This document shows positions 1 to 64,000 of a DNA stretch of 64,000 nucleotides, piece after piece. Below the pieces are notes generated by a model. It had not been told where the DNA came from. It did no database searches and saw nothing but the letters and a program-made list of their open reading frames with translations. Source of the DNA: Sphingomonas endolithica (GTDB lineage: Bacteria; Pseudomonadota; Alphaproteobacteria; Sphingomonadales; Sphingomonadaceae); assembly GCF_025231525.1 (NCBI RefSeq), contig NZ_CP103057.1:2614501-2678500 (forward strand). The letters are read 5' to 3'. The position numbers and the translations under genes are program-made. Every line of letters starts with the position of its first letter. Position 1 is the stretch's first letter.

Positions 1-91
1 ACCCTGGACCTGTTCCGGGGTCCACTGCTCCGCGCGCTCGGCAAACATTGAGTATGCGGAACGGTGGACCCCGGAACAAGTCCGGGGTGAC
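1..91. repeat. Palindromic repeat, family I (partial at window edge)
   Basis: Two arms related to GTCACCCCGGACTTGTTCC and its reverse complement flank a short variable centre. The same arms recur at 7723-7809, 16654-16812, 33781-33803, 54665-54769 and, degenerate, at 57018-57045. This copy begins at the first base of the window, so its left arm may be incomplete. Confidence 0.8.
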
Positions 92-198
92 GGATAGTGT
101 GGGTAGGACTGGCCGATCCTGCGACATGCGCCCGGTCGCATCCTGCAGCGCATGCACCGCTTGCGAAAATATCGATAAAACGGCATGATGACAGCCCG

Positions 199-1038
199 AT
201 GACTATTCCACCGCCCGACGGTTCGCGTGACAGGCGGATAGAGGATTCCACCAATCTCTGGCTGATCCATCCGGTTTCGCGTGCGTTGCTGCCGCCGGCG
301 CTGCGCCTGGGCGTGTCGGCCAACATGGTTTCCTTTGCCGGCCTGGGCTTCGGCATCGCCGCCGCTTTCGCTTATGCGCATTGGCACGACGCGCTGGCGG
401 TGACGATCGGGCTGCTGCTGTCGATCTGCTGGCTAATCGCCGACGGGCTGGACGGGATGGTCGCGCGGGCGACCAAGACCGCGTCGCCTTACGGCCGGCT
501 GCTCGACGGGCTGGTCGATCACGGCGTGTTCACCCTGATCTATCTCGTGCTGGGCTTTTCGGTCGGCACGCTGGAGGGCTGGACACTGGCGATCCTCGCC
601 GGCGTCGCGCACATCCTGCAGGCGAGCCTGTTCGAGGCGGAGCGCGCGCGATTCCACCGCCGGGTACGGGGCGACAGCGGCGCGGCGCCGCCGCCGCGGA
701 CAGGCGGCGTGCTGGAGAAGCTGTATGACGGCATCTCGCATGGCATCGATCGGCTGGCCGATCCGTTCGACCGGGTGCTGGCGCGCAGTGGCGATCCGGC
801 GCGGTTCGGCGCCGAATACGGCACCCGCGCGGCACCGGCGATGAAGCTGATGTCGCTGGAAAGTGCCAATATGCGGGTGGCGGCGATCTTCCTTGCCTGC
901 CTTGCCGGCGACCCCCGCTTCTTCTGGTGGTTCGAGATCGTGCCACTCACGCTCTTGCTAGCAGGTACCTTGTTCTGGCATCGGCGCGTTGAAGCGGCGC
1001 TGATGCACCCTGCGGGGGCTTCCACCGTCAATACATAG
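199..1038 (+). CDS. CDP-alcohol phosphatidyltransferase family membrane protein
   Basis: This 279-residue integral membrane enzyme should transfer a phospho-alcohol from a CDP-activated donor to an acceptor alcohol. The family signature is complete: D82, D85-G86, A89-R90, then G99, D103 and D107, in the spacing DGxxAR-x8-GxxxDxxxD. Hydrophobic helices surround it at about 43-82, 108-135 and 250-275. A longer open frame begins at 97, but the ATG at 199 opens directly on a typical cytoplasmic N-terminus. The next two genes are inositol-3-phosphate synthase and a nucleotidyltransferase, so the likely substrate is an inositol phosphate or CDP-inositol. Whether the product is phosphatidylinositol, a di-inositol phosphate or another inositol lipid cannot be told from sequence. 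Confidence 0.9.
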   Translation: MTIPPPDGSRDRRIEDSTNLWLIHPVSRALLPPALRLGVSANMVSFAGLGFGIAAAFAYAHWHDALAVTIGLLLSICWLIADGLDGMVARATKTASPYGRLLDGLVDHGVFTLIYLVLGFSVGTLEGWTLAILAGVAHILQASLFEAERARFHRRVRGDSGAAPPPRTGGVLEKLYDGISHGIDRLADPFDRVLARSGDPARFGAEYGTRAAPAMKLMSLESANMRVAAIFLACLAGDPRFFWWFEIVPLTLLLAGTLFWHRRVEAALMHPAGASTVNT

Positions 1039-1042
1039 ACTA

Positions 1043-1061
1043 GCGGCCGGCATGCGGCCGC
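1043..1061 (+). other. Short hairpin between phosphotransferase and inositol synthase genes
   Basis: A 7-bp GC stem (GCGGCCG pairing with CGGCCGC, 5-base loop) lies five bases after the first gene stops. There is no T-run, so it is more likely an intercistronic processing or stability element than an intrinsic terminator. Confidence 0.4.
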
Positions 1062-1101
1062 AACCGCCAAGCATTCAAGAGTCGAAGGATCCACTCCAGC
1101 C

Positions 1102-2196
1102 ATGAATACCATCAACGTCGCCGTGATCGGCATCGGTAATTGCGCCAGTTCGCTGGTCCAGGGCCTAGCTTTCTACCACCAGGGCCAGAACGATCATGTC
1201 GGTTTGATGCATTGGGACCTGGGCGGCTACAAGCCGAGCGACATCAAGGTCGTCGCGGCATGGGACGTGGACACGCGCAAGGTCGGCGTCGACGTGGCCG
1301 AGGCGATCTTCGCCAAGCCCAACTGCACCGCGATCTTCTGTGCCGACGTGCCGAGCACCGGCGTGAAGGTGAAGATGGGCCAGGTGCTGGACGGCGTTGC
1401 CGAGCACATGGCCGATTACAAGGACGACCGGACCTTCATCGTTTCCAACGAAGCGCAGCCGAGCAAGGCCGACGTCGTCGCCGCATTGCGCGATAGCGGT
1501 GCCGACGTGCTGATGAACTACCTGCCGGTCGGCAGCCAGAAGGCGACCGAATTCTACGCCGAATGCGCGATCGAGGCCGGCGTCGCCTTCGTCAACAACA
1601 TCCCGGTGTTCATCGCCAGCGACGAGGCCTGGGCCAAGAAGTTCACCGATGCCGGCGTGCCGATCGTCGGCGATGACATTAAGGCGCAGCTGGGTGCGAC
1701 GATCGTCCACCGCGTGCTGACCGACCTGTTCGCCAAGCGCGGCGTGAAGCTGGAGCGCACCTACCAGCTCAACACCGGCGGCAATACCGACTTCCTCAAC
1801 ATGTCGAACCATCGCCGGCTCGAATCGAAGAAGATCAGCAAGACCGAGGCCGTGCAGTCGGTCGCCGCCGAGCGCATGGATGACGACAACGTGCATATCG
1901 GCCCATCCGATTACGTGCCGTGGCAGAACGACAACAAGGTCTGCTTCCTGCGCATGGAAGGCACGATGTTCGGCGGCGTGCCGATGAACCTGGAAATGCG
2001 CCTGTCGGTCGAGGACAGCCCCAATTCGGCCGGCGTCGCGATCGACATGATCCGCTGCGCCAAGCTCGCCAGCGACCGCGGCATGGCCGGACCGATCCAC
2101 CCCGCCTCTGCCTATTTCTGCAAGCACCCGCCGGTGCAGATGACCGACGATCTGGCACAGATCGCGGTCGAAGACTTCATCGCCGCCGCCGCCTGA
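1102..2196 (+). CDS. ino1: Inositol-3-phosphate synthase
   Basis: This 364-residue enzyme of the actinobacterial/alphaproteobacterial Ino1 type converts glucose-6-phosphate to 1L-myo-inositol-1-phosphate, using bound NAD for an internal oxidation-reduction. The N-terminus has the dinucleotide-binding motif VIGIGNCASSLVQG. The central part carries the family segment LMNYLPVGSQKATEFYAECA and the NTGGNTDFLNM motif, with conserved lysines nearby (SKKISKTEA). Length and full collinearity indicate an intact gene. It follows the phosphotransferase by 63 bases and precedes the nucleotidyltransferase by 8, consistent with one transcript that makes and then activates or transfers inositol phosphate. 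Confidence 0.93.
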   Translation: MNTINVAVIGIGNCASSLVQGLAFYHQGQNDHVGLMHWDLGGYKPSDIKVVAAWDVDTRKVGVDVAEAIFAKPNCTAIFCADVPSTGVKVKMGQVLDGVAEHMADYKDDRTFIVSNEAQPSKADVVAALRDSGADVLMNYLPVGSQKATEFYAECAIEAGVAFVNNIPVFIASDEAWAKKFTDAGVPIVGDDIKAQLGATIVHRVLTDLFAKRGVKLERTYQLNTGGNTDFLNMSNHRRLESKKISKTEAVQSVAAERMDDDNVHIGPSDYVPWQNDNKVCFLRMEGTMFGGVPMNLEMRLSVEDSPNSAGVAIDMIRCAKLASDRGMAGPIHPASAYFCKHPPVQMTDDLAQIAVEDFIAAAA

Positions 2197-2204
2197 TCGG
2201 CCCC

Positions 2205-2912
2205 GTGTCGCGCATCGACACCTGCGTGCTGCTCGCGGCGGGCGCGGGCACCCGCCTGCGCGACGCCGCCGAATCGAAGCCCTTGTGCCGCGTGGCGGGC
2301 AAGCCGTTGATCGACCATGCGATCGAACGTCTCGCCCGAGCGGGCATCGCGCGCGTGATCGTCACCACCGGATACCGCGCGGAGGATGTCGAGGCGCATC
2401 TTGCCGCGCGGCGCTGGCCGGTGGCGGTGGAGTCGGCGCGGACGGACGATTGGCGCCAGCCCAACGGCGTGTCGGCGCTTGCCGCCGCGCCGTTGCTGGA
2501 AGGCCGCGAGACGCTGCTCGCGATGTGCGATCACCTGGTCGATCCGGCCTTGTATGCCAGGATGGCCGATGCCGGTGCGGGCGATGGCCTGCGGCTCGGC
2601 ATCGACCGGCGGCTTGGCCACGCCTGGGTGGATTCGCTGGACGTCACCTGCGTCGCCACCCGCGGTGAGCGGATCGTGGCGATCGGCAAGGAATTGGAGC
2701 CGCACGATTGCTATGACACGGGTGTGTTTGCGGTCGGCCCGGCTTTCTTTGCCGCATTGAGCAGCCTGGCGGCGCCGTCGATCACCGATGCGGTGCGCGC
2801 GCTGATCGCCGAGGACAAGGCGTGGGCGGTGGATTGCAGCGATCTCGACTGGATCGACGTCGACGATGCCAAGGCGCTCGCCGCGGCAAATGCCTGGGCG
2901 TTGGTGGCTTAG
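2205..2912 (+). CDS. Nucleotidyltransferase, probable inositol-phosphate cytidylyltransferase-like
   Basis: This 235-residue protein has the nucleotide-sugar pyrophosphorylase fold. The loop LLAAGAGTRL is followed by SKPLCRVAGKPLIDHAI, the usual NTP- and metal-binding start of MobA/GlmU/IPCT-like enzymes. The GTG at 2205 is chosen because it directly precedes this core and lies 8 bases after the ino1 stop. The context suggests it activates inositol-1-phosphate with CTP, as the IPCT part of archaeal IPCT-DIPPS does. The sequence alone does not fix the sugar or nucleotide, so another phospho-sugar remains possible. Confidence 0.8.
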   Translation: MSRIDTCVLLAAGAGTRLRDAAESKPLCRVAGKPLIDHAIERLARAGIARVIVTTGYRAEDVEAHLAARRWPVAVESARTDDWRQPNGVSALAAAPLLEGRETLLAMCDHLVDPALYARMADAGAGDGLRLGIDRRLGHAWVDSLDVTCVATRGERIVAIGKELEPHDCYDTGVFAVGPAFFAALSSLAAPSITDAVRALIAEDKAWAVDCSDLDWIDVDDAKALAAANAWALVA

Positions 2913-3211
2913 CGGGCAGTGTTTGGGGCCGGGGTACGCGGTTCCTGCTCTACACCGTCACCCCGAACTTGTTCGGCGGCTGTACCGCTCGACCAAGTAA
3001 TCCACCGTCATCCCCCGCGCAGGCGGGGATCCATATACTCGAAGGTCTGCATTTCAGCCGCTAAGCCGGCCACTATGGATCCCCGCCTTCGCGGGGATGA
3101 CGAACCATGTCTGAAAGGGATAGTTGCCGACTTATTTCGGGGTCCACCAAGCGGACTGAGGTGCAAGAGATTGGTCCCTCCCCACGGGTAGGAGTGAAGT
3201 CCGGATATCCG
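2913..3211. repeat. Intergenic region with palindromic repeats
   Basis: No gene is supported here. A degenerate half element of family I lies near 2957-2981. A complete palindromic element spans 3007-3101, with arms GTCATCCCCCGCGCAGGCGG and CCCGCCTTCGCGGGGATGAC around a 45-base centre. It separates the convergent inositol operon and response-regulator gene and could act as a transcript-end or stability structure. Confidence 0.7.
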
Positions 3212-3562
3212 TCAGTGGTTCCGGGCAACGTGGAATGCGGCGCGGACCTGGGCGTCGCTGGCGGGTTTGGCCAGGATCTGGTCCTCGGCGAGACACGGGC
3301 GGCAGGCGCCGGGTGTCGCGGTGATGAAGATCACCGGCATCGCGCCCATTTCGTACTGAATCGTCGCCACCGCTTGCGGCCCGGTGCCTTCGCGCAGCAT
3401 GACGTCCGAGGTGATCACATCCGGACGTTGCAGGCGCGCCGCGGCAATGGCTTCCTGCTGCGTTTCGGCGAAGGCGAACGTCGTCGCGCCGGTGGCGCCG
3501 AGGATGTCCTGCAGGTCGAGCGCTATCAGTGCCTCGTCTTCGATGATCAATACGTGGCACAC
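3212..3562 (-). CDS. Single-domain response regulator (receiver only)
   Basis: This 116-residue receiver domain has no output domain. It has the acidic pair in VLIIEDEAL, the phosphoacceptor Asp in VITSDVML, the switch Thr in FITAT and the conserved Lys in LAKPAS. Overall it resembles the receiver half of PhyR-type general-stress regulators more than CheY. The GTG at 3562 is preferred because AAGGAGG lies 8 bases upstream; a longer frame from 3589 would place that Shine-Dalgarno sequence inside the gene. An EcfG-like promoter lies in the shared upstream region but points the other way. The partner kinase is not in the window. Confidence 0.85.
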   Translation of the reverse strand: MCHVLIIEDEALIALDLQDILGATGATTFAFAETQQEAIAAARLQRPDVITSDVMLREGTGPQAVATIQYEMGAMPVIFITATPGACRPCLAEDQILAKPASDAQVRAAFHVARNH

Positions 3563-3882
3563 AAGCGACGCCTCCTTAATTTGGATCAACGTGCCAAGTT
3601 GTTATATGGGTACAGCGCTAACCACATTTCTTTTGCCTACCAACATGTTGCGTGGAACGGCTTGGTTGAACCAGCGTTGCCCGGCGATATTGACATTTTG
3701 CAGCGCAGCATGCATATGGCGCCCATCGAGGCGTCATGCAGCGTGATTGGAACTCCGGTTCCGGCTCCGCCTCGGTCGTTAGCAAACGGGCTTCCCATTT
3801 CACGCGGGGTGTCATTCTCCCCCGCCATTCGTGCGTCCGCTCCAGCGGCGTGCGCCGATGGCCACTCAGGCTATTAAACCAC
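3563..3882. other. Divergent intergenic region, AT-richer than surroundings
   Basis: This 320-base region lies between the minus-strand response regulator and the plus-strand helicase. It contains the EcfG-like promoter at 3654-3678 and no convincing gene. A short open frame from the ATG at 3710 lacks a ribosome-binding site and recognisable protein character. Confidence 0.6.
3654..3678 (+). promoter_or_regulatory. EcfG-type general stress promoter
   Basis: GGAAC at 3654-3658 and CGTT at 3675-3678 are separated by exactly 16 bases, matching the alphaproteobacterial EcfG consensus GGAAC-N16/17-CGTT. It points toward the DEAD-box helicase at 3883, with about 190 bases of predicted leader. Confidence 0.55.
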
Positions 3883-5298
3883 ATGAATTTCGCACAACTC
3901 GGCTTGGCCGAACCTTTGGTCCGCGCGCTCGAAGCGAAGGGCTATACCACCCCCACCCCGATCCAGGCGCAGTCGATCCCGACCCTGCTGCAGGGCCGCG
4001 ACCTGCTCGGCATCGCGCAGACCGGCACCGGCAAGACCGCAGCCTTCGTGCTGCCGTCGATCCAGCGCATGGTCGAGGCACCCAAGCAGATCCACCCGAC
4101 GCATTGCCGCATGCTCGTGCTTGCGCCGACGCGCGAACTGGCCAGCCAGATCGCCGACAGCGCACGTGACTATGGCAAGTTCAGCAAGATGGGCGTCGCC
4201 ACCGTGTTCGGCGGCACCAGCATCAACAAGAACCGCCAGGACATGGCCCGCGGCGTCGACATCCTGGTCGCCACGCCAGGCCGTCTGCTCGACCTGATCG
4301 AGCAGCGCTTCGTGAGCCTGGCGATGCTGGAAATCCTCGTCCTCGACGAAGCCGACCAGATGCTCGATCTCGGCTTCATCCATGCGCTGCGCAAGATCGT
4401 CCGCATGCTGCCCAAGCAGCGCCAGACCCTGTTCTTCTCGGCGACGATGCCCAACGCCATTCGCGAGCTGGCCGACCAGTTCCTGAAAGAGCCGGTGACG
4501 GTCAAGGTCGCGCCGGTATCGACCACCGCCGAGCGCGTCGAGCAATACGCCACGCACGTCAACCAGGGCGAGAAGCAGGCATTGCTGACGATCCACCTGC
4601 GCAATCCCGAGATCGAGCGTTGCCTGGTGTTCACCCGCACCAAGCATGGCGCCGACCGCGTCGTGAAGCTGCTCGGCCATGCCGGCATCGCCGCCAACGC
4701 GATCCACGGCAACAAGAGCCAGCCGCAGCGCGAGCGCGCGCTGGGCGAGTTCAAGGCCGGTAAGGTCAAGGTGCTGATCGCGACCGACATCGCCGCACGC
4801 GGCATCGACGTGTCGGGCGTGTCCCACGTGTTCAACTTCGAGCTGCCCAACGTGCCCGAGCAGTACGTCCACCGCATCGGCCGCACCGCGCGTGCGGGCG
4901 CCAGCGGCGTGGCGATCAGCTTCGTGGCAGATGACGAGAAGAGCTACCTGCGCGACATCGAGAAGCTGACGCGCGTCAAGCCGACGATGATGCCGCTGCC
5001 GGAAGGCTTCACCGCCGAAGCCGCCAAGATCAAGGCTGATCGCCCGGCCGGCGCGGACGACGATCGCCGTCGCGACGAATCGGGCCGCCACCGCGCCCCG
5101 CCGCGCGCGACGCATGCCGCACGCCCGACGGGTGCGCGTCCCGAAGGTGGTGCCGGCCGTCCTGCCGGTGGTGGTCGCCCCGGCGGCCCGGTCCGCCCGG
5201 GTGGCGGTGCGGGTCGTCCATCCGGTCCTGGTGGTCCGCGTCGCCAGGGTTCGGGTGGCGGCGGTGGTGGTGGCCGCCGGTCGCCTGCCGCCGGCTGA
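3883..5298 (+). CDS. DEAD-box ATP-dependent RNA helicase with Arg/Gly-rich tail
   Basis: This 471-residue RhlE/DeaD-type helicase unwinds RNA for ribosome assembly or mRNA turnover. It has the Q motif around residues 3-30, motif I AQTGTGKT at 45-52, motif II DEAD in VLDEADQMLD, motif III SAT in FFSATMP, and motif VI HRIGRTARAG. After about residue 390 it runs into a disordered tail of repeated Gly, Arg and Pro, typical of RNA-binding tails. The open frame extends upstream to 3736, but the ATG at 3883 places the Q-motif Phe at residue 3, as in homologues. The upstream EcfG-like promoter suggests stress induction. Confidence 0.92.
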   Translation: MNFAQLGLAEPLVRALEAKGYTTPTPIQAQSIPTLLQGRDLLGIAQTGTGKTAAFVLPSIQRMVEAPKQIHPTHCRMLVLAPTRELASQIADSARDYGKFSKMGVATVFGGTSINKNRQDMARGVDILVATPGRLLDLIEQRFVSLAMLEILVLDEADQMLDLGFIHALRKIVRMLPKQRQTLFFSATMPNAIRELADQFLKEPVTVKVAPVSTTAERVEQYATHVNQGEKQALLTIHLRNPEIERCLVFTRTKHGADRVVKLLGHAGIAANAIHGNKSQPQRERALGEFKAGKVKVLIATDIAARGIDVSGVSHVFNFELPNVPEQYVHRIGRTARAGASGVAISFVADDEKSYLRDIEKLTRVKPTMMPLPEGFTAEAAKIKADRPAGADDDRRRDESGRHRAPPRATHAARPTGARPEGGAGRPAGGGRPGGPVRPGGGAGRPSGPGGPRRQGSGGGGGGGRRSPAAG

Positions 5299-5315
5299 TA
5301 TCCCATTGCTCCTGT

Positions 5316-5337
5316 TCCTCCCCCATGGGGGAGGAAT
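5316..5337 (+). terminator. Hairpin after helicase gene
   Basis: A perfect inverted repeat, CCTCCCCCATGGGGGAGG, sits just after the helicase stop codon. No T-run follows, so intrinsic termination is uncertain; it also resembles the repeat family IV arms seen elsewhere. Confidence 0.4.
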
Positions 5338-5396
5338 TAGGGATACAGACCAGCTACAATATGTTCTTCTCCGAGTAACCAAGGAGGAGCTCCACG

Positions 5397-5663
5397 ATGG
5401 ATATCGCGCATACACCCGCCGTCGAGCGTATTGCTCGCGTGCTGACGGGCATGTTGGTCAGCGCCAATGGCGAAGGCGACAATGCCTCGGCCAGCGATCT
5501 GGTCGATCGGCTGTGGCGCGACCATGTGCCCGATGCGCTGTGCGTGCTGAGGACGCTGCGCGAGCCATCCGAGGCGATGGCGGCGGCGGGCGATGTCGCA
5601 GTGTGGGAACGCATGATCCTGGCGGCGATCAAGGAAGCCGAGAAGCCGATGGTCGTGCTGTGA
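5397..5663 (+). CDS. Small conserved-looking protein of unknown function
   Basis: I do not recognise this 88-residue acidic protein. The start is well supported by AAGGAGG eight bases upstream of the ATG. The sequence is soluble and probably helical, with no signal peptide, Cys pair or membrane segment, and a C-terminal amphipathic stretch (WERMILAAIKEAEKP). Codon use matches the neighbouring core genes. It stands alone between the helicase hairpin and a repeat, so context gives no function. Confidence 0.65.
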   Translation: MDIAHTPAVERIARVLTGMLVSANGEGDNASASDLVDRLWRDHVPDALCVLRTLREPSEAMAAAGDVAVWERMILAAIKEAEKPMVVL

Positions 5664-5668
5664 CTTGA

Positions 5669-5780
5669 TCCTCTCCGGATCGGGAGGGTAGCAGTGGCTG
5701 ACGGGGGGCTTCCCCAGGCGCTACGATGCCGGCCCACCCCCTCCACCACTTCGTGGTCCCCCTCCCCGTGCCGGGGAGGA
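5669..5780. repeat. Palindromic repeat, family IV
   Basis: Arms built on CCTCTCCGGATCGGGAGG and CCTCCCCGTGCCGGGGAGGA enclose a motif CCACCACTTCGTGGTC. Closely related copies are at 52846-52963 and, more distantly, 39038-39141. It lies between convergent genes. Confidence 0.7.
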
Positions 5781-6446
5781 TTAGGGGTGTATCGTCAGCC
5801 ACTCGTCTTCGGGGGCGCGGTCGCTGCGCAGGCGGTTCGCAGGTTCGGTTACATCCTCATAGCCCATCGCCATGCCGCAGAAGAGCATCCGCTCTGACGG
5901 CGTGCCAAGGAATGCGGTGACCGTCTCGGGATAGATCGCCCAGCATTCCTGCGCGCAGGTCGCCAGCCCCGCCTCCACCGCGAGCAGCATTACGGTCTGC
6001 AGGTACATGCCGAGATCGGCCCATTGCGGCGGCCCCATCTGCCGGTCGACCGTGCAGAACAACGCTGCCGGGGCGCCGAAGAACTGGAAGTTGCGCGCGA
6101 ACCACATGCGCCGCGCCGCCTTGTCCTCACGCGGGATGCCGATCTCGGCATACATCGCCTCGCCCACGCCGAAGCGGCGATCGCGGTAGGGCGCGGTCAG
6201 GTCGCGGGGATAGACGTCATAGGCCGGCGTCTCGGTCTCGCCCGCCATCAGCTTGGCCATCATCAGCGCCTTGAGCGCAGCGAGCGACTCGCCCGAGACG
6301 AGATCGACATGCCAGGGCTGGAGATTGCCGCCCGTCGCGCTGCGCGCCGCCTGCACCGCGATCGCATGCAGCAGCGCCGGATCGACCGGCGAATCGAGAT
6401 ATCCGCGTACCGACCGACGTGCCGCTACGGCTTGCGTGACGTGCAT
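5781..6446 (-). CDS. Nitroreductase family FMN-dependent oxidoreductase
   Basis: This 221-residue flavoprotein of the NfnB/nitroreductase superfamily probably uses NAD(P)H to reduce nitro compounds, quinones or enones. The N-terminal RRSVRGYLDSPVD and the segment SATGGNLQPWHV are the usual FMN-binding start. The middle holds QWADLGMYLQTVMLLAVEAG, and the C-terminal third has FCGMAMGYEDV, the second flavin-contact region. The ATG at 6446 is preceded by GGAGGAGG. The thiolase gene starts 92 bases away on the other strand. Confidence 0.88.
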   Translation of the reverse strand: MHVTQAVAARRSVRGYLDSPVDPALLHAIAVQAARSATGGNLQPWHVDLVSGESLAALKALMMAKLMAGETETPAYDVYPRDLTAPYRDRRFGVGEAMYAEIGIPREDKAARRMWFARNFQFFGAPAALFCTVDRQMGPPQWADLGMYLQTVMLLAVEAGLATCAQECWAIYPETVTAFLGTPSERMLFCGMAMGYEDVTEPANRLRSDRAPEDEWLTIHP

Positions 6447-6538
6447 ATGCGCCTCCTCCATCCGGTCCAGACCCTTGCCCAGCGCCCGCGATTGGGCAAG
6501 AAGAGGTTGCAAAGAAGAACTGATCTAGGAGAGTCGAA

Positions 6539-7708
6539 ATGGCCGAAGCCTATATCGTCGAGGCCGTGCGCACCGCCGGCGGCAAGCGTGGCGGCAAGCT
6601 CGCCGGCTGGCATCCGGCCGACATGGGCGGCGCCGTGCTGGACGCGATCGTCGAGCGCAGCGGGATCGATCCGGCATCGGTCGAGGACGTGATCATGGGC
6701 TGCGTCAGCCAGGGCGGCGAACAGGGCTTCCAGGTCGGGCGCGGCGCAGTGCTCGCCTCCAAGCTGCCCGAAAGCGTTCCGGCGGTATCGATCGACCGGC
6801 AATGCGGCTCCAGCCAACAGGCAATCCAGTTCGCCGCGCAAGCCGTGATGTCCGGCACGCAGGACGTGGTGATCGCCGCCGGCGTCGAATCGATGACGCG
6901 CGTGCCGATGGGATCGACCGGCATGCTGTTCCACAAAGCAGGGCTCGGCCATGCCAAGTCCAAGCGGCAGGAGGAGCGCTATCCCGGCGTGCAGTTCAGC
7001 CAGTTCATGGGCGCGCAGATGATCGCCGACAAATACGGGTTCACGCGTGACCAGCTCGACCGATATGCGCTCGAATCGCACCGTCGTGCGGCGGCGGCGA
7101 CCGAGCGCGGCGACTTCGCGCAAGAGATTGTCGGGCTGGAGATCGAGACGCCCGAGGGCGAGGATCGCCACCTGACGGACGAAGGCATCCGCTTCGACGC
7201 GACGTTCGAGGGCATCCACTCGGTCAAGCTGCTGCAGGAAGGCGGCGTGATCTCGGCGGCCAACGCGTCGCAGATCTGCGATGGCGCGAGCGCGGTGCTG
7301 GTGGTGAGCGAACGCGCGCTGAAGGAGCATGGCCTGACGCCGCTCGCGCGGATCCACAATCTGACCGTGACCGGGGGCGATCCGGTGGTGATGCTGGAAG
7401 AGCCGCTGTTCGCCACCGACAAGGCACTGAAGCGTGCCGGCCTGACGATCCAGGATATCGACCTGTACGAGGTGAACGAGGCGTTCGCGCCGGTACCGCT
7501 GGCTTGGCTGCAGCATACCGGCGGTGACCATGCCAGGCTCAACGTCAATGGCGGGGCGATCGCGCTGGGGCATCCGCTGGGAGCAAGCGGCACGAAGCTG
7601 ATGGCGACGCTGGTGCATGCGCTGCACAAAAGCGGCGGGCGCTACGGTTTGCAGACGATGTGCGAGGGCGGCGGGCTGGCCAATGTGACGATCGTCGAGC
7701 GGGTCTAG
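6539..7708 (+). CDS. Acetyl-CoA acetyltransferase (thiolase)
   Basis: This 389-residue thiolase should catalyse Claisen condensation of two acetyl-CoA or thiolytic cleavage of 3-ketoacyl-CoA. The acylated cysteine is C89 in DRQCGSSQQ, the His loop is in ALGHPLGASG, and the second Cys is C375 in TMCEGGG. The start follows AGGAGAG. Downstream lie an SDR, a thioesterase, a crotonase and an acyl-CoA ligase, so a role in breakdown of an acyl or cyclic acid is likely. Family I repeat DNA separates it from the next gene. Confidence 0.93.
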   Translation: MAEAYIVEAVRTAGGKRGGKLAGWHPADMGGAVLDAIVERSGIDPASVEDVIMGCVSQGGEQGFQVGRGAVLASKLPESVPAVSIDRQCGSSQQAIQFAAQAVMSGTQDVVIAAGVESMTRVPMGSTGMLFHKAGLGHAKSKRQEERYPGVQFSQFMGAQMIADKYGFTRDQLDRYALESHRRAAAATERGDFAQEIVGLEIETPEGEDRHLTDEGIRFDATFEGIHSVKLLQEGGVISAANASQICDGASAVLVVSERALKEHGLTPLARIHNLTVTGGDPVVMLEEPLFATDKALKRAGLTIQDIDLYEVNEAFAPVPLAWLQHTGGDHARLNVNGGAIALGHPLGASGTKLMATLVHALHKSGGRYGLQTMCEGGGLANVTIVERV

Positions 7709-7722
7709 CCAAACCGCAAGCC

Positions 7723-7809
7723 GTCACCCCGGACGTGTTCCGGGGTCCACTCATCTACCGGTGCTTTGCCAGCGAGGCGCGGTGGACCCCGGAACAAGTC
7801 CGGGGTGAC
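7723..7809. repeat. Palindromic repeat, family I
   Basis: A full copy with arms GTCACCCCGGACGTGTTCC and GGAACAAGTCCGGGGTGAC around a 45-base centre, placed between the thiolase and SDR genes. The SDR ribosome-binding site (AAGGAG) lies just outside the right arm. Confidence 0.85.
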
Positions 7810-7826
7810 TAAGGAGCAGGAATATC

Positions 7827-8606
7827 ATGGATGTGAACGGTAAATCGGCCATCGTCACTGGCGGTGCCTCGGGCCTCGGCGAGGCTACCGCGCGGGCACT
7901 TGCCGCAAAGGGTGCGAAAGTCGCGATCTTCGACTTGCAGCGGGACAAGGGCGAGGCGGTTGCGGCCGAGATCGGCGGCGTGTTCTGCGAGGTGAACGTC
8001 ACCTCGGACGAGAGCGTCGATGCCGGCTTCGCCAAGGCGCGCGCGGCGCATGCGCAGGAAGCGGTGCTCGTCTGTTGCGCCGGCACGGGCAATGCGATGA
8101 AGACCGCCAGCCGATCCAAGGAAGACGGCAGCATCAAGCATTTCAGCCTGGAGGCGTTCAACTGGCTGGTGCAGATCAATCTGGTCGGCACGTTCCGCTG
8201 CGTGGCGAAGTCGGCGGCGGGCATGCTGACGCTGGAGCCGGGTGCCGAGAACGACCGCGGCGCGATCGTGATGACCGCCAGTGTCGCGGCCGAGGACGGG
8301 CAGATCGGGCAAGCGGCCTATTCGGCGTCGAAGGGCGGTGTCGTCGGCATGACGCTGCCGATCGCGCGCGACCTGATGAGCGAAGGCATTCGCGTCAACA
8401 CGATCCTGCCGGGCATCTTCGACACGCCGTTGATGCAGGGCGCGCCGCAAGCGGTGAAGGACAATCTCGCCGCTTCCGTCCCCTTCCCCAAACGGCTCGG
8501 CCATCCGGCGGAATATGCGCAGCTGGCGCTGGCGATGATCGAGAACCCATATTTCAACGGCGAGGACGTGCGGCTTGACGGCGCGATCCGCATGGCGCCG
8601 CGCTGA
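7827..8606 (+). CDS. SDR family oxidoreductase, 3-hydroxyacyl-CoA dehydrogenase type II-like
   Basis: This 259-residue short-chain dehydrogenase has the cofactor loop TGGASGLGEA at 11-20, catalytic Ser near 152 (MTASVAAEDG), and Tyr165 and Lys169 in YSASK. The long insert between the strands and the sequence DGQIGQAAYSASKGG are typical of 17-beta-HSD10-like enzymes that oxidise 3-hydroxyacyl-CoA with NAD. That fits its place between thiolase and crotonase. AAGGAG precedes the ATG. Confidence 0.9.
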   Translation: MDVNGKSAIVTGGASGLGEATARALAAKGAKVAIFDLQRDKGEAVAAEIGGVFCEVNVTSDESVDAGFAKARAAHAQEAVLVCCAGTGNAMKTASRSKEDGSIKHFSLEAFNWLVQINLVGTFRCVAKSAAGMLTLEPGAENDRGAIVMTASVAAEDGQIGQAAYSASKGGVVGMTLPIARDLMSEGIRVNTILPGIFDTPLMQGAPQAVKDNLAASVPFPKRLGHPAEYAQLALAMIENPYFNGEDVRLDGAIRMAPR

Positions 8607-8711
8607 TCAAGAAAGCACAATGCACCGTTCGTTTCGAGCGACGCCGAGAAACCTGTACTTGGCGGCGGCTTCTCGACTAGGCTCGACGCGAACGGGTGGA
8701 GGTTGAAGAAG

Positions 8712-9146
8712 ATGGCTAGACCAGAATCCTGGCGGCTCGACCCCGCCAATTACCCGCACCGCGAGGTGATCCAGACCCGCTTCCAGGATCTCGATCCGCT
8801 CGGCCATATCAACAACGTGGCGATGGCGGGACTGTTCGAATCCGCGCGGGTGCGCTTCAACCGTGCGCTGGGGCTGGCCGGGTGGCACGGCCATCGCTGG
8901 CTGGTGGCCAACATCACCCTGAACTATCTGCACGAGGGGTTCTTCCCCGACGATGTCGAATTCGCCACCGGCATCGGCCATATCGGTACGCGCAGCTGGC
9001 ACATCCTGGCGGCGGGATTCCAGAAGGGCGAATGCATCGCCACGTGCGATGCGGTGATCGTGATGAGCGGCGGTGCCGGCGCCACCGCACTGGCACCCGA
9101 TTTCCGCGCCGGGCTGGAGGCGAACCGGGTGACGATTCCAGTTTAG
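8712..9146 (+). CDS. Hot-dog fold acyl-CoA thioesterase (4HBT family)
   Basis: This 144-residue protein carries the 4-hydroxybenzoyl-CoA thioesterase pattern QDLDPLGHINNVAMAGLFE, with the catalytic Asp before the conserved LGHINN turn. It probably hydrolyses an acyl- or aroyl-CoA. A TTG at 8703 would add three residues, but GGAGG at 8698-8702 touches it and lies 9 bases before the ATG at 8712, which is therefore preferred. Confidence 0.85.
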   Translation: MARPESWRLDPANYPHREVIQTRFQDLDPLGHINNVAMAGLFESARVRFNRALGLAGWHGHRWLVANITLNYLHEGFFPDDVEFATGIGHIGTRSWHILAAGFQKGECIATCDAVIVMSGGAGATALAPDFRAGLEANRVTIPV

Positions 9147-9166
9147 GCGACGAACGGGTATCTCTC

Positions 9167-9244
9167 GTTCCCCCGCGAATGCGGGGGCCCCGGGCAAATA
9201 GCGCCGGCGTTTGGAACCCTGGGCTCCCGCTTTCGCGGGAGAAC
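9167..9244. repeat. Palindromic repeat, family II
   Basis: Arms GTTCCCCCGCGAATGCGGGG and CTCCCGCTTTCGCGGGAGAAC, with CCCTGGG inside, match copies at 49941-50020 and 59280-59356. It sits between convergent genes. Confidence 0.85.
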
Positions 9245-9288
9245 ATGATGGAACAGTTCCGGGGTGAGGTCGCGCTACGAGCCGAAAA

Positions 9289-10071
9289 TCAATCCACGAA
9301 CACCGCAGGCCGCTTGCCCATGTTCGCCGCCACCGCTTCCATCATGTTGGGCTTGCCGATGACCTTCAGCTGCTCCTCGGTCTCGGCGACGAGCATCGCG
9401 CGCGGATCGGCATCGTGCGCCAGGTTGCACAGCCGCTTGGCGCCGCGGATCGCGTGCGGGCTGCGCCCGGCGATCAAAGTGGCGAGCTCCATCGCCGCAG
9501 CGTGCGGATCATCCGCCAGGCGCGTGACGAAGCCGTGCTGCAGCGCCTCCGCCGCATCGAACTCGCGCGCGGTGTAGACGAGCTCGCGCAGCACGTCGTC
9601 GCGCACCAGGCCGCGCCAGATCGGGAAGCCGGCCATGTCGGGCACCAGGCCCCAATAGGTCTCGCGAATGGCGAAGCGCGCGTCCGGCGCGGCGATGCGG
9701 ATGTCGGCGCCCGACATGATCTGGAAACCCCCGCCCATCGCCACGCCGTGCACCGCGGCGATCACCGGCATGGGCAGGTTGCGCCAGCCCCAGGTGACAT
9801 GCTGCGGCAGGATACTACCCTGATCGTTGCGCGGATCGAGCGCCAGGCCGGAGCCGCCCGCCGCCATGCTCGCCATGTCGAGCCCGGCGCAGAAGGCGCG
9901 GCCTTCGCCAGAGAGCACGACGCAGCGCACGTCCTTGCGCGTGGCGAGCTGATCGATCGCCGCGCCGATGCCCTCGAACATGGCAGGATCGATCGCGTTC
10001 ATCTTGTCGGGCCGGGTGAGCCGGACGTCGGCGATGTGATCCGTGACGGTGATCGATACGCGGTCGTTCAT
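9289..10071 (-). CDS. Enoyl-CoA hydratase/isomerase (crotonase) family protein
   Basis: This 260-residue crotonase-fold protein has the CoA-binding and oxyanion segments GEGRAFCAGLDMASMAAGG and VAMGGGFQIMSGADIRIAA. It probably hydrates or isomerises an enoyl-CoA. The exact catalytic class is uncertain because the usual Glu pair is not obvious (the region reads RFAIRETYWGLVPD). The ATG at 10071 follows GAGGAAGAG. The family III repeat lies upstream and the acyl-CoA ligase follows in the same orientation. Confidence 0.88.
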   Translation of the reverse strand: MNDRVSITVTDHIADVRLTRPDKMNAIDPAMFEGIGAAIDQLATRKDVRCVVLSGEGRAFCAGLDMASMAAGGSGLALDPRNDQGSILPQHVTWGWRNLPMPVIAAVHGVAMGGGFQIMSGADIRIAAPDARFAIRETYWGLVPDMAGFPIWRGLVRDDVLRELVYTAREFDAAEALQHGFVTRLADDPHAAAMELATLIAGRSPHAIRGAKRLCNLAHDADPRAMLVAETEEQLKVIGKPNMMEAVAANMGKRPAVFVD

Positions 10072-10090
10072 CTTTCTCTTCCTCCGACGC

Positions 10091-10205
10091 CGTTCGTGCT
10101 GAGTAGAGACTGAGTAGCCCGAAGGGCGTAGCGAAGGCTCGTTTCGAAGCACCTGTCCTTCGATACGCGTCTTCGACAAGCTCAGCCGCTACTCAGGACG
10201 AACGG
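10091..10205. repeat. Palindromic repeat, family III
   Basis: The outer arms begin CGTTCGTGCTGAGTAG and end CTACTCAGGACGAACGG, with an inner TCCTTCGATACGCGTCTTCG. Copies are at 12704-12838 and 32113-32246. Part of one arm is found inside the HTH gene at 31188. Confidence 0.85.
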
Positions 10206-10212
10206 CTGTGGT

Positions 10213-11745
10213 TTATACAATCCTGCTGCCCGTCTCACCCCAATAATGATCGCGCAGCAAGCGCTTGTAGAGCTTGCCAGTCGGGTGCCGCGGCAGGTCG
10301 GCGGCGAAGTCGATTTGCCGCGGGATCTTTACGCCGGACAGTGCGGTGCGGCACCATGCCGTCAGTTCGGCCGCGAGATCGTCGCCTGCTTCGTCCATGT
10401 CGACCGGTTGCACCACTGCGACCACGCGCTCGCCCATGTCGGCATCGGGCGCGCCGATCACCGCCACGTCGGCGACGCGGGGATGGGTGATCAGGCGGTT
10501 CTCGATCTCCTGCGGGTAGATGTTCACGCCGCCCGAAATGATCATGAAGCTCTTGCGATCGGTGAGGTAGAGATAGCCGTCGGCATCCATCCGCCCGATA
10601 TCGCCGAGCGTCGTCCAGCCCAGCGCGTGCCGCGCCTCGGCCGTCTTGGCCGGATCGTTATGATATTCGAACGGCGTGCCGCCGGAAAAATAGACCAGCC
10701 CCTCCTGCCCCGGCGCAAGCTCGGCACCCTGATCATCGCAGATGTGCAAGGCGCCATAGGCCGCCCGCCCGACCGACCCGGGATGCGCGAGCCAGTCGGG
10801 CGAATCGATCGCGGTCAGCCCGTTTCCTTCCGACCCGGCATAATATTCGAAGAGCACCGGCCCCCACCAATCGATCATGGCCTGCTTGACCGGCACGGCA
10901 CACGGCGCGGCGGCGTGAATGGCGACCTTCAGTGTCGAGAGATCGTGCGCGCGGCGCTCCGCCTCGCTCAGTTTCAGCATGCGGACGAAGTGCGTCGGCA
11001 CCCATTGGCTGGCGGTGACGCGGTAGCGCTCGATTGCGGCGAGCGCGGCCTGCGGCTCGAAATGCCGCATCATCACCACCGTCCCGCCCAGGCGCATCAC
11101 CGTCATCGACCAGCGCAAGGGCGCGGCATGATAGAGCGGCGCGGGGCTGAGATAGATCGTGTCGGCGCCAAGGCCGTACAGCCCGACCGCCAACTGCATC
11201 AGCACGTTGGGCGCGGCGATCGCCGGATCCTCGGGCAGCGCGACACGCACGCCCTTGGGCCGCCCCGTCGTTCCCGAGGAATAGAGCATGTCGACGCCGG
11301 CGCGCTCGTCGGCGATCGGTGTCGCGGGCATCGCCGATACGGCCGTCGCCCAATCCTCCCACGCAGCGATCGGCCCGACCGCCAGCGCGCTGCGCCCGCC
11401 AAGATCGATCTTTTCTGCCACGGCGGCGAGCGCCGCGGAGGCGATCAGCAGCGTGGCGCCGGAATCCGCGAGGATATACTCCACCTCCGGCGCGGTCAGC
11501 TTGGCGGGGATGCACACGTAGAACAGCCCGCTGCGCTGCGCGCCCCAGGTCAGATCGAAATATTCGGGGATATTGTCGAGGAACAGGGCGATCGTGTCGC
11601 CCGGTGCCAGGCCGCGGGCACGGAACAGCTGCGCCGCGCGATTCGATCGCGCCTCGAGCGCGGCATAGCTGACGGTCTCACCGGTTTCGGCGACGATCAA
11701 TGCAGGCTTGTCAGGCGTCGCGCGCCCATGGACGCTGGGATGCAT
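10213..11745 (-). CDS. AMP-dependent acyl-CoA ligase
   Basis: This 510-residue adenylate-forming enzyme activates a carboxylic acid to acyl-CoA through an acyl-AMP. The P-loop motif YSSGTTGRPKG is at 155-165, the hinge region reads LTDRKSFMIISGGVNIYPQE, and the catalytic lysine is K491 in HPTGKLYKRL. The start follows AGGAGAGG. It resembles FadD/bile-acid-CoA-ligase-like enzymes, but the acid substrate is not evident. It is divergent from two thioesterase genes across a 105-base gap that probably holds both promoters. Confidence 0.9.
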   Translation of the reverse strand: MHPSVHGRATPDKPALIVAETGETVSYAALEARSNRAAQLFRARGLAPGDTIALFLDNIPEYFDLTWGAQRSGLFYVCIPAKLTAPEVEYILADSGATLLIASAALAAVAEKIDLGGRSALAVGPIAAWEDWATAVSAMPATPIADERAGVDMLYSSGTTGRPKGVRVALPEDPAIAAPNVLMQLAVGLYGLGADTIYLSPAPLYHAAPLRWSMTVMRLGGTVVMMRHFEPQAALAAIERYRVTASQWVPTHFVRMLKLSEAERRAHDLSTLKVAIHAAAPCAVPVKQAMIDWWGPVLFEYYAGSEGNGLTAIDSPDWLAHPGSVGRAAYGALHICDDQGAELAPGQEGLVYFSGGTPFEYHNDPAKTAEARHALGWTTLGDIGRMDADGYLYLTDRKSFMIISGGVNIYPQEIENRLITHPRVADVAVIGAPDADMGERVVAVVQPVDMDEAGDDLAAELTAWCRTALSGVKIPRQIDFAADLPRHPTGKLYKRLLRDHYWGETGSRIV

Positions 11746-11850
11746 CCGCCTCTCCTAGGTTGTCTTTTGCAACCCGAAGCTAGCTCGGTCGTGATGGCCG
11801 GGCAATGGCGCACGTTGCGTCTGCCCCGCGCCTGTGTAGACGCTGACGCC

Positions 11851-12303
11851 ATGAGCACTGCGATGACCACACCGCCCGCCTTCGTCTTCGACCCCGAACG
11901 CTTTCTGAAGAATGGCGCGGGCGGCCATGGGCGGCATCTCGGCCTTGCCTATCACGCGCACGGGCCCAACTGGCTGGAAATGGCATTGCCTTACGACACC
12001 CGGCTGATCGGCGATCCCGACAGCGGCGTGATCGCTTCGGGCCCGATCCTGTCGATGATGGACATGGCGGCGAGCATGTCGGTGTGGCTGAAGCTCGATA
12101 ACTTTCGCCCGCACGCGACGCTCGACCTGCGCGTCGATTACCTGCGCCCGGCGACGCCCGGCCAGACGGTGTTCGGCCGCGGCGAATGCTATCGCATCAC
12201 GCGCTCGATCGCGTTCGTGCGCGGCCAGGCGCATGACGGCGATCCGGGCGACCCGCTGGCGCATGTCGCGGGTACGTTCATGGCGCCGGAGGGCTATTTC
12301 TGA
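11851..12303 (+). CDS. PaaI-like hot-dog thioesterase (first of a pair)
   Basis: This 150-residue protein has the PaaI pattern SGVIASGPILSMMDMAASM, in which the G-x-I-x-S/D turn holds the active-site helix, followed by HATLDLRVDYLRPATPG. The ATG at 11851 is chosen because homologous proteins start near here, although the open frame runs far upstream. Its stop overlaps the start of a second thioesterase, so the two are translationally coupled and may form a heteromeric hot-dog assembly. Confidence 0.85.
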   Translation: MSTAMTTPPAFVFDPERFLKNGAGGHGRHLGLAYHAHGPNWLEMALPYDTRLIGDPDSGVIASGPILSMMDMAASMSVWLKLDNFRPHATLDLRVDYLRPATPGQTVFGRGECYRITRSIAFVRGQAHDGDPGDPLAHVAGTFMAPEGYF

Positions 12304-12683
12304 TGCTGCCGCCTTATGCCGAGACGCTGGGCCTCTATGCCGACCCGGAAGATGCGGAGAATTGCCGCCTGATCATGCCGTTCGAGGATGGCGTGCTCGG
12401 CCGGCCCGGCTTCCTGCACGGCGGCGCGATCAGCGGCCTGATGGAAATGGCGGCGATCGTCGCGCTGCGCCATGCGCTGGCCGATGACGGTGGCGGGCGC
12501 ATCAAGCCGATCAACGTCACGGTCGATTTCATGCGCGGCGGGCGCGACAAGCTGACCTACAGCCGCGGCATCGTCACGCGACTGGGCAATCGCGTGGCGA
12601 ACGTCGAGGCGACGGCATGGCAGGACGACCCAGCCAAGCCGATCGCGGCGGCGCGGATGAACTATCTGGTGGTGCGGTCTTAA
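12303..12683 (+). CDS. PaaI-like hot-dog thioesterase (second of a pair)
   Basis: This 126-residue hot-dog protein contains FLHGGAISGLMEMAAIVAL, the typical PaaI active-site helix, and INVTVDFMRGGRDKLTYSRG, the central strand. The ATG at 12303 overlaps the previous stop codon (TGATG). The pairing of two different thioesterases opposite an acyl-CoA ligase suggests control of the same CoA-thioester pool. Confidence 0.85.
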   Translation: MLPPYAETLGLYADPEDAENCRLIMPFEDGVLGRPGFLHGGAISGLMEMAAIVALRHALADDGGGRIKPINVTVDFMRGGRDKLTYSRGIVTRLGNRVANVEATAWQDDPAKPIAAARMNYLVVRS

Positions 12684-12703
12684 CCCCGGGCTGCCAAAAA
12701 GCG

Positions 12704-12838
12704 CCGTTCGTCCTGAGTAGCGGCTGAGCGAAGTCGAAGACGCGTATCGAAGGACAAGCGCCACGCGCTACAAAGGTGCTTCGATACGCGCCCTCGATAC
12801 GGCCTGCGGCCTACTCGGTCGCTACTCAGCACGAACGG
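12704..12838. repeat. Palindromic repeat, family III
   Basis: A full copy with arms CCGTTCGTCCTGAGTAGCGG and CGCTACTCAGCACGAACGG between convergent genes, with the central CGATACGCG pair also conserved. Confidence 0.85.
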
Positions 12839-12857
12839 TTCTAATGCGGTTGAGAAG

Positions 12858-13976
12858 CTACGCCGGGGTCAGCTTGATCAGCCGCCCCTGCGAACCGTCG
12901 GCGCCGTCCTCGAGCACCCAGATCGCGCCGTCGGGACCCTGTTCGACTTCGCGGATGCGCGCGCCCATGTTCCATTGGTCGCCCTTGGCGGCGTTGGTGC
13001 CGTTCAGATCGACACGGACCAGCGCCTGGCTCGACAGGCCGCCGATGAACGCGTCGCCGCGCCAGGCCGGGAACATGCTGCCCGAATAGATCATCAGCCC
13101 GCCGGGCGAGATCACGGGGTTCCACCACACCTTGGGCGGCTCGAACCCGTCGCCGGCCTTATGATCGGGGATGTCGCGGCCGTCATAATGGCTGCCGTTC
13201 GATGCCCTCGGCCAGCCGTAATTCTTGCCCGGCTGGATCAGATTGACCTCGTCACCGCCCTTGGGGCCCATTTCCTGCTCCCACAGATTGCCCGCGGAAT
13301 CGAAGGCGATGCCGAGCAGGTTGCGGTGGCCGTAGCTCCACACCGCCGGATCGAACCCTTGCGCGGCCAGCGGGTTGCCAGGCGCCGGCTTGCCGTCGAG
13401 CGTCAGCCGCAGCACCTTGCCGAGCGAAGCCTTGGGATCCTGCGCGGGATCGAATTTCTGCCGCTCGCCATTGGTGAAGAACAGATGCTGGCCATCGGGC
13501 GAGAAGGCGATGCGCCCGGAAAAGTGGCCGTTGCCGTCGACATAAGGATGCGCGCGGAAGATCACCTCGACGCCGTCGAGCCGCGGCTTGCCGCTCGTGT
13601 CGCCGCTGAGCTTGCCGCGCGCAAGCGCTACGCCCTTGCCGCCGGGGCCGGTCTCGGAAAAGCTGAAATAGACCAGCCGGTTGCTCGCAAAGCCGGGTGC
13701 CAGCACGATATCCATCAAGCCGCCCTGCCCTTCGCTCGCCACCGGCAGCGTGCCCGCGACGGTTATCGCACTTTTGCCGTCGGCAGACACCAGTTTGAGC
13801 TGCCCGGCCTTCTCCGTCACCAGCATCCGCCCGTCGGGCAGGAAGGTCATCGCCCAGGGCGCGTCGAAATCGGCGACGACGGTTTCGACGAAGGGCTTGG
13901 CGCCGGTCGGGGCCGGGGGCGCGGCGGAACAGGCGGTGCCGACGACGAGACCGGCGAGCAGGAAACAGGATTTCAT
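12858..13976 (-). CDS. PQQ-dependent soluble aldose/glucose dehydrogenase family protein
   Basis: This 372-residue periplasmic beta-propeller enzyme of the YliI/Asd type oxidises aldose sugars. The N-terminal 20 residues form a signal peptide ending near GTACSA, which could also be a weak lipobox. The propeller carries DAPWAMTFLPDGRMLVTEK, EGQGGLMDIVLAPGF, the PQQ/Ca-site region YVDGNGHFSGRIAFSPDG and YGHRNLLGIAF. No PQQ biosynthesis gene is present in the window. A longer reading from 14000 would only add residues before the signal peptide. Confidence 0.88.
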   Translation of the reverse strand: MKSCFLLAGLVVGTACSAAPPAPTGAKPFVETVVADFDAPWAMTFLPDGRMLVTEKAGQLKLVSADGKSAITVAGTLPVASEGQGGLMDIVLAPGFASNRLVYFSFSETGPGGKGVALARGKLSGDTSGKPRLDGVEVIFRAHPYVDGNGHFSGRIAFSPDGQHLFFTNGERQKFDPAQDPKASLGKVLRLTLDGKPAPGNPLAAQGFDPAVWSYGHRNLLGIAFDSAGNLWEQEMGPKGGDEVNLIQPGKNYGWPRASNGSHYDGRDIPDHKAGDGFEPPKVWWNPVISPGGLMIYSGSMFPAWRGDAFIGGLSSQALVRVDLNGTNAAKGDQWNMGARIREVEQGPDGAIWVLEDGADGSQGRLIKLTPA

Positions 13977-14179
13977 GGCGACTCTCCGAAACTGACCCAA
14001 ACCATACCCTCTTTACCCCGGACTTGTTCCGGCGACCGTCCGACAGATCATAACCTCTGCCGTTGCTGGTTGATACGGGGACGCTTGCCACCGGCGCGCC
14101 CATCGACTATATCATGGCCACATTCTCTACATCGTCAGGTGAAGAGGCTGGAGCCACCCGGTTCCGGCGGCAACAACCC

Positions 14180-14803
14180 ATGTCTGGAACACCATTGGCC
14201 GATATCGCCAAGCTGACCGCTCTGATCGCCCCCGAAGCCGAGGCCTTGGGCTTCGATCTGGTGCGCGTGAAGATGTTCGGCGGCGCGGGCGACATCACGT
14301 TGCAGGTGATGGCCGAGCGCCCCGACACGCGCCAGTTGACGATCGACGATTGCGCCGATCTGTCGCGCCGCATCTCCGACGTGCTGGATGTCGAGGACCC
14401 GATCGACAGCGAGTATCGCCTCGAAGTCTCATCGCCCGGCATCGATCGCCCGCTGACCCGACTGCAGGACTTCACCGACTGGTCCGGGCATGAAGCACGC
14501 ATCGTGCTCACCGCGCCGGTCGAGGGCCGCAAGCAGCTCACCGGCGATCTCGTCGGCGTCGAGGGTGAGCGCATCACCATCGCGGTCAACAAACATGGCG
14601 AGATGACGATCGGCTTCGACCAGGTCGCCGACGCCAAGCTGCTGTTCACCGATCGGCTGCTCGCGGCGACCCGTCCGCTCGATGTCGAAGGCGCGGACGA
14701 GGAAGAATTCGACGAAGAACTCGTCGAGGACGATACCGACAACGACGAGCTAGATACTGAAGATAGCGCGCCAACCAGCGCCACGATCAAGCAAGAAGGA
14801 TAA
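14180..14803 (+). CDS. rimP: Ribosome maturation factor RimP
   Basis: This 207-residue protein assists 30S subunit maturation. Its N-terminal domain contains GFDLVRVKMFGGAGDITLQV and the family motif DPIDSEYRLEVSSPGIDRPL. The C-terminal SH3-like domain is followed by an acidic tail (EEEFDEELVEDDTDNDELD) longer than in Escherichia coli. The ATG at 14180 is chosen by alignment to the family start; the upstream part of the open frame is leader. It opens the classical rimP-nusA-infB operon, and nusA begins 3 bases after its stop. Confidence 0.93.
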   Translation: MSGTPLADIAKLTALIAPEAEALGFDLVRVKMFGGAGDITLQVMAERPDTRQLTIDDCADLSRRISDVLDVEDPIDSEYRLEVSSPGIDRPLTRLQDFTDWSGHEARIVLTAPVEGRKQLTGDLVGVEGERITIAVNKHGEMTIGFDQVADAKLLFTDRLLAATRPLDVEGADEEEFDEELVEDDTDNDELDTEDSAPTSATIKQEG

Positions 14804-14806
14804 ATC

Positions 14807-16390
14807 ATGGCTCTTAGCGCCGTTTCCGCCAACAAGGCAGAACTGCTGGCGATCGCCAATGCGGTCGCCGCCGAGAAGATGATCGACAAGGCGATCGTGA
14901 TCGAGGCGATGGAAGACGCGATCCAGCGCGCCGCGCGTTCGCGCTACGGCGCCGAGAACGACATCCGCGCCAAGCTCGACGGCACCACCGGCGATCTGCG
15001 CTTGTGGCGCGTGGTCGAAGTGGTCGAGGCGGTCGACGATTACTTCAAGCAGGTGAACCTCAAGGAAGCCGAGAAGCTCCAGCCGGGCGCAGTCGTCGGC
15101 GATTACATCGTCGATCCGCTGCCCCCGATCGAGTTCGGCCGCATCGCCGCGCAGGCCGCCAAGCAGGTGATCTTCCAGAAGGTCCGCGACGCCGAGCGCG
15201 AGCGCCAGTTCGAGGAATTCAAGGATCGCATGGGTGAGATCATCACCGGCGTGGTCAAGCGTGTCGAGTTCGGCCACGTGGTCGTCGATCTGGGCCGCGC
15301 GGAAGGCGTGATCCGCCGCGATGCGCAGATCCCGCGCGAAGTGGTGCGCGTCAACGATCGCATCCGCTCGCTGATCCTCAACGTCCGCCGCGAGAACCGC
15401 GGCCCGCAGATCTTCCTCAGCCGCGCGCATCCCGATTTCATGAAGAAGCTGTTCGCGCAGGAAGTGCCGGAAATCTACGACGGCATCATCGAGATCAAGG
15501 CGGCCGCGCGCGACCCGGGCTCGCGCGCCAAGATCGGCGTCATCAGCCACGATTCGTCGATCGATCCGGTCGGCGCGTGCGTCGGCATGAAGGGCAGCCG
15601 CGTCCAGGCCGTCGTGCAGGAAATGCAGGGCGAGAAGATCGACATCATCCCCTGGTCGCCCGACACCGCGACCTTCGTCGTCAACGCGCTGCAGCCGGCA
15701 TCGGTCAGCCGCGTCGTGATCGACGAGGAAGAGGATCGCATCGAGGTCGTCGTTCCCGATGATCAGTTGTCGCTCGCCATCGGCCGTCGTGGCCAGAACG
15801 TGCGCCTCGCCAGTCAATTGACCGGCAAGGCGATCGACATCCTGACCGAGGCCGACGCCTCGGAGAAGCGCCAGAAGGAATTCGCCGAGCGCACCGAGAT
15901 GTTCCAGACCGAATTGGACGTCGACGAGACGCTGGCGCAGCTGCTGGTCGCCGAAGGCTTCGGCGCGCTGGAAGAGGTCGCCTATGTCGAGGTGCAGGAA
16001 ATCGCCTCGATCGAAGGGTTTGACGAGGATCTCGCGGCCGAGCTGCAGAGCCGCGCGACCGAGGCGCTCGATCGCCGCGAGGAAGCCAATCGCGAGCTGC
16101 GTCGCGGCATGGGCGTGGCGGACGATCTCGCCGCGCTGCCGCACCTCAACGAGGCGATGCTCGTCACGCTCGGCAAGGCCGGCATCCTGACGCTCGACGA
16201 TCTCGCCGATCTGGCGACCGACGAGCTGGTGCAGAAGAAGCGCCAGGAACAGCGCCGCCGCGCCGAATCGGACAACAAGCGCCCCGAGGACAAGGGCGGT
16301 GTGCTCGGCGAATATGGCCTGTCGGACGAACAGGGCAACGAGATCATCATGGCCGCGCGCGCGCACTGGTTCGAGGACGAAGAAGCCTGA
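14807..16390 (+). CDS. nusA: Transcription termination/antitermination protein NusA
   Basis: NusA binds RNA polymerase and nascent RNA to control pausing, termination and antitermination. The 527 residues show the N-terminal polymerase-binding domain, an S1 domain (ITGVVKRVEFGHVVVDLGR near 145), and two KH domains (GACVGMKGSRVQAVVQEM and LAIGRRGQNVRLASQLTG). C-terminal helix-hairpin-helix repeats follow (FGALEEVAYVEVQEIASIEG; LGKAGILTLDDLADLATDEL). AAGGAT precedes the ATG. The stop overlaps the start of a tautomerase gene. Confidence 0.96.
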   Translation: MALSAVSANKAELLAIANAVAAEKMIDKAIVIEAMEDAIQRAARSRYGAENDIRAKLDGTTGDLRLWRVVEVVEAVDDYFKQVNLKEAEKLQPGAVVGDYIVDPLPPIEFGRIAAQAAKQVIFQKVRDAERERQFEEFKDRMGEIITGVVKRVEFGHVVVDLGRAEGVIRRDAQIPREVVRVNDRIRSLILNVRRENRGPQIFLSRAHPDFMKKLFAQEVPEIYDGIIEIKAAARDPGSRAKIGVISHDSSIDPVGACVGMKGSRVQAVVQEMQGEKIDIIPWSPDTATFVVNALQPASVSRVVIDEEEDRIEVVVPDDQLSLAIGRRGQNVRLASQLTGKAIDILTEADASEKRQKEFAERTEMFQTELDVDETLAQLLVAEGFGALEEVAYVEVQEIASIEGFDEDLAAELQSRATEALDRREEANRELRRGMGVADDLAALPHLNEAMLVTLGKAGILTLDDLADLATDELVQKKRQEQRRRAESDNKRPEDKGGVLGEYGLSDEQGNEIIMAARAHWFEDEEA

Positions 16391-16620
16391 TGCCATTCGT
16401 CAGCATCCGCATTTCGGGCTCTGCCACGAAGGACCAGAAAGCGGGACTCGTCGCCGACGTGACCGCTAGCCTGGTCGCGCGTCTCGGCAAGAACCCGCAA
16501 GCGGTGCAGATCGTGATCGAGGAAGTGTCGACGGAGAATTACGGTGCCGGCGGTCAGTTGATCGTCGACCGCGATACCCCGCCATCGAGGGAGGACGCGC
16601 ATGCGGTTCCCTCACGATGA
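16390..16620 (+). CDS. 4-oxalocrotonate tautomerase family protein
   Basis: This 76-residue protein begins MPFVSIRISG, giving the catalytic N-terminal Pro1 after Met removal. It keeps the tautomerase helix and the loop VQIVIEEVSTENYGAGGQL. It is expected to form a small oligomer that catalyses keto-enol tautomerisation. Its ATG overlaps the nusA stop (TGATG), so it is translated by coupling within the nusA operon, an unusual place for a catabolic-type enzyme. The last residues run toward a repeat and may be poorly conserved. Confidence 0.85.
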   Translation: MPFVSIRISGSATKDQKAGLVADVTASLVARLGKNPQAVQIVIEEVSTENYGAGGQLIVDRDTPPSREDAHAVPSR

Positions 16621-16653
16621 TACTTTAGGGCTACAGATACCCACTGCGCTGCC

Positions 16654-16812
16654 GTCACCCCGGACTTGTTCCGGGGTCCACGGAGCCGCGCGCCCGACGC
16701 TTGTCGGGTCCGCACAGACTGATGGATCCTTCGTTCGTCACCCCGGCCTTGAGCCGGGGTCCAGCTTCCTGGGGAGCGAAGAAGCGGGACCCCGAGTCAA
16801 GCCCGGGGTGAC
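16654..16812. repeat. Compound palindromic repeat, family I, inside operon
   Basis: Two adjacent units: one arm GTCACCCCGGACTTGTTCC at 16654, then a complete variant pair GTCACCCCGGCCTTGAGCC and CAAGCCCGGGGTGAC ending at 16812. It fills the gap between the tautomerase and ylxR genes, interrupting the nusA-infB operon. The ylxR Shine-Dalgarno GGGGAGAGG follows at once. Confidence 0.8.
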
Positions 16813-16836
16813 GTTTGGGGTTGGGGAGAGGGCCGC

Positions 16837-17595
16837 ATGACCACGACCACAGATCCCCGCCCAGACACCCGCGCCGCGTCGCGCGAGCCCAAGGAGCCGG
16901 TGCGCCGCTGCATCCTGCTCGGCGATCGCGCACCGCGTGCCGCGCTGGTGCGGCTCGCGCTCAGCCCGGATGGCGACGTCTTCCCCGATGTCCGCGCCAA
17001 GGCCCCCGGGCGTGGGGCGTGGATCGGCGTGACCAAGGCCGAGCTGGAAACGGCGATCGCCAAGGGCAAGCTGAAAGGCGCGCTTGCCCGCGCGTTCAAG
17101 ACCGGGCCGATCGGCATCCCTGCCGATCTCGCCGACAAGCTGGAAGCCGCACTGGAACGTGCGGCACTCGACCGGCTCGGGCTCGAATCGCGCTCCGGCG
17201 GGCTGTTCAGCGGCGCCGAGAAGATCGAGACTGCGGCGCGATCCGGCAAGCTTCATCTGCTGCTCCACGCCTGCGATGCGGGCGCCGATGGCAACCGCAA
17301 GCTCGATCAGGCCTGGCGCGTCGGCAACGACGAAGAAGGTAGCGATCGCAGGGGCTTGGTTCTGCCGGTGTCGCGCACCATATTGGCCGTGGCACTAGGC
17401 AGGCAGAATGTGGTACATATCGGCCTGACTGATCCCGATGCGGCCAAGCGCGTGCGCGAAGCGCTCGATCGCTGGCTGCATTTCATCGGCCCTGACCCAT
17501 TACCCACGCCTTGCGAAACGGCCTCGCAGGGCGCATCGGCGTCCCCCCGGCACGCGGATGCAAATTCGACCGAAGATTACGAGGAATTCGAGTGA
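16837..17595 (+). CDS. YlxR (DUF448) RNA-binding protein with C-terminal L7Ae-like region
   Basis: This 252-residue protein combines the DUF448/YlxR domain (RRCILLGDRAPRAALVRL, then VFPDVRAKAPGRGAWIGV) with a second domain that looks L7Ae-like (SGKLHLLLHACDAGADGNRK; LGRQNVVHIGL). YlxR proteins bind nucleic acid and lie between nusA and infB in many bacteria. Its TGA overlaps the GTG start of infB (GTGA), giving translational coupling. GGGGAGAGG precedes the start. Confidence 0.9.
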   Translation: MTTTTDPRPDTRAASREPKEPVRRCILLGDRAPRAALVRLALSPDGDVFPDVRAKAPGRGAWIGVTKAELETAIAKGKLKGALARAFKTGPIGIPADLADKLEAALERAALDRLGLESRSGGLFSGAEKIETAARSGKLHLLLHACDAGADGNRKLDQAWRVGNDEEGSDRRGLVLPVSRTILAVALGRQNVVHIGLTDPDAAKRVREALDRWLHFIGPDPLPTPCETASQGASASPRHADANSTEDYEEFE

Positions 17596-20360
17596 GCGAT
17601 ACCGACAACGAAAAGCCGAAACTGGGCATGCGCGCGCCGCTGGGGCTGAAGCGCACGGTCGAGACGGGCCAGGTGAAGCAGAGCTTCAGCCATGGCCGGT
17701 CGAACACCGTGGTCGTGGAAGTGAAGCGCCGCCGTATCCTGGGACCCGGCGGAGCGCCCGAAGCGCCGGTCGAGGAAGCGGCTGCACCCGTCGCCGCACC
17801 TGCGGCGCCGGTCGCACCGCCGCGCCCTGCGCCCGCGCCGGTCTCGCCCGCCAATTCCCTGTTGTCGCGCCAGGAACTGCAGCAGAAGCTGCTGCGTGAG
17901 GCAGACGAATCGCGCATGAACGCGCTGGAGGAAACGCGTCGCCGCGAAGAGCGCGAGCGCGTCGAGGCCGCTGAAGAAGCACGCCGCCGGGCCGAGGAAG
18001 CACGTCGCGCCGGCGATGCCGCGGACTCGCCTGCCGCCCCCGAGCCTGCACCGCAGCCGGTGGCACAGCCGGTCGAGCCGACGCCTGCGCCGGTCGCGGA
18101 AGCGGCCGCACCCGCTGCCGAGCCTGCGCCCGTCGTCGCGGAAGCGCCTGCTGCCGTTGTTGCGCCGACGCCTGCGCCTGCCCCTGTTGCAGCGCCGGCA
18201 CCACCGCCTGCCGCGCCGCCTGCACCCCCGGCCCCGACGATGTTCGGCCTCGATCCGAGCATGCCGGCACCGCGACGCTTCACGCCCGTGCCCCGCCCAG
18301 AGCGGCCGAAGCCCGCACCCGCGCCGGTCGCGCAGCCCGAAGAGACGGCTCCGGTCAGCGCCGCTACGCCTGCCACGGCGGCTGCCCCTGGCAGCCCGAT
18401 CAAGCGGGCCGGCGAGACGCTGCAGCGTCCGCAGCAGCCGTCGCGTGCCCGCACCGGCGACGAACGTCGCGGCGGCAAGCTGACGGTCAATCGTGCGCTC
18501 AACGATGGCGACGGTGCGCGTGCGCGTTCGCTCGCCGCGCTGAAGCGTGCCCGCGAGAAGGAAAACCGTCGTCTCGGCGGCCCGCGCGAGGCGCAGGCCA
18601 AGCAGATCCGCGACGTTGCCGTGCCGGAAGCGATCACCGTGCAGGAACTCGCCATCCGCATGGCCGAGAAGGGCGCGGACCTGGTCAAGACGCTGTTCAA
18701 GCTGGGCATGCCCGTCACCCTGACCGAGACGATCGATCAGGATACGGCCGAGCTGTTGGTGACCGAATTCGGCCACAACATCGTCCGCGTCAGTGATTCT
18801 GATATCGATCTGGCGATCGATGGCGATGTCGAGGCGGATGAGAATGCGACCCCGCGGCCGCCAGTCGTCACGATCATGGGCCATGTCGATCACGGCAAGA
18901 CCTCGCTGCTCGATGCGTTGCGCGGCACCGATGTGGTGCGCGGCGAAGCCGGCGGCATCACGCAGCATATCGGCGCCTATCAGGTGACGTTGAAGGACAA
19001 GTCGAAGATCACCTTCCTCGACACGCCCGGCCACGAAGCGTTCACCGAAATGCGCCAGCGCGGCGCCAACGTGACGGATATCGTCGTGTTGGTCGTGGCG
19101 GCGGACGACAGCATCAAGCCGCAGACGGTGGAGGCGATCAACCACACCAAGGCGGCCGGCGTGCCGATGATCGTGGCGATCAACAAGGTCGACAAGCACG
19201 GTGCCAATCCGCAGAAGGTCCGCGAGGAACTGCTGCAGTACGAAGTGATCGTCGAGGAGATGTCTGGTGACGTGCAGGACGTGGAAGTCTCCGCGCTGCA
19301 GAAGACCGGGCTCGACGAACTGATCGAGAAGATCCAGCTGCAGGCCGAACTGCTCGAACTGAAGGCCAACCCCGATCGTGCTGCCGAAGGCACCGTGATC
19401 GAGGCCAAGCTCGACAAGGGCCGCGGTCCGGTCGCGACGATCCTGGTCAACCGCGGTACGCTGCGGGTCGGCGATATCATCGTCGTCGGCGGCGAGAGCG
19501 GCAAGGTTCGCGCGATGACCAACGACAAGGGTCAGCAGATCAAGGAAGCGGGTCCCTCGCTTCCGGTCGAAGTGCTGGGCCTGTCGGGCGTGCCGCGCGC
19601 GGGCGATCCGCTGTCGGTGGTCGAGAACGAGGCGCGTGCCCGCGAAGTCGCGGAATACCGTCAGGGCGTGATGACCAGCAAGCGGACCTCGACCGGTCCT
19701 GCAAGCCTCGAGAGCATGTTCAGTGCGCTCAAGGAAAAGCAGGCGATCGAATATCCGCTGGTGGTCAAGGCCGATACGCAGGGTTCGGTCGAGGCGATCG
19801 TCAATGCGATCAACAAGATCTCCACCGACCTGATCAGGGCCCGCGTGCTGCATTCGGGCGTCGGCGGGATCACCGAGAGCGACGTGACGTTGGCCGGTGC
19901 CAGCGGCGCGCCGATCATCGGCTTCAACGTCCGTCCCAACGCCAAGGCGCGCGAGATCGCCGAGCGGCAGAAGGTCGCGTTCAAATATTACGACGTGATC
20001 TACACGCTGACCGACGAGATCCGCGCCGGCATGGCAGGCGAGCTTGGCCCAGAGGCTTTCGAGACGGTCGTCGGCCGCGCCGAAATCCGCGAGGTCTTCT
20101 CGGCCGGCAAGCACGGCAAGGCGGCCGGCCTGCTGGTTACCGAGGGCATCATCCGCAAGGCGCTCAAGGCACGTATCACCCGGGCGGATGTCATCATCTA
20201 CCAGGGCGAGATCGCAAGTTTACGCCGCTTCAAGGACGATGTTGCAGAAGTTCGGGCCGGTCTCGAGTGCGGCGTGACGTTCACGTCGAACTTCGTCGAC
20301 ATCAAACCGGGCGACTTCCTCGAGACGTTCGAAGTCGAACTGCGCGAACGGACGCTTTGA
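17592..20360 (+). CDS. infB: Translation initiation factor IF-2
   Basis: This 922-residue GTPase delivers initiator tRNA to the 30S subunit. After an IF2-associated N-terminus come a long Ala/Pro-rich, charged linker (about 50-250) and the IF2_N segment (VPEAITVQELAIRMAEKGAD). The G domain has G1 GHVDHGKTS, G2 GGITQHIGAY, G3 DTPGHEAF and G4 NKVDK, followed by domains II-IV. The GTG at 17592 overlaps the ylxR stop, matching homologues that start MSDTDNEKPKL. Two G/C-rich antisense frames across this gene are shadows. Confidence 0.96.
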   Translation: MSDTDNEKPKLGMRAPLGLKRTVETGQVKQSFSHGRSNTVVVEVKRRRILGPGGAPEAPVEEAAAPVAAPAAPVAPPRPAPAPVSPANSLLSRQELQQKLLREADESRMNALEETRRREERERVEAAEEARRRAEEARRAGDAADSPAAPEPAPQPVAQPVEPTPAPVAEAAAPAAEPAPVVAEAPAAVVAPTPAPAPVAAPAPPPAAPPAPPAPTMFGLDPSMPAPRRFTPVPRPERPKPAPAPVAQPEETAPVSAATPATAAAPGSPIKRAGETLQRPQQPSRARTGDERRGGKLTVNRALNDGDGARARSLAALKRAREKENRRLGGPREAQAKQIRDVAVPEAITVQELAIRMAEKGADLVKTLFKLGMPVTLTETIDQDTAELLVTEFGHNIVRVSDSDIDLAIDGDVEADENATPRPPVVTIMGHVDHGKTSLLDALRGTDVVRGEAGGITQHIGAYQVTLKDKSKITFLDTPGHEAFTEMRQRGANVTDIVVLVVAADDSIKPQTVEAINHTKAAGVPMIVAINKVDKHGANPQKVREELLQYEVIVEEMSGDVQDVEVSALQKTGLDELIEKIQLQAELLELKANPDRAAEGTVIEAKLDKGRGPVATILVNRGTLRVGDIIVVGGESGKVRAMTNDKGQQIKEAGPSLPVEVLGLSGVPRAGDPLSVVENEARAREVAEYRQGVMTSKRTSTGPASLESMFSALKEKQAIEYPLVVKADTQGSVEAIVNAINKISTDLIRARVLHSGVGGITESDVTLAGASGAPIIGFNVRPNAKAREIAERQKVAFKYYDVIYTLTDEIRAGMAGELGPEAFETVVGRAEIREVFSAGKHGKAAGLLVTEGIIRKALKARITRADVIIYQGEIASLRRFKDDVAEVRAGLECGVTFTSNFVDIKPGDFLETFEVELRERTL

Positions 20361-20367
20361 CCCATAC

Positions 20368-20394
20368 GCTGCCCCGGCATCGCGCCGGGGCAGC
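20368..20394 (+). other. GC-rich hairpin between infB and rbfA
   Basis: GCTGCCCCGGC pairs with GCCGGGGCAGC across a 5-base loop, eight bases after the infB stop. No T-run follows, so it probably marks an mRNA processing or stability boundary rather than a terminator. Confidence 0.5.
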
Positions 20395-20409
20395 GACAGG
20401 ATGACGTGA

Positions 20410-20826
20410 ATGCGCTCCAACGACACACCCGAAACCCGCGTCGTGCGCCTGCTGCGCGTCGGCGAGCAGATGCGTCACACGCTGAGCGACATCCTTGCGC
20501 GCGGCGACGTGCATGACGAGACACTCGCCAAGCACATGGTGACCGTGACGGAAGTGCGCATGTCGCCAGACCTGCGCCACGCGACGGTGTTCGTGAAGCC
20601 GTTGCTGGGCAAGGACGAGGAAGCGGTGCTCAAGGCATTACGCACCAACACCGCTTATCTGCAGCGCGAATGCGCCAACCGGATCAGCATGAAATATGCC
20701 GCCAAGCTCAAGTTCGTGCCCGACGAGAGCTTTGACGAGGGCAGCCATATCGAGCAATTGTTGCGTACGCCGAAGGTCGCGCGCGACTTGAATGCCGCCG
20801 AAGACGCGGACGACGCGCAAGCCTGA
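20410..20826 (+). CDS. rbfA: Ribosome-binding factor A
   Basis: This 138-residue KH-fold protein acts in late 16S rRNA maturation and cold adaptation. It has the family N-terminus [18 protein letters not shown] and the strand-helix region [22 protein letters not shown], ending with the RbfA pattern [21 protein letters not shown]. It follows infB by 49 bases containing a hairpin. Its TGA overlaps the tdk ATG. Confidence 0.94.
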
Positions 20827-21413
20827 TGGCCAAGCTCTATTTCTATTATGCCTCGATGAATGCGGGCAAATCGACCAACCTGCTGCAAGCCGACTTCAAT
20901 TATCGCGAGCGCGGCATGCGCACCGTGTTGTTCACCGCCGCGATCGATGACCGCTTCGCACCCGGCACCATCACCTCCCGCATCGGCCTGCGCGAGGACG
21001 CGATCGCGTTCGAACGGGATACCGATCTGCTCGCGATCGTGCATCGCGAAGGCGAAGCGCCGCCGGCGTGCGTGCTGGTCGACGAAGCGCAATTTCTAAC
21101 CGCCGAACAGGTGGATCAGCTGGCAACCCTTGCCGACGTGCACGGCATTCCAGTGCTTGCTTATGGATTACGCACAGATTTCCAGGGCGCATTGTTCGAG
21201 GGTTCCGCGCGGCTGCTGGCGATTGCCGATTCGTTGGTCGAGATCAAATCGGTCTGCATGTGCGGGCGCAAGGCGACAATGAACTTGCGGCTCGATGAAT
21301 CGGGCATGCCGGTTACCGAGGGGCGGCAGACCGAGATTGGCGGCAATGATCGGTACGTCGCGCTGTGCCGCCGGCACTTCAACGAAGCGCTTGCCGGTAC
21401 GATCAGGGCCTGA
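20826..21413 (+). CDS. tdk: Thymidine kinase
   Basis: This 195-residue type II thymidine kinase phosphorylates thymidine with ATP. The P-loop lies in SMNAGKSTNLLQADFNYRER near residues 10-17, Walker B is VLVDEAQFLTAEQVDQL, and the lasso/zinc region has VCMCGRKATMN followed by LCRRHF, giving four Cys/His ligands. The ATG overlaps the rbfA stop (TGATG), and truB begins 5 bases downstream, so this salvage gene is embedded in the translation operon. The sequence looks intact. Confidence 0.94.
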   Translation: MAKLYFYYASMNAGKSTNLLQADFNYRERGMRTVLFTAAIDDRFAPGTITSRIGLREDAIAFERDTDLLAIVHREGEAPPACVLVDEAQFLTAEQVDQLATLADVHGIPVLAYGLRTDFQGALFEGSARLLAIADSLVEIKSVCMCGRKATMNLRLDESGMPVTEGRQTEIGGNDRYVALCRRHFNEALAGTIRA

Positions 21414-21418
21414 CCGCG

Positions 21419-22387
21419 ATGCATGGCTGGATCATCCTCGACAAGCCCCTCGGGCTTGGCTCGACGCAAGGCGTGTCTGCGGTGAAGCGCGCGCTGCGCG
21501 ACGGCGGCTATGGCAAGTTCAAGGTCGGCCATGGCGGCACGCTCGATCCACTAGCGACCGGCGTGCTGCCGATCGCGATCGGCGAGGCGACCAAGCTGGC
21601 GGGGCGGATGCTCGACAGCGACAAGGTGTATGAGTTCACCGTGCGGTTTGGCGTGCAGACGGATACGCTGGATCTCGAGGGCAAGGAGATCGCGTCCAGT
21701 GAGGTGCGGCCGACGCTGGCGGCGATCGAAGCAGTGCTGCCGCGCCTCACCGGTCTGATCGAGCAGGTGCCTCCAGCCTATTCCGCGCTGAAGGTGGATG
21801 GTCAACGCGCTTACGATCTGGCGCGCGCGGGCGAAGAGGTGGTGCTGGCGAGCCGATCGGTTGTGATTCATGCCCTCACCGTCCGTCATCCCAGCGAAGG
21901 CTGGGATCTCCCTGGGGAAAGCGCGCCTACTCCCGCACGAGACCCCAGCCTTCGCAGGGGTGACCATGGAGCGGGCCGGACGCTGGAGGAGATCACCCTC
22001 ACCGCCCACGTCTCCAAGGGCACCTATATCCGCAGCCTCGCACGCGACATCGCGATCGCGCTAAATACGGTCGGCCACGTCACCATGCTCCGCCGTTCGA
22101 AGGCCGGTCCGTTCACGCTCGGATCCGCGATATCGCTGGACATTCTGGCCGAAAGCGGTAAGGCACGCGCGCTAGAAGACAAACTCCTGCCCTTGAGGGC
22201 GGCGCTGGACGACATCCCGGCCCTTCCTCTTGCTCCCGATCAGGCAGGGCTGCTCCGACAGGGGCGGGTGTTGATCGGGATCGCCGCAGACGATGGCCAA
22301 TATTTTGCGCTGCTGGATGAAAGTCCCGTTGCCTTGGTAGAGGTTCAGAACCACGAGGTTCGCGTCGTTCGTGGCTTCAATCTGTAA
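21419..22387 (+). CDS. truB: tRNA pseudouridine(55) synthase TruB carrying an in-frame palindromic element
   Basis: TruB makes pseudouridine 55 in the T-loop of tRNAs. The 322 residues include the N-terminal [17 protein letters not shown], the catalytic-Asp motif [17 protein letters not shown], and [13 protein letters not shown] in the second half. Between VVIHALTV and [12 protein letters not shown], at about residues 156-184, the protein reads [15 protein letters not shown] and continues to LRRGDHG, which family members lack. The DNA here (21885-21964) is a full palindromic repeat read in frame. The ATG at 21419 is the family start. The insert lies in a loop away from the catalytic Asp, so the enzyme may still work. 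Confidence 0.93.
21885..21964. repeat. Palindromic element inserted in truB coding sequence
   Basis: Arms GTCATCCCAGCGAAGGCTGG and CCCCAGCCTTCGCAGGGGTGAC surround a short centre. Arm logic matches the intergenic copy at 3007-3101. The reading frame stays open through the whole element. Confidence 0.85.
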
Positions 22388-22410
22388 CCGATGTCGAAGG
22401 ACGAGAACAC

Positions 22411-22680
22411 ATGACGATTACCGCAGAGCGCAAGGACGCGCTCGTCAAGGACCATGGTCGCGCCGAAGGCGATACCGGTTCCACCGAAGTCCAGGTCGCG
22501 ATCCTCACCGAGCGTATCCGCAACCTGACCGAGCATTTCAAGACGCACAAGAAGGACAATCATTCGCGCCGCGGGCTGCTGATGATGGTCAACAAGCGTC
22601 GTTCGCTGCTGGATTACCTCCGCAAGACCGAGGGCCAGCGCTATACCGATCTGATCGCCAAGCTCGGGTTGCGCAAGTAA
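22411..22680 (+). CDS. rpsO: 30S ribosomal protein S15
   Basis: This 89-residue S15 binds 16S rRNA in the central domain of the 30S subunit. It has the usual [21 protein letters not shown] and [20 protein letters not shown] segments. It follows truB and precedes pnp in the conserved order. A terminator-like hairpin starts 16 bases after its stop. Confidence 0.97.
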
Positions 22681-22695
22681 CCTAGCGACGACGGG

Positions 22696-22720
22696 AACGG
22701 CGCCTTCGGGCGCCGTTTTC
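22696..22720 (+). terminator. Intrinsic-type terminator after rpsO
   Basis: AACGGCGCC pairs with GGCGCCGTT across a TTCG tetraloop and runs into TTTTC. The 9-bp stem with a stable tetraloop supports partial termination between rpsO and pnp. Confidence 0.7.
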
Positions 22721-22792
22721 GCATTTACCTCTTTCGCCATCCCGCAATTCGGCGGCGATGGCCAAGCAGGGCCACGACAGGCCCGAAACCGC

Positions 22793-22841
22793 GCAGGCCG
22801 GCTTAGCCTGCAGATAGGCCCCATTCGCATCTGGCGAATGG
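22793..22841 (+). promoter_or_regulatory. Two hairpins in the pnp leader
   Basis: GCAGGC/GCCTGC (22793-22811) and CCATTCGC/GCGAATGG (22821-22841) form consecutive stems, ending 16 bases before the pnp ATG. In Escherichia coli the pnp leader folds into RNase III-cleaved stems used for autoregulation; similar use here is an inference. Confidence 0.45.
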
Positions 22842-22857
22842 CGTTGAAGGAAAACAC

Positions 22858-25233
22858 ATGTTCGATACCAAGACCGTAAGCGCCCAATGGGGCGGCAAGA
22901 CGCTGACGCTGGAAACCGGCCGCGTTGCGCGCCAGGCCAATGGCGCCGTGCTGGCGACCCTAGGCGAAACCGTCGTGCTGTGCGCCGTGACCGCCGCACG
23001 CACCGTGAAGGAGGGCCAGGATTTCTTCCCGCTCACCGTCCATTATCAGGAAAAGTACAGCGCCGCCGGCCGCATCCCCGGTGGTTTCTTCAAGCGTGAG
23101 CGCGGTGCGACCGAGAAGGAAACGCTGACCAGCCGCCTGATCGATCGGCCGATTCGGCCTTTGTTTCCGGAGGGGTTTTATAACGAGATTAACGTTATTT
23201 GCCAGGTTCTGTCCTATGATGGGGAGAATGAGCCGGACGTGCTTGCGATGGTGGCGGCTTCGGCTGCGCTGACCATCAGCGGCGTGCCGTTTATGGGGCC
23301 GATCGGGGCGGCTCGGGTTGGTTACATCGATGGCGAGTATATCCTGAACCCTACGCATGAGCAGGCGAAGGACGGCGATCTCGACCTAGTGGTCGCCGCG
23401 ACGCCGGGCGCGGTGATGATGGTGGAGTCCGAGGCCAAGGAGCTGTCGGAAGAGGTGATGCTGGGCGCGGTGCAGTTCGCGCACAAGGCGTGCACCGAAG
23501 CCGCCAACCTGATCATCGATCTGGCCGAGCAGGCCGCCAAGGAGCCTTGGGAGATGGCCGAGCAGGCTGATCTCTCGACCGCCAAGGACAAGCTCAAGAA
23601 GCTGATCGGCAAGGACATTGCCGCCGCCTACAAGGTGACCGACAAGTCCAAGCGGTCGGACCTGCTGAGTGCCGCCCGCCACAAGGCCAAGGAAGCGTTC
23701 GCCGATGCGGCGCCGCAGGACCAGATGGCCGCGGGCAAGCTGGTCAAGAAGCTGGAAGCGGAAATCGTCCGCGGCGCGATCCTGAAGGATGGTACGCGCA
23801 TCGACGGCCGCACCACCACGCAGATCCGCCCGATCGAGGCGATGGTGCACTTCCTGCCGCGCACGCACGGCTCGGCCTTGTTCACGCGCGGCGAGACGCA
23901 GTCGATCTGCACGACAACGCTCGGCACGCGCGACGCCGAGCAGATGATCGACGGCCTGTCGGGCCTGACGTACGAAAACTTCATGCTGCACTACAACTTC
24001 CCGCCTTACTCGGTCGGTGAAGTCGGCCGCTTCGGCGCGCCGGGCCGCCGCGAAGTCGGCCATGGCAAGCTTGCCTGGCGCGCGCTGCACCCGGTGCTGC
24101 CGTCGAAGGAGGACTTCCCGTACACGATCCGCGTGCTCAGCGACATCACGGAGAGCAACGGCTCCTCGTCGATGGCGACGGTGTGCGGCGGTTCGCTGTC
24201 GATGATGGATGCCGGCGTGCCGCTGAAGCGCCCGGTATCGGGCATCGCGATGGGCCTGATCCTGGAAGGCAAGAACTTCGCGGTGCTCAGCGACATCCTG
24301 GGTGACGAAGATCATCTGGGCGACATGGACTTCAAGGTCGCCGGCACGTCCGAGGGCATCACCACGATGCAGATGGACATCAAGATTGCCGGCATCACCG
24401 AGGAGATCATGGGCAAGGCGCTGGCACAGGCCAAGGAAGGCCGCGCGCACATCCTGGAAGAGATGGCGCGCGCGCTGGACCATACGCGCGAGGAACTGTC
24501 GGCACACGCCCCGCGCATCGAAAGCTTCACGATCGACAAGTCGAAGATCCGCGAAGTGATCGGCACCGGCGGCAAGGTGATCCGCGAGATCGTCGCGCAG
24601 ACCGGCGCCAAGGTCGACATCGACGACGAGGGCGTGATCAAGGTGTCGTCGTCCGACCCGGCGCAGATCGAGGCCGCGATCAAGTGGATCAAGGGCCTGG
24701 TCGAGGAAGCGGAAGTCGGCAAGGTGTATGACGGCAAGGTCGTCAACATGGTCGATTTCGGCGCGTTCGTGAACTTCATGGGCGGCAAGGACGGGCTCGT
24801 CCACGTTTCCGAAATCCGCAACGAGCGGACCGAGAAGGTCACCGACGTGCTGAGCGAAGGTCAGGCCGTGAAGGTCAAGGTCCTCGAGATCGACCCGCGC
24901 GGCAAGGTGCGCCTGTCGATGCGCGTCGTCGACCAGGAGACCGGTGCCGAGCTGGAAGACACGCGGCCCGCGCGTGAACCGCGCGAAGGCGGCGACCGCC
25001 CGCGCGGCGACCGTCCGCGTCGTGACGGCGACGGCGGCCGTGGCCCACGTGGCGACGGCGGCGGTGGCCGTGACGGTGGCGATCGCGGTCCCCGCGGTCC
25101 GCGCCGTGACGGTGACGGCGGCCGTGGCCCACGTCGCGATGGCGGCGAGCGTGCCCCGCGCAGCGAAGGCGGCAAGGATGAGGGTCCGGCACCCGAATTC
25201 GCCCCGGCGTTCTTGACGGGCGATCGCGACTAA
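22858..25233 (+). CDS. pnp: Polyribonucleotide nucleotidyltransferase (PNPase)
   Basis: PNPase degrades RNA 3' to 5' with phosphate and is a degradosome component. The 791 residues have two RNase PH domains, the linking helical domain, a KH domain ([20 protein letters not shown]) and an S1 domain ([20 protein letters not shown]). An Arg/Gly/Asp tail of repeated [14 protein letters not shown] units follows. AAGGA precedes the ATG. Codons between about 23150 and 23370 end in T, A or G far more often than the C-rich remainder, while the protein stays conserved. A strong terminator follows. Confidence 0.97.
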
Positions 25234-25261
25234 GCGATCTCGCCTAGGCGGAGAGAAAGAG

Positions 25262-25292
25262 CGGCCCGGTGGCGACACCGGGCCGTTTTTTT
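25262..25292 (+). terminator. Strong Rho-independent terminator after pnp
   Basis: CGGCCCGGTG pairs perfectly with CACCGGGCCG around GCGA and is followed by seven T residues. It ends the long rimP-to-pnp transcription block. Confidence 0.93.
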
Positions 25293-25377
25293 GTGAGCCG
25301 CGCGAACAATCGAAGGCAGCAAGCGGGGACGAAGCGCAAGCTTGAGCGATCGGGCCCTCGCGAACCAACCTAACCCT

Positions 25378-25426
25378 GCCTTTGGTAGTGCTGAGGTCGT
25401 GAGCTCAATCCTCACCGGAAGCACCA
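25378..25426 (+). pseudogene. tRNA 3'-end fragment (T-arm, acceptor 3' strand and CCA)
   Basis: The stem GTGAG/CTCAC (25399-25403 with 25411-25415) encloses the 7-base loop CTCAATC, then CGGAAGC and ACCA follow, exactly as in a tRNA 3' half. No matching 5' acceptor strand (GCTTCCG) or D-arm lies upstream, so only the 3' part is present. The first loop base is C where T54 is expected. Such fragments are typical att-site remnants of elements that integrate into tRNA genes. Confidence 0.6.
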
Positions 25427-25625
25427 TTTTCTAAATGACTTAGCGAACAAGCCGCCCTTCGGGACCGCGCCGGTAGGTCATGGGCGGGCGGTCGGGATGG
25501 CGACCTACCGCGACGGCGGAACGCTCTGTCAAAGCGTTCTACGTAGCGACGACTAGATCGGTCGGCGCACTCTATTGAGAACATTAATCGAACGGGTTAT
25601 CGTCGCATCCCAAAGGGGGGAGTCG
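25427..25625. other. Structured non-coding region before OLD-family gene
   Basis: No gene is seen. Two inverted repeats are present: CGGTAGGTC (25471-25479) with GACCTACCG (25502-25510), and GAACGCT (25519-25525) with AGCGTTC (25533-25539). They could be part of a recombination site or a structured leader. A Shine-Dalgarno-like AAGGGGGG precedes the next ATG. Confidence 0.5.
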
Positions 25626-27569
25626 ATGGAACTCAAATCATTCCGCGTTCGCAATTTTCGTTCGATCAATGATAGCGGCGAAATCGAAGTATCCCGCATA
25701 ACGGCGCTGCTAAGGCGAAATGAAAGCGGCAAATCCAACGTACTCCGTGCGCTGCATAGCCTGAACCCGGCGGATGGATTTAAGGCGCTTAGCCCAATCA
25801 AAGACTTCCCCCGGCATCGGAGGCTATCGGAGTGCAGCGACAACACGCCGGTCGTTGACTCGACGTGGCAGTTGTCCGCCTTTGAACAGAAGCACATCGC
25901 CGAAATTTGGCCCGCTGCCCAAGGCGTATCGGAGGTGACTGTCGGGCGCCACTACGGGACGAAACGTTACGTTGGCATTGACGTGCCGGAAGGCTCTTTC
26001 GATCTAGCCGCTATCAAAACAGACGCGCGGAAAATTGACGCAGCGGTCAAGGCGAAAGCGTCCAAGCTAACAGACGACGCCAAGGTCGAATTAGAGCGCG
26101 CTTCGGACGCATTCTTAGCCGCGATCGGGTTCGGTCTAAACGCCGCGAAATGGGCGGCGTCGGCAACGCCGGCCCTTGCTGCGCTTCGACAAGCGTTAGC
26201 AACGGCTGATACCGAACTTACGGAAGCGCAGGATCAAAAAATTGTCGCGCTTGAGGAAATGGCCGAAGCGATCCCCGGAAACGAGGAAGCCCACACGAAC
26301 GCGCGTGGGTGGATTATCGAACGCATTCCGAAGTTTATGTTCCTTGAAGACTATCCCGAAATCAAGGGTCAACAGGACATTACGCAGTTCCTTCAACGCA
26401 AGAGCGCAGGAACGCCAACGGCAGCAGACGTAAACTTTGAAAAGCTATGCAAGGTTGCTGGCCTAAGCCCCGATCAACTTCAAACCCTTCTTCAACAGAA
26501 TGATCAAGAAACACGTGGGCAGTTGGCCAATCGCGCCGGCTCCGTAGTGACAACCGCGATCCGCAAGCGTTGGAAAGACCGAGAATTGAAGGTTCGCTTC
26601 AATCTTGACGGACAGCACTTCGAAACACTTATATCCGATCCTAACAGCACGTATGACGTTGAAGTAAATCTTGACGAAAGAAGTCGTGGCTTTCAGTGGT
26701 TTTTCGCGTTTTACGTCGTCTTTGCCGCAGATACCGAAGACGGTGAAGCCGAAGGCGCTATTCTACTGCTGGACGAACCAGGCTTATATCTTCACGCGCG
26801 ATCGCAAGGCGACTTGCTTCGTCATCTTGAAGACGACTTCGCCAATCAAATCGTATTTACGACGCATTCCCCGTTCATGGTGCCAACGCATCAACTGGAT
26901 TGGGTGCGAACCGTTAACATTGCCGAAGAAGCTGGCACTACGGTGTCAAACGACCCTACCGGCGATGCGCGCACTCTCTTTCCGTTGCAGGCCGCACTAG
27001 GATACGACCTTGCCCAAAGTCTATTCATTGGCCCGAACAACTTAGTCGTTGAAGGGGTCACAGATTTTTGGGTTTTGTCGGCGGTATCGGCGCATCTCAA
27101 CGACCAAGGCAAAACCGGTCTTGATGAACGCCTTACAATCACGCCCGCCGGTGGCGCGCAACAAGTTCATTACATGGTCGCGTTGCTAACATCGGAACAA
27201 CTGAAAGTGCTTGTTCTGTTTGATGACGAAAATGATGCGAAAGCGACCCGCGACGATCTAGTCAAAGGTAAACTTATCCGTTCGGACAACGTGATATTTG
27301 CAAGCGAAGCATTCGAAATGCCACCTTCCGAAGCTGACATTGAAGATATCTTGGAACCGGCGGTTTACGAAGCTCTTGTGCGCGAAGCTTACGCCAAGGA
27401 ATTGAAGGGTAAGACGCGGGAATTGAATGCCCACGTTCCCCGCATCGCCCGCCGCGTCGAAATGGCGTTCGACACGCTGGCCATAGACTTCCACAAAACT
27501 CGCCCGACAAGGCTGTTCCTGCAAAAGATGGCAACAGACCCCGCGTCGGTCCTTACCGGCGGAAAGTGA
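25626..27569 (+). CDS. OLD-family ATP-dependent endonuclease-like protein, probably decaying
   Basis: This 647-residue protein joins an N-terminal ABC-type ATPase (P-loop residues 30-37, Walker B in ILLLDEPGLYLHARSQGD, His switch FTTHSPFMV) to a C-terminal TOPRIM nuclease (VVEGVTDFW; VLFDDENDAK). This is the layout of OLD nucleases, used in phage exclusion and as GajA in Gabija. No GajB-like helicase follows, so it would be a stand-alone class. Third codon positions are far richer in A/T than the neighbours, pointing to transfer. Two faults are visible: the first P-loop Gly is Arg30 (AGG, one base from GGG), and the frame stops just before a coding tail in another frame. Confidence 0.85.
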   Translation: MELKSFRVRNFRSINDSGEIEVSRITALLRRNESGKSNVLRALHSLNPADGFKALSPIKDFPRHRRLSECSDNTPVVDSTWQLSAFEQKHIAEIWPAAQGVSEVTVGRHYGTKRYVGIDVPEGSFDLAAIKTDARKIDAAVKAKASKLTDDAKVELERASDAFLAAIGFGLNAAKWAASATPALAALRQALATADTELTEAQDQKIVALEEMAEAIPGNEEAHTNARGWIIERIPKFMFLEDYPEIKGQQDITQFLQRKSAGTPTAADVNFEKLCKVAGLSPDQLQTLLQQNDQETRGQLANRAGSVVTTAIRKRWKDRELKVRFNLDGQHFETLISDPNSTYDVEVNLDERSRGFQWFFAFYVVFAADTEDGEAEGAILLLDEPGLYLHARSQGDLLRHLEDDFANQIVFTTHSPFMVPTHQLDWVRTVNIAEEAGTTVSNDPTGDARTLFPLQAALGYDLAQSLFIGPNNLVVEGVTDFWVLSAVSAHLNDQGKTGLDERLTITPAGGAQQVHYMVALLTSEQLKVLVLFDDENDAKATRDDLVKGKLIRSDNVIFASEAFEMPPSEADIEDILEPAVYEALVREAYAKELKGKTRELNAHVPRIARRVEMAFDTLAIDFHKTRPTRLFLQKMATDPASVLTGGK

Positions 27570-27642
27570 GGCGCGCTTTGAACGCCTGTGCAAAGCTATC
27601 AACGCCTCGCTGGAAAAGCATTTGGCGCGATCATCATCGTAG
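27568..27642 (+). pseudogene. Out-of-frame 3' tail of the OLD-family gene
   Basis: Just past the TGA at 27567-27569, another frame reads EARFERLCKAINASLEKH and then LARSSS before a TAG at 27640. It reads like a natural amphipathic C-terminus. Removing one A from the AAA at 27563-27565 would fuse it to the main frame, giving GGSEARFERL. Confidence 0.5.
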
Positions 27643-27940
27643 GCGAAACCTACCCATACCTGCGCAACGCCTTTTTGGATAACCAGACGAACAATACGAC
27701 GTTGATTTGTGGATTGGGGGCGGATTTGCTCGACATGCCGTCGCCTCAATGGGGCAGCGTCCGGCAGATAATTACGGGCAGATAACCCCCCGACGAACGC
27801 ACTAGATATAAGTCTTCGGCCGGGCTGTGCAACTCTTTGCGCAACCTTGGCTTTCCTACAATCCGAACGCTCCCCTGTCCTACAGACCCCGTTCCGGCAT
27901 ATCTGATCCGCTCCTGTCACCAGCCCAAGGAACAGAGCCG
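27643..27940. other. Intergenic region between OLD gene and duplicated HTH copy
   Basis: A 65-codon open frame at 27588-27785 is not convincing as a gene. From about 27850 the DNA matches 31095-31187, the promoter region of the intact HTH gene. The shared part includes CTGTCCTACAG and CCGTTCCGGCATATCTGATCC-like sequence. Confidence 0.5.
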
Positions 27941-28260
27941 ATGAGCGCAAAGACTTCGGCCGCGCGGCGTGCCGCGTTCATGGCCGCGGTGGCGGAGACG
28001 GGGAACCGGACATTGGCGGCGGAGCGGGCGAAGGTGTCGGCATCCTGGGTGACGCTGCACCGGGCGACCGACCCGGCGTTCAAGGCCGAGCTGGAGGCGG
28101 CGGTGGCGACGTTCAAGGCGTCCTTCGACAGGCTCAGGACGAACGGGGGTGTGGGCTCCGGCGTCAACGGGGGTGTGGGCTCGGGCGCTAACGGGATGCG
28201 GGCTCGGGCACCGACCGGGGGGTGCCGCGGCCGTGGGTGGTTCGCGCATCGACGGGGTGA
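27941..28260 (+). pseudogene. Truncated, frameshifted copy of the HTH protein gene
   Basis: The first 75 or so codons (MSAKTSAARRAAFMAAVAET onward) are nearly identical to those of the intact gene at 31188, including the Gly-rich repeat start. At about 28195 the run GGGGCTGCGG of the intact copy is GGGATGCGG here. That is one base shorter, and the frame shifts into meaningless Arg-rich sequence. The rest of the gene is missing. Confidence 0.75.
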
Positions 28261-28412
28261 TCGGGCACGAACGGGGGTGCACGACCGGGGGTCGGATCGC
28301 GCATGGCAGCGGTGGGGATCGGCGCGGCGCGATGGGGGTGCGATGCGGCTGTGGCCGAGATCGGCAGGCCATTGTAGAAGGCGAGGACCCCGGGGTGGGG
28401 CCAGGATGGGGG

Positions 28413-28799
28413 ATGACGATGAAAAGCGCTTTCTTCCTGATCGTCGGGCTCATGCTGATCGTCGGCGCCGCGATGCTCGCGACCGACGATCGCCAGTTCG
28501 TCCGCCAGGCCATCCGGGCGCCGGGCGTGGTATCGGCATTGCGCGCCGGCGGCGGCCATCCCCAGATCACCTTCCGCACCGCCACGCGGCAAACCGTCAG
28601 CTATCCACAGAATGGCTGGATCGCCGGCTATAAGGTCGGCGACCCGGTCACGGTGTTGTACCGCGCCGACGATCCGCGCGGCACCGCCTCGATCGACGCC
28701 ATCGGCGCAGTATGGGCGGCGCCGATCCTGCTGTTCGTCCTGGGCTTTGGCTTTTGCGTCCTGGCGATCGGCGACATCCTCCATCAGCGAAAGGCCTGA
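28413..28799 (+). CDS. DUF3592-like small membrane protein
   Basis: This 128-residue protein has a membrane helix at about 5-22, an outside beta-rich middle (YKVGDPVTVLYRADDPRGTA) and a second helix at about 102-122. That is the two-helix plan of DUF3592 proteins, whose function is unknown. The ATG at 28413 follows AGGATGGGGG. It lies after the truncated HTH copy and is followed 2 bases later by another small gene. Confidence 0.75.
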   Translation: MTMKSAFFLIVGLMLIVGAAMLATDDRQFVRQAIRAPGVVSALRAGGGHPQITFRTATRQTVSYPQNGWIAGYKVGDPVTVLYRADDPRGTASIDAIGAVWAAPILLFVLGFGFCVLAIGDILHQRKA

Positions 28800-28801
28800 C
28801 C

Positions 28802-29404
28802 ATGTTGTTCGAGCGGATCACTGGCATTGTGGGAGGAGCGATGGCGCATGCGAGGGCTTTGCCGACGGCGCCGACGACCGGGTGCACGGCGATGATGACG
28901 GGGTTCGATCGGCCGCACGCGACCAGGCGGCGCGCGGTCTGGGCGGCGGCTTCACTCTGCCTGGGCATCGCGTCGGCTTGCTCGGCGGCTACCGTGCCGG
29001 CGGACACCATGATGACCAAGGTTGCGGGACAGGCGGCGGCGCGCCGTTCGGGCGTTCCGGCGCCCGCCCCCACAAACGCGGGCCATCGGGTCGCGTCGCG
29101 GGTGATCGGCACGACGGACCGCCGCCTTGGCGACGGCGGGGTGTGCGTAGTGAACTTCGTCTATGCCGGCCGCGCGCCCGAGAGCATCTTCTGGGAGGAG
29201 CCCTGTGCGGGCGTGACGGCCAGGATGATGGGCCGGGGCGAGCTCGAACGGCTTGGCCGATGGGCGCGGCTCGACGCGGTCGAGCGCAGCTTCGTCGCGG
29301 GCATGCCCGGCGGCAAGGTGCTGTATGTCGAAGGCGGGGCGTCCGCGTCGATCTATCCGATCGGCACTGGCGGCACGACGTATGAGGTGTCGGTGGCGGA
29401 CTGA
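28802..29404 (+). CDS. Putative secreted or lipid-anchored protein of unknown function
   Basis: This 200-residue product is not recognised. A hydrophobic segment after RRRAVWAAASLCLGIASACS (about 46-66) could be an internal or late signal peptide with a lipobox-like Cys; the true start may be downstream of 28802. The C-terminal half is compact, with Cys residues in DGGVCVVNFVYAG and EEPCAGVTARM that might form a disulfide. It starts 2 bases after the DUF3592-like gene. Confidence 0.5.
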   Translation: MLFERITGIVGGAMAHARALPTAPTTGCTAMMTGFDRPHATRRRAVWAAASLCLGIASACSAATVPADTMMTKVAGQAAARRSGVPAPAPTNAGHRVASRVIGTTDRRLGDGGVCVVNFVYAGRAPESIFWEEPCAGVTARMMGRGELERLGRWARLDAVERSFVAGMPGGKVLYVEGGASASIYPIGTGGTTYEVSVAD

Positions 29405-29448
29405 CGGGGGCGCCAGGCTATTTGACCGGCAGCGCACCGCATCTGGGC

Positions 29449-29927
29449 TCAGAACCAGAAGTGGTAGACCGAGACGTCGGCGCGGCACGTGCGCGCGCAG
29501 CGTAGGTGGACGCTGACCATGGCCATGCCGCCGTGCCAGGCGCCGGCGCATAGCGCGTCCGGATCCGATCCTATCGTCATGGCGTCCGGGGCGCCGAGAC
29601 CGGCGTGCCGGCACGCGCGCCGGAAGCCGGCCCGCACGGTGTCTGCCGTTGCGGGGATGAGCAGAGTGCGCGTCGCGGTGTCGGGCTGGGTCCCATCCGC
29701 CGGCAGCCGATCCATGGCACTCGCTTGCGCTACCGGCAGCCTGGAGTCGGCGATCAGTTGCCGCAGCAGGTCGCCGGCGTCCTGCTCGAACGGCGTAAAG
29801 CGGACGAACTGGCGGTTCGCGTACAGCCATCCGGCGGCCGCCGGGCTAGCAGGAGTATTGCGAGTGGCAGGATGGCGATCGAGCGGGGCGGGAAGCGGCG
29901 CCTGAGATGCGCATGCGGTGCAGCCAT
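29449..29927 (-). pseudogene. Frameshifted gene for a single-pass membrane or exported protein
   Basis: An AGGAGG seven bases before the ATG at 29927 supports a real start. The first frame encodes an N-terminal membrane helix (SIAILPLAILLLA) and then collapses. From the same point another frame continues plausibly as AAAGWLYANRQFVRFTPFEQ and runs to a stop at 29449 with paired Cys residues. A one-base deletion near 29840 would explain the split. The family is unknown. Confidence 0.45.
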
Positions 29928-30080
29928 GGTTGGTCCTCCTGCCGCTCAGTCTTCCTTGTTAAAGCGGCCGTGGACACCGGACAAGTTCTCTCTTGCTTGG
30001 TCGCGCCTTTGACATATCGGGGCCCGCCATTACGCTTGCGATGCCCGGTGGCGCGACGATAGCCGAGATGGAATGCCGCG

Positions 30081-30416
30081 ATGCACGTTGATGCAGGACG
30101 CCGATCGCAACCCGCTCGATTGCTGCACGTGAGGGTCTTGTGGGCTCCGGCGGCGATTGTCGCGCTGGCCGCGATTGGTGCCGCCTGGGCATATCATCAT
30201 CAATCCGCGTTCTCGATCAGCGCCCCACCCGGCCCCCGGGTTTTGCTCCGCGAGGTGGTGGCAAGAGCGGGGTTTTCGGCGGACGCAGCCGGTCCTGTCG
30301 AGACGGTCGATCTCGATGGCACGATGCCGGCGAGTGCCAGCCGGACGTTCATAGTGGGGCGAGCCGAGCGAGACATTCACACCATGGCATGTCGCGCTGG
30401 GCCTTGCCGTGCCTGA
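30081..30416 (+). CDS. Small hypothetical membrane protein
   Basis: This 111-residue open frame has one clear membrane helix (APAAIVALAAIGAAWAYHH, about 22-41), followed by a soluble domain with no recognised motif. There is no strong ribosome-binding site. It lies in an accessory stretch of broken genes, so it may be a remnant. Confidence 0.35.
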   Translation: MHVDAGRRSQPARLLHVRVLWAPAAIVALAAIGAAWAYHHQSAFSISAPPGPRVLLREVVARAGFSADAAGPVETVDLDGTMPASASRTFIVGRAERDIHTMACRAGPCRA

Positions 30417-30619
30417 TCGGTTGGAACGATCGGCCGAGCCCGATCTGATGTGCCGCGGCGATTGGCAGGGCTGGTCCGCCAGCGTTCACCTGACCACGAC
30501 ATGCGCGCGCCGCTGTGCCGCCACGATCACCACGCGAACGATCTAAGCTTGGAGCAGCGGGTGATGGCCGGTCGCGAGGGACCTGGGAGGCGTGACATCG
30601 CTGATCGCGTGGGGCGGAC
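30417..30619. other. Short intergenic stretch with no supported feature
   Basis: About 200 bases between two small membrane-protein frames. No hairpin, promoter match or coding sequence is convincing. Confidence 0.4.
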
Positions 30620-31033
30620 ATGATCCGCCGGGATCCGATATATTGGCAGCGCCTCCGGAAGGATCGACGCTCGGGCATCGCCGGTATCCTGACGGCCATT
30701 GCGTTGGTGGCGGCCACCGTTTCGGTCAGCATGATCCTGGTTAGCGGAAGCCAGTATGAAGCGCGCGCCAACCCGCTGTATTGGGCGTTGATGCTGCCGA
30801 TGGCTTGGTGGGTGAACGGGCTGACCGCGTTCGAACCCTTCTATGTGCGAAGTTGGAAAGCGGTGCTGGCACTTGCCTGCCTGGCTTCCGGGGCAAGCCT
30901 TGCCATCGATATCTGGCATGATGACGACTGGACCGTCTCGGCGGTCAATGCGGCGGTGACCGTGGTGTCTGCGATCGCGAGCATGATTGCCTATCGAGGC
31001 AGCCTTGTCGCGCGGGAGGGTCCGGCACGCTGA
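30620..31033 (+). CDS. Hypothetical four-helix membrane protein
   Basis: This 137-residue protein has a basic N-terminus (RLRKDRR) and four hydrophobic segments at about 20-42, 53-68, 80-96 and 108-126. The family was not recognised. Codon use is moderately GC-rich, like the chromosome. It has only a weak ribosome-binding site and lies between the two copies of the HTH gene region. Confidence 0.5.
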   Translation: MIRRDPIYWQRLRKDRRSGIAGILTAIALVAATVSVSMILVSGSQYEARANPLYWALMLPMAWWVNGLTAFEPFYVRSWKAVLALACLASGASLAIDIWHDDDWTVSAVNAAVTVVSAIASMIAYRGSLVAREGPAR

Positions 31034-31187
31034 GCATGTGCAAGGTCGATCCCGCGATCATCGGTTTGAGTGCGTTGCTCCCGCTTACTCCTGTAGCTTC
31101 CTACAATTTGAACACCCACCTGTCCTACAGACCCCGTTCCGGCATATCTGATCCGTTCCTGTCACGAGCCCCGATGGAACAGACCCG

Positions 31188-32105
31188 ATGAGCGCAAAGA
31201 CTTCAGCCGCGCGGCGTGCCGCTTTCATGGCGGCGGTGGCGGAGACGGGGAACCGGACGTTGGCGGCGGAGCGGGCGAAGGTGTCGGCATCCTGGGTGAC
31301 GCTGCACCGGGCGACCGACCCGGCGTTCAAGGCTGAGCTGGAGGCGGCGGTGGCGACGTTCAAGGCGTCCTTCGACAGGCTCAGGACGAACGGGGGTGTG
31401 GGCTCGGGCGCGGACGGGGGTGTGGGCTCGGCCGCCAGCGGGGGTGCAGGCTCGGGCGCTAACGGGGCTGCGGGCTCGGGCGCCGACGGGGGTGCGGTCG
31501 GGGACGGGATGCTGCCGCCGCGGGGCTGGCGCTCGGTGGGGGGCGAGGAGCTGGTGGTGCGGGCGGGGAATGGGCGGCGGACGCAGATCGCGCGCGCGCG
31601 GCTCAAGCAATGGACGCCGCGGATCGAGGCGCGCTTCCTGGATGCGCTGGCCAGTTGCTGCAACGTGAAGGCGGCGTGCGCGCATGTCGGACTGACGCCG
31701 GTATCGGCCTATGCCCACCGCCAGCGCTGGCCGGCGTTCGGCGTGCGCTGGGATGCGGCGCTGGCGCTGGGCTATGCGCGGGTGGAGGGAGCCTTGGTGG
31801 CGCAGTTGGGCGCGATGTGTTCGCCCGACACCGGCGCCGAGACGGAGATCGCGTTCGAGACGGCGATGCCGAAGATGACGGTGGAGGAGGCGCTGCAGCT
31901 GCTGCGGCTGCACCGGCACCAGGTGCACGGCGTGGGCAATCCGCCGGGGGCTCTGGCCAAGGCGCCGTGCATGGAGACGGTGCGGGCGAGCATCCTGCGC
32001 AAGATCGAGCGGGTCGAGCGCCAGGCGGCGCGGCGGGGGGTGAATGCGGCGGCGGATGCGCGGGCGGTGGCGCGGGGGGCGGCGGTGGTTCGGGGGGATG
32101 GTTGA
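31188..32105 (+). CDS. HTH-domain protein with octapeptide-repeat linker (phage terminase small-subunit-like)
   Basis: This 305-residue protein has two similar HTH-like units: residues 8-60 (FMAAVAETGNRTLAAERAKV) and about 145-200 (FLDALASCCNVKAACAHVGL). Both have the shape seen in terminase small subunits and other alphaproteobacterial DNA-binding proteins. A C-terminal helical part follows. Between them lie SFDRLRTNGG, encoded by part of a family III repeat arm, and four 24-base tandem repeats giving GVGSGADG-like octapeptides. No other phage gene is present. The first 300 bases, with promoter DNA, are duplicated at 27850-28190. Confidence 0.7.
   Translation: MSAKTSAARRAAFMAAVAETGNRTLAAERAKVSASWVTLHRATDPAFKAELEAAVATFKASFDRLRTNGGVGSGADGGVGSAASGGAGSGANGAAGSGADGGAVGDGMLPPRGWRSVGGEELVVRAGNGRRTQIARARLKQWTPRIEARFLDALASCCNVKAACAHVGLTPVSAYAHRQRWPAFGVRWDAALALGYARVEGALVAQLGAMCSPDTGAETEIAFETAMPKMTVEEALQLLRLHRHQVHGVGNPPGALAKAPCMETVRASILRKIERVERQAARRGVNAAADARAVARGAAVVRGDG
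31394..31500 (+). repeat. 24-bp tandem repeats encoding a Gly/Ala-rich linker
   Basis: Four imperfect units related to GGTGTGGGCTCGGGCGCG, each 24 bases long, encode GVGSGADG, GVGSAASG, GAGSGANG and AAGSGADG. The truncated copy at 28148-28195 has only two units, so unit number varies between paralogues. Confidence 0.7.
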
Positions 32106-32112
32106 TCCCGTC

Positions 32113-32246
32113 CGTTCGTCCTGAGTAGCGGCTGAGCTTGTCGAAGACGCGTATCGAAGGACAGGGGTGCGCTCGCTCCAACTGTGCTTCGATACGAGCC
32201 CTCGATACGGCCTTTGGCCTACTCGGTCTCTACTCGGCACGAACGG
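32113..32246. repeat. Palindromic repeat, family III
   Basis: A full copy with arms CCGTTCGTCCTGAGTAGCGG and CTACTCGGCACGAACGG, with inner TGTCGAAGACGCGTATCGAAG. It closes the accessory region between convergent genes. Confidence 0.85.
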
Positions 32247-32300
32247 TTTTGGGGGGCGAGGGTGACGGGCACACCAACGGGGTTGTATAGGCGCCGCGCG

Positions 32301-32585
32301 TCAGTCCCCGGCCGCCAGGCGTTCGTGGTGGCGGATCACCTCGTCGATGATGAAGCGCAGGAACTTCTCGCTGAATTCGGGATCGAGGTTGGCGTCGCGC
32401 GCCAGGCCGCGGAGGCGGGCGATCTGGGCTTCCTCGCGGCCGGGATCGGCGGCGGGCAGGCCGCTTGTCGCCTTGTGGCGGCCGACCGCTTGCGTCACCT
32501 TGAAGCGCTCGGCGAGCAGGAAGACCAACGCCGCATCGATATTGTCGATGCTCTGGCGATAACCGCGCAAGGTCTCGTCGCTCAC
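32301..32585 (-). CDS. Chorismate mutase (AroQ type)
   Basis: This 94-residue all-helical enzyme converts chorismate to prephenate for phenylalanine and tyrosine synthesis. It has the AroQ pattern: R in LRGYRQSIDNID, LLAERFKVTQAVGRHK with active-site Arg and Lys, and the C-terminal FIIDEVIRHHERL. The GTG at 32585 is preferred because GAGGAG lies 7 bases upstream; longer starts read through this site. It is divergent from the polyprenyl synthase gene. Confidence 0.9.
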   Translation of the reverse strand: MSDETLRGYRQSIDNIDAALVFLLAERFKVTQAVGRHKATSGLPAADPGREEAQIARLRGLARDANLDPEFSEKFLRFIIDEVIRHHERLAAGD

Positions 32586-32695
32586 TGGGTTGCTCCTCGG
32601 GCACGCAAATCGGCGCCTTCTTGCGGGCGCTATCGTGCTTGCGCAAGCCCGAAAGCCTTGCCTTTGTGGGCGCACCCGGCCACATGGCGTGCACG

Positions 32696-33712
32696 ATGAG
32701 CGCCACCATCCACCGCCTCGACGCGCGCGACACGCCGCCCTCGCTGGACCCTATGGTCCGGCTGGTGGCGGGCGACATGAACATGGTCAACGCGGCGATC
32801 CTGGACCGCATGCAATCGCAGATCCCGTTGATCCCGGAGCTCGCCGGGCATCTGATCGCCGGCGGCGGCAAGCGGATGCGGCCGATGCTGACGTTGGCGA
32901 GCGCGCGGCTGCTCGGCTATACCGGCAACCGGCATTACCGGCTGGCCGCGGCGGTGGAGTTCATCCACACGGCGACCCTGCTGCACGACGACGTGGTCGA
33001 CGGCAGCGACCTGCGCCGCGGCAAGCGCACAGCGAACCTGATCTGGGGCAATCCGGCGAGCGTGCTGGTGGGCGATTTCCTGTTCAGCCGCAGCTTCGAG
33101 CTGATGGTCGAGGATGGATCGCTGAAGGTGCTGAAGATCCTGTCCAATGCTTCCGCGGTGATCGCCGAGGGCGAAGTGAACCAGCTGACCGCGGCCAGGC
33201 GGGTGGAGACGAGCGAAGAGCGCTATCTCGACATTATCGGCGCGAAGACCGCGGCACTGTTTGCCGCCGCGTGCCGGATCGCGGCGGTGGTGGCGGAGCG
33301 GCCCGAGGCGGAGGAAGCTGCGCTGGACGCCTATGGGCGCAACCTGGGCATCGCGTTCCAGCTGGTCGACGATGCGATCGACTATGTCTCGGATGCGGGC
33401 ACGATGGGCAAGGATGCCGGCGACGACTTCCGCGAGGGCAAGGCGACGCTGCCGGTGATCCTGGCCTATGCGCGCGGGACCGCCGAGGACCGGGTGTTCT
33501 GGAAAGCCGCGATGGAGGGACATCGTGCGGGCGAGGCCGATTTCGAGCAGGCAGTGGCGCTGATCAAGTCAACGCGCGCGATCGACGACACGCTGGCGCG
33601 GGCGCGGCATTATGCCCAGCGCGCGATCGATGCGCTGGGCGGCTTTGCCGGTGGGCAAGCCAAGGACGCGATGATCGAGGCAGTCGAATTCGCGGTGGCG
33701 CGCGCTTACTGA
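32696..33712 (+). CDS. Polyprenyl diphosphate synthase (ubiquinone side-chain type)
   Basis: This 338-residue trans-isoprenyl synthase extends an allylic diphosphate with IPP. The first Asp-rich motif is in LLHDDVVDGSDLRRGK, and the second is QLVDDAIDYVSD. GGGKRMRPMLTLASARL is the IPP-binding region. Small residues before the first Asp-rich motif suggest a long product, such as the C45-C50 chain of ubiquinone. The ATG at 32696 matches the family N-terminus; an upstream in-frame ATG at 32621 lies within the divergent promoter region. Confidence 0.92.
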   Translation: MSATIHRLDARDTPPSLDPMVRLVAGDMNMVNAAILDRMQSQIPLIPELAGHLIAGGGKRMRPMLTLASARLLGYTGNRHYRLAAAVEFIHTATLLHDDVVDGSDLRRGKRTANLIWGNPASVLVGDFLFSRSFELMVEDGSLKVLKILSNASAVIAEGEVNQLTAARRVETSEERYLDIIGAKTAALFAAACRIAAVVAERPEAEEAALDAYGRNLGIAFQLVDDAIDYVSDAGTMGKDAGDDFREGKATLPVILAYARGTAEDRVFWKAAMEGHRAGEADFEQAVALIKSTRAIDDTLARARHYAQRAIDALGGFAGGQAKDAMIEAVEFAVARAY

Positions 33713-33952
33713 TCGGGCGGGCTCGTCGCCTTACTGGCCCCTGGGGTACAGGAAGGTGGTTCGGATCTCCTGGAGGTATCCCCCGGAACAAGTCCGGGGT
33801 GACGCTTTGGTTGCTAGACGCTCTTACGACGGGCGGGCACCGAGCGGACGGGCCTTTGTAGCTAGCGTTTGCGCGCAACTACGGTTGTGCGAATGTTCCC
33901 CGGCCTTCGCCGGGGAACAGTTGGTGCGGGGGAAAGGAGATCCCCACGCGCG
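33713..33952. repeat. Intergenic repeat remnants
   Basis: No gene is seen. A family I arm is at 33781-33803 (CCCCGGAACAAGTCCGGGGTGAC-like), and a compact hairpin GTTCCCCGGCC-TTC-GCCGGGGAAC is at about 33895-33917, between convergent genes, where it may end transcription. Confidence 0.6.
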
Positions 33953-34939
33953 TCAGATCGTGCCGGTGCCGCCGTTGGCGCCGAACACGCTGCCGGTGGT
34001 GAAGCTGGCGCCGGGATCGGCGAGCGTCACGTAGAGCGCGGCGAGTTCGGCGGGTTGGCCGGCGCGGCCGAGCGGGGTGTCCTGGCCGAATTCGCCCATC
34101 TTGCCGGGCAGCTGGCCGCCGGCGACCTGGAGCGGGGTCCAGACCGGGCCGGGCGCCACGGCGTTGACGCGGATGCCCTGCTTGGCGACCTGCTTGGCCA
34201 GGCCCTTGGTGAACATCGCGATCGCGCCCTTGGTCGAGGCGTAATCGAGCAATTCGGGTTCGGGGTTGAACGAGTTGACCGAGGCGGTGTTGATGATCGC
34301 CGCACCCGGCTTCATCAAAGGGATCGCCGCCTTGCACAGGTGGAACAGCGCATAGACGTTGGTCTTCATCGTGCGATCGAACTGTTCGACGGTGATCTCG
34401 GCGATCGAGGCCTTGGACTGCTGATAGGCGGCGTTGTTGACCAGGATGTCGAGCCCGCCCAGTTCCTTGTTGGCGCGCGCGATCAGCTGATTGCAGAACT
34501 TCTCGTCCGTCAGGTCGCCGGGGATGAGCACGATCTTGTGCCCCTCGGCGCGCAGCAGCCGCGCGACGTCCTGCGCGTCCGGTTCCTCGGTCGGGTAATA
34601 GTTGATCGCGACATCCGCGCCCTCGCGCGCGAAGGCGATGACGGCGGCGCGGCCGATGCCCGAATCACCGCCGGTGACCAGCGCCTTGCGGCCCTGCAGC
34701 CGGCCGGAGCCGCGATAGCTGGCTTCGCCCGAATCCGGCACCGGCTTCATCTCGCGCTGCAAGGCAGGCCATTTCTGGCGCTGTTCGGGGAACGGATCGG
34801 TCGGGTATTTCGTCTGTGGATCGGTCATCATCGGGCGGGCGCCCGCGGCGCCACCCTGTGCCAGGACCGGTGCGGCGGCGAGCCCCGCGCCGGTGACGGC
34901 ACTGGCCTTCAGGACATCACGTCTGGTGCTATCGGTCAT
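33953..34939 (-). CDS. SDR family oxidoreductase with Tat signal (general-stress protein 39-like)
   Basis: This 328-residue dehydrogenase resembles the YdaD/GsiB-region general-stress SDRs. It has an N-terminal twin-arginine signal (TRRDVLKASAVTGAGLAAAP), the cofactor motif VTGGDSGIGRA, NNAAYQ, and the YASTK active-site segment. A Tat signal on this family is unusual and implies export of a folded, cofactor-loaded enzyme. Its start overlaps the end of the preceding SDR gene by 11 bases, so it is the last gene of a catalase-SDR-SDR operon. Confidence 0.9.
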   Translation of the reverse strand: MTDSTRRDVLKASAVTGAGLAAAPVLAQGGAAGARPMMTDPQTKYPTDPFPEQRQKWPALQREMKPVPDSGEASYRGSGRLQGRKALVTGGDSGIGRAAVIAFAREGADVAINYYPTEEPDAQDVARLLRAEGHKIVLIPGDLTDEKFCNQLIARANKELGGLDILVNNAAYQQSKASIAEITVEQFDRTMKTNVYALFHLCKAAIPLMKPGAAIINTASVNSFNPEPELLDYASTKGAIAMFTKGLAKQVAKQGIRVNAVAPGPVWTPLQVAGGQLPGKMGEFGQDTPLGRAGQPAELAALYVTLADPGASFTTGSVFGANGGTGTI

Positions 34940-35960
34940 GTCGTTTTCCTTTGGGTGAAGTCTGTGCGCGGCGGGTGAGTGCGGCGGCGCCGATCCCGGC
35001 GACGGCCAGGCCAAGCAGGCCGAGCGTGACCGCAGGCTTGCGCGCCACGGCATAGATGCTGACCGGGCGTCCGAGCTGGTTCTCGGAACGCTCCGCGCCA
35101 TCCGGCATCGGCGCATGGAGGTTGGAACCGGGCGTCTTGGGCAAGTTCCTGTCCTGCAGCATCGGCATGGCGAGGCCGCCGAACTTGGCCAGAAGACCGG
35201 GGAAATGTTCGCCGAACAGGACCTGCAGCCGCCCGACACCGCCGACGGTGATCGCGCGCTGCGGCTTGACCGCTGCGCTGAGGATCGCGTCGGCGACGAG
35301 CTCCGGCGCATAGACCGAGGGCGGGATCAGTGCCTCGCCTTCCTGATGATTGGCGGCGTGCTGGGCGATCGGCGTGTCGATGCCGGCCGGCTTGATCAAG
35401 GTGACCGATATCGGCAGCATGTCCGCGTTGATCTCGATGCGCAGCGACTCGGTAAAGCCCTTTGTCGCATGCTTGGAGGCGGCGTAGGCGCCCATGATCG
35501 GCGAGGGGATGTCGCTGGCGATCGAGCCGACGGTGATCAACGCGCCACCATGTTCCTGGAGGTGCTGGATCGCGATCAGCGAGCCGTGGACGACGCCGAA
35601 ATAATTGGTCTGGAACAGCGCCTGATGTTCGTCCTCGGGCGTGTCGACCAGCTTGGCGTAGATCGTGACGCCGGCGCAATTGACCCAGGTATCGATCCGC
35701 CCGAACCGCGCCACCGCCGCGGTCGCCGCCTCGCGCACGTCGGCGATCGACGCGACGTCGGCGACGGCATAATCCGCCTGATGCCCTTCGGCGCGCAAGG
35801 CGGCGGCGGCCTCGCTCAACGCCTGCTTGTTGCGGGCGACGAGCATGACGCGCGCGCCGCGGCGTGCGGCGGCGCGTGCGGTGACCAGGCCGATGCCCGA
35901 ACTGGCACCGGTGATGAGCATCACCTGATCGGCGAGCGGCTTCAATTTGATGGCGGTCAC
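34929..35960 (-). CDS. SDR family oxidoreductase with C-terminal membrane helix
   Basis: This 343-residue protein has the cofactor loop LITGASSGIGLVTA, WVNCAGV and the YAASKHATKG active site. The C-terminal 40 residues hold a membrane helix (VTLGLLGLAVAGIGAAAL) with a basic end, so the enzyme is probably tail-anchored. The start is the GTG at 35960 because it overlaps the TGA of the catalase-like gene (GTGA). The three genes overlap and are surely co-transcribed. Confidence 0.88.
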   Translation of the reverse strand: MTAIKLKPLADQVMLITGASSGIGLVTARAAARRGARVMLVARNKQALSEAAAALRAEGHQADYAVADVASIADVREAATAAVARFGRIDTWVNCAGVTIYAKLVDTPEDEHQALFQTNYFGVVHGSLIAIQHLQEHGGALITVGSIASDIPSPIMGAYAASKHATKGFTESLRIEINADMLPISVTLIKPAGIDTPIAQHAANHQEGEALIPPSVYAPELVADAILSAAVKPQRAITVGGVGRLQVLFGEHFPGLLAKFGGLAMPMLQDRNLPKTPGSNLHAPMPDGAERSENQLGRPVSIYAVARKPAVTLGLLGLAVAGIGAAALTRRAQTSPKGKRHDR

Positions 35961-37054
35961 GCGGGCAGATCCTCGAGCATCTTCACGGCATGAACCGGAC
36001 ATTTGTTGAAATCGGCGCGGTAGCCGGAGGCGTAATCATAGGTCTCGCGACGCGCGCGGTTGACGCTGCCGAGCGGCTGGTGCGCGACGACGCCGTGCCA
36101 GGGGCTGAACGACAGTGCGTCCTCCTGCGCCTGGCTGAGACCGTTGGTCCACGATGCCTGCGGCGCGACGGTGAGCGTGGCGACGGTGACGAACGGGCTG
36201 TCCTTCTCGTCCCATTCGATGGTGGGATTCTCGACCGGCATCTTTTCGAGATCGCGGCACAGCTGCACGCGGAGTTCCCACACGCCGCCCTGTTCGATCA
36301 GCGTCTCGGCCACATCCTCGCGCAGCGCATCGGGGCGGCTAGCGACCGCGACCTTCACGCCGGTGCATTCGGTGAGCCCGGCCGAGACCGGTGCGAGCGA
36401 GAATTTGGCGATATAGTCGCCGTAGCGAAACGGGGTCTGCGTGTAATAGGTCTCGCCCAGCGGATGCACTTCGGGCGCGCCGCCCAATTGCGTGATCAGC
36501 CCGGACTTCAGCCCAACCGTTTCCAGCGCGCCTTCGACGACGCGCAGCGTGGCGGACAAGGCCTTCTTTGCCCCTTCCGCCTTGTCGGTGGTGGCGGCGA
36601 GCAGCTTGAGGTTCTTGGCGAAGGTCGCCGGATCAGGGGCGCCGAAGGTCGGGCCGTTGACCATCAGGAAGTCCTGCGCGCCATCCTGTTCGGCGCCGGT
36701 GAGCGGCTCACCGGGCACGCCGAGGATCTTCAGCCCGACGCCGCGCGGTGCGCTGACGCTGTCATCGAGCAGGTCGCCGGGGGCGGTGGAAATACGCAGG
36801 ATCGCTTCGTAATCGGACGGCACGGCGAAGATGCCCTGCGCCAGTTCGGGCGGCAGGCCAGTCTTTACCGACAGCCGGCCCTGGACGATGCCGTGGCCCT
36901 TGGCATGGACGCCGCGCACCGCATGGCCGTAATCGGCAGAGGTCGTATCGAGGATCGACTTAAAGCTGGCGTGGAGCTGCGCGACGGCATCCGCCTCGCC
37001 CTTGCCAAGCTGTTCGACCGACGGATCGTAGCGAACGGGTGCGGCCTGGCTCAT
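35957..37054 (-). CDS. Catalase-family haem protein
   Basis: This 365-residue protein belongs to the short catalase-like family (srpA-type). The N-terminal part has GHAVRGVHAKGHG with the distal His, the middle APRGVGLKILGVPG resembles the catalase NADPH/haem region, and the C-terminus has RARRETYDYAS, where the proximal Tyr is expected. It should bind haem and act on peroxides. AGGAG precedes the ATG. An EcfG-like promoter reads into it, suggesting general-stress control. Confidence 0.85.
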   Translation of the reverse strand: MSQAAPVRYDPSVEQLGKGEADAVAQLHASFKSILDTTSADYGHAVRGVHAKGHGIVQGRLSVKTGLPPELAQGIFAVPSDYEAILRISTAPGDLLDDSVSAPRGVGLKILGVPGEPLTGAEQDGAQDFLMVNGPTFGAPDPATFAKNLKLLAATTDKAEGAKKALSATLRVVEGALETVGLKSGLITQLGGAPEVHPLGETYYTQTPFRYGDYIAKFSLAPVSAGLTECTGVKVAVASRPDALREDVAETLIEQGGVWELRVQLCRDLEKMPVENPTIEWDEKDSPFVTVATLTVAPQASWTNGLSQAQEDALSFSPWHGVVAHQPLGSVNRARRETYDYASGYRADFNKCPVHAVKMLEDLPA

Positions 37055-37084
37055 GCTTCAACTCCTACGCGGGACCTGGCTGCT

Positions 37085-37109
37085 AACCGGCAGGAGCGGC
37101 AACAGTTCC
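37085..37109 (-). promoter_or_regulatory. EcfG-like promoter for catalase-SDR operon
   Basis: On the minus strand GGAAC (37109-37105), a 16-base spacer and GGTT (37088-37085) match the EcfG consensus with one mismatch in the -10 element. It lies about 30 bases before the catalase-like start codon. Confidence 0.4.
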
Positions 37110-37211
37110 GGTAAAAACCCCAAGGATTGATGCAGGTTAGGCCGACGCACCGACTGATCGGGGTGGCGCATCGCGCCTGACGCCATTTGTGTGGAGGCGG
37201 GCCGGCGCGCC

Positions 37212-37236
37212 GGAACTTACCCGGATGCTCCGCGCT
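37212..37236 (+). promoter_or_regulatory. EcfG-like promoter for SRPBCC-dehydrogenase operon
   Basis: GGAAC at 37212-37216, a 16-base spacer and CGCT at 37233-37236 match GGAAC-N16-CGTT with one mismatch. It is placed about 35 bases before the GTG start, with GGAGG in between. It is divergent from a second such site. Confidence 0.45.
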
Positions 37237-37270
37237 TTAGCCGCATCACTCGAACCCCGGAGGACGCCCC

Positions 37271-37852
37271 GTGACTGACGAGGTTGCCAATACCCATGAC
37301 GACGCGCCGCTGACCGCATCCAAGCATCGCGATGCGGCCGAGCACGAGACTTCGTTCGAGCCGAAAGGCGACAATCTGGTGGGTCGTGCCGTGACCATCC
37401 GCCGCCCGGTGGCCGAACTGTTCGCCTATTTTCGTGATTCCACCAATCTGCCGACCTTCATGGAGAATGTCGTCTCGATCCAGGTGCTGGACGCCAAGCG
37501 CTCGCACTGGGTGGTCAAGGCACCGGCCGGGCGGACGGTGGAATGGGATGCGGTGGTGACCGACGAAGCGGAGAACAGCTTCATCGCCTGGACATCGGAA
37601 GAAGGCGCCGACGTGCCCAATAGCGGACGGATCGATTTCCGCGATGCCGGTGCGCGCGGCACGATCGTCACCTCGACGATCAGCTACGATCCGCCGTTCG
37701 GCGTGATCGGCAAGGCGATCGCCAAGTTGTTCCAGCGCGAACCCGCGATCCAGGCACGGCGCGACCTGCGCCGTTTTAAGCAGCTGATGGAAACCGGCGA
37801 GATCGCCACCGCCGCAATGAACCCCAAACAGCTCGAAGAGGAGCACGCCTGA
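37271..37852 (+). CDS. SRPBCC family (polyketide cyclase/START-like) protein
   Basis: This 193-residue protein has the hydrophobic-cavity fold of the SRPBCC superfamily, with the start [20 protein letters not shown] and [20 protein letters not shown] in the later strands. Such proteins bind lipids or small hydrophobic molecules, and this branch is common in stress clusters. The GTG at 37271 follows GGAGG. Its TGA overlaps the ATG of the alcohol dehydrogenase, so the two are coupled. Confidence 0.85.
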
Positions 37853-39033
37853 TGCGCGCATTGGCATGGCACGGCAAACACGACGTTCGCATGGACACGG
37901 TGGACGACCCCGAGATCGTCAACCCGCGTGACTGCATCATCAAGGTGACCTCGACCGCGATCTGCGGGTCGGATCTTCACCTGTACGATCATTACATCCC
38001 GACGATGCAGGCCGGCGACATTCTCGGCCATGAATTCATGGGCGAAGTGGTCGAAGTCGGCGCGAAATCGACGTTGAAGAAGGGGCAGCGCGTCGTCGTG
38101 CCGTTCACGATCGCGTGCGGCAGCTGCTATCATTGCGGCAAGCACCAATATTCGGCGTGCGACAACGGCCTGCCCGCCGACAACCAGGATATCGCGCAGA
38201 GCATCTACGGCCAGCCGATGTCCGGCTTGTTCGGATACAGCCACATGACCGGCGGCTATGCCGGCGGCCAGGCGGAATATGTCCGCGTGCCATTCAGCGA
38301 TGTCGGCCCGATCGTCATCCCGGATGGCGTGGACGACGACAAGGTGCTGTTCCTGTCGGACATCCTGCCGACCGGGTGGCAGGCGGCGGAATATGCCGAG
38401 ATCGAGCCGGGTGATACGGTTGCGGTGTGGGGCTGCGGGCCGGTCGGGCTGTTTGCGGTGCAGTCTGCATTCCTGATGGGCGCGGAGCGCGTGATCGCGA
38501 TCGATCATTTCCCCAAGCGGCTGGAGTTGGCGAAGAAGTTCGGCGCCGAGACGATCAACTTCGAGGAAAGCGCGGTCTATGAAGCGCTGATGGAAATGAC
38601 CGGCGGGATCGGCCCGGATGCGGTGATCGATGCGGTCGGCCTCGAGGCGCACGGTCTGTTCGTCGACAACATCGTCGACCAGATCAAGGCATCGACCTTC
38701 CTCGGCACCGACCGGATCCATTCGATCCGCCAGGCGATCATCGCCTGCCGCAAGGGTGGGCGTGTCTCGATGCCCGCCGTCTATGGCGGCTTCGTCGACA
38801 AGTTCCCGCTCGGCGCCTTCATGGAGAAGGGGCTGACGCTCAAGACCGGGCAGACGCACGTCCAGCACTACATGCCGGCGTTGCTCAACGCGATCATGGA
38901 AGAGAAGATCGATACGACCTTCCTGATCTCGCACCGCATGGACCTGGAGGACGCCCCCAAGGGCTATGACATGTTCAAGAACGACCAGAACAACGTCACC
39001 AAGATCGTACTGAAGCCGGGCTTCGGACGTTGA
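37852..39033 (+). CDS. Zinc-dependent alcohol dehydrogenase, formaldehyde-dehydrogenase-like
   Basis: This 393-residue medium-chain dehydrogenase has the catalytic-zinc residues in [11 protein letters not shown] and [13 protein letters not shown]. Cysteines for a structural zinc occur in [10 protein letters not shown] and SACDN, and the cofactor motif is [13 protein letters not shown]. It resembles glutathione-independent formaldehyde dehydrogenases that sit in stress clusters with SRPBCC proteins. The ATG overlaps the upstream stop (TGATG). Confidence 0.92.
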
Positions 39034-39037
39034 TTTC

Positions 39038-39141
39038 TCGCCCCTCCCGGCACGGGAGGGGTCGGCGGGTCGCTCACGAGGAATCGTAGCGCCTGCCCCA
39101 TACCGACCCACCCCAGCCCCTCCCTTCCAGGGAGGGGAGCC
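39038..39141. repeat. Palindromic repeat, family IV-like
   Basis: Two local hairpins, CCCCTCCCGGCACGGGAGGGG and CCCCTCCCTTCCAGGGAGGGG, bracket a short centre. It lies between two genes of the stress block on the same strand. Confidence 0.65.
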
Positions 39142-39158
39142 AAGAAGGATCACTTACC

Positions 39159-39917
39159 ATGGCTAAATTCGCCATCGTCACCGGCGCCTCGACCGGCATC
39201 GGCCTGGAACTCGCCAAGCTGGCTGCGGCCGACGGCTATGACCTGCTGCTCGCCGCCGACACGCCGTTCACCGACGTGCCGAGCGGCGCGCGCACGCTGG
39301 ACGTCGATCTCTCGACCTTCGAGGGTGTCGACAAACTGCTGGCGGAAGCCGGCGGGCGGCAGATCGACCTGTTGTGCGCCAATGCCGGGCATGGCCTGGG
39401 GCGCGCGTTCCTCGACCAGGATCCGGCCGAGTGGAAGCATGTCGTCGACACCAATATCGTCGGCACCGGCTATCTGCTGCAGCACGTGCTGAAGCAGATG
39501 GTGGCGCGCAACGACGGCAAGGTGCTGGTGACGGGTTCGATCGCCGGCTACATTCCGGGTGCGTTCCAGGCGGTGTATAACGGCTCCAAGGCGTTCGTGG
39601 ACAGCTTCGTCGCGGCGCTGCAGAACGAGATCAAGGAATCGGACGGCGTCACGCTGACCAACCTGATGCCCGGGCCGACGGACACCGAATTCTTCGAACG
39701 CGGCGACATGATGGACACGTCGGTCGGCACCGATCCCAAGAAGGAAGACCCGGCGGATACCGCCAAGAACGGCTGGGATGCGTTGATGTCGGGCAAGGCG
39801 AGCGTCGTTTCGGGCGTGAAGAACAAGATCCAGTCGGCGGTCGCCAACGTCACGCCGAACGCGATCCTGGCCGAGCAGCATCGCAAGATGGCCGAACCCG
39901 GCACCGCCGAGGATTGA
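39159..39917 (+). CDS. SDR family NAD(P)-dependent oxidoreductase
   Basis: This 252-residue short-chain dehydrogenase has the cofactor motif VTGASTGIGLELAKL, CANAGHG, and the YNGSKAFVDSF active-site segment. The C-terminus (KNKIQSAVANVTPNAILAEQ) fits the YqjQ/DltE-like branch. AAGAAGGA precedes the ATG. It follows the alcohol dehydrogenase and precedes a YciF-like gene in the stress block. Confidence 0.88.
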   Translation: MAKFAIVTGASTGIGLELAKLAAADGYDLLLAADTPFTDVPSGARTLDVDLSTFEGVDKLLAEAGGRQIDLLCANAGHGLGRAFLDQDPAEWKHVVDTNIVGTGYLLQHVLKQMVARNDGKVLVTGSIAGYIPGAFQAVYNGSKAFVDSFVAALQNEIKESDGVTLTNLMPGPTDTEFFERGDMMDTSVGTDPKKEDPADTAKNGWDALMSGKASVVSGVKNKIQSAVANVTPNAILAEQHRKMAEPGTAED

Positions 39918-39947
39918 TCCGAACCACCGCTTTCAAGGAGACGATTT

Positions 39948-40463
39948 ATGGGCCTGTTCAGTAAAGACATCGCCACGCTGCATGACCTGTTCCTGCACAC
40001 GCTGCAGGACATCTACTACGCCGAGCACCAGATCCTGAAGGCATTGCCCAAGATGATCGACAAGGCGACCGCGCCTGCGCTCAAGAAAGGGTTCGAGTTG
40101 CACCTGACCGAGACCGAGGGGCAGATCGCGCGGCTGGAACGGGCGTTTGCCAGCCTGGATGAGAAAGCCAAGGCAGTGACCTGCCCGGCGATCGACGGGA
40201 TCATCAAGGAAGCCAACGAGATCATCGGCGAAGTCTCCGACAAGTCGGTGCTCGATGCGGCGCTGATCATGGCGGCACAGGCGGTCGAGCATTACGAGAT
40301 CACGCGCTACGGCACGCTGATCGCGTGGGCGACCGAGATGGGCCATACCGAAGTCGCGTCCCTGCTCGCCGAGACGCTGGCCGAGGAAAAGGCCACCGAC
40401 GAGAAGCTGACGGCGATGGCCGAGAGCAAGACCAACGCTAAGGCGGCGGCGGTGTCCGCCTGA
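39948..40463 (+). CDS. YciE/YciF-type ferritin-like protein (DUF892)
   Basis: This 171-residue four-helix protein carries the family features LHDLFLHTLQDIYYAEHQIL, with Glu/His ligands, ETEGQIARLERAF, and AAQAVEHYEITRYGTL. Such proteins form di-iron dimers and are linked to stress responses in many bacteria. The start follows AAGGAGA. It is convergent with the AlkB-like gene, whose stop is the very next base. Confidence 0.92.
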   Translation: MGLFSKDIATLHDLFLHTLQDIYYAEHQILKALPKMIDKATAPALKKGFELHLTETEGQIARLERAFASLDEKAKAVTCPAIDGIIKEANEIIGEVSDKSVLDAALIMAAQAVEHYEITRYGTLIAWATEMGHTEVASLLAETLAEEKATDEKLTAMAESKTNAKAAAVSA

Positions 40464-41066
40464 TCAGGCGGGTCGGCGGAGCGCCTCGCGGCCCTTCGCC
40501 GACAGGCTGCGGAAGGTGACGGACCAGCGCGGCACCAGCATCGCAGCGATGCTGTGTTCCCACTGGTGCCGCGCCTCGCCGGTCAACAGATATACCGAAC
40601 GCGGCGGCAGCGGCAGCGCGGCGCGATCGAAGCCCGCCGGCGTGCGGCGGCGCAGGCGCAGGGTGGCATCGTTGCCGAGCGAGATGCCGACGACATGCTC
40701 GAACACCGGGCGATCGCGGTGCCAGCCGATTCCGGCGCCCGGATCGTAGCGCGTGACCAGCACTTGGACGAGATCGTCTTCGTGGAGCCCGGCAAAGCGT
40801 GCGGCGCGGGTGCGCAGCGGTAGCAGATAATCCGGGATCGGCTCAGTCGGGGCGAAGCTCGCATTGTCGAAATCATATTGCCAGCCGAACGACGCCGTCT
40901 CGCGCTTGCCGAGCCAGCCCTGGAAGCGGAACGGGGCGACCGCGACATCGGCGAGCTGGGTGAGCAATGCCGCTTCCTCCGCCGCGTTCAGGATATCGGG
41001 CGCGTACGTCAGGCCGGGGGGCAGCGCCGGCGCGGGCGCATCGAACAGGTCTGGCTGGGCACTCAT
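40464..41066 (-). CDS. AlkB-like 2-oxoglutarate/Fe(II)-dependent dioxygenase
   Basis: This 200-residue AlkB-family protein probably removes alkyl groups from nucleic-acid bases. The iron ligands are His and Asp in GIGWHRDRPVFEHV and the later His in GEARHQWEHSI. Arg residues in PRWSVTFRSL would bind 2-oxoglutarate. The ATG at 41066 is chosen as the family start; the open frame runs on across the divergent gene. It overlaps nothing and ends at the YciF-like stop. Confidence 0.9.
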   Translation of the reverse strand: MSAQPDLFDAPAPALPPGLTYAPDILNAAEEAALLTQLADVAVAPFRFQGWLGKRETASFGWQYDFDNASFAPTEPIPDYLLPLRTRAARFAGLHEDDLVQVLVTRYDPGAGIGWHRDRPVFEHVVGISLGNDATLRLRRRTPAGFDRAALPLPPRSVYLLTGEARHQWEHSIAAMLVPRWSVTFRSLSAKGREALRRPA

Positions 41067-41150
41067 GCTGGGCGATATGGGTGCGGCTGCCTGGGATGTG
41101 AACGAGGTGCGCGGCATTGCCGGGCTGGGCGGTTGCGGCGATACGGGATC

Positions 41151-41666
41151 ATGGCAATTCTGAAGGTCTACCGCACGCCGATCGGCTTCCACGACGCCTA
41201 TGTCGCCGCGCCGAGCCAGAAGGCCGCGCTCGCCGCCTGGGGCACGACGCACAACCTGTTCGCGCGCGGCGTGGCGGAGATCGTCACCGATCCCGAACTC
41301 ACCGCCGAAGCGCTGGCCGCGCCCGGCACGGTGATCAAGCGATCGCGCGGCACCGCCGCCGAACAGATCGCCGCTTTGCCGCCGGATGCGCCGCGGGCGA
41401 AGGCGGCGGCGCCCAAGCCCGTGAAGCGCAAGCCGGCCGCCCCCCGCCCCCACCGCAAGCCGCTCGACGCCGCCGAAGCAGCCATCGCGCAGGCCAAGGA
41501 ACGGCATGACGCGGCGGCACGCGACCTAGCGGCACGGCTGGCGGCGTTGCAGGAGGAACGGCAGACGCTGGACCGCGACCACCGGGCGGAGATTGCGCGG
41601 CTGGAGGAGGCGCGGGAGCGAGTTGCGGCGGTGTATGAGGAGGCGACGAAGGCTTGGCGGGGGTAG
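41151..41666 (+). CDS. Hypothetical protein with charged coiled-coil C-terminus
   Basis: This 171-residue protein has a conserved-looking N-terminal unit (MAILKVYRTPIGFHDAYVAA through ALAAWGTTHNLFARG). A Lys/Pro/Ala linker (KAAAPKPVKRKPAAPRP) then leads into a long Ala/Glu/Arg coiled coil (about 105-168). The function is not known. It is divergent from the AlkB-like gene across 84 bases, and the pairing may be functional. Confidence 0.75.
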   Translation: MAILKVYRTPIGFHDAYVAAPSQKAALAAWGTTHNLFARGVAEIVTDPELTAEALAAPGTVIKRSRGTAAEQIAALPPDAPRAKAAAPKPVKRKPAAPRPHRKPLDAAEAAIAQAKERHDAAARDLAARLAALQEERQTLDRDHRAEIARLEEARERVAAVYEEATKAWRG

Positions 41667-41686
41667 TGCTTCAGGCTTCGCGTACG

Positions 41687-42088
41687 ATGGTACCGAAGCA
41701 GTTTGTACTAAATCAAGTGTCTCTTGCGTTTTCACCAACCACCTTGTTGAAGCGAAAGGGGCACTTTGTAGCTTCGTACAATGGACAAGAAACGGTGGGA
41801 GTGGATGCGACCAGCACATTGATCAGGCAATCGGTCGTGGCCGCGTTCGCGCCCAATCCACTGCCGGCCGCGGTTGATGTATCCAGTTTTGGCCGACTGA
41901 CGCGGGCGGCTCAAGCTGTTGGTAAGCTCATGGGCATCAGTCGTTCTTCCCAACCTGATGTTGCTGATGCCTGTAGCAGCGGCGCGAAGCTATATCGTCA
42001 TCCAACATGGAAGGTACCTACACAACGATCAACAAGATCTTCCTCTTGGAAGCACGCGTTGGTGAAAGGACACCGGCGACAATCCTGA
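41687..42088 (+). CDS. Possible hypothetical ORF in AT-richer region
   Basis: This open frame of about 133 codons starts MVPKQFVLNQVSLAFSPTTL and looks protein-like to about residue 100, then becomes Ser/Arg/Lys-rich. There is no clear ribosome-binding site. Composition is closer to the DUF4062 gene than to the core genome. It may be a remnant of the same insertion. The region 41667-42097 otherwise shows no feature. Confidence 0.3.
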   Translation: MVPKQFVLNQVSLAFSPTTLLKRKGHFVASYNGQETVGVDATSTLIRQSVVAAFAPNPLPAAVDVSSFGRLTRAAQAVGKLMGISRSSQPDVADACSSGAKLYRHPTWKVPTQRSTRSSSWKHALVKGHRRQS

Positions 42089-42097
42089 AATGCTGAA

Positions 42098-43162
42098 CTA
42101 CGTCTGCGCGCTGTTTTTCGCCGCCCTACGCATTGCCAATGCCGACATCATTTTTGTCTCACCGTATGGGGTTAGCTTCCAGTAATTTTGTGCGTCACTT
42201 ACAGTACGCTTTTTGTCTCCACGCATGATAAGACCAAGCGCCACAAGCTGAACCTTGATCTTATGAAAGGCATCCTTTGATGATGTGATTGACTTAATCT
42301 TTCTATCTTTAAAGGTATCATTCTTGGTAGTGGTGCTCCAGAGAACATGAGAAAACACCTCATCAACAGCATCTTCTAGATCGCTTTCGCTAATTTCTTC
42401 AATCAGCCTAGGACTTATTTTGTTCCAGATATCGTCCCAAGCTACCTGCGCATCTGCGAATATGCTCTGAGTTTGATATGCATTTTTCAGAGACACGACC
42501 TTCACGATTGCCTCGGTTGGGATCATATCTCCGTCTTGAAGCAAGGCCTCTGCTCCCTCAGGGCGAGACGTAGCACTGCCGCGAACTTTTGCTTCGAGCT
42601 TGTCAATTAATTGGCGCAAACGAAGAATTTCTCTGTTTGCTTCGTCGCTGGTTACAGCAGATCCTCGTATCCATCCCACAGCCGGACGGTCTTTAATTAC
42701 TTTAATAATTGAACGGCTCACGACCGATCCGAGTGCGCTAGGCCCGTTCCAATATTTGACCATTTTCATTTCGCACAGCTTACGAAAAGCCGCGAGCTTC
42801 TCCCTTCCTTCGGGTTCAAGCTCGGTATGCTCAGCCGTTAGGCTGGATGGGGCCTCGTGCAGGAAAGAAACCACTGGCTTACCCTGCTCGGTTGCGTAAC
42901 GATACTCCATTTCGGTATAACTAAGTCCACCTGAACCAATTGATCCATAGCGACCAGCAACGATAACCATATAGTAATCGCAGTCATCAATGACGCGCTT
43001 GATAAGCGTCCATTGATCTTCGTCTGCAGCTTGAAATAACTCCATCCCCGACGGGATGCAATCAAGCTCCAAGAGCGCCTGCATTACCTCTTTGCGTTCC
43101 TCAATTAAATCCCGAAAAGTGGAACTTACGAAGACTTGGTAGCGCTTGTCGACATCGGCCAT
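42098..43162 (-). CDS. DUF4062 domain protein (TIR-like N-terminus), probably acquired
   Basis: This 354-residue protein begins with a DUF4062 domain, a TIR-like fold seen at the front of STAND and other conflict-system proteins: YQVFVSSTFRDLIEERKEVM, then PSGMELFQAADEDQW and YYMVIVAGRYGS. A linker coiled coil follows (ILRLRQLIDKLEAKV). The last 120 residues form an unrecognised, probably helical or winged domain (YWKLTPYGETKMMSAL). Codon use is strongly A/T-rich against the neighbours. The ATG at 43162 lies one base after the thiC stop, with no good Shine-Dalgarno sequence, so translation may depend on thiC. Confidence 0.82.
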   Translation of the reverse strand: MADVDKRYQVFVSSTFRDLIEERKEVMQALLELDCIPSGMELFQAADEDQWTLIKRVIDDCDYYMVIVAGRYGSIGSGGLSYTEMEYRYATEQGKPVVSFLHEAPSSLTAEHTELEPEGREKLAAFRKLCEMKMVKYWNGPSALGSVVSRSIIKVIKDRPAVGWIRGSAVTSDEANREILRLRQLIDKLEAKVRGSATSRPEGAEALLQDGDMIPTEAIVKVVSLKNAYQTQSIFADAQVAWDDIWNKISPRLIEEISESDLEDAVDEVFSHVLWSTTTKNDTFKDRKIKSITSSKDAFHKIKVQLVALGLIMRGDKKRTVSDAQNYWKLTPYGETKMMSALAMRRAAKNSAQT

Positions 43163-43163
43163 T

Positions 43164-45262
<2,099 letters not shown>

Positions 45263-45351
45263 GAAGCGACGATGGTAAACGCTTCGCGGCACAAAGAAAA
45301 GGCCGCGCCGGGAATTCCCGACGCGGCCGATAGAGGATGACGCGCGCGCGC

Positions 45352-46365
45352 TTAGCTGGCGGCGCTGGTCTTGAAGAACGGGTTGGCGGCGTTGACGCCG
45401 TTGGAGAAGAAGCCGCCGCTCGTGGTGGCCGTACGGTTGAGATAGACGATGTTGAGCACCTGGCCGGGCGAGCGGCTGAAGGCGATGCCGTCGCCGTCGG
45501 TCGGCACGATATTGGCGTCCGCCGCGCTGCTGCCGATGCCCTGGTCGCGATCGATGCCGCCATCCAGGCCGTCGCGCGCGTCGGATATCTGCTGCGCCGG
45601 AACGAACAGGCCCTTGCGCGACAGGGTCGTGCGGATGATCGCGGAGTGATAGGCCTCCGCCGCGAGCAGGCCGGCCGCGGCCTCCAGGAACGTCCTGCTG
45701 CGGAGCAACGGGGCGGCCCCCTTGTACGCGGTCACGCCGACATCCTCGAAGATGTAGGCGGCGAGCAGGAAGCTGTTGTCGTCGCGGTACGGATCGTAGC
45801 TGTCGTCAACGGCGATGCCGGCCGCACGCGCCGCGGCGGTGAAGGCACCGCCGGCGCCACCGGCGATGTTGATGTTGGGCATCGGCACGACGGTGGTGCC
45901 GATCGTCTTGCGCAGGAAATCGACATGCGCGCGTTCGTCAGCGGCGATCTCGCGGGCATATTGGCCGACCAGCGGGTCGCCGAACGTGACCTGCTTGCCA
46001 CCGGTGACGGTGCCGGGCGTGCCCGTGGCGTTGGTGCCTGCGGCGAGCGATGCCGCCGGAAGCCCTGCGCCGGTGGCGGCGAAGGAATAGAATTGCGCCT
46101 CGAGATATTCGAGGTTCAGCGCGAAGTTGAGGATGTCGCCATCGCCGATCGCGCTGGTCGCGGTCGAGGTCGGCGTCGGGGTGACGCTGGAGGTCGGCGT
46201 CGGGGTGGGCGAATCGTCGTCATCGCCGCCACCGCAGGCGGCGAGCAGCGAGGTGGCGCCGGCAACAGCGGCGACGCTGCTGGCCTGGCGCAGGAAACGG
46301 CGGCGATCGTCACGCCGGGCAGCGCCGGCTTCGAGGACGATGTTGAGCTTTTCGGTGTCGTTCAT
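45352..46365 (-). CDS. Tat-exported ferritin-like lipoprotein (desiccation-related Pcc13-62 type)
   Basis: This 337-residue protein has a twin-arginine signal (DDRRRFLRQASSVAAVAG) ending in the lipobox-like LLAACGGG, then a Ser/Thr/Pro linker. The Ferritin_2 domain shows FALNLEYLEAQFYSF, EIAADERAHVDFLR and LLAAEAYHSAIIR, carrying the Glu and His pairs of a di-iron helix bundle. The family is related to plant desiccation protein Pcc13-62; the function is unproven. It is a paralogue of the next gene upstream. Confidence 0.88.
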   Translation of the reverse strand: MNDTEKLNIVLEAGAARRDDRRRFLRQASSVAAVAGATSLLAACGGGDDDDSPTPTPTSSVTPTPTSTATSAIGDGDILNFALNLEYLEAQFYSFAATGAGLPAASLAAGTNATGTPGTVTGGKQVTFGDPLVGQYAREIAADERAHVDFLRKTIGTTVVPMPNINIAGGAGGAFTAAARAAGIAVDDSYDPYRDDNSFLLAAYIFEDVGVTAYKGAAPLLRSRTFLEAAAGLLAAEAYHSAIIRTTLSRKGLFVPAQQISDARDGLDGGIDRDQGIGSSAADANIVPTDGDGIAFSRSPGQVLNIVYLNRTATTSGGFFSNGVNAANPFFKTSAAS

Positions 46366-46432
46366 CGGGTGAAACTCCCCAGAATAGGTGTCGCCAAGGC
46401 TGGCGGAAGCATGGTCGCGGGCGGGATCCGGC

Positions 46433-47401
46433 TCAGCCGCTGGCAGCGCTGGTCTTGATCGTGCCGTTGAGGCCGGCGGGGAAGAAGCCACCCAACGTGG
46501 CCTGCGCCTTGTTGAGATACACGATGTTGAGGACCTGACCCGTGGTGCGGCTATAGGTGAGGCCGTCGCCGTTAGTCGGCACCAGGTTCGAGGCGATCGC
46601 CGCACCCGTGCCGGTCGCCGAGATGCCCTGATCGAGATCCTCGGTGCCATCCAACGCGTCGCGCGCATCGGAGATCGCATCCGCCGAGGTGCGCAGCGAC
46701 GGGGTGTCGAGCCCTCTGGCATAGAGCGAGGTGCGGATCAGCCCGGCATGATAGGCCTCGGTGGCGAGGATGCCGGCCGATGCCTCGATGAAGACGGGGT
46801 TGGTGAGCAGCGGCGCGGCACCCTTGTAGGCGGAGACGCCGACATCGGCGAAGATGAACGCGCCGAGCAGGAAGCTGTTGGCGTTCTCATACGGGTTGAA
46901 GGCGACGCCCGGCCCGACCAGACCGGCGGCACGCGCCGCGGTGCTGAATGCGCCGGTCGGCGCGACGCCGATGTCGATCGAGGGCATCGAGACCTTGGCG
47001 GTGCCGAGCTGCGAGCGGAGATAGGCGACGTGGGCGACCTCGTCAGCGGCGATCTCGCGGGCATAGGCCTGCACCGCGGCATCGCCGAAGTTGACCTGCT
47101 GGCCTGGGGTCAGCGTGCCGCGCGCGGTGGTGCCGTCGAGCAGGTTCTCGGGGAGGCCGGTGCCGTTGACGGCGTAGGAGTAGAATTGCGCCTCGAGATA
47201 TTCGAGGTTCAGCGCGAAGTTGAGGACGTCGGCGTCGGTCAGCGTCTGTGCCGTCGCGACACCGCCCAGGGTAACCGCCGCCGCGCCCGCGCCGGCAACC
47301 GCCGCTGCGCCGAACGCCGCCTTGAAGAAGTCGCGCCGCTCGTTGCGGCGTTCGACGCGGTTTTCGAACGCTTCGATCAACTGCTGGTTGGTATCGGTCA
47401 T
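46433..47401 (-). CDS. Tat-exported ferritin-like protein (desiccation-related Pcc13-62 type)
   Basis: This 322-residue paralogue of the previous gene shares FALNLEYLEAQFYSY, EIAADEVAHVAYLR and ILATEAYHAGLIRT. The N-terminus has a Tat signal (RRDFFKAAFGAAAVAGAG), but no lipobox Cys, so this copy should be soluble in the periplasm where the other may be lipid-anchored. GGGAGA lies upstream of the ATG at 47401. The two genes are 67 bases apart and probably co-transcribed. Confidence 0.88.
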   Translation of the reverse strand: MTDTNQQLIEAFENRVERRNERRDFFKAAFGAAAVAGAGAAAVTLGGVATAQTLTDADVLNFALNLEYLEAQFYSYAVNGTGLPENLLDGTTARGTLTPGQQVNFGDAAVQAYAREIAADEVAHVAYLRSQLGTAKVSMPSIDIGVAPTGAFSTAARAAGLVGPGVAFNPYENANSFLLGAFIFADVGVSAYKGAAPLLTNPVFIEASAGILATEAYHAGLIRTSLYARGLDTPSLRTSADAISDARDALDGTEDLDQGISATGTGAAIASNLVPTNGDGLTYSRTTGQVLNIVYLNKAQATLGGFFPAGLNGTIKTSAASG

Positions 47402-47608
47402 GACCAATGGTCTCCCTATATTCGCGGCGGTTACGCGACGACAGACTGCCCGAATCCGCCACTCAGGCCAGTCGATCGGCAGAACCACGCGGAGGTGCCG
47501 ACACGGTTATGGGGATGCCTAGAGGTGACGGCCGATGTCAACCGGATACGCCGATTTGCGCGCCGAGCCGTGCTACAGCTGCAGCGTCTGGTCGCCCAGA
47601 AACGGCTT

Positions 47609-47651
47609 CGCCGCCCGTACCTGGCATCGGCGATACCAGGTACGGGCGGCG
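47609..47651 (-). terminator. Long perfect hairpin downstream of the MipA gene
   Basis: CGCCGCCCGTACCTGG pairs perfectly (16 bp) with CCAGGTACGGGCGGCG around an 11-base loop. It starts about 40 bases after the MipA stop codon. There is no T-run, so it may act as a 3' stability structure or assisted terminator. Confidence 0.6.
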
Positions 47652-47691
47652 AGGTTGGATATCATCGTGCAGCGTTGCCGCTACGCTGGGT

Positions 47692-48576
47692 TCAGAAAGT
47701 GTATGCCAGGCCGACCGCGCCGATCAGCTGGTCACGATCGCCGGCGATGCGCGTCACCGGGCTGTCGGCGAAATCGTTGAGCAGCTTCGAATAGGAGCCA
47801 CCGGCAACGAGCGACAGGCCGTGCAGCAGATCGCCGGTCAGCGAGTAGGTGGCCAGCGCGCTCACCGAATAGTTCTTCCAGCCCTTGCCGGCATTGTAGG
47901 TCGGCAACGTGCTGGCCAGCGAGCCTGCGGGCGTGACGCTGAAATAGGTATCGGCATATTCGCCGCCGACATAGGTCGCACCGACGGACAGGCCGACGAA
48001 CGCCTTGCGGCTGAGCGGCGTGCCGTAATTGATCTGCGGCGTGATCAGGTAGCTCTTGTGCGCCTTGTTGACGTCCTGCGTGTAGGCAACGCTGACACCG
48101 AGAGTATCATAATCCGACGTGATGACGCCGGTGCGCGCGATGCCGACATAGCCGCCGAGCTCGATCGCGGTGTCACGCTTGCCGAGTGCCTCGACGCGCT
48201 TATCGTCGATGCTCTTGCGGCTGGTGCGATCCGTATTGACGCCGACCACCGGGCCGAGCTGGAAGTCAAGGCCAGGGCCGGACGCATTGGGCACCAGATC
48301 GACGAACAGGCGGGCGCCACGAGTCGAGAAGTTGATCCCCGAGATCGAGCCGCGGATCGCGGCGGCGGGGATGATGCGGTTCTTGTCCGAGCCTTCGTAG
48401 CTCGGCACCGTTGCGGCACCGACCGCAATGGTCAGGCTGTCACCGCCGGTGGCGATATCCGCCGCGGGCGAGGATGGCTGTGCTGCATCGCTGGTGTCCT
48501 GCGCCATGGCGGGCAGGCTGGCCAAGGCGGCGGCGCCGGCGAGAACGGGGGCGATAAGGCGAATGGTCGAGCGCAA
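47692..48576 (-). CDS. MipA/OmpV family outer-membrane protein
   Basis: This 294-residue beta-barrel protein has a signal peptide (to about ALASLPAMAQ). Short amphipathic strands follow, including AAIRGSISGINFSTRGARLF, YVGIARTGVI and the C-terminal strand IGAVGLAYTF with terminal Phe, the usual signal for outer-membrane insertion. Family members scaffold murein synthases or respond to stress and antibiotics. The start is TTG at 48576, with GGAG nine bases upstream and no better ATG. Confidence 0.88.
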   Translation of the reverse strand: MRSTIRLIAPVLAGAAALASLPAMAQDTSDAAQPSSPAADIATGGDSLTIAVGAATVPSYEGSDKNRIIPAAAIRGSISGINFSTRGARLFVDLVPNASGPGLDFQLGPVVGVNTDRTSRKSIDDKRVEALGKRDTAIELGGYVGIARTGVITSDYDTLGVSVAYTQDVNKAHKSYLITPQINYGTPLSRKAFVGLSVGATYVGGEYADTYFSVTPAGSLASTLPTYNAGKGWKNYSVSALATYSLTGDLLHGLSLVAGGSYSKLLNDFADSPVTRIAGDRDQLIGAVGLAYTF

Positions 48577-48654
48577 GTGCGATACTCCACGAGATGGGGC
48601 GAGATGGTTTCAGGCGCGTAACGCCTTTTAGTATATTTGGCTCCTGCAGGCCAA

Positions 48655-49083
48655 TTACAGCATGTACTTCATACGAACGTGTTGCGCATCTGCACCACTG
48701 GCGAGCGCGAAGCGTGCAGCGGCAAAACGCGGCGGGCCGAAGCCGATCGCCGGATTGCGCGAGAAACCGAAGCCCTCGCGCGGGATGCCGAGCAGCGTAT
48801 CGAGTTTGTGATTGTCGTTTTCGTCATGGATCACGGCAATGGCGTAATCACCCATCGGCAGTGCGGCGAACGTCATCTTCGACTGTGTGGCGGGCACGGA
48901 CCGGGTGACGGCCCGCGCATCGTCGATACAGGCGGGAAAGTTCTTGGGGTCGGCCGTCAGGCACAGGCGCAGCATGCCCTTGGACGAGCGCAGCTTCGCA
49001 ACGTCGACGTGCAGGTCAGCGACCGGCATCGCCCCCGGCAGCCACGCCAGCAGCAGCGCGCCCGCCGCGGCGCGGCGAATCAC
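48655..49083 (-). CDS. DUF2141 exported protein
   Basis: This 142-residue protein has a signal peptide (RRAAAGALLLAWLPGAMPVA) and then the DUF2141 beta-sandwich pattern KGMLRLCLTADPKNFPAC, PMGDYAIAVIHDENDNHKLD and GIPREGFGFSRNP. The open frame extends to 49167, but the GTG at 49083 gives a normal signal peptide with its basic N-terminus. It overlaps the end of the hydroxylase gene by 68 bases, suggesting coupled translation. DUF2141 genes often accompany carotenoid genes in sphingomonads; the role is unknown. Confidence 0.82.
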   Translation of the reverse strand: MIRRAAAGALLLAWLPGAMPVADLHVDVAKLRSSKGMLRLCLTADPKNFPACIDDARAVTRSVPATQSKMTFAALPMGDYAIAVIHDENDNHKLDTLLGIPREGFGFSRNPAIGFGPPRFAAARFALASGADAQHVRMKYML

Positions 49084-49801
49084 GGAACTGCCCGATGCCC
49101 TGGTCCGTGCCGCAAAGCCGATCCCAGAAACGGAAATAAAGCCCATAATTGCACCTGTACCGCTCATGATGGCGCTGGTGATGGCTGGCCGTGATGAGCC
49201 ACCCGCCGAGGCGCCCTTGCCACATCGCAGCCGGAAACATTTCCCAGCCCATGTGATTGGTCACACCCATAACGGTCATCACCGTCAGTACTACCCCCAG
49301 GCCGGCGACGTGGATCGGAATGAGGAACACCAGTAGCGGAATTACCACAGCCCCGGTCAGTGCCTCGATCGGGTGGAATGCCATCGCCGCCCAGGCGGTC
49401 GGCGGGCGGCTGGCATGGTGGAGGGCATGCGCGAGCTTGAACGGTTTCGGTCGATGCATCCAGCGATGCGTCCAGTAGAACCAGGTATCGTGCGCGAAGA
49501 GATACAGGAGTACCGATAGCGGCGCATACCACAAGGGATAGGCATGTATGTCGGTGTAGATCCGTGTCCAGCCGTGATTCTGCCAGCCCCAGGCGACGAC
49601 GCCCGCCGGCACGCCGTAGATCGCGGCCGAGGCCAGGCTCCAGACGATCTCGCGGCGCATCTGCTTGTCGAGGCCGGTGTACAGCCCGGGATGGCGCATC
49701 CGAGTCGCCGCGGCGAACGCGCCGCTGACGATCAGGTAGCGCACGCCGACGATCGCCGTCATCGCGGCGGCGGAAAGCAGGATGGCGAGCATGACGGTCA
49801 T
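49016..49801 (-). CDS. Sterol desaturase/fatty acid hydroxylase superfamily membrane protein
   Basis: This 261-residue membrane enzyme has the three His boxes of the di-iron hydroxylase superfamily: HDTWFYWTHRWMH, HALHHAS and HHQRHHERY. Four or so membrane helices surround them. It is longer than, and unlike, CrtZ beta-carotene hydroxylases, so its substrate could be a fatty acid, sterol-like lipid or carotenoid. It is divergent from crtY across 377 bases. The C-terminal 20 residues, rich in Arg, Gly and Ala, are encoded by the overlap with the DUF2141 gene and may be of little value. Confidence 0.85.
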   Translation of the reverse strand: MTVMLAILLSAAAMTAIVGVRYLIVSGAFAAATRMRHPGLYTGLDKQMRREIVWSLASAAIYGVPAGVVAWGWQNHGWTRIYTDIHAYPLWYAPLSVLLYLFAHDTWFYWTHRWMHRPKPFKLAHALHHASRPPTAWAAMAFHPIEALTGAVVIPLLVFLIPIHVAGLGVVLTVMTVMGVTNHMGWEMFPAAMWQGRLGGWLITASHHQRHHERYRCNYGLYFRFWDRLCGTDQGIGQFRDSPRRGGRAAAGVAAGGDAGR

Positions 49802-49940
49802 GGCGGGCGTATAGCGCAGTGGGGAGCGGGCACCTAGGACAGATCGATTGTCGGCGGCGCGGCGCCGCGCCGCGGGTCTGCGGGTGCGTTCGCATCAGCC
49901 GAAGCCGTCATGATCTCATGCCAATTGTGCATTTTACTTC

Positions 49941-50020
49941 CGTTCTCCCGCGAAAGCGGGAGCCCAGGGTTATTGAGGGATACGCTTGTGGCCCTGGGCC
50001 CCCGCTTTCGCGGGGGAACG
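49941..50020. repeat. Palindromic repeat, family II
   Basis: Arms CGTTCTCCCGCGAAAGCGGG and CCCGCTTTCGCGGGGGAACG enclose CCCAGGG and CCCTGGG sub-arms. It lies in the divergent region between the hydroxylase gene and crtY, so it may influence either promoter. Confidence 0.85.
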
Positions 50021-50178
50021 AGACGATCATGAAGGTTGCTGGCTCGCACCACGCCAAGAGCGCATCTCGCGTCCAACTCCGCGCTGCGTCCCGGCAGGTC
50101 GTCCCAGCCGCGGGGCTGGCCACCACAAACGACCGATCCGCCCTTGCGTGCCTTCGCGGATGCGGTACGCGCTTCCCG

Positions 50179-51345
50179 ATGGCGACCATCATCTCATGCG
50201 ACGTCGCGATCGTCGGCGCGGGCCTTGCCGGCGGGCTGACCGCGCTGGCACTGAAACGCAAGCACCCTGCACTCGACATCCGACTGATCGACTCAGCGAC
50301 CGACATCGGCGGCAATCATCTCTGGTCGTTCTTCGGCAGCGACGTGGACGCGGCCGATCGCTGGATCGTCGCGCCGCTGATCAGCTATGGGTGGCGCCAG
50401 TACGATATCGCCTTTCCGGCGCACCAGCGGCAGATCACGGCCAGCTATTATTCGATCGAATCCGAACGCCTGGACACGGTCGTGCGCGCGGCCTTCCCAT
50501 CGCAGGCCCTGCTGCTCGGTCGCCAGGTGCTGGATATCAGCGCGACATCCGTGGTGCTGACCGATGGGGACGTGATCCAGGCCAAGGGCGTGATCGATGC
50601 GCGCGGCCCGGCCAAGCTGTCGCTGCTCGATTGCGGCTGGCAGAAGTTCGTCGGGCGCGAATTCCGGCTGGCTGAGCCGCACGACGATCCGCGACCGATG
50701 GTGATGGATGCCACCGTGCCGCAGATCGATGGCTATCGCTTCCTGTATTGCCTGCCCTTGTCGGTGACGCGGATGTTCGTCGAGGATACCTATTACAGCG
50801 ACACGCCCGATCTCGATCCTGCCGTATTGGCCGATCGCCTCGACAGCTATGTCGCGGCGCGCGGCTGGCAGATCGAGCAGGCCCGGCGCGACGAGGCCGG
50901 CGTGTTGCCGGTGGTGATGGGGGGCGATTTCGAGGCTTATTGGCGGTCGGGCGGCGTCGGGATCGCCAAGGCCGGGATGCGGGCCGGGCTGTTCCACCCA
51001 ACGACCGGCTATTCGCTGCCCGATGCGGTACGCACCGCCAGCCTGATCGCGGGCTCCCGAGACATGTCGGGCAAGGCGCTGCACGATCTGACCCACGGCT
51101 TGGCCCGTCGGGAGTGGCGCCGACGCGGTTTCTACCGCATGCTCGACAAGATGTTGTTCCGTGCAGCCGAGCCCGGGGAACGCTATCGGGTGCTCGAACG
51201 CTTCTATCGCCTTGATCCGCAGCTTATAGGGCGGTTCTATTCAGGACGCTCGACCATGACCGACAAGGCACGCATTCTCACCGGCAAGCCGCCGGTACCG
51301 ATCGGGCGGGCGCTGCGCGCGATTGCCGGCGGGAGTGCATCATGA
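50179..51345 (+). CDS. crtY: Lycopene beta-cyclase CrtY
   Basis: This 388-residue flavoprotein-like enzyme cyclises lycopene ends to beta-carotene. It has the dinucleotide motif VAIVGAGLAGGLTALALKRK, GGNHLWSFF, the cyclase segment YRFLYCLPLS with MFVEDTYYSD, and FHPTTGYSLPDAV. The ATG at 50179 matches family starts, although it lacks a strong ribosome-binding site; an in-frame ATG at 50029 would add 50 unrelated residues. Its stop overlaps the crtI start (ATGA). Confidence 0.93.
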   Translation: MATIISCDVAIVGAGLAGGLTALALKRKHPALDIRLIDSATDIGGNHLWSFFGSDVDAADRWIVAPLISYGWRQYDIAFPAHQRQITASYYSIESERLDTVVRAAFPSQALLLGRQVLDISATSVVLTDGDVIQAKGVIDARGPAKLSLLDCGWQKFVGREFRLAEPHDDPRPMVMDATVPQIDGYRFLYCLPLSVTRMFVEDTYYSDTPDLDPAVLADRLDSYVAARGWQIEQARRDEAGVLPVVMGGDFEAYWRSGGVGIAKAGMRAGLFHPTTGYSLPDAVRTASLIAGSRDMSGKALHDLTHGLARREWRRRGFYRMLDKMLFRAAEPGERYRVLERFYRLDPQLIGRFYSGRSTMTDKARILTGKPPVPIGRALRAIAGGSAS

Positions 51346-52832
51346 ATCCGGCACCACGTTCCGCAATCGTCATCGGCGGCGGTTTCGGCGGACTGGCGCT
51401 CGGCATCCGGCTGCAATCGGCCGGCGTCGAGACGACCATCGTCGAGGCGCGCGACAAGGCCGGCGGGCGCGCTTATGTGTGGGAGAAGGACGGCTTCACC
51501 TTCGATGCCGGGCCGACCGTGATCACCGATCCGGCGTGCCTGCAGGAATTGTGGGCGTTGACCGGGCGCGACATGGCCGAGGACGTGACGCTGGCTCCGG
51601 TGCAGCCTTTCTACCGGCTCAACTGGGTCGATGGGGTCAATTTCGATTACACCAACGACGATGCGTTGCTGAATGCGCAGATCGCGCAGCTCAACCCCGA
51701 CGATGTCGCGGGTTATGCCAAGTTCCTCGATTATTCGGCCGGCGTGTTCAAGGAAGGCTATGAGAAGCTCGGCCATGTCGCGTTTCTCGACTTCGCCTCG
51801 ATGATCAAGGCCGCGCCGGCCCTCGCCAAGTACCAGGCGTGGCGATCGGTCTATTCGATCGTGTCGAGCTACGTGAAGGACGAGCATCTTCGCCAGGCGC
51901 TGAGCTTTCACACCTTGCTGGTCGGCGGCAATCCGATGACCACCAGTGCGATCTATGCGCTGATCCACAAGCTGGAGCGCGATGGTGGCGTGTGGTTCGC
52001 GATGGGCGGCACGAACCGGCTGATCGCGGGCATGGTGACGCATTTCGAGCGGCTGGGCGGTACGCTGAAGCTGGCCGATCCGGTGACCAGCATCGAGACG
52101 CTGGGCGACCGTGCGACGGGGGTGACGACCGCGAGCGGCTGGAGCGGCACTGCCGACATGATCGCCTGCAATGGCGACGTGATGCACATCTACAAGGATC
52201 TGCTGAAGACCAGCCGGTCGGGCCAGCGCACCAAGGCGAAGCTGGAGCGCAAGCGCTATTCGCCGTCGCTGTTCGTGGTGCATTTCGGGATCAAGGGCAC
52301 GTGGCCCGGCATCCCGCACCACATGATCCTGTTCGGGCCGCGCTATAAGGGGCTGCTCGCCGATCTGTACGATACCGGCATCTTGCCGGAGGATTTCTCG
52401 CTGTATCTGCACCATCCGACCGTCACCGACCCGAGCCTGGCGCCGGATGGGCATTCGACCTTCTACGTGCTGAGCCCGGTGCCGCATCTGGGCAAGTTCC
52501 CGGTCGATTGGACGGAGATCGGGCCGATCCTGGAGAAGCGCATCCTGGACGAGGTGGGGCGGCGGCTGATCCCCGACATTCACGAGCGGATCGTGACGAA
52601 GTTCCACTATACGCCGGACGACTTCAAACAGGACCTGAACGCGCATCTGGGCAGTGCCTTCAGCCTGGAGCCGATCCTGACGCAGAGCGCGTGGTTCCGC
52701 GTGCACAACCGCGACGACCATATCCCCAATTTGTATTTCGTCGGCGCGGGCACGCATCCGGGAGCGGGCATTCCGGGCGTCGTCGGGAGCGCCAAGGCGA
52801 CGGCGGCGCTGATGCTGGAGGCGCCGCAGTGA
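51342..52832 (+). CDS. crtI: Phytoene desaturase CrtI
   Basis: This 496-residue enzyme introduces the double bonds that turn phytoene into lycopene, with FAD as cofactor. It has AIVIGGGFGGLALGIRL, GGRAYVWEKDGFTFDAGPT, and the C-terminal FVGAGTHPGAGIPGVVGSAK typical of bacterial CrtI. Translation is coupled to crtY by a 4-base overlap. A repeat and a LOG-family gene separate it from crtB. Confidence 0.96.
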   Translation: MNPAPRSAIVIGGGFGGLALGIRLQSAGVETTIVEARDKAGGRAYVWEKDGFTFDAGPTVITDPACLQELWALTGRDMAEDVTLAPVQPFYRLNWVDGVNFDYTNDDALLNAQIAQLNPDDVAGYAKFLDYSAGVFKEGYEKLGHVAFLDFASMIKAAPALAKYQAWRSVYSIVSSYVKDEHLRQALSFHTLLVGGNPMTTSAIYALIHKLERDGGVWFAMGGTNRLIAGMVTHFERLGGTLKLADPVTSIETLGDRATGVTTASGWSGTADMIACNGDVMHIYKDLLKTSRSGQRTKAKLERKRYSPSLFVVHFGIKGTWPGIPHHMILFGPRYKGLLADLYDTGILPEDFSLYLHHPTVTDPSLAPDGHSTFYVLSPVPHLGKFPVDWTEIGPILEKRILDEVGRRLIPDIHERIVTKFHYTPDDFKQDLNAHLGSAFSLEPILTQSAWFRVHNRDDHIPNLYFVGAGTHPGAGIPGVVGSAKATAALMLEAPQ

Positions 52833-52845
52833 CGACCGTTGCAAA

Positions 52846-52963
52846 CCTTCCCGGCACGGGGAGGTGGCATGCGCAGCATGACGGAGGGAGCGGGCCGGTA
52901 GCGCTGCGCTCGCGGAGGGCCCCCTCCACCAGCTTCGCTGGTCCCCCTCGTGCCGGGGAGGAG
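52846..52963. repeat. Palindromic repeat, family IV, upstream of LOG gene
   Basis: Arms CTTCCCGGCACGGGGAGG and CTCGTGCCGGGGAGGAG, with inner CCACCAGCTTCGCTGGTC. Its right arm contains the only Shine-Dalgarno-like sequence (GGGGAGG) for the GTG start at 52969. Confidence 0.85.
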
Positions 52964-52968
52964 TGCAA

Positions 52969-53550
52969 GTGAAGCGTCTGGCGATTTATTGCGGGTCGGC
53001 GACGCCGGCCGATCCGGTCTATATCGAGTCCGCCCGTCATGTCGGTCGCACGCTGGCGGAGCGTGGGATCGGCGTGGTCTATGGCGGCGGGCGGCTCGGG
53101 CTGATGGGCGCGGTTGCGGATAGTGCGCTGGAAGCCGGCGGTGAGGTGATCGGGATCATCCCGCAGGCGCTGGTCGATCTGGAAGTGGCGCATCAGGGCT
53201 GCACGGAACTGCATGTCGTGGAGACGATGCACCAGCGCAAGCAGGCGTTCACCGATCTCAGCGACGGCTTCGTCAACCTGCCGGGTGGCACGGGGACGAT
53301 GGACGAATTGTGGGAGGCGTTGAGCTGGGCGCAGCTTGGCTATCATGTCAAGCCGGTCGGGCTGCTGAATATCGCCGGCTATTACGATCACCTGATCGAC
53401 TTTTACGCGAAGATGGGCGAGGTCGGTTTCCTGCGGCCGCAGCATCAAAATGTGATGATCATGGACGACGCGCTGGAAGGCTTGCTGGAGCAGATGGCGG
53501 CGCATGTGCCGTTGCACACGATCACCAAGATGAAGGCGAGCGATCTTTGA
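52969..53550 (+). CDS. LOG family protein (nucleoside 5'-monophosphate phosphoribohydrolase)
   Basis: This 193-residue Rossmann-fold protein of the LOG/TIGR00730 family hydrolyses the N-glycosidic bond of (cytokinin) nucleoside monophosphates. The motif PGGTGTMDELWEALSW, together with VYGGGRLGLMGAVADSAL, is diagnostic, and ETMHQRKQAF holds the catalytic Arg-Lys region. The GTG at 52969 lies 7 bases after GGGGAGG of the repeat arm. It sits between crtI and crtB, flanked on both sides by palindromic repeats. Confidence 0.9.
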   Translation: MKRLAIYCGSATPADPVYIESARHVGRTLAERGIGVVYGGGRLGLMGAVADSALEAGGEVIGIIPQALVDLEVAHQGCTELHVVETMHQRKQAFTDLSDGFVNLPGGTGTMDELWEALSWAQLGYHVKPVGLLNIAGYYDHLIDFYAKMGEVGFLRPQHQNVMIMDDALEGLLEQMAAHVPLHTITKMKASDL

Positions 53551-53557
53551 AGGCCTT

Positions 53558-53663
53558 GTTCCCCGGCGTAGGCCGGGGTCCAGTCGGGAGGCAGCAATTG
53601 GCTGGCGGCGCGCTTCGTTACCTGGACCTTCGCAACTGGGCCCCGGCCTGCGCCGGGGAACAG
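53558..53663. repeat. Palindromic repeat, family V, upstream of crtB
   Basis: Arms GTTCCCCGGCGTAGGCCGGG and CCCCGGCCTGCGCCGGGGAAC around a 65-base centre. The right arm ends 2-3 bases before the crtB ATG, so its GGGGAA serves as the only ribosome-binding-like sequence. Confidence 0.85.
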
Positions 53664-53665
53664 CT

Positions 53666-54622
53666 ATGACCCCCGATCTCCCCTCCCGCGATGCGATCGT
53701 CGCCACCGCGCAGGAATCGATCGCGCGTGGCTCCAAGAGCTTTGCCGCGGCGTCCAAGCTGTTCGACCGGCGCACGCGGGAGCGCGCTTGGCTGCTGTAT
53801 GCGTGGTGCCGGGCGTGCGACGATATCGCCGATGGGCAGGATCACGGGCATGGCATGACGGTGATCCACGATGCGCCCGAGCGGCTGCAGCGGATCACCG
53901 CGATGACCGAGGCGGCGCTGGCGGGCGAGGTCGTCGGCGATCCGGCGTTCGATGCGCTGCGTATCGTCGCGGCGGAAACGCGCATGCCGCATGCCTTCGC
54001 GCGCGACCTGATCGCCGGGTTCGCGCTGGATGCGGGCGACTGGCGGCCGCGCACCGAAGGCGACCTGTACAAATATTGCTACCATGTCGCGGGCGTGGTC
54101 GGCTGCATGATGGCGGTGGCGATGGGCGTCGACCCGGACGATCAGGACACGCTGGACCGCGCCTGCGACCTGGGCATGGCGTTTCAGCTCGCCAATATCG
54201 CGCGGGACATTGAAGAGGATGACCGTGTCGGGCGCGCGTACGTGCCGGAAGAATGGTTCGTCGAGATGGATATCCCGCCCGGGCAGCACATGAAGCCGCC
54301 GTTCCGCTCACGGCTGGCGGTGCTGGCGCGGCGGCTGGCGGATCGTGCGGCAGTGTTCGAGGCGAGCGCGCGGCTGGGCACGCCGAAACTGTCGTTCCGC
54401 TCGGCCTGGGCGGTTCTGTCGGCGGCCGAGATCTACGGAGCGATCGGGCGGGCGGTGGCGGATCGCGGCGAGCATGCGTGGGACAGCCGCGTGACGACAT
54501 CCGGACGGCAGAAGCTGGGATTTATCCTGCGGGCCGCCGTCGAGGCAGCGGGGCGCGCGCGGCGCTATCCGCCGGCGCGGCGTGAGATTGCGTGGCAGCG
54601 GCCACGGCATGGCGACAAGTAG
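53666..54622 (+). CDS. crtB: Phytoene synthase CrtB
   Basis: This 318-residue squalene/phytoene synthase-type enzyme condenses two geranylgeranyl diphosphates to phytoene. The first Asp-rich motif is in WCRACDDIADGQD, and the second is LGMAFQLANIARDIEEDD, with YKYCYHVAGVVG between them. The C-terminus has RSAWAVLSAAEIYGAIG. It completes crtY-crtI-crtB, enough for beta-carotene given geranylgeranyl diphosphate. The start codon abuts a repeat arm. Confidence 0.95.
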   Translation: MTPDLPSRDAIVATAQESIARGSKSFAAASKLFDRRTRERAWLLYAWCRACDDIADGQDHGHGMTVIHDAPERLQRITAMTEAALAGEVVGDPAFDALRIVAAETRMPHAFARDLIAGFALDAGDWRPRTEGDLYKYCYHVAGVVGCMMAVAMGVDPDDQDTLDRACDLGMAFQLANIARDIEEDDRVGRAYVPEEWFVEMDIPPGQHMKPPFRSRLAVLARRLADRAAVFEASARLGTPKLSFRSAWAVLSAAEIYGAIGRAVADRGEHAWDSRVTTSGRQKLGFILRAAVEAAGRARRYPPARREIAWQRPRHGDK

Positions 54623-54664
54623 CGAACGGACCGAGAGGAGCTAGTACGGGCGCTTATCCTCGCC

Positions 54665-54769
54665 GTCACCCCGGACTTGTTCCGGGGTCCACCAAGCGGC
54701 TTTTGGTGTGGATGGAGGCTCGATGGAAGAGCGTGCGGCACGGTGGACCCCGAACAAGTCCGGGGTGAC
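54665..54769. repeat. Palindromic repeat, family I
   Basis: Arms GTCACCCCGGACTTGTTCC and GAACAAGTCCGGGGTGAC around a 60-base centre. It lies between the convergent crtB and small Cys-containing protein genes. Confidence 0.85.
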
Positions 54770-54803
54770 GATTTGGCTAGTTTTCGTACGACGCCGGCAC
54801 GGA

Positions 54804-55034
54804 TCAGCCCTGCTTCTTGTCGCGATCGCCCTGGGCGAGCGAGCGACCATTGGCGCGGCAGGTGGCGCTGACCACGGGATAGTCGACATCGCTGTTGCGC
54901 ATCAGCGCAGCCGGCATGGCTGCCTGACATTGCTGATAGCTGGCATATTGCACCTGCTCGACGCGGGCCTCGGCGCACTGCGCGCTGCCATCGGTGCAGC
55001 CCATGATCGCCATCACGTAGAAGAAAGAACCCAT
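54804..55034 (-). CDS. Small Cys-containing protein of unknown function
   Basis: This 76-residue protein begins MGSFFYVMAIMGCTDGSAQC and has four Cys in total (two more in YASYQQCQAAM and VSATCRANG). It has a short hydrophobic N-terminus that could be a signal, and a charged tail. The Cys spacing suggests two disulfides in a small exported protein. GGGAG precedes the ATG at 55034. A longer frame from 55139 would overlap the divergent ABC gene and is less likely. Confidence 0.65.
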   Translation of the reverse strand: MGSFFYVMAIMGCTDGSAQCAEARVEQVQYASYQQCQAAMPAALMRNSDVDYPVVSATCRANGRSLAQGDRDKKQG

Positions 55035-55138
55035 GTCGCGTCTCCCGTATCGATAGCTAAAATCGACCAAGTGCCGTTCTTGTTCCATGAACCGCTTCCG
55101 CCGGGGATTGACGCCCCCTACATGGGGATGTGCCCCCA

Positions 55139-56953
55139 ATGACCGATCCCGTGAGCGCCGAGCGCCCGTTGCTGCCGACGCTTCGGCGTTTCCTGCCCTA
55201 TCTCTGGCCCAAGGACACGCCCGCGCTACGGCTGCGCATCGTCGGCGCGATGACGCTCGTGGTGTTTTCCAAGCTGGTGCAGGTCTATGGTGCGCCGTTC
55301 GCGTTGCAGGGTGCGGTGGACGGCATGGCCAAGGGCGATCGCTCGGCGACCACTTTGATCGTGGCCTTGGTGGTCGGCTATGCCGCGGCGCGGTTCGGGT
55401 CAGTACTGTTCGACAATTTGCGCAACGCGGTGTTCGAGCGGGTCGGGCAGGATGCGACGCGGCGGCTGGCGGCCAATGTGTTCCGGCATCTTCACCAATT
55501 GTCGCTGCGCTTCCATCTCGAGCGGCGCACCGGCGCGGTGACCAAGGTGGTCGAGCGCGGCACCAAGAGCATCGATACGATGCTGTATTTCCTGCTGTTC
55601 AACATCGCGCCGACGATCCTCGAACTGGCGCTGGTGATCGGCATCTTCGGCACCAAGTTCGGCGGCTGGCTGGTCACGGGCACGCTGGCGATGGTGGTGA
55701 TCTATATCGCGTTCACGCGCTGGGTGACGGATTGGCGCGCGGCGTTGCGCACGCGGATGAACGACCTCGATACCGGCGCGGTGGCGCATGCGGTGGATTC
55801 GCTGCTCAATTTCGAGACGGTGAAATATTTCGGTGCCGAGGAGCGCGAGGCCAAGCGCTACGATGCGGCGATGGCGGCTTATGCCGGCGCTGCAGTGAAA
55901 TCGGAGAATTCGCTTGCCTGGCTCAACGTCGGGCAGGCGCTGATCACCAATGTGATGATGGCGTTCGGCATGGGGCTGGTGGTGTTCGGCTGGGCGCGCG
56001 GCGAGTTCACGGCCGGTAACGTGGTGCTGGTGTCGACCTTGCTGGCGCAATTGTTCCGCCCGCTCGACCTGCTCGGCATGGTCTATCGCACGATCCGCCA
56101 GGGCGTGATCGACATGGGATCGATGTTCGACCTGATCGATACGCCGTCGGAGATACGCGACGTTCCGGGCGCGCCGGCGCTGAAGGTCGGTGCGGGGCAT
56201 GTGCGGTTCGAGGATGTGAAGTTCGGCTATGACGCCGACCGGTTGATCCTCAAGGGCATCGATCTCGACGTGCCGGCCGGCCACACGCTGGCGGTGGTCG
56301 GGCCGTCGGGCGCGGGCAAGAGCACGCTCGCGCGGTTGATGTACCGTTTCTACGACCTGACCAGCGGGCGCATCACGATCGACGGGCAGGATATTTCGCA
56401 GGTGACGCAGGCGAGCTTGCGCGCCGCGATCGGCATCGTGCCGCAGGATACCGTGCTGTTCAACGATGCGATCGGCTACAATATCGCTTATGGTCGCGAG
56501 GGCGCCGATAGCGCCGAGATCGAGCGGGCGGCGCGCGGTGCAGCAATCTCGACCTTTATCGAAGGCCAGTCGGAGGGTTACGATACGCGCGTCGGCGAAC
56601 GTGGGCTGAAATTGTCGGGCGGCGAGAAGCAACGCGTGGCGATCGCCCGCACGTTGCTGAAGAACCCGCCGATCCTGATTCTGGATGAGGCGACCTCGGC
56701 GCTGGACAGCCGGACCGAGGGCGAGATCCAGGCGACGCTGGAGGATATCGAGCGGGGGCGCACGACCATCGTCATTGCGCATCGGCTGTCGACGATCGTC
56801 CATGCCGACGAGATCGTCGTGCTGGAGGCGGGCGAAGTGGTCGAGCGCGGGTCGCACACCGCGTTGCTACGCCGCGGCGGGCTGTATGCCGAGATGTGGA
56901 ACCGCCAGGCACAGGAACGCGCCGAGGAAGAGGGCGTGCTGGCGGCGGAATAG
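55139..56953 (+). CDS. Atm1/HMT1-type ABC exporter (fused permease and ATPase)
   Basis: This 604-residue half transporter has a six-helix membrane domain (about 35-310) and an ATPase domain with Walker A GPSGAGKST, signature LSGGEKQR and Walker B ILILDEATSALD. The segment SLLNFETVKYFGAEEREAKR is the Atm1-family hallmark. Sphingomonad homologues such as NaAtm1 of Novosphingobium export glutathione conjugates and heavy-metal thiolates. The ATG at 55139 is preferred; a GTG at 55130 would add three residues. Confidence 0.93.
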   Translation: MTDPVSAERPLLPTLRRFLPYLWPKDTPALRLRIVGAMTLVVFSKLVQVYGAPFALQGAVDGMAKGDRSATTLIVALVVGYAAARFGSVLFDNLRNAVFERVGQDATRRLAANVFRHLHQLSLRFHLERRTGAVTKVVERGTKSIDTMLYFLLFNIAPTILELALVIGIFGTKFGGWLVTGTLAMVVIYIAFTRWVTDWRAALRTRMNDLDTGAVAHAVDSLLNFETVKYFGAEEREAKRYDAAMAAYAGAAVKSENSLAWLNVGQALITNVMMAFGMGLVVFGWARGEFTAGNVVLVSTLLAQLFRPLDLLGMVYRTIRQGVIDMGSMFDLIDTPSEIRDVPGAPALKVGAGHVRFEDVKFGYDADRLILKGIDLDVPAGHTLAVVGPSGAGKSTLARLMYRFYDLTSGRITIDGQDISQVTQASLRAAIGIVPQDTVLFNDAIGYNIAYGREGADSAEIERAARGAAISTFIEGQSEGYDTRVGERGLKLSGGEKQRVAIARTLLKNPPILILDEATSALDSRTEGEIQATLEDIERGRTTIVIAHRLSTIVHADEIVVLEAGEVVERGSHTALLRRGGLYAEMWNRQAQERAEEEGVLAAE

Positions 56954-57017
56954 GCTCGCGCCGTTGCATTGTCATCTGGCGGACGGGAATTGTGAGTTTA
57001 GGACGGCACTTGCGGCC

Positions 57018-57045
57018 CTGGATCCCAGATCAAGTCCGGGATGAC
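57018..57045. repeat. Degenerate palindromic half element, family I
   Basis: One arm, CTGGATCCCAGATCAAGTCC with GGGATGAC after it, lies between the exporter and peptidase genes. The matching left arm is too diverged to place. Confidence 0.5.
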
Positions 57046-57132
57046 GGTTTGGGTTGGGGTAGGCGCGTTTTCCCCTTGCCGTTCACCCGCTGAGGTTCAA
57101 AAGCTGCCATCTACCCCGTGCAAGGAATTTCG

Positions 57133-59232
57133 ATGATCGCTCGCCTGCTTGCCACTTCCGCCCTCGTCCTTGCCGTGCCGGCCGCGGCGCAGAGCAATCC
57201 CTTCGCCAAGCCCAGCACGTTGCCCTATCAGGCGCCCGATTTCCGCGCGATCAAGGATGCCGATTACCTGCCCGCCTTCGAGGCCGGGATGAAGGAGCAG
57301 CGCGCGGAGATCGCGGCGATCACCGCCAATCCGGCCGCGCCGACGTTCGACAACACGATCGCGGCGGTGGAGAAATCCGGCCGCATGCTCGACCGGGTGA
57401 GCACGGTTTTCTTCGCGCTGAGCCAGGCCAATACCAACGATACGCTGCAGGCGGTGGAAACCGAGATCACGCCCAAGCTGACCGCGCATGGCGATGCGAT
57501 CGCGCTCGACCCCAAGCTCTTCGCGCGGGTGAAGACACTGTATGACAGCCGCGCGACGCTGAAACTGTCGGTCGAGCAGGCGCAGTTGCTCAAGGTGACG
57601 TACCAGCGCTTCGTGGACGCCGGGGCGCAGTTGAGTGCTGCCGACCAGGTGAAATTGCGCGCGCTGAACACGCAGATCTCGACCTTGCAGACCGCGTTCC
57701 AACAGCAATTGCTCGCCGGGACCAAGGCTGGTGCGCTGGTGGTCACCGACGTGAAGAAGCTCGACGGGCTTGGCGCCGACGGCATTGCCGCGGCGGCCAA
57801 GGCGGCGGCGGATCGCGGGATGCCTGGCAAATGGGTGTTGCCGCTGCAGAACACCACGCAGCAGCCGGCTTTGGCCTCGCTGACCGATCGCGCGACGCGC
57901 CAGGCCTTGTTCGAGAAGAGCTGGACGCGCACCGAGCAGGGCGATGCCAACGATACGCGGGCGACGATCGCTTCGCTTGCGCAACTCCGCGCGCAGAAGG
58001 CCAAGTTGCTCGGCTATCCGACCTATGCCGATTATTCGCTGACCGATCAGATGGCCGAGACATCGACGGCGGCGAAAGCGTTCCTGACGCAATTCGCGCC
58101 GGCGCTGGCGGCCAAGCAGCGCGAGGAAGCGGGCGAGATCCAGGCGCAGATTAAGGCGACTGGCGGCACGTTCGAGCTCAAGCCGTGGGACTGGGATTTC
58201 TATTCGGAGCAGGTGCGGAAAGCCAAGTACGACCTGGATGGCGATGCGCTGAAGCCCTATTTCGAGATCAACAAGGTGCTGACCGACGGCGTGTTCTATG
58301 CCGCGACCGAGCTCTACGGCATCACCTTCAAGGAGCGGAAGGACCTGCCGGTCTATGACCCGGACATGCGCGTGTTCGAAGTGTTCGAGCAGAACGGCAC
58401 GTCGATCGGCGTGATGTATTTCGACTACTGGAAGCGCGACAACAAATCGGGTGGCGCGTGGATGTCCAACTTCGTCGGGCAGTCCAAGCTGCTCGGCACC
58501 AAGCCGGTGATCTACAATGTCGCCAATTTCACCAAGCCGGCAGCGGGCAGCCCGGCGCTGATCAGCTTCGACGACGTGACGACGATGTTCCACGAATTCG
58601 GCCATGCGCTGCACGGGCTATTCGCCGATCAGGTGTATCCGACGCTGTCGGGCGCTAATACGGCGCGCGATTTCGTCGAGTTCCCGTCGCAGTTCAACGA
58701 GCATTGGGCGCTCGATCCCAAGGTGCTCAGCCATTATGCAGTGAACTACAAGACCGGCGCGGCGATGCCGCAGGCGTTGGTCGACAAGATCCGCCGCTCG
58801 CAGACGTTCAACCAGGGCTATTCGACCGGCGAGGCGCAGGAGGCGGCGGCGCTCGATCTCGCCTGGCATTCACTGCCGGCGGACGCCCCCAAGCAGGACG
58901 TGGATGCGTTCGAGGCCAAGACGCTGGCTGGCATGGGGCTGGACACGGCGCATGTGCCGCCGCGCTACCGGACGAGCTATTTCTCGCACATCTGGGGCGG
59001 CGGCTATGCCGCGGGCTACTATGCCTATGCCTGGACGCAGATGCTCGATCATGATGCGTTTGCCTGGTTCACCGCGCATGGCGGGCTGACGCGCGCCAAC
59101 GGCCAGCGCTTCCGCGACATGATCCTGTCGCGCGGGCACACGCTGGATTACGGGCCGATGTTCCGGGCGTTCTACGGCAAGGACCCGGATGTCGGGCCGA
59201 TGGCGGAATATCTGGGGCTGACGGGGAAGTAA
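57133..59232 (+). CDS. M3 family metallopeptidase, periplasmic Dcp-like
   Basis: This 699-residue zinc peptidase of the thimet/Dcp family probably cleaves dipeptides from oligopeptide C-termini. A signal peptide covers about residues 1-21 (to PAAAQS). The zinc motif HEFGH is at 487-491, with the third ligand Glu expected in NTARDFVEFPSQFNEHWA. The C-terminal HIWGGGYAAGYYAYAWTQ contains the substrate-binding His/Tyr region. The ATG at 57133 follows AAGGA and starts the signal peptide. Confidence 0.93.
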   Translation: MIARLLATSALVLAVPAAAQSNPFAKPSTLPYQAPDFRAIKDADYLPAFEAGMKEQRAEIAAITANPAAPTFDNTIAAVEKSGRMLDRVSTVFFALSQANTNDTLQAVETEITPKLTAHGDAIALDPKLFARVKTLYDSRATLKLSVEQAQLLKVTYQRFVDAGAQLSAADQVKLRALNTQISTLQTAFQQQLLAGTKAGALVVTDVKKLDGLGADGIAAAAKAAADRGMPGKWVLPLQNTTQQPALASLTDRATRQALFEKSWTRTEQGDANDTRATIASLAQLRAQKAKLLGYPTYADYSLTDQMAETSTAAKAFLTQFAPALAAKQREEAGEIQAQIKATGGTFELKPWDWDFYSEQVRKAKYDLDGDALKPYFEINKVLTDGVFYAATELYGITFKERKDLPVYDPDMRVFEVFEQNGTSIGVMYFDYWKRDNKSGGAWMSNFVGQSKLLGTKPVIYNVANFTKPAAGSPALISFDDVTTMFHEFGHALHGLFADQVYPTLSGANTARDFVEFPSQFNEHWALDPKVLSHYAVNYKTGAAMPQALVDKIRRSQTFNQGYSTGEAQEAAALDLAWHSLPADAPKQDVDAFEAKTLAGMGLDTAHVPPRYRTSYFSHIWGGGYAAGYYAYAWTQMLDHDAFAWFTAHGGLTRANGQRFRDMILSRGHTLDYGPMFRAFYGKDPDVGPMAEYLGLTGK

Positions 59233-59279
59233 GCGCCGCGTCGTTCCGCCCGGAGGGCAGTGCGGCGCAAGCCATCTGT

Positions 59280-59356
59280 GTTCTCCCGCGAAAGCGGGAG
59301 CCCAGGGTTACGAGGGTGGCGCTTGTGGCTCTGGGCCCCCGCTTTCGCGGGGGAAC
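59280..59356. repeat. Palindromic repeat, family II
   Basis: Arms GTTCTCCCGCGAAAGCGGG and CCCGCTTTCGCGGGGGAAC with inner CCCAGGG/CCCTGGG-like parts. It lies between convergent genes and is nearly identical to the copy at 49941-50020. Confidence 0.85.
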
Positions 59357-59379
59357 GGTCGACATAGGCGCGGCTATGC

Positions 59380-59652
59380 TTACCCAAGCAAATCCTGGGT
59401 TTCCGGATGCCGCTCGATATAGGCTGCGACGAAGCTGCATTCGGGGCGCACCTTCAATCCACGCGCGCGCGCCTCGCCGAGTGCGTAGCCGATCAGTCGG
59501 CTGGCGACCCCCTGGCCTTCCAGCGCCGGCGGGACGATGGTGTGGGTGAAAGTGATGGTATCGCCCTGCAGCGCATAGGCGGCGAAGGCGATTTCGCCGT
59601 GCAGAGCCAGTTCGAAGCGGCTTTCGGCGGGGTTGTCGTGCGGTTGGGTCAT
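59380..59652 (-). CDS. Small GNAT-type N-acetyltransferase (YjdJ-like)
   Basis: This 90-residue minimal GNAT-fold protein has VPPALEGQGVASRLIGYALG, which carries the acetyl-CoA pyrophosphate loop Q/R-x-x-G-x-A/G, and CSFVAAYIERHPE, where the conserved Cys and Tyr lie. Such single-domain proteins probably acetylate a small molecule or protein, but targets are unknown. It is convergent with the peptidase gene and lies downstream of the retropepsin-like gene. Confidence 0.9.
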   Translation of the reverse strand: MTQPHDNPAESRFELALHGEIAFAAYALQGDTITFTHTIVPPALEGQGVASRLIGYALGEARARGLKVRPECSFVAAYIERHPETQDLLG

Positions 59653-59739
59653 GCAGCGAATATAGGGGCCGAGCCTCGTTCGTCACCCCATTTGACCAGC
59701 GGGACGCTGGCTCATGGCCGGGGCGACGGGTGGAAGGAG

Positions 59740-60654
59740 CTACCCGCAGGTCAGCCGGATCTGCTTGGCCGGTTTGTCGAACACGATTTCCGAGCAACGG
59801 CCGAGCTGATCGGCCCCCAGCGACAGGCGATCGTGGTTGGGGTCGCGCTTCTTGCCCTTGGCCACGACGACGACCTCCTCGGGATCGGCTTTTTCGGGCG
59901 TGCCTTCGGCAATACCGGTGGCGTTGCCGCCATCATTGGTGCGCACGCCGAGCGTGGCGATCGACAAGGGCCCGAGCGACAGCGGACGCGCGAAGTTCAT
60001 CGTGCGCACCGGGCGCTGGATGCCGAACACGATCTCGGTCGGCACGCTGTCGCCGCTCAACCGGCCGTCCTGCGTGGCGGCCAGGCGCAAGGCGGCACCG
60101 GCATTGGCCAATGTGCGGGCATGATAGGGATCGAAGCGCACGCGCATCGGCTGTCCGCCGACCATGATCTGCGCGTAGAGGCCGGCAAAGCCGCCGAACA
60201 TCCCGCCGCCGTCGATCATCGGCAGCGCCACCGTGCGTTCGCCGGCGATGGCCGCGCGGAGCACGAAGCGGATCACCGGCTCCGGCAGATCGGCCGGACC
60301 GATCGTGCCATCGGCGACCGGCGCGTACTCCAGCTTGCCCCAACCGACGCGACGCTTGAACACGCCCTGCCCGGCATCGAGCTTGGCGACCGCGGTGCGA
60401 TGTTTCGCGTCGATCGGTCCGACGGCATAGCTGAGGCCGATCATGCCGCCCTTCAGCCCGGCGCGCGTGGCGAACGCCTCGCTCACCAGCGGCACGCCGG
60501 GCGCACCGGGATCGATGCGCAGCCGCCCGGGCATCCCATCGACGGTGACGGGGACGATCCCATCGCCCGTGACGACACGCTCTTGCGGCGGAGAAGCCGC
60601 GCCGCCGAGCAGGCCGAACGCCACGAACGTCAGTGCTGTCTTGAACCGTCCCAT
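59740..60654 (-). CDS. Retropepsin-like exported protein
   Basis: This 304-residue protein has an N-terminal hydrophobic segment (ALTFVAFGLLGGAAS) that acts as a signal. The following domain resembles clan AA aspartic proteases, with strands ending IVPVTVDG and GRLRIDPGAPG, where classical enzymes have DTG or DSG. A second, similar turn is VRFDPYHART. Both show Asp followed by Pro, so catalysis is uncertain. The ATG at 60654 is the likely start; the gene is divergent from recQ. Confidence 0.65.
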   Translation of the reverse strand: MGRFKTALTFVAFGLLGGAASPPQERVVTGDGIVPVTVDGMPGRLRIDPGAPGVPLVSEAFATRAGLKGGMIGLSYAVGPIDAKHRTAVAKLDAGQGVFKRRVGWGKLEYAPVADGTIGPADLPEPVIRFVLRAAIAGERTVALPMIDGGGMFGGFAGLYAQIMVGGQPMRVRFDPYHARTLANAGAALRLAATQDGRLSGDSVPTEIVFGIQRPVRTMNFARPLSLGPLSIATLGVRTNDGGNATGIAEGTPEKADPEEVVVVAKGKKRDPNHDRLSLGADQLGRCSEIVFDKPAKQIRLTCG

Positions 60655-60751
60655 GCCTAGCCCCCTTATCCCCGCGGTTGTTCTCGCCCGAGGTAACGGC
60701 AATTTCAAGACGGCATTGCGGCACCGGCCCGCGGCCCCTAGGTCCGCGGTG

Positions 60752-62530
60752 ATGCCACGTGATCCCCTGCCCCTGTTGCACTCCACCTTTGGTTTTCCCG
60801 GTTTTCGCGGCGTGCAGGAAAGCGTCGTGTCGCGCGTGCTGGCGGCCGAGAATACGCTGGCGGTGATGCCGACCGGCGCGGGCAAGTCGCTATGCTATCA
60901 ACTGCCCTCGGTGGTGCTGGACGGGACGTGCGTCGTGGTGTCGCCGCTGATCGCGCTGATGCACGATCAGCTGCGCGCCGCCACCGCCGTCGGCATTCGC
61001 GCGGCCACGCTGACCTCGGTCGATACCGACCAGATGGAGACGATGGCGCGGTTCCGGCGCGGCGAGCTCGATTTGCTGTACGTCGCACCGGAGCGCGCCT
61101 CGGGCGGGGCGTTCCGCGAGTTGCTCACCCAGGCGCCGCTTGCCTTGTTCGCGATCGACGAAGCGCATTGCGTGTCGGAATGGGGGCATGATTTCCGCCC
61201 CGATTACCGCCTGCTGCGGCCCTTGCTCGATCACTTCCCGGACGTGCCACGGCTCGCGCTGACCGCGACTGCCGACAAGGTGACGCGCGACGATATCCTC
61301 GATCAACTCGGCATACCGCGCGAGGGGATGATCGTCGCCGGGTTCGATCGGCCCAACATCCGCTACACGATCACGCCCAAGGACAATACGACGCGGCAGA
61401 TCGCCGACTTGATCGCCGAGACGCCGGGCGCGGGGATCGTCTATTGCCAGAGCCGCGCCGGTACCGAGAAGATGGCCGAGGCGCTGGCGCGGTCCGGGCG
61501 GCCGACGCGCGCTTATCATGCCGGGCTCGATCCGCAGGTGCGCGCGCGCAACCAGGCCGATTTCGTGGCGAGCGAGGACATGGTGATCTGCGCGACCGTG
61601 GCGTTCGGCATGGGCATCGACAAGCCAGACGTGCGCTTCGTCGCGCATGCCGGCATGCCCAAGTCGATCGAATCCTATTACCAGGAAACCGGCCGCGCCG
61701 GGCGCGATGGCGATCCGGCGGTCGCGCATCTGTTCTGGGGCGCAGAGGATTTCGCCAAGGCGCGGCAGCGGATCGGCGAAGTCGAGCCGGCGCGGCAGCA
61801 GGGAGAGCGCGTGCGGTTGCAGGCGCTGGGTGCGCTGGTCGAGACGCCGGGGTGCCGCCGGAAAATCCTGCTCAAGCATTTCGGCGACGAGGCGCCGGAC
61901 AATTGCGGGAATTGCGATAATTGTATCAATCCGCCGGGCGCGGTGGATGCGACCGAGGTCGCCAAGAAGGTGCTGTCCGCGGTGTTCCGCACCGGGCAGA
62001 GCTTCGGCATGGGCTATATCGAGCAGGTGCTGACCGGCGTTTCGACCGAGCGCAGTCTGATAAACGGGCATGAGGCGCTGGGCGTGTGGGGCATCGTCTC
62101 GGGTGACGAGCTCACGCTGCTGAAGCCTGTGATCCGGGCATTGCTGCTGCGCGATGCGCTGCGCGCCAACGATTTCGGCGGCCTGGAATTCGGCCCCGGC
62201 GCACGCGGCATCCTGAAGGACGAGGATGCGGTGTCGCTGATCCTGCAGCCCAAGCGCGAGCGGCGACGCGGGCGCGGCAGCAGCGCGGGGACGATCGCCA
62301 ATCCGAGCGGCGATCCGTTGTTCGAGGCGCTGCGCGCGAAGCGTCGGACATTGGCGGCGGAAGCGAGCGTGCCGCCCTACGTGATCTTCCACGATTCCGT
62401 ATTGCGCGAGATGGCCACGGCGCGGCCGCGCAACCTGTCGGCAATGGAGCGCATCACCGGCGTTGGCGTGCGCAAGCTCGAGGCTTACGGTGAAGCGTTT
62501 CTGCAAGTCATCCGCGAACAAGGAGCCTGA
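60752..62530 (+). CDS. recQ: ATP-dependent DNA helicase RecQ
   Basis: This 592-residue 3'-5' helicase acts in recombination and repair. Motif I is MPTGAGKSLCYQLP, motif II is IDEAHCVSEWGHDF, and motif VI lies in YQETGRAGRDGDP. The RQC zinc-binding Cys residues are in GCRRKILLKHF and DNCGNCDNC, and an HRDC domain ends the protein. The ATG at 60752 is preceded directly by a GTG that could also serve. It begins a plus-strand run of four closely spaced genes. Confidence 0.95.
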   Translation: MPRDPLPLLHSTFGFPGFRGVQESVVSRVLAAENTLAVMPTGAGKSLCYQLPSVVLDGTCVVVSPLIALMHDQLRAATAVGIRAATLTSVDTDQMETMARFRRGELDLLYVAPERASGGAFRELLTQAPLALFAIDEAHCVSEWGHDFRPDYRLLRPLLDHFPDVPRLALTATADKVTRDDILDQLGIPREGMIVAGFDRPNIRYTITPKDNTTRQIADLIAETPGAGIVYCQSRAGTEKMAEALARSGRPTRAYHAGLDPQVRARNQADFVASEDMVICATVAFGMGIDKPDVRFVAHAGMPKSIESYYQETGRAGRDGDPAVAHLFWGAEDFAKARQRIGEVEPARQQGERVRLQALGALVETPGCRRKILLKHFGDEAPDNCGNCDNCINPPGAVDATEVAKKVLSAVFRTGQSFGMGYIEQVLTGVSTERSLINGHEALGVWGIVSGDELTLLKPVIRALLLRDALRANDFGGLEFGPGARGILKDEDAVSLILQPKRERRRGRGSSAGTIANPSGDPLFEALRAKRRTLAAEASVPPYVIFHDSVLREMATARPRNLSAMERITGVGVRKLEAYGEAFLQVIREQGA

Positions 62531-62532
62531 TC

Positions 62533-62967
62533 ATGGCCGTTATCCGCCGCATCGACGACCATATCTCGGTCGCGCCCCAGATCCAGCCGGAGGATCTCGC
62601 GGCGATCGCCGCCGCCGGCTTTACCGCGATCGTCAACAACCGCCCCGACGACGAGGATGCCGGGCAGCCATCGGGCGCGGCGATCCGCGCGGCGGCGGAG
62701 GCGGCGGGGCTGGCCTATAGCGCGATCCCGGTGACGCAGTCGGGCTTCTCGCATCCGCAGATCGACGCGATGGCAGCGGCGCTTGCCGCCTCGCCCGGGC
62801 CGGTGCTGGCCTATTGCCGATCCGGCACGCGCAGTTGCAACCTGTGGGCACTGGCGACGGCCAAGACGGATGGTCATCCTGACACGCTGATGGCGAAGGC
62901 GGCAGCGACCGGGTATGACCTGACCGGCATACGGCCGCTGCTGGATGCGCTGTCGTCCGGCCGGTAG
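62533..62967 (+). CDS. TIGR01244 family phosphatase/sulfurtransferase-like protein
   Basis: This 144-residue protein has the DUF442/Blh N-terminal type fold, with SVAPQIQPEDLAAIAAAGFT, VNNRPDDE and the active-site loop AYCRSGTRSCNLWALA (CxxxxR). Such domains are related to tyrosine phosphatases and rhodaneses and are linked to sulfide or redox metabolism. It starts 2 bases after the recQ stop, so it is probably co-transcribed. Confidence 0.88.
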   Translation: MAVIRRIDDHISVAPQIQPEDLAAIAAAGFTAIVNNRPDDEDAGQPSGAAIRAAAEAAGLAYSAIPVTQSGFSHPQIDAMAAALAASPGPVLAYCRSGTRSCNLWALATAKTDGHPDTLMAKAAATGYDLTGIRPLLDALSSGR

Positions 62968-62974
62968 CGCAGCG

Positions 62975-63391
62975 ATGGACTGGGTGCAGCTCGGCGGGTC
63001 GCTGCTGGCCGTCCTGGGGCTCGCTGGCGTGGCGCGACTGCTGAAGCTCGGCGAAAGCCGCATCGGCGATGCCGCTACTGCAAAAGCGATGGCGGAAGAC
63101 ATGCTGGTCGGGTTCGAGGCGCGCACGGCGATCGTCGGCACCGACGGCAATGCTGCGTTGGTCGCCGGCACCTTCGGCAGCAATGGCTGGGGCGTACCCG
63201 GCACGATCGCGGTCCTCAAACGCCATGGCGCAAAGGTTGCCGCGCGCCGGCTGCTGCCGCCGCTGACGTTGCTGCCGGCGGTGGAGGGCGTCGAGGTGGA
63301 TACCGGCGAGCGGTTGTTCGGGCGCGTGCTGCTGTTCGGCGTGGTGGACCACGATGTGCGCATACTGGAAGCGTCACTGACAAGGGTGTAA
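62975..63391 (+). CDS. Hypothetical membrane-associated protein
   Basis: This 138-residue protein has an N-terminal hydrophobic helix (WVQLGGSLLAVLGLAGVARL) and a cytoplasmic or periplasmic domain of beta strands (TAIVGTDGNAALVAGTFGSN; GRVLLFGVVDHDVRILEASL). I do not recognise the family. It lies 7 bases after the TIGR01244 gene and 9 bases before a sterol-desaturase gene, so it may work with the latter. Confidence 0.7.
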   Translation: MDWVQLGGSLLAVLGLAGVARLLKLGESRIGDAATAKAMAEDMLVGFEARTAIVGTDGNAALVAGTFGSNGWGVPGTIAVLKRHGAKVAARRLLPPLTLLPAVEGVEVDTGERLFGRVLLFGVVDHDVRILEASLTRV

Positions 63392-63400
63392 GCAGCTCAT

Positions 63401-64000
63401 ATGGAGCTGCCCGACATCGTCCAATATGCCGTGCCGGGCTTCGTCCTGCTGGTGCTGGTGGAGATGATCGTCGCGCGGTTTCGCGATACCACGCGCTACG
63501 AACCGAAGGACACGCTGACCAGCCTGGCGCTGGGTCTCGGCAGCACCGTGGCGGGCGCGCTGACCGCCGGCATCGCCTATGCCATGGCGGTATGGGTGTG
63601 GCAGTTCCGGCTCTTCGACATCGGCTATGCGTGGGGATGGTTCGTGCTCGCCTTCATCGTCGACGATCTGGCCTATTACGTGTTCCACCGCCTGGCACAC
63701 CGCGTGCGCTGGTTCTGGGCGAGCCATGTCATCCACCATTCGAGCCAGCATTATAACCTGTCGACCGCACTGCGGCAGACCTGGACCGGGTTCATCTCCC
63801 TGGGCTTCCTGTTCCGCCTGCCGCTGGCGCTGATCGGTTTTCCCCCGGCGATGCTGGTGTTCGTGGCGGGTATCAACCTGGTCTATCAGTTCTGGATCCA
63901 CACCGAGGTGATCGGCCGCTGCCCGCGCTGGTTCGAAGCCGTGATGAACACGCCGAGCCACCACCGCGTGCACCACGCGATCAACGCGCAATATCTCGAT
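63401..64000 (+). CDS. Sterol desaturase/fatty acid hydroxylase superfamily protein (cut by window end)
   Basis: The 200 visible residues show membrane helices at about 8-24, 45-66 and 73-92. The di-iron His boxes are DDLAYYVFHRLAHR, SHVIHHSSQHYN and TPSHHRVHHAIN. The C-terminus lies beyond the window. The family hydroxylates or desaturates membrane lipids. It belongs to the same superfamily as the gene at 49016 but differs in sequence. Confidence 0.9.
   Translation, partial: MELPDIVQYAVPGFVLLVLVEMIVARFRDTTRYEPKDTLTSLALGLGSTVAGALTAGIAYAMAVWVWQFRLFDIGYAWGWFVLAFIVDDLAYYVFHRLAHRVRWFWASHVIHHSSQHYNLSTALRQTWTGFISLGFLFRLPLALIGFPPAMLVFVAGINLVYQFWIHTEVIGRCPRWFEAVMNTPSHHRVHHAINAQYLD

Follow-up and report, generated by a model that had tools for sequence, protein, structure and literature searches.

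REPs of the CGTC-1 type carry a CGTC tag, an 8-bp stem, a 4-nt loop and, in most, a CCA tail, and occur mainly as head-to-head dimers (PMC3733652, Di Nocera et al. 2013). As described in the sections of that survey devoted to them, CGTC REPs are mostly alphaproteobacterial and have no dedicated transposase, and some REP copies are intragenic, including ones in truB and in tRNA synthetase genes. The same sections report truB REPs in several bacteria, the names given including maltophilia, E. lithoralis and S. alaskensis, and recall the RPE-1 in truB of R. conorii. REPs in one functional category are stated there to lie at different sites, with recB of two Xanthomonas as the exception, and intragenic REPs are listed by single species. 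RPEs, in turn, occur in frame in many Rickettsia proteins, according to the relevant parts of two reports (PMC10969869, PMC2229807), while the GTAG REP/RAYT system, as outlined in PMC3733652, comprises short palindromes that are often dimers and mostly intergenic.

The element analysed here, from Sphingomonas endolithica, resembles the CGTC-1 REPs of that survey in its CGTC left tag, 8-bp stem, 4-nt loop, inverted pairing and intragenic position in truB. It resembles RPEs in being a dispersed palindrome found in frame in conserved proteins (here TruB, IleRS, IspDF and a CobD-like protein), although the Rickettsia hosts of RPEs are intracellular. The likeness to Rickettsia palindromes proposed in a preliminary description of this DNA holds good, as R. 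conorii RPE-6 is equated with CGTC-1 in the sections consulted (PMC3733652) and the element has the CGTC-1 anatomy except for its tail and right-hand tag. Short palindromic form, frequent dimers and a mostly intergenic location are shared with the GTAG REP/RAYT system as outlined there, but the tag is CGTC and a search of this genome for PF01797 (Y1/RAYT transposase) gave no match. REP insertion in truB as such is already in print (PMC3733652). The new part, going beyond the relevant sections of that survey, is multi-family turnover at the same loop: unlike CGTC-1 REPs as described there, one TruB loop serves several repeat families across a genus. In the open literature, a scope that leaves most subscription journals aside, we found no account of turnover of palindromes at one TruB loop in Sphingomonas.

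The palindrome in truB and its copies in the genome

The window, the whole stretch of 64,000 nucleotides that was analysed, contains on its + strand a truB gene (21419..22387; ORF 21419-22384, with the stop codon extending to 22387) encoding a tRNA pseudouridine(55) synthase of 322 amino acids, insert included, which scored 208.1 bits against TIGR00431 in a family profile scan (cut-off 151.45). In the TruB frame, at about residues 156-182, lies a head-to-head palindrome (21884..21965, + strand) that was assigned as a CGTC-1-type REP dimer from its inverted repeat, fold and arm matches. The left REP unit (21884..21907, + strand) has its CGTC tag at 21884-21887, an 8-bp stem formed by ATCCCAGC and GCTGGGAT, and the loop GAAG at 21896-21899, as delimited from the sequence and the family definition given in PMC3733652. 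The right unit, in the opposite orientation (21942..21965, - strand) and delimited from the sequence and a repeat search, has the variant tag GGTC, the loop GAAG and one stem mismatch. The 26-nt arms of the inverted repeat (21885-21910 and 21939-21964) are 88% complementary, are spaced by 28 nt and each form a small hairpin by themselves, as read from the sequence. The folding energy of the region is -59.4 kcal/mol (z -5.8), a value that none of 200 shuffles equals, and an Rfam scan of positions 20000-24000 returned a single match, far under its gathering score. The truB frame is open through the 80-bp palindrome (21885-21964) and, since 80 is not divisible by 3, it rests on the junction bases. 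The arms, the fold and an ORF open over 322 amino acids thus bear out the preliminary description in placing a palindrome in frame within truB, but its estimate of about 29 inserted residues has to be lowered, the net gain being 25 relative to the insert-free TruB of Sphingomonas hylomeconis (L061; 322 versus 297 amino acids). In all but the tail and the right-hand tag, the anatomy fits that of a CGTC-1 REP dimer.

Alignment with E. coli TruB (1r3f) leaves one residue between the two matched blocks at the insert site. In a structure model of the window protein (mean pLDDT 73.9), residues 156-182 are predicted to form a disordered loop flanked by strands 146-155 and 191-198, and pLDDT falls below 50 at 159-161 and 163-184. 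On mapping to this model, the insert would therefore occupy a surface loop between two strands, as had been anticipated.

The arm pattern, allowing up to two mismatches, has 128 matches in the 4.09-Mb genome and 0 for the reversed control, and a 20-base arm recurs within the window at 3082-3101 with two mismatches. The earlier claim of same-arm elements in intergenic positions elsewhere is confirmed, and the idea that the truB element might lack other genomic copies is contradicted. Counts for the family of the truB element (F1, CGTC-1) derive from 100 of the 128 arm places, which gave 68 elements, all examined; those for a second family (F2) derive from 100 of 195 places, which gave 83 elements, 80 of them examined. 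The 37 complete inverted pairs recovered (36 F1, and one F2 picked up by the same script) are alike in anatomy: C precedes GTC in 64 of their 74 units, the 8-bp stem is perfect in 63 of 74, and the tail, which is CTC in the truB copy, is CCA in 60 of 74. Copies of the common type are 93-94 bp long, but the truB copy is nearer to a less frequent subtype with 80-82 bp, found at genome positions 256114, 419593 and 1467701. Length is divisible by three in 9 of the 37 complete copies, and 90 of their 222 frames are open. F3-like places number 122 in this genome with both strands counted, against 26 for the control. Like the arm at 3082-3101, the window places of the second family (about 7723, 16654 and 54665) and the palindromes at 9172-9239 and 59285-59351 overlap no predicted gene. 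Two further window palindromes, at 49947-50014 and 53563-53656, touch the upstream edge of stop-to-stop ORFs.

Loop length and repeat types among relatives

TruB is present in 60 of 61 genomes searched. A further 80 named loci were added, and of 110 TruB loci 98 were kept after removal of one truncated locus (L052) and 11 exact loop duplicates of another locus. The loop measures 45-91 amino acids in 73 of these 98 non-duplicate Sphingomonas-group loci, a proportion biased upward because the query that yielded the 80 named loci as its best matches itself contains an insert, and 23-34 amino acids in the other 25, some of which resemble deletion remnants. A less biased genus sample of 37 genomes, two of them with the locus on contig edges, has the long loop in 21 of 35 scorable genomes by hand count, the window genome included and L050 being one of the 21; six of the short loops were inferred from match coordinates. 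Outside the genus but within the order, loop length is estimated at 23-28 amino acids in 23 of 23 scorable genomes, and one of 24 had no match. For the species abbreviated in the REP survey, the full names and the nearness to Sphingomonas are our assumption. Since the relevant sections of that survey report truB inserts in species beyond the genus sample (PMC3733652), such inserts are not strictly confined to Sphingomonas.

The long loops are stop-free by construction, as they were cut from open frames; an independent sign is that the genome search listed no internal stop for TruB matches within the genus. Strong hairpins (z < -3) were found in 65 of the 73 long loops versus 2 of the 25 short ones, and the remaining 8 long loops, L050 among them, fold no better than shuffles at z -3. 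Eight repeat types (F1-F8) cover all long loops but one, the labels having been assigned by patterns and by hand with F3 as the default for long loops: F3 in 48, F1 in 10, F2 in 7, F5 in 2, F4, F6, F7 and F8 in one each, and an F1+F3 double in one. The exception, L050, has a loop of about 60 amino acids that fits no repeat type, and in the double (L051, about 90 amino acids) two palindromes of different families adjoin, F1 then F3. Compared by blastn at E 1e-4, which has little power on sequences this short, the types show just two links, F2 to F6 and F3 to F8, apart from 22 bp of host flank common to F2 and F3. F4 and F8 are alike by eye. F1, F2 and F6 may form one superfamily with a common GTCA start, like the CGTC REPs as described in PMC3733652. 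With these likenesses allowed for, there are at least four groups between which no similarity is detectable. Dispersed copies exist of F1 and F2 in this genome and of F3 in three relatives. F4, F6 and F8 are likewise dispersed, with 38, 70 and 71 matches over both strands in the respective carrier genomes, and F5-like arms are present in this genome.

Among 119 relatives listed, window protein included and labelled by protein patterns, 37 carry the family of the window element, 42 and 22 carry two others, and 15 are short, so that the inserted residues are not common to most related TruB proteins, a possibility that would have spoken against the preliminary description. A different family occupies the loop in P0004, whose core is the most similar (95%), but P0002, the nearest by path, and P0003 contain diverged copies from the window element's family.

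Turnover at the loop and its proposed explanation

On a tree of the 98 loci, built from TruB without the loop columns, RpsO and the Pnp N-terminus, the loop label changes at least 36 times, against a mean of 44.9 for shuffled labels with 0 of 200 as low, from which it follows that the label is in part passed on by descent and in part switches. The well-supported branches by themselves require 15 changes of F3, 8 of F1 and 6 of F2; support is weak for 33 of the 95 inner branches. A protein tree of the 119 relatives, with 49 of 115 inner branches weak, gives at least 46 changes, and the supported set of three around the window TruB contains two F1 and one F3. Among close pairs, two strains of S. 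sanguinis differ, one having a short loop (L103) and the other F3 (L112), and Sphingomonas sp. Leaf230 (L080, loop identical to L033, F2) stands beside the F3-bearing S. faeni group. Amino-acid constraint on the element is relaxed: in seven groups with a common insert, pN/pS is 0.57-1.61 for the element, the top value coming from five differences, versus 0.09-0.29 for the core. These ratios fit expectation for an insert peptide that would be only weakly constrained.

We propose that a CGTC-1 REP dimer, belonging to a large set of dispersed palindromes, sits in a turn of TruB and that this loop has, in Sphingomonas, repeatedly gained, lost and exchanged palindrome families because it tolerates stop-free, frame-keeping inserts, a reading to which we assign a probability of about 0.8. 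The dimer would have inserted in frame into a beta-hairpin turn, directly before the next strand, and would be transcribed and translated into a disordered surface loop on a still working enzyme; translation in vivo and retained TruB activity are both probable. Palindromes would land genome-wide and frame-breaking insertions would be purged, while several families could come, go and replace one another at the TruB loop across the genus. The elements presumably arrive through some transposition or recombination process. Of the two marks of a MITE, a target-site duplication and a matching transposase, the first was not seen in clean form by eye in truB pair alignments or in one intergenic filled/empty comparison, where the flanks differ too, and for the second the search covered PF01797 and gave no match. 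The hotspot thus conceived would reflect tolerance rather than targeting.

Several other explanations were weighed. Selection could have favoured the loop because it gives the truB-rpsO-pnp message a strong RNA hairpin, acting in processing, stability or translation control, such that any palindrome serves and its identity changes while the hairpin stays. The 65 strong hairpins among the 73 long loops agree with this, as does the S. faeni group, in whose nine sequences paired sites have a distance of 0.044, alike at all codon positions, versus 0.238 for core third positions, making the stems about five times slower to change. However, 25 of the 98 loci, close sisters of carriers among them, have no long loop, and, the source families being hairpins anyway, strong folding is to be expected even in the absence of selection at truB. 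Intergenic copies, moreover, keep their stems too: paired sites change less than unpaired ones in 15 of the 16 orthologous pairs measured, with one tie, and the stem distance lies under that of the 80-bp flanks in 10 of 16 (16 of 23 pairs were measurable, 7 being missed by the element pattern). Stem conservation is therefore a property of the element, whether through conversion, hairpin-directed repair or selection, and is no evidence of a function in truB. A truB-specific hairpin constraint, considered from the S. faeni group, was dropped since intergenic orthologous copies behave similarly, and no evidence for a truB-specific function of the insert was found in these comparisons. We regard selection for a message hairpin as very unlikely. 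The related idea that the loop is a standing exchange site, at which families are swapped in situ and in frame among close species, possibly since a hairpin in this message is useful, is distinctly doubtful.

Insertion machinery aimed at this spot by sequence or structure would account for the use of one loop by several repeat families, and it accords with the presence of REPs in truB of several bacteria, as reported in the sections of PMC3733652 cited above, and with the absence of comparable inserts nearby: across 98 rows for the remainder of TruB, 89 for RpsO and 97 for the Pnp N-terminus, no internal insert reaches 10 amino acids, with the exception of a stretch in 8 rows that, in our reading, precedes the start of Pnp. 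On the other hand, the families, judged by eye, differ in insertion point by several codons, they fall into at least four groups without detectable common sequence, the loop is short in all 23 scorable genomes of other genera, and this genome gave no match to PF01797; we regard such targeting as very unlikely. Instead of repeated insertion, the patchwork might reflect truB alleles passing horizontally between species, a reading that we consider unlikely. Flanks are similar enough for recombination, related strains differ in element, and several pairs are more diverged over the 180 bp that follow the loop than further downstream. Yet same-element pairs show an equal downstream profile by eye, so the profile is not tied to exchange, and inspection by eye of divergence profiles for 15 pairs, including 4 same-element controls, revealed no clear recombination tract beside the loop, though short ones may have escaped notice. 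Exchange alone, moreover, cannot bring several repeat families to one site, and the same three-way difference exists outside truB, in one intergenic spacer (L268-L272) that contains F3, no element or a different, TTCACGCGGAGACGCGG-type palindrome in three related genomes.

With repeated insertion into a tolerant loop as the preferred reading, the locus amounts to a natural replicated experiment, in which one loop of a core enzyme occurs with and without inserts of several families in close relatives. It makes testable whether REP-type palindromes are still mobile without a known transposase, how frequently selfish DNA turns into protein, and whether a function has been acquired by the loop or by the hairpin in the message.

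Elements in frame in other proteins

The suggestion that the element be sought in other coding regions of this genome proved fruitful, as an F1 element also lies in frame in IleRS, and F2 elements do so in IspDF and in a protein resembling CobD. Together with TruB these amount to 2 of 68 F1 and 2 of 80 F2 elements in frame inside recognised proteins, or 4 of 148 examined, a count whose family scans leave out L359 and the + strand frame of L310. With just 4 of 148 elements so placed, the frequent occupancy of TruB would have to rest on tolerance alone, and there may be a targeting bias toward its loop. The candidate L008 was set aside for want of an NCBIfam match, as were L342, L364 and L346 for want of a Pfam match, and SufD (L310, - strand) and FliP (L340) are edge cases in which the element lies at or before the probable start.

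IleRS (L158, C1:1417638-1420058), with an F1 element, scored 679.7 bits against TIGR00392 (cut-off 621.4). The two loci with F2 (CGTC-2-like) elements in frame, IspDF and the CobD-like decarboxylase, are L301 (C1:641845-643370) and L333 (C1:2441403-2442928). IspDF is over the cut-off for both TIGR00453 (205.5 bits) and TIGR00151 (149.7) and under it for NF006899 (391.6, cut-off 417), and the CobD-like protein is under it for TIGR01140 (248.8, cut-off 290.55). Extra length in TruB, IleRS, IspDF and CobD-like proteins of this kind may represent real insertions rather than annotation errors. The IleRS site could be cut out in 23 of 30 loci; in two relatives (L181 and L207) F5 occupies the loop used in the window genome, and in L183 F1 lies in a different loop, as identified by peptide only. 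By these counts, TruB is the commoner of the two sites compared across relatives, yet it is not the sole site.
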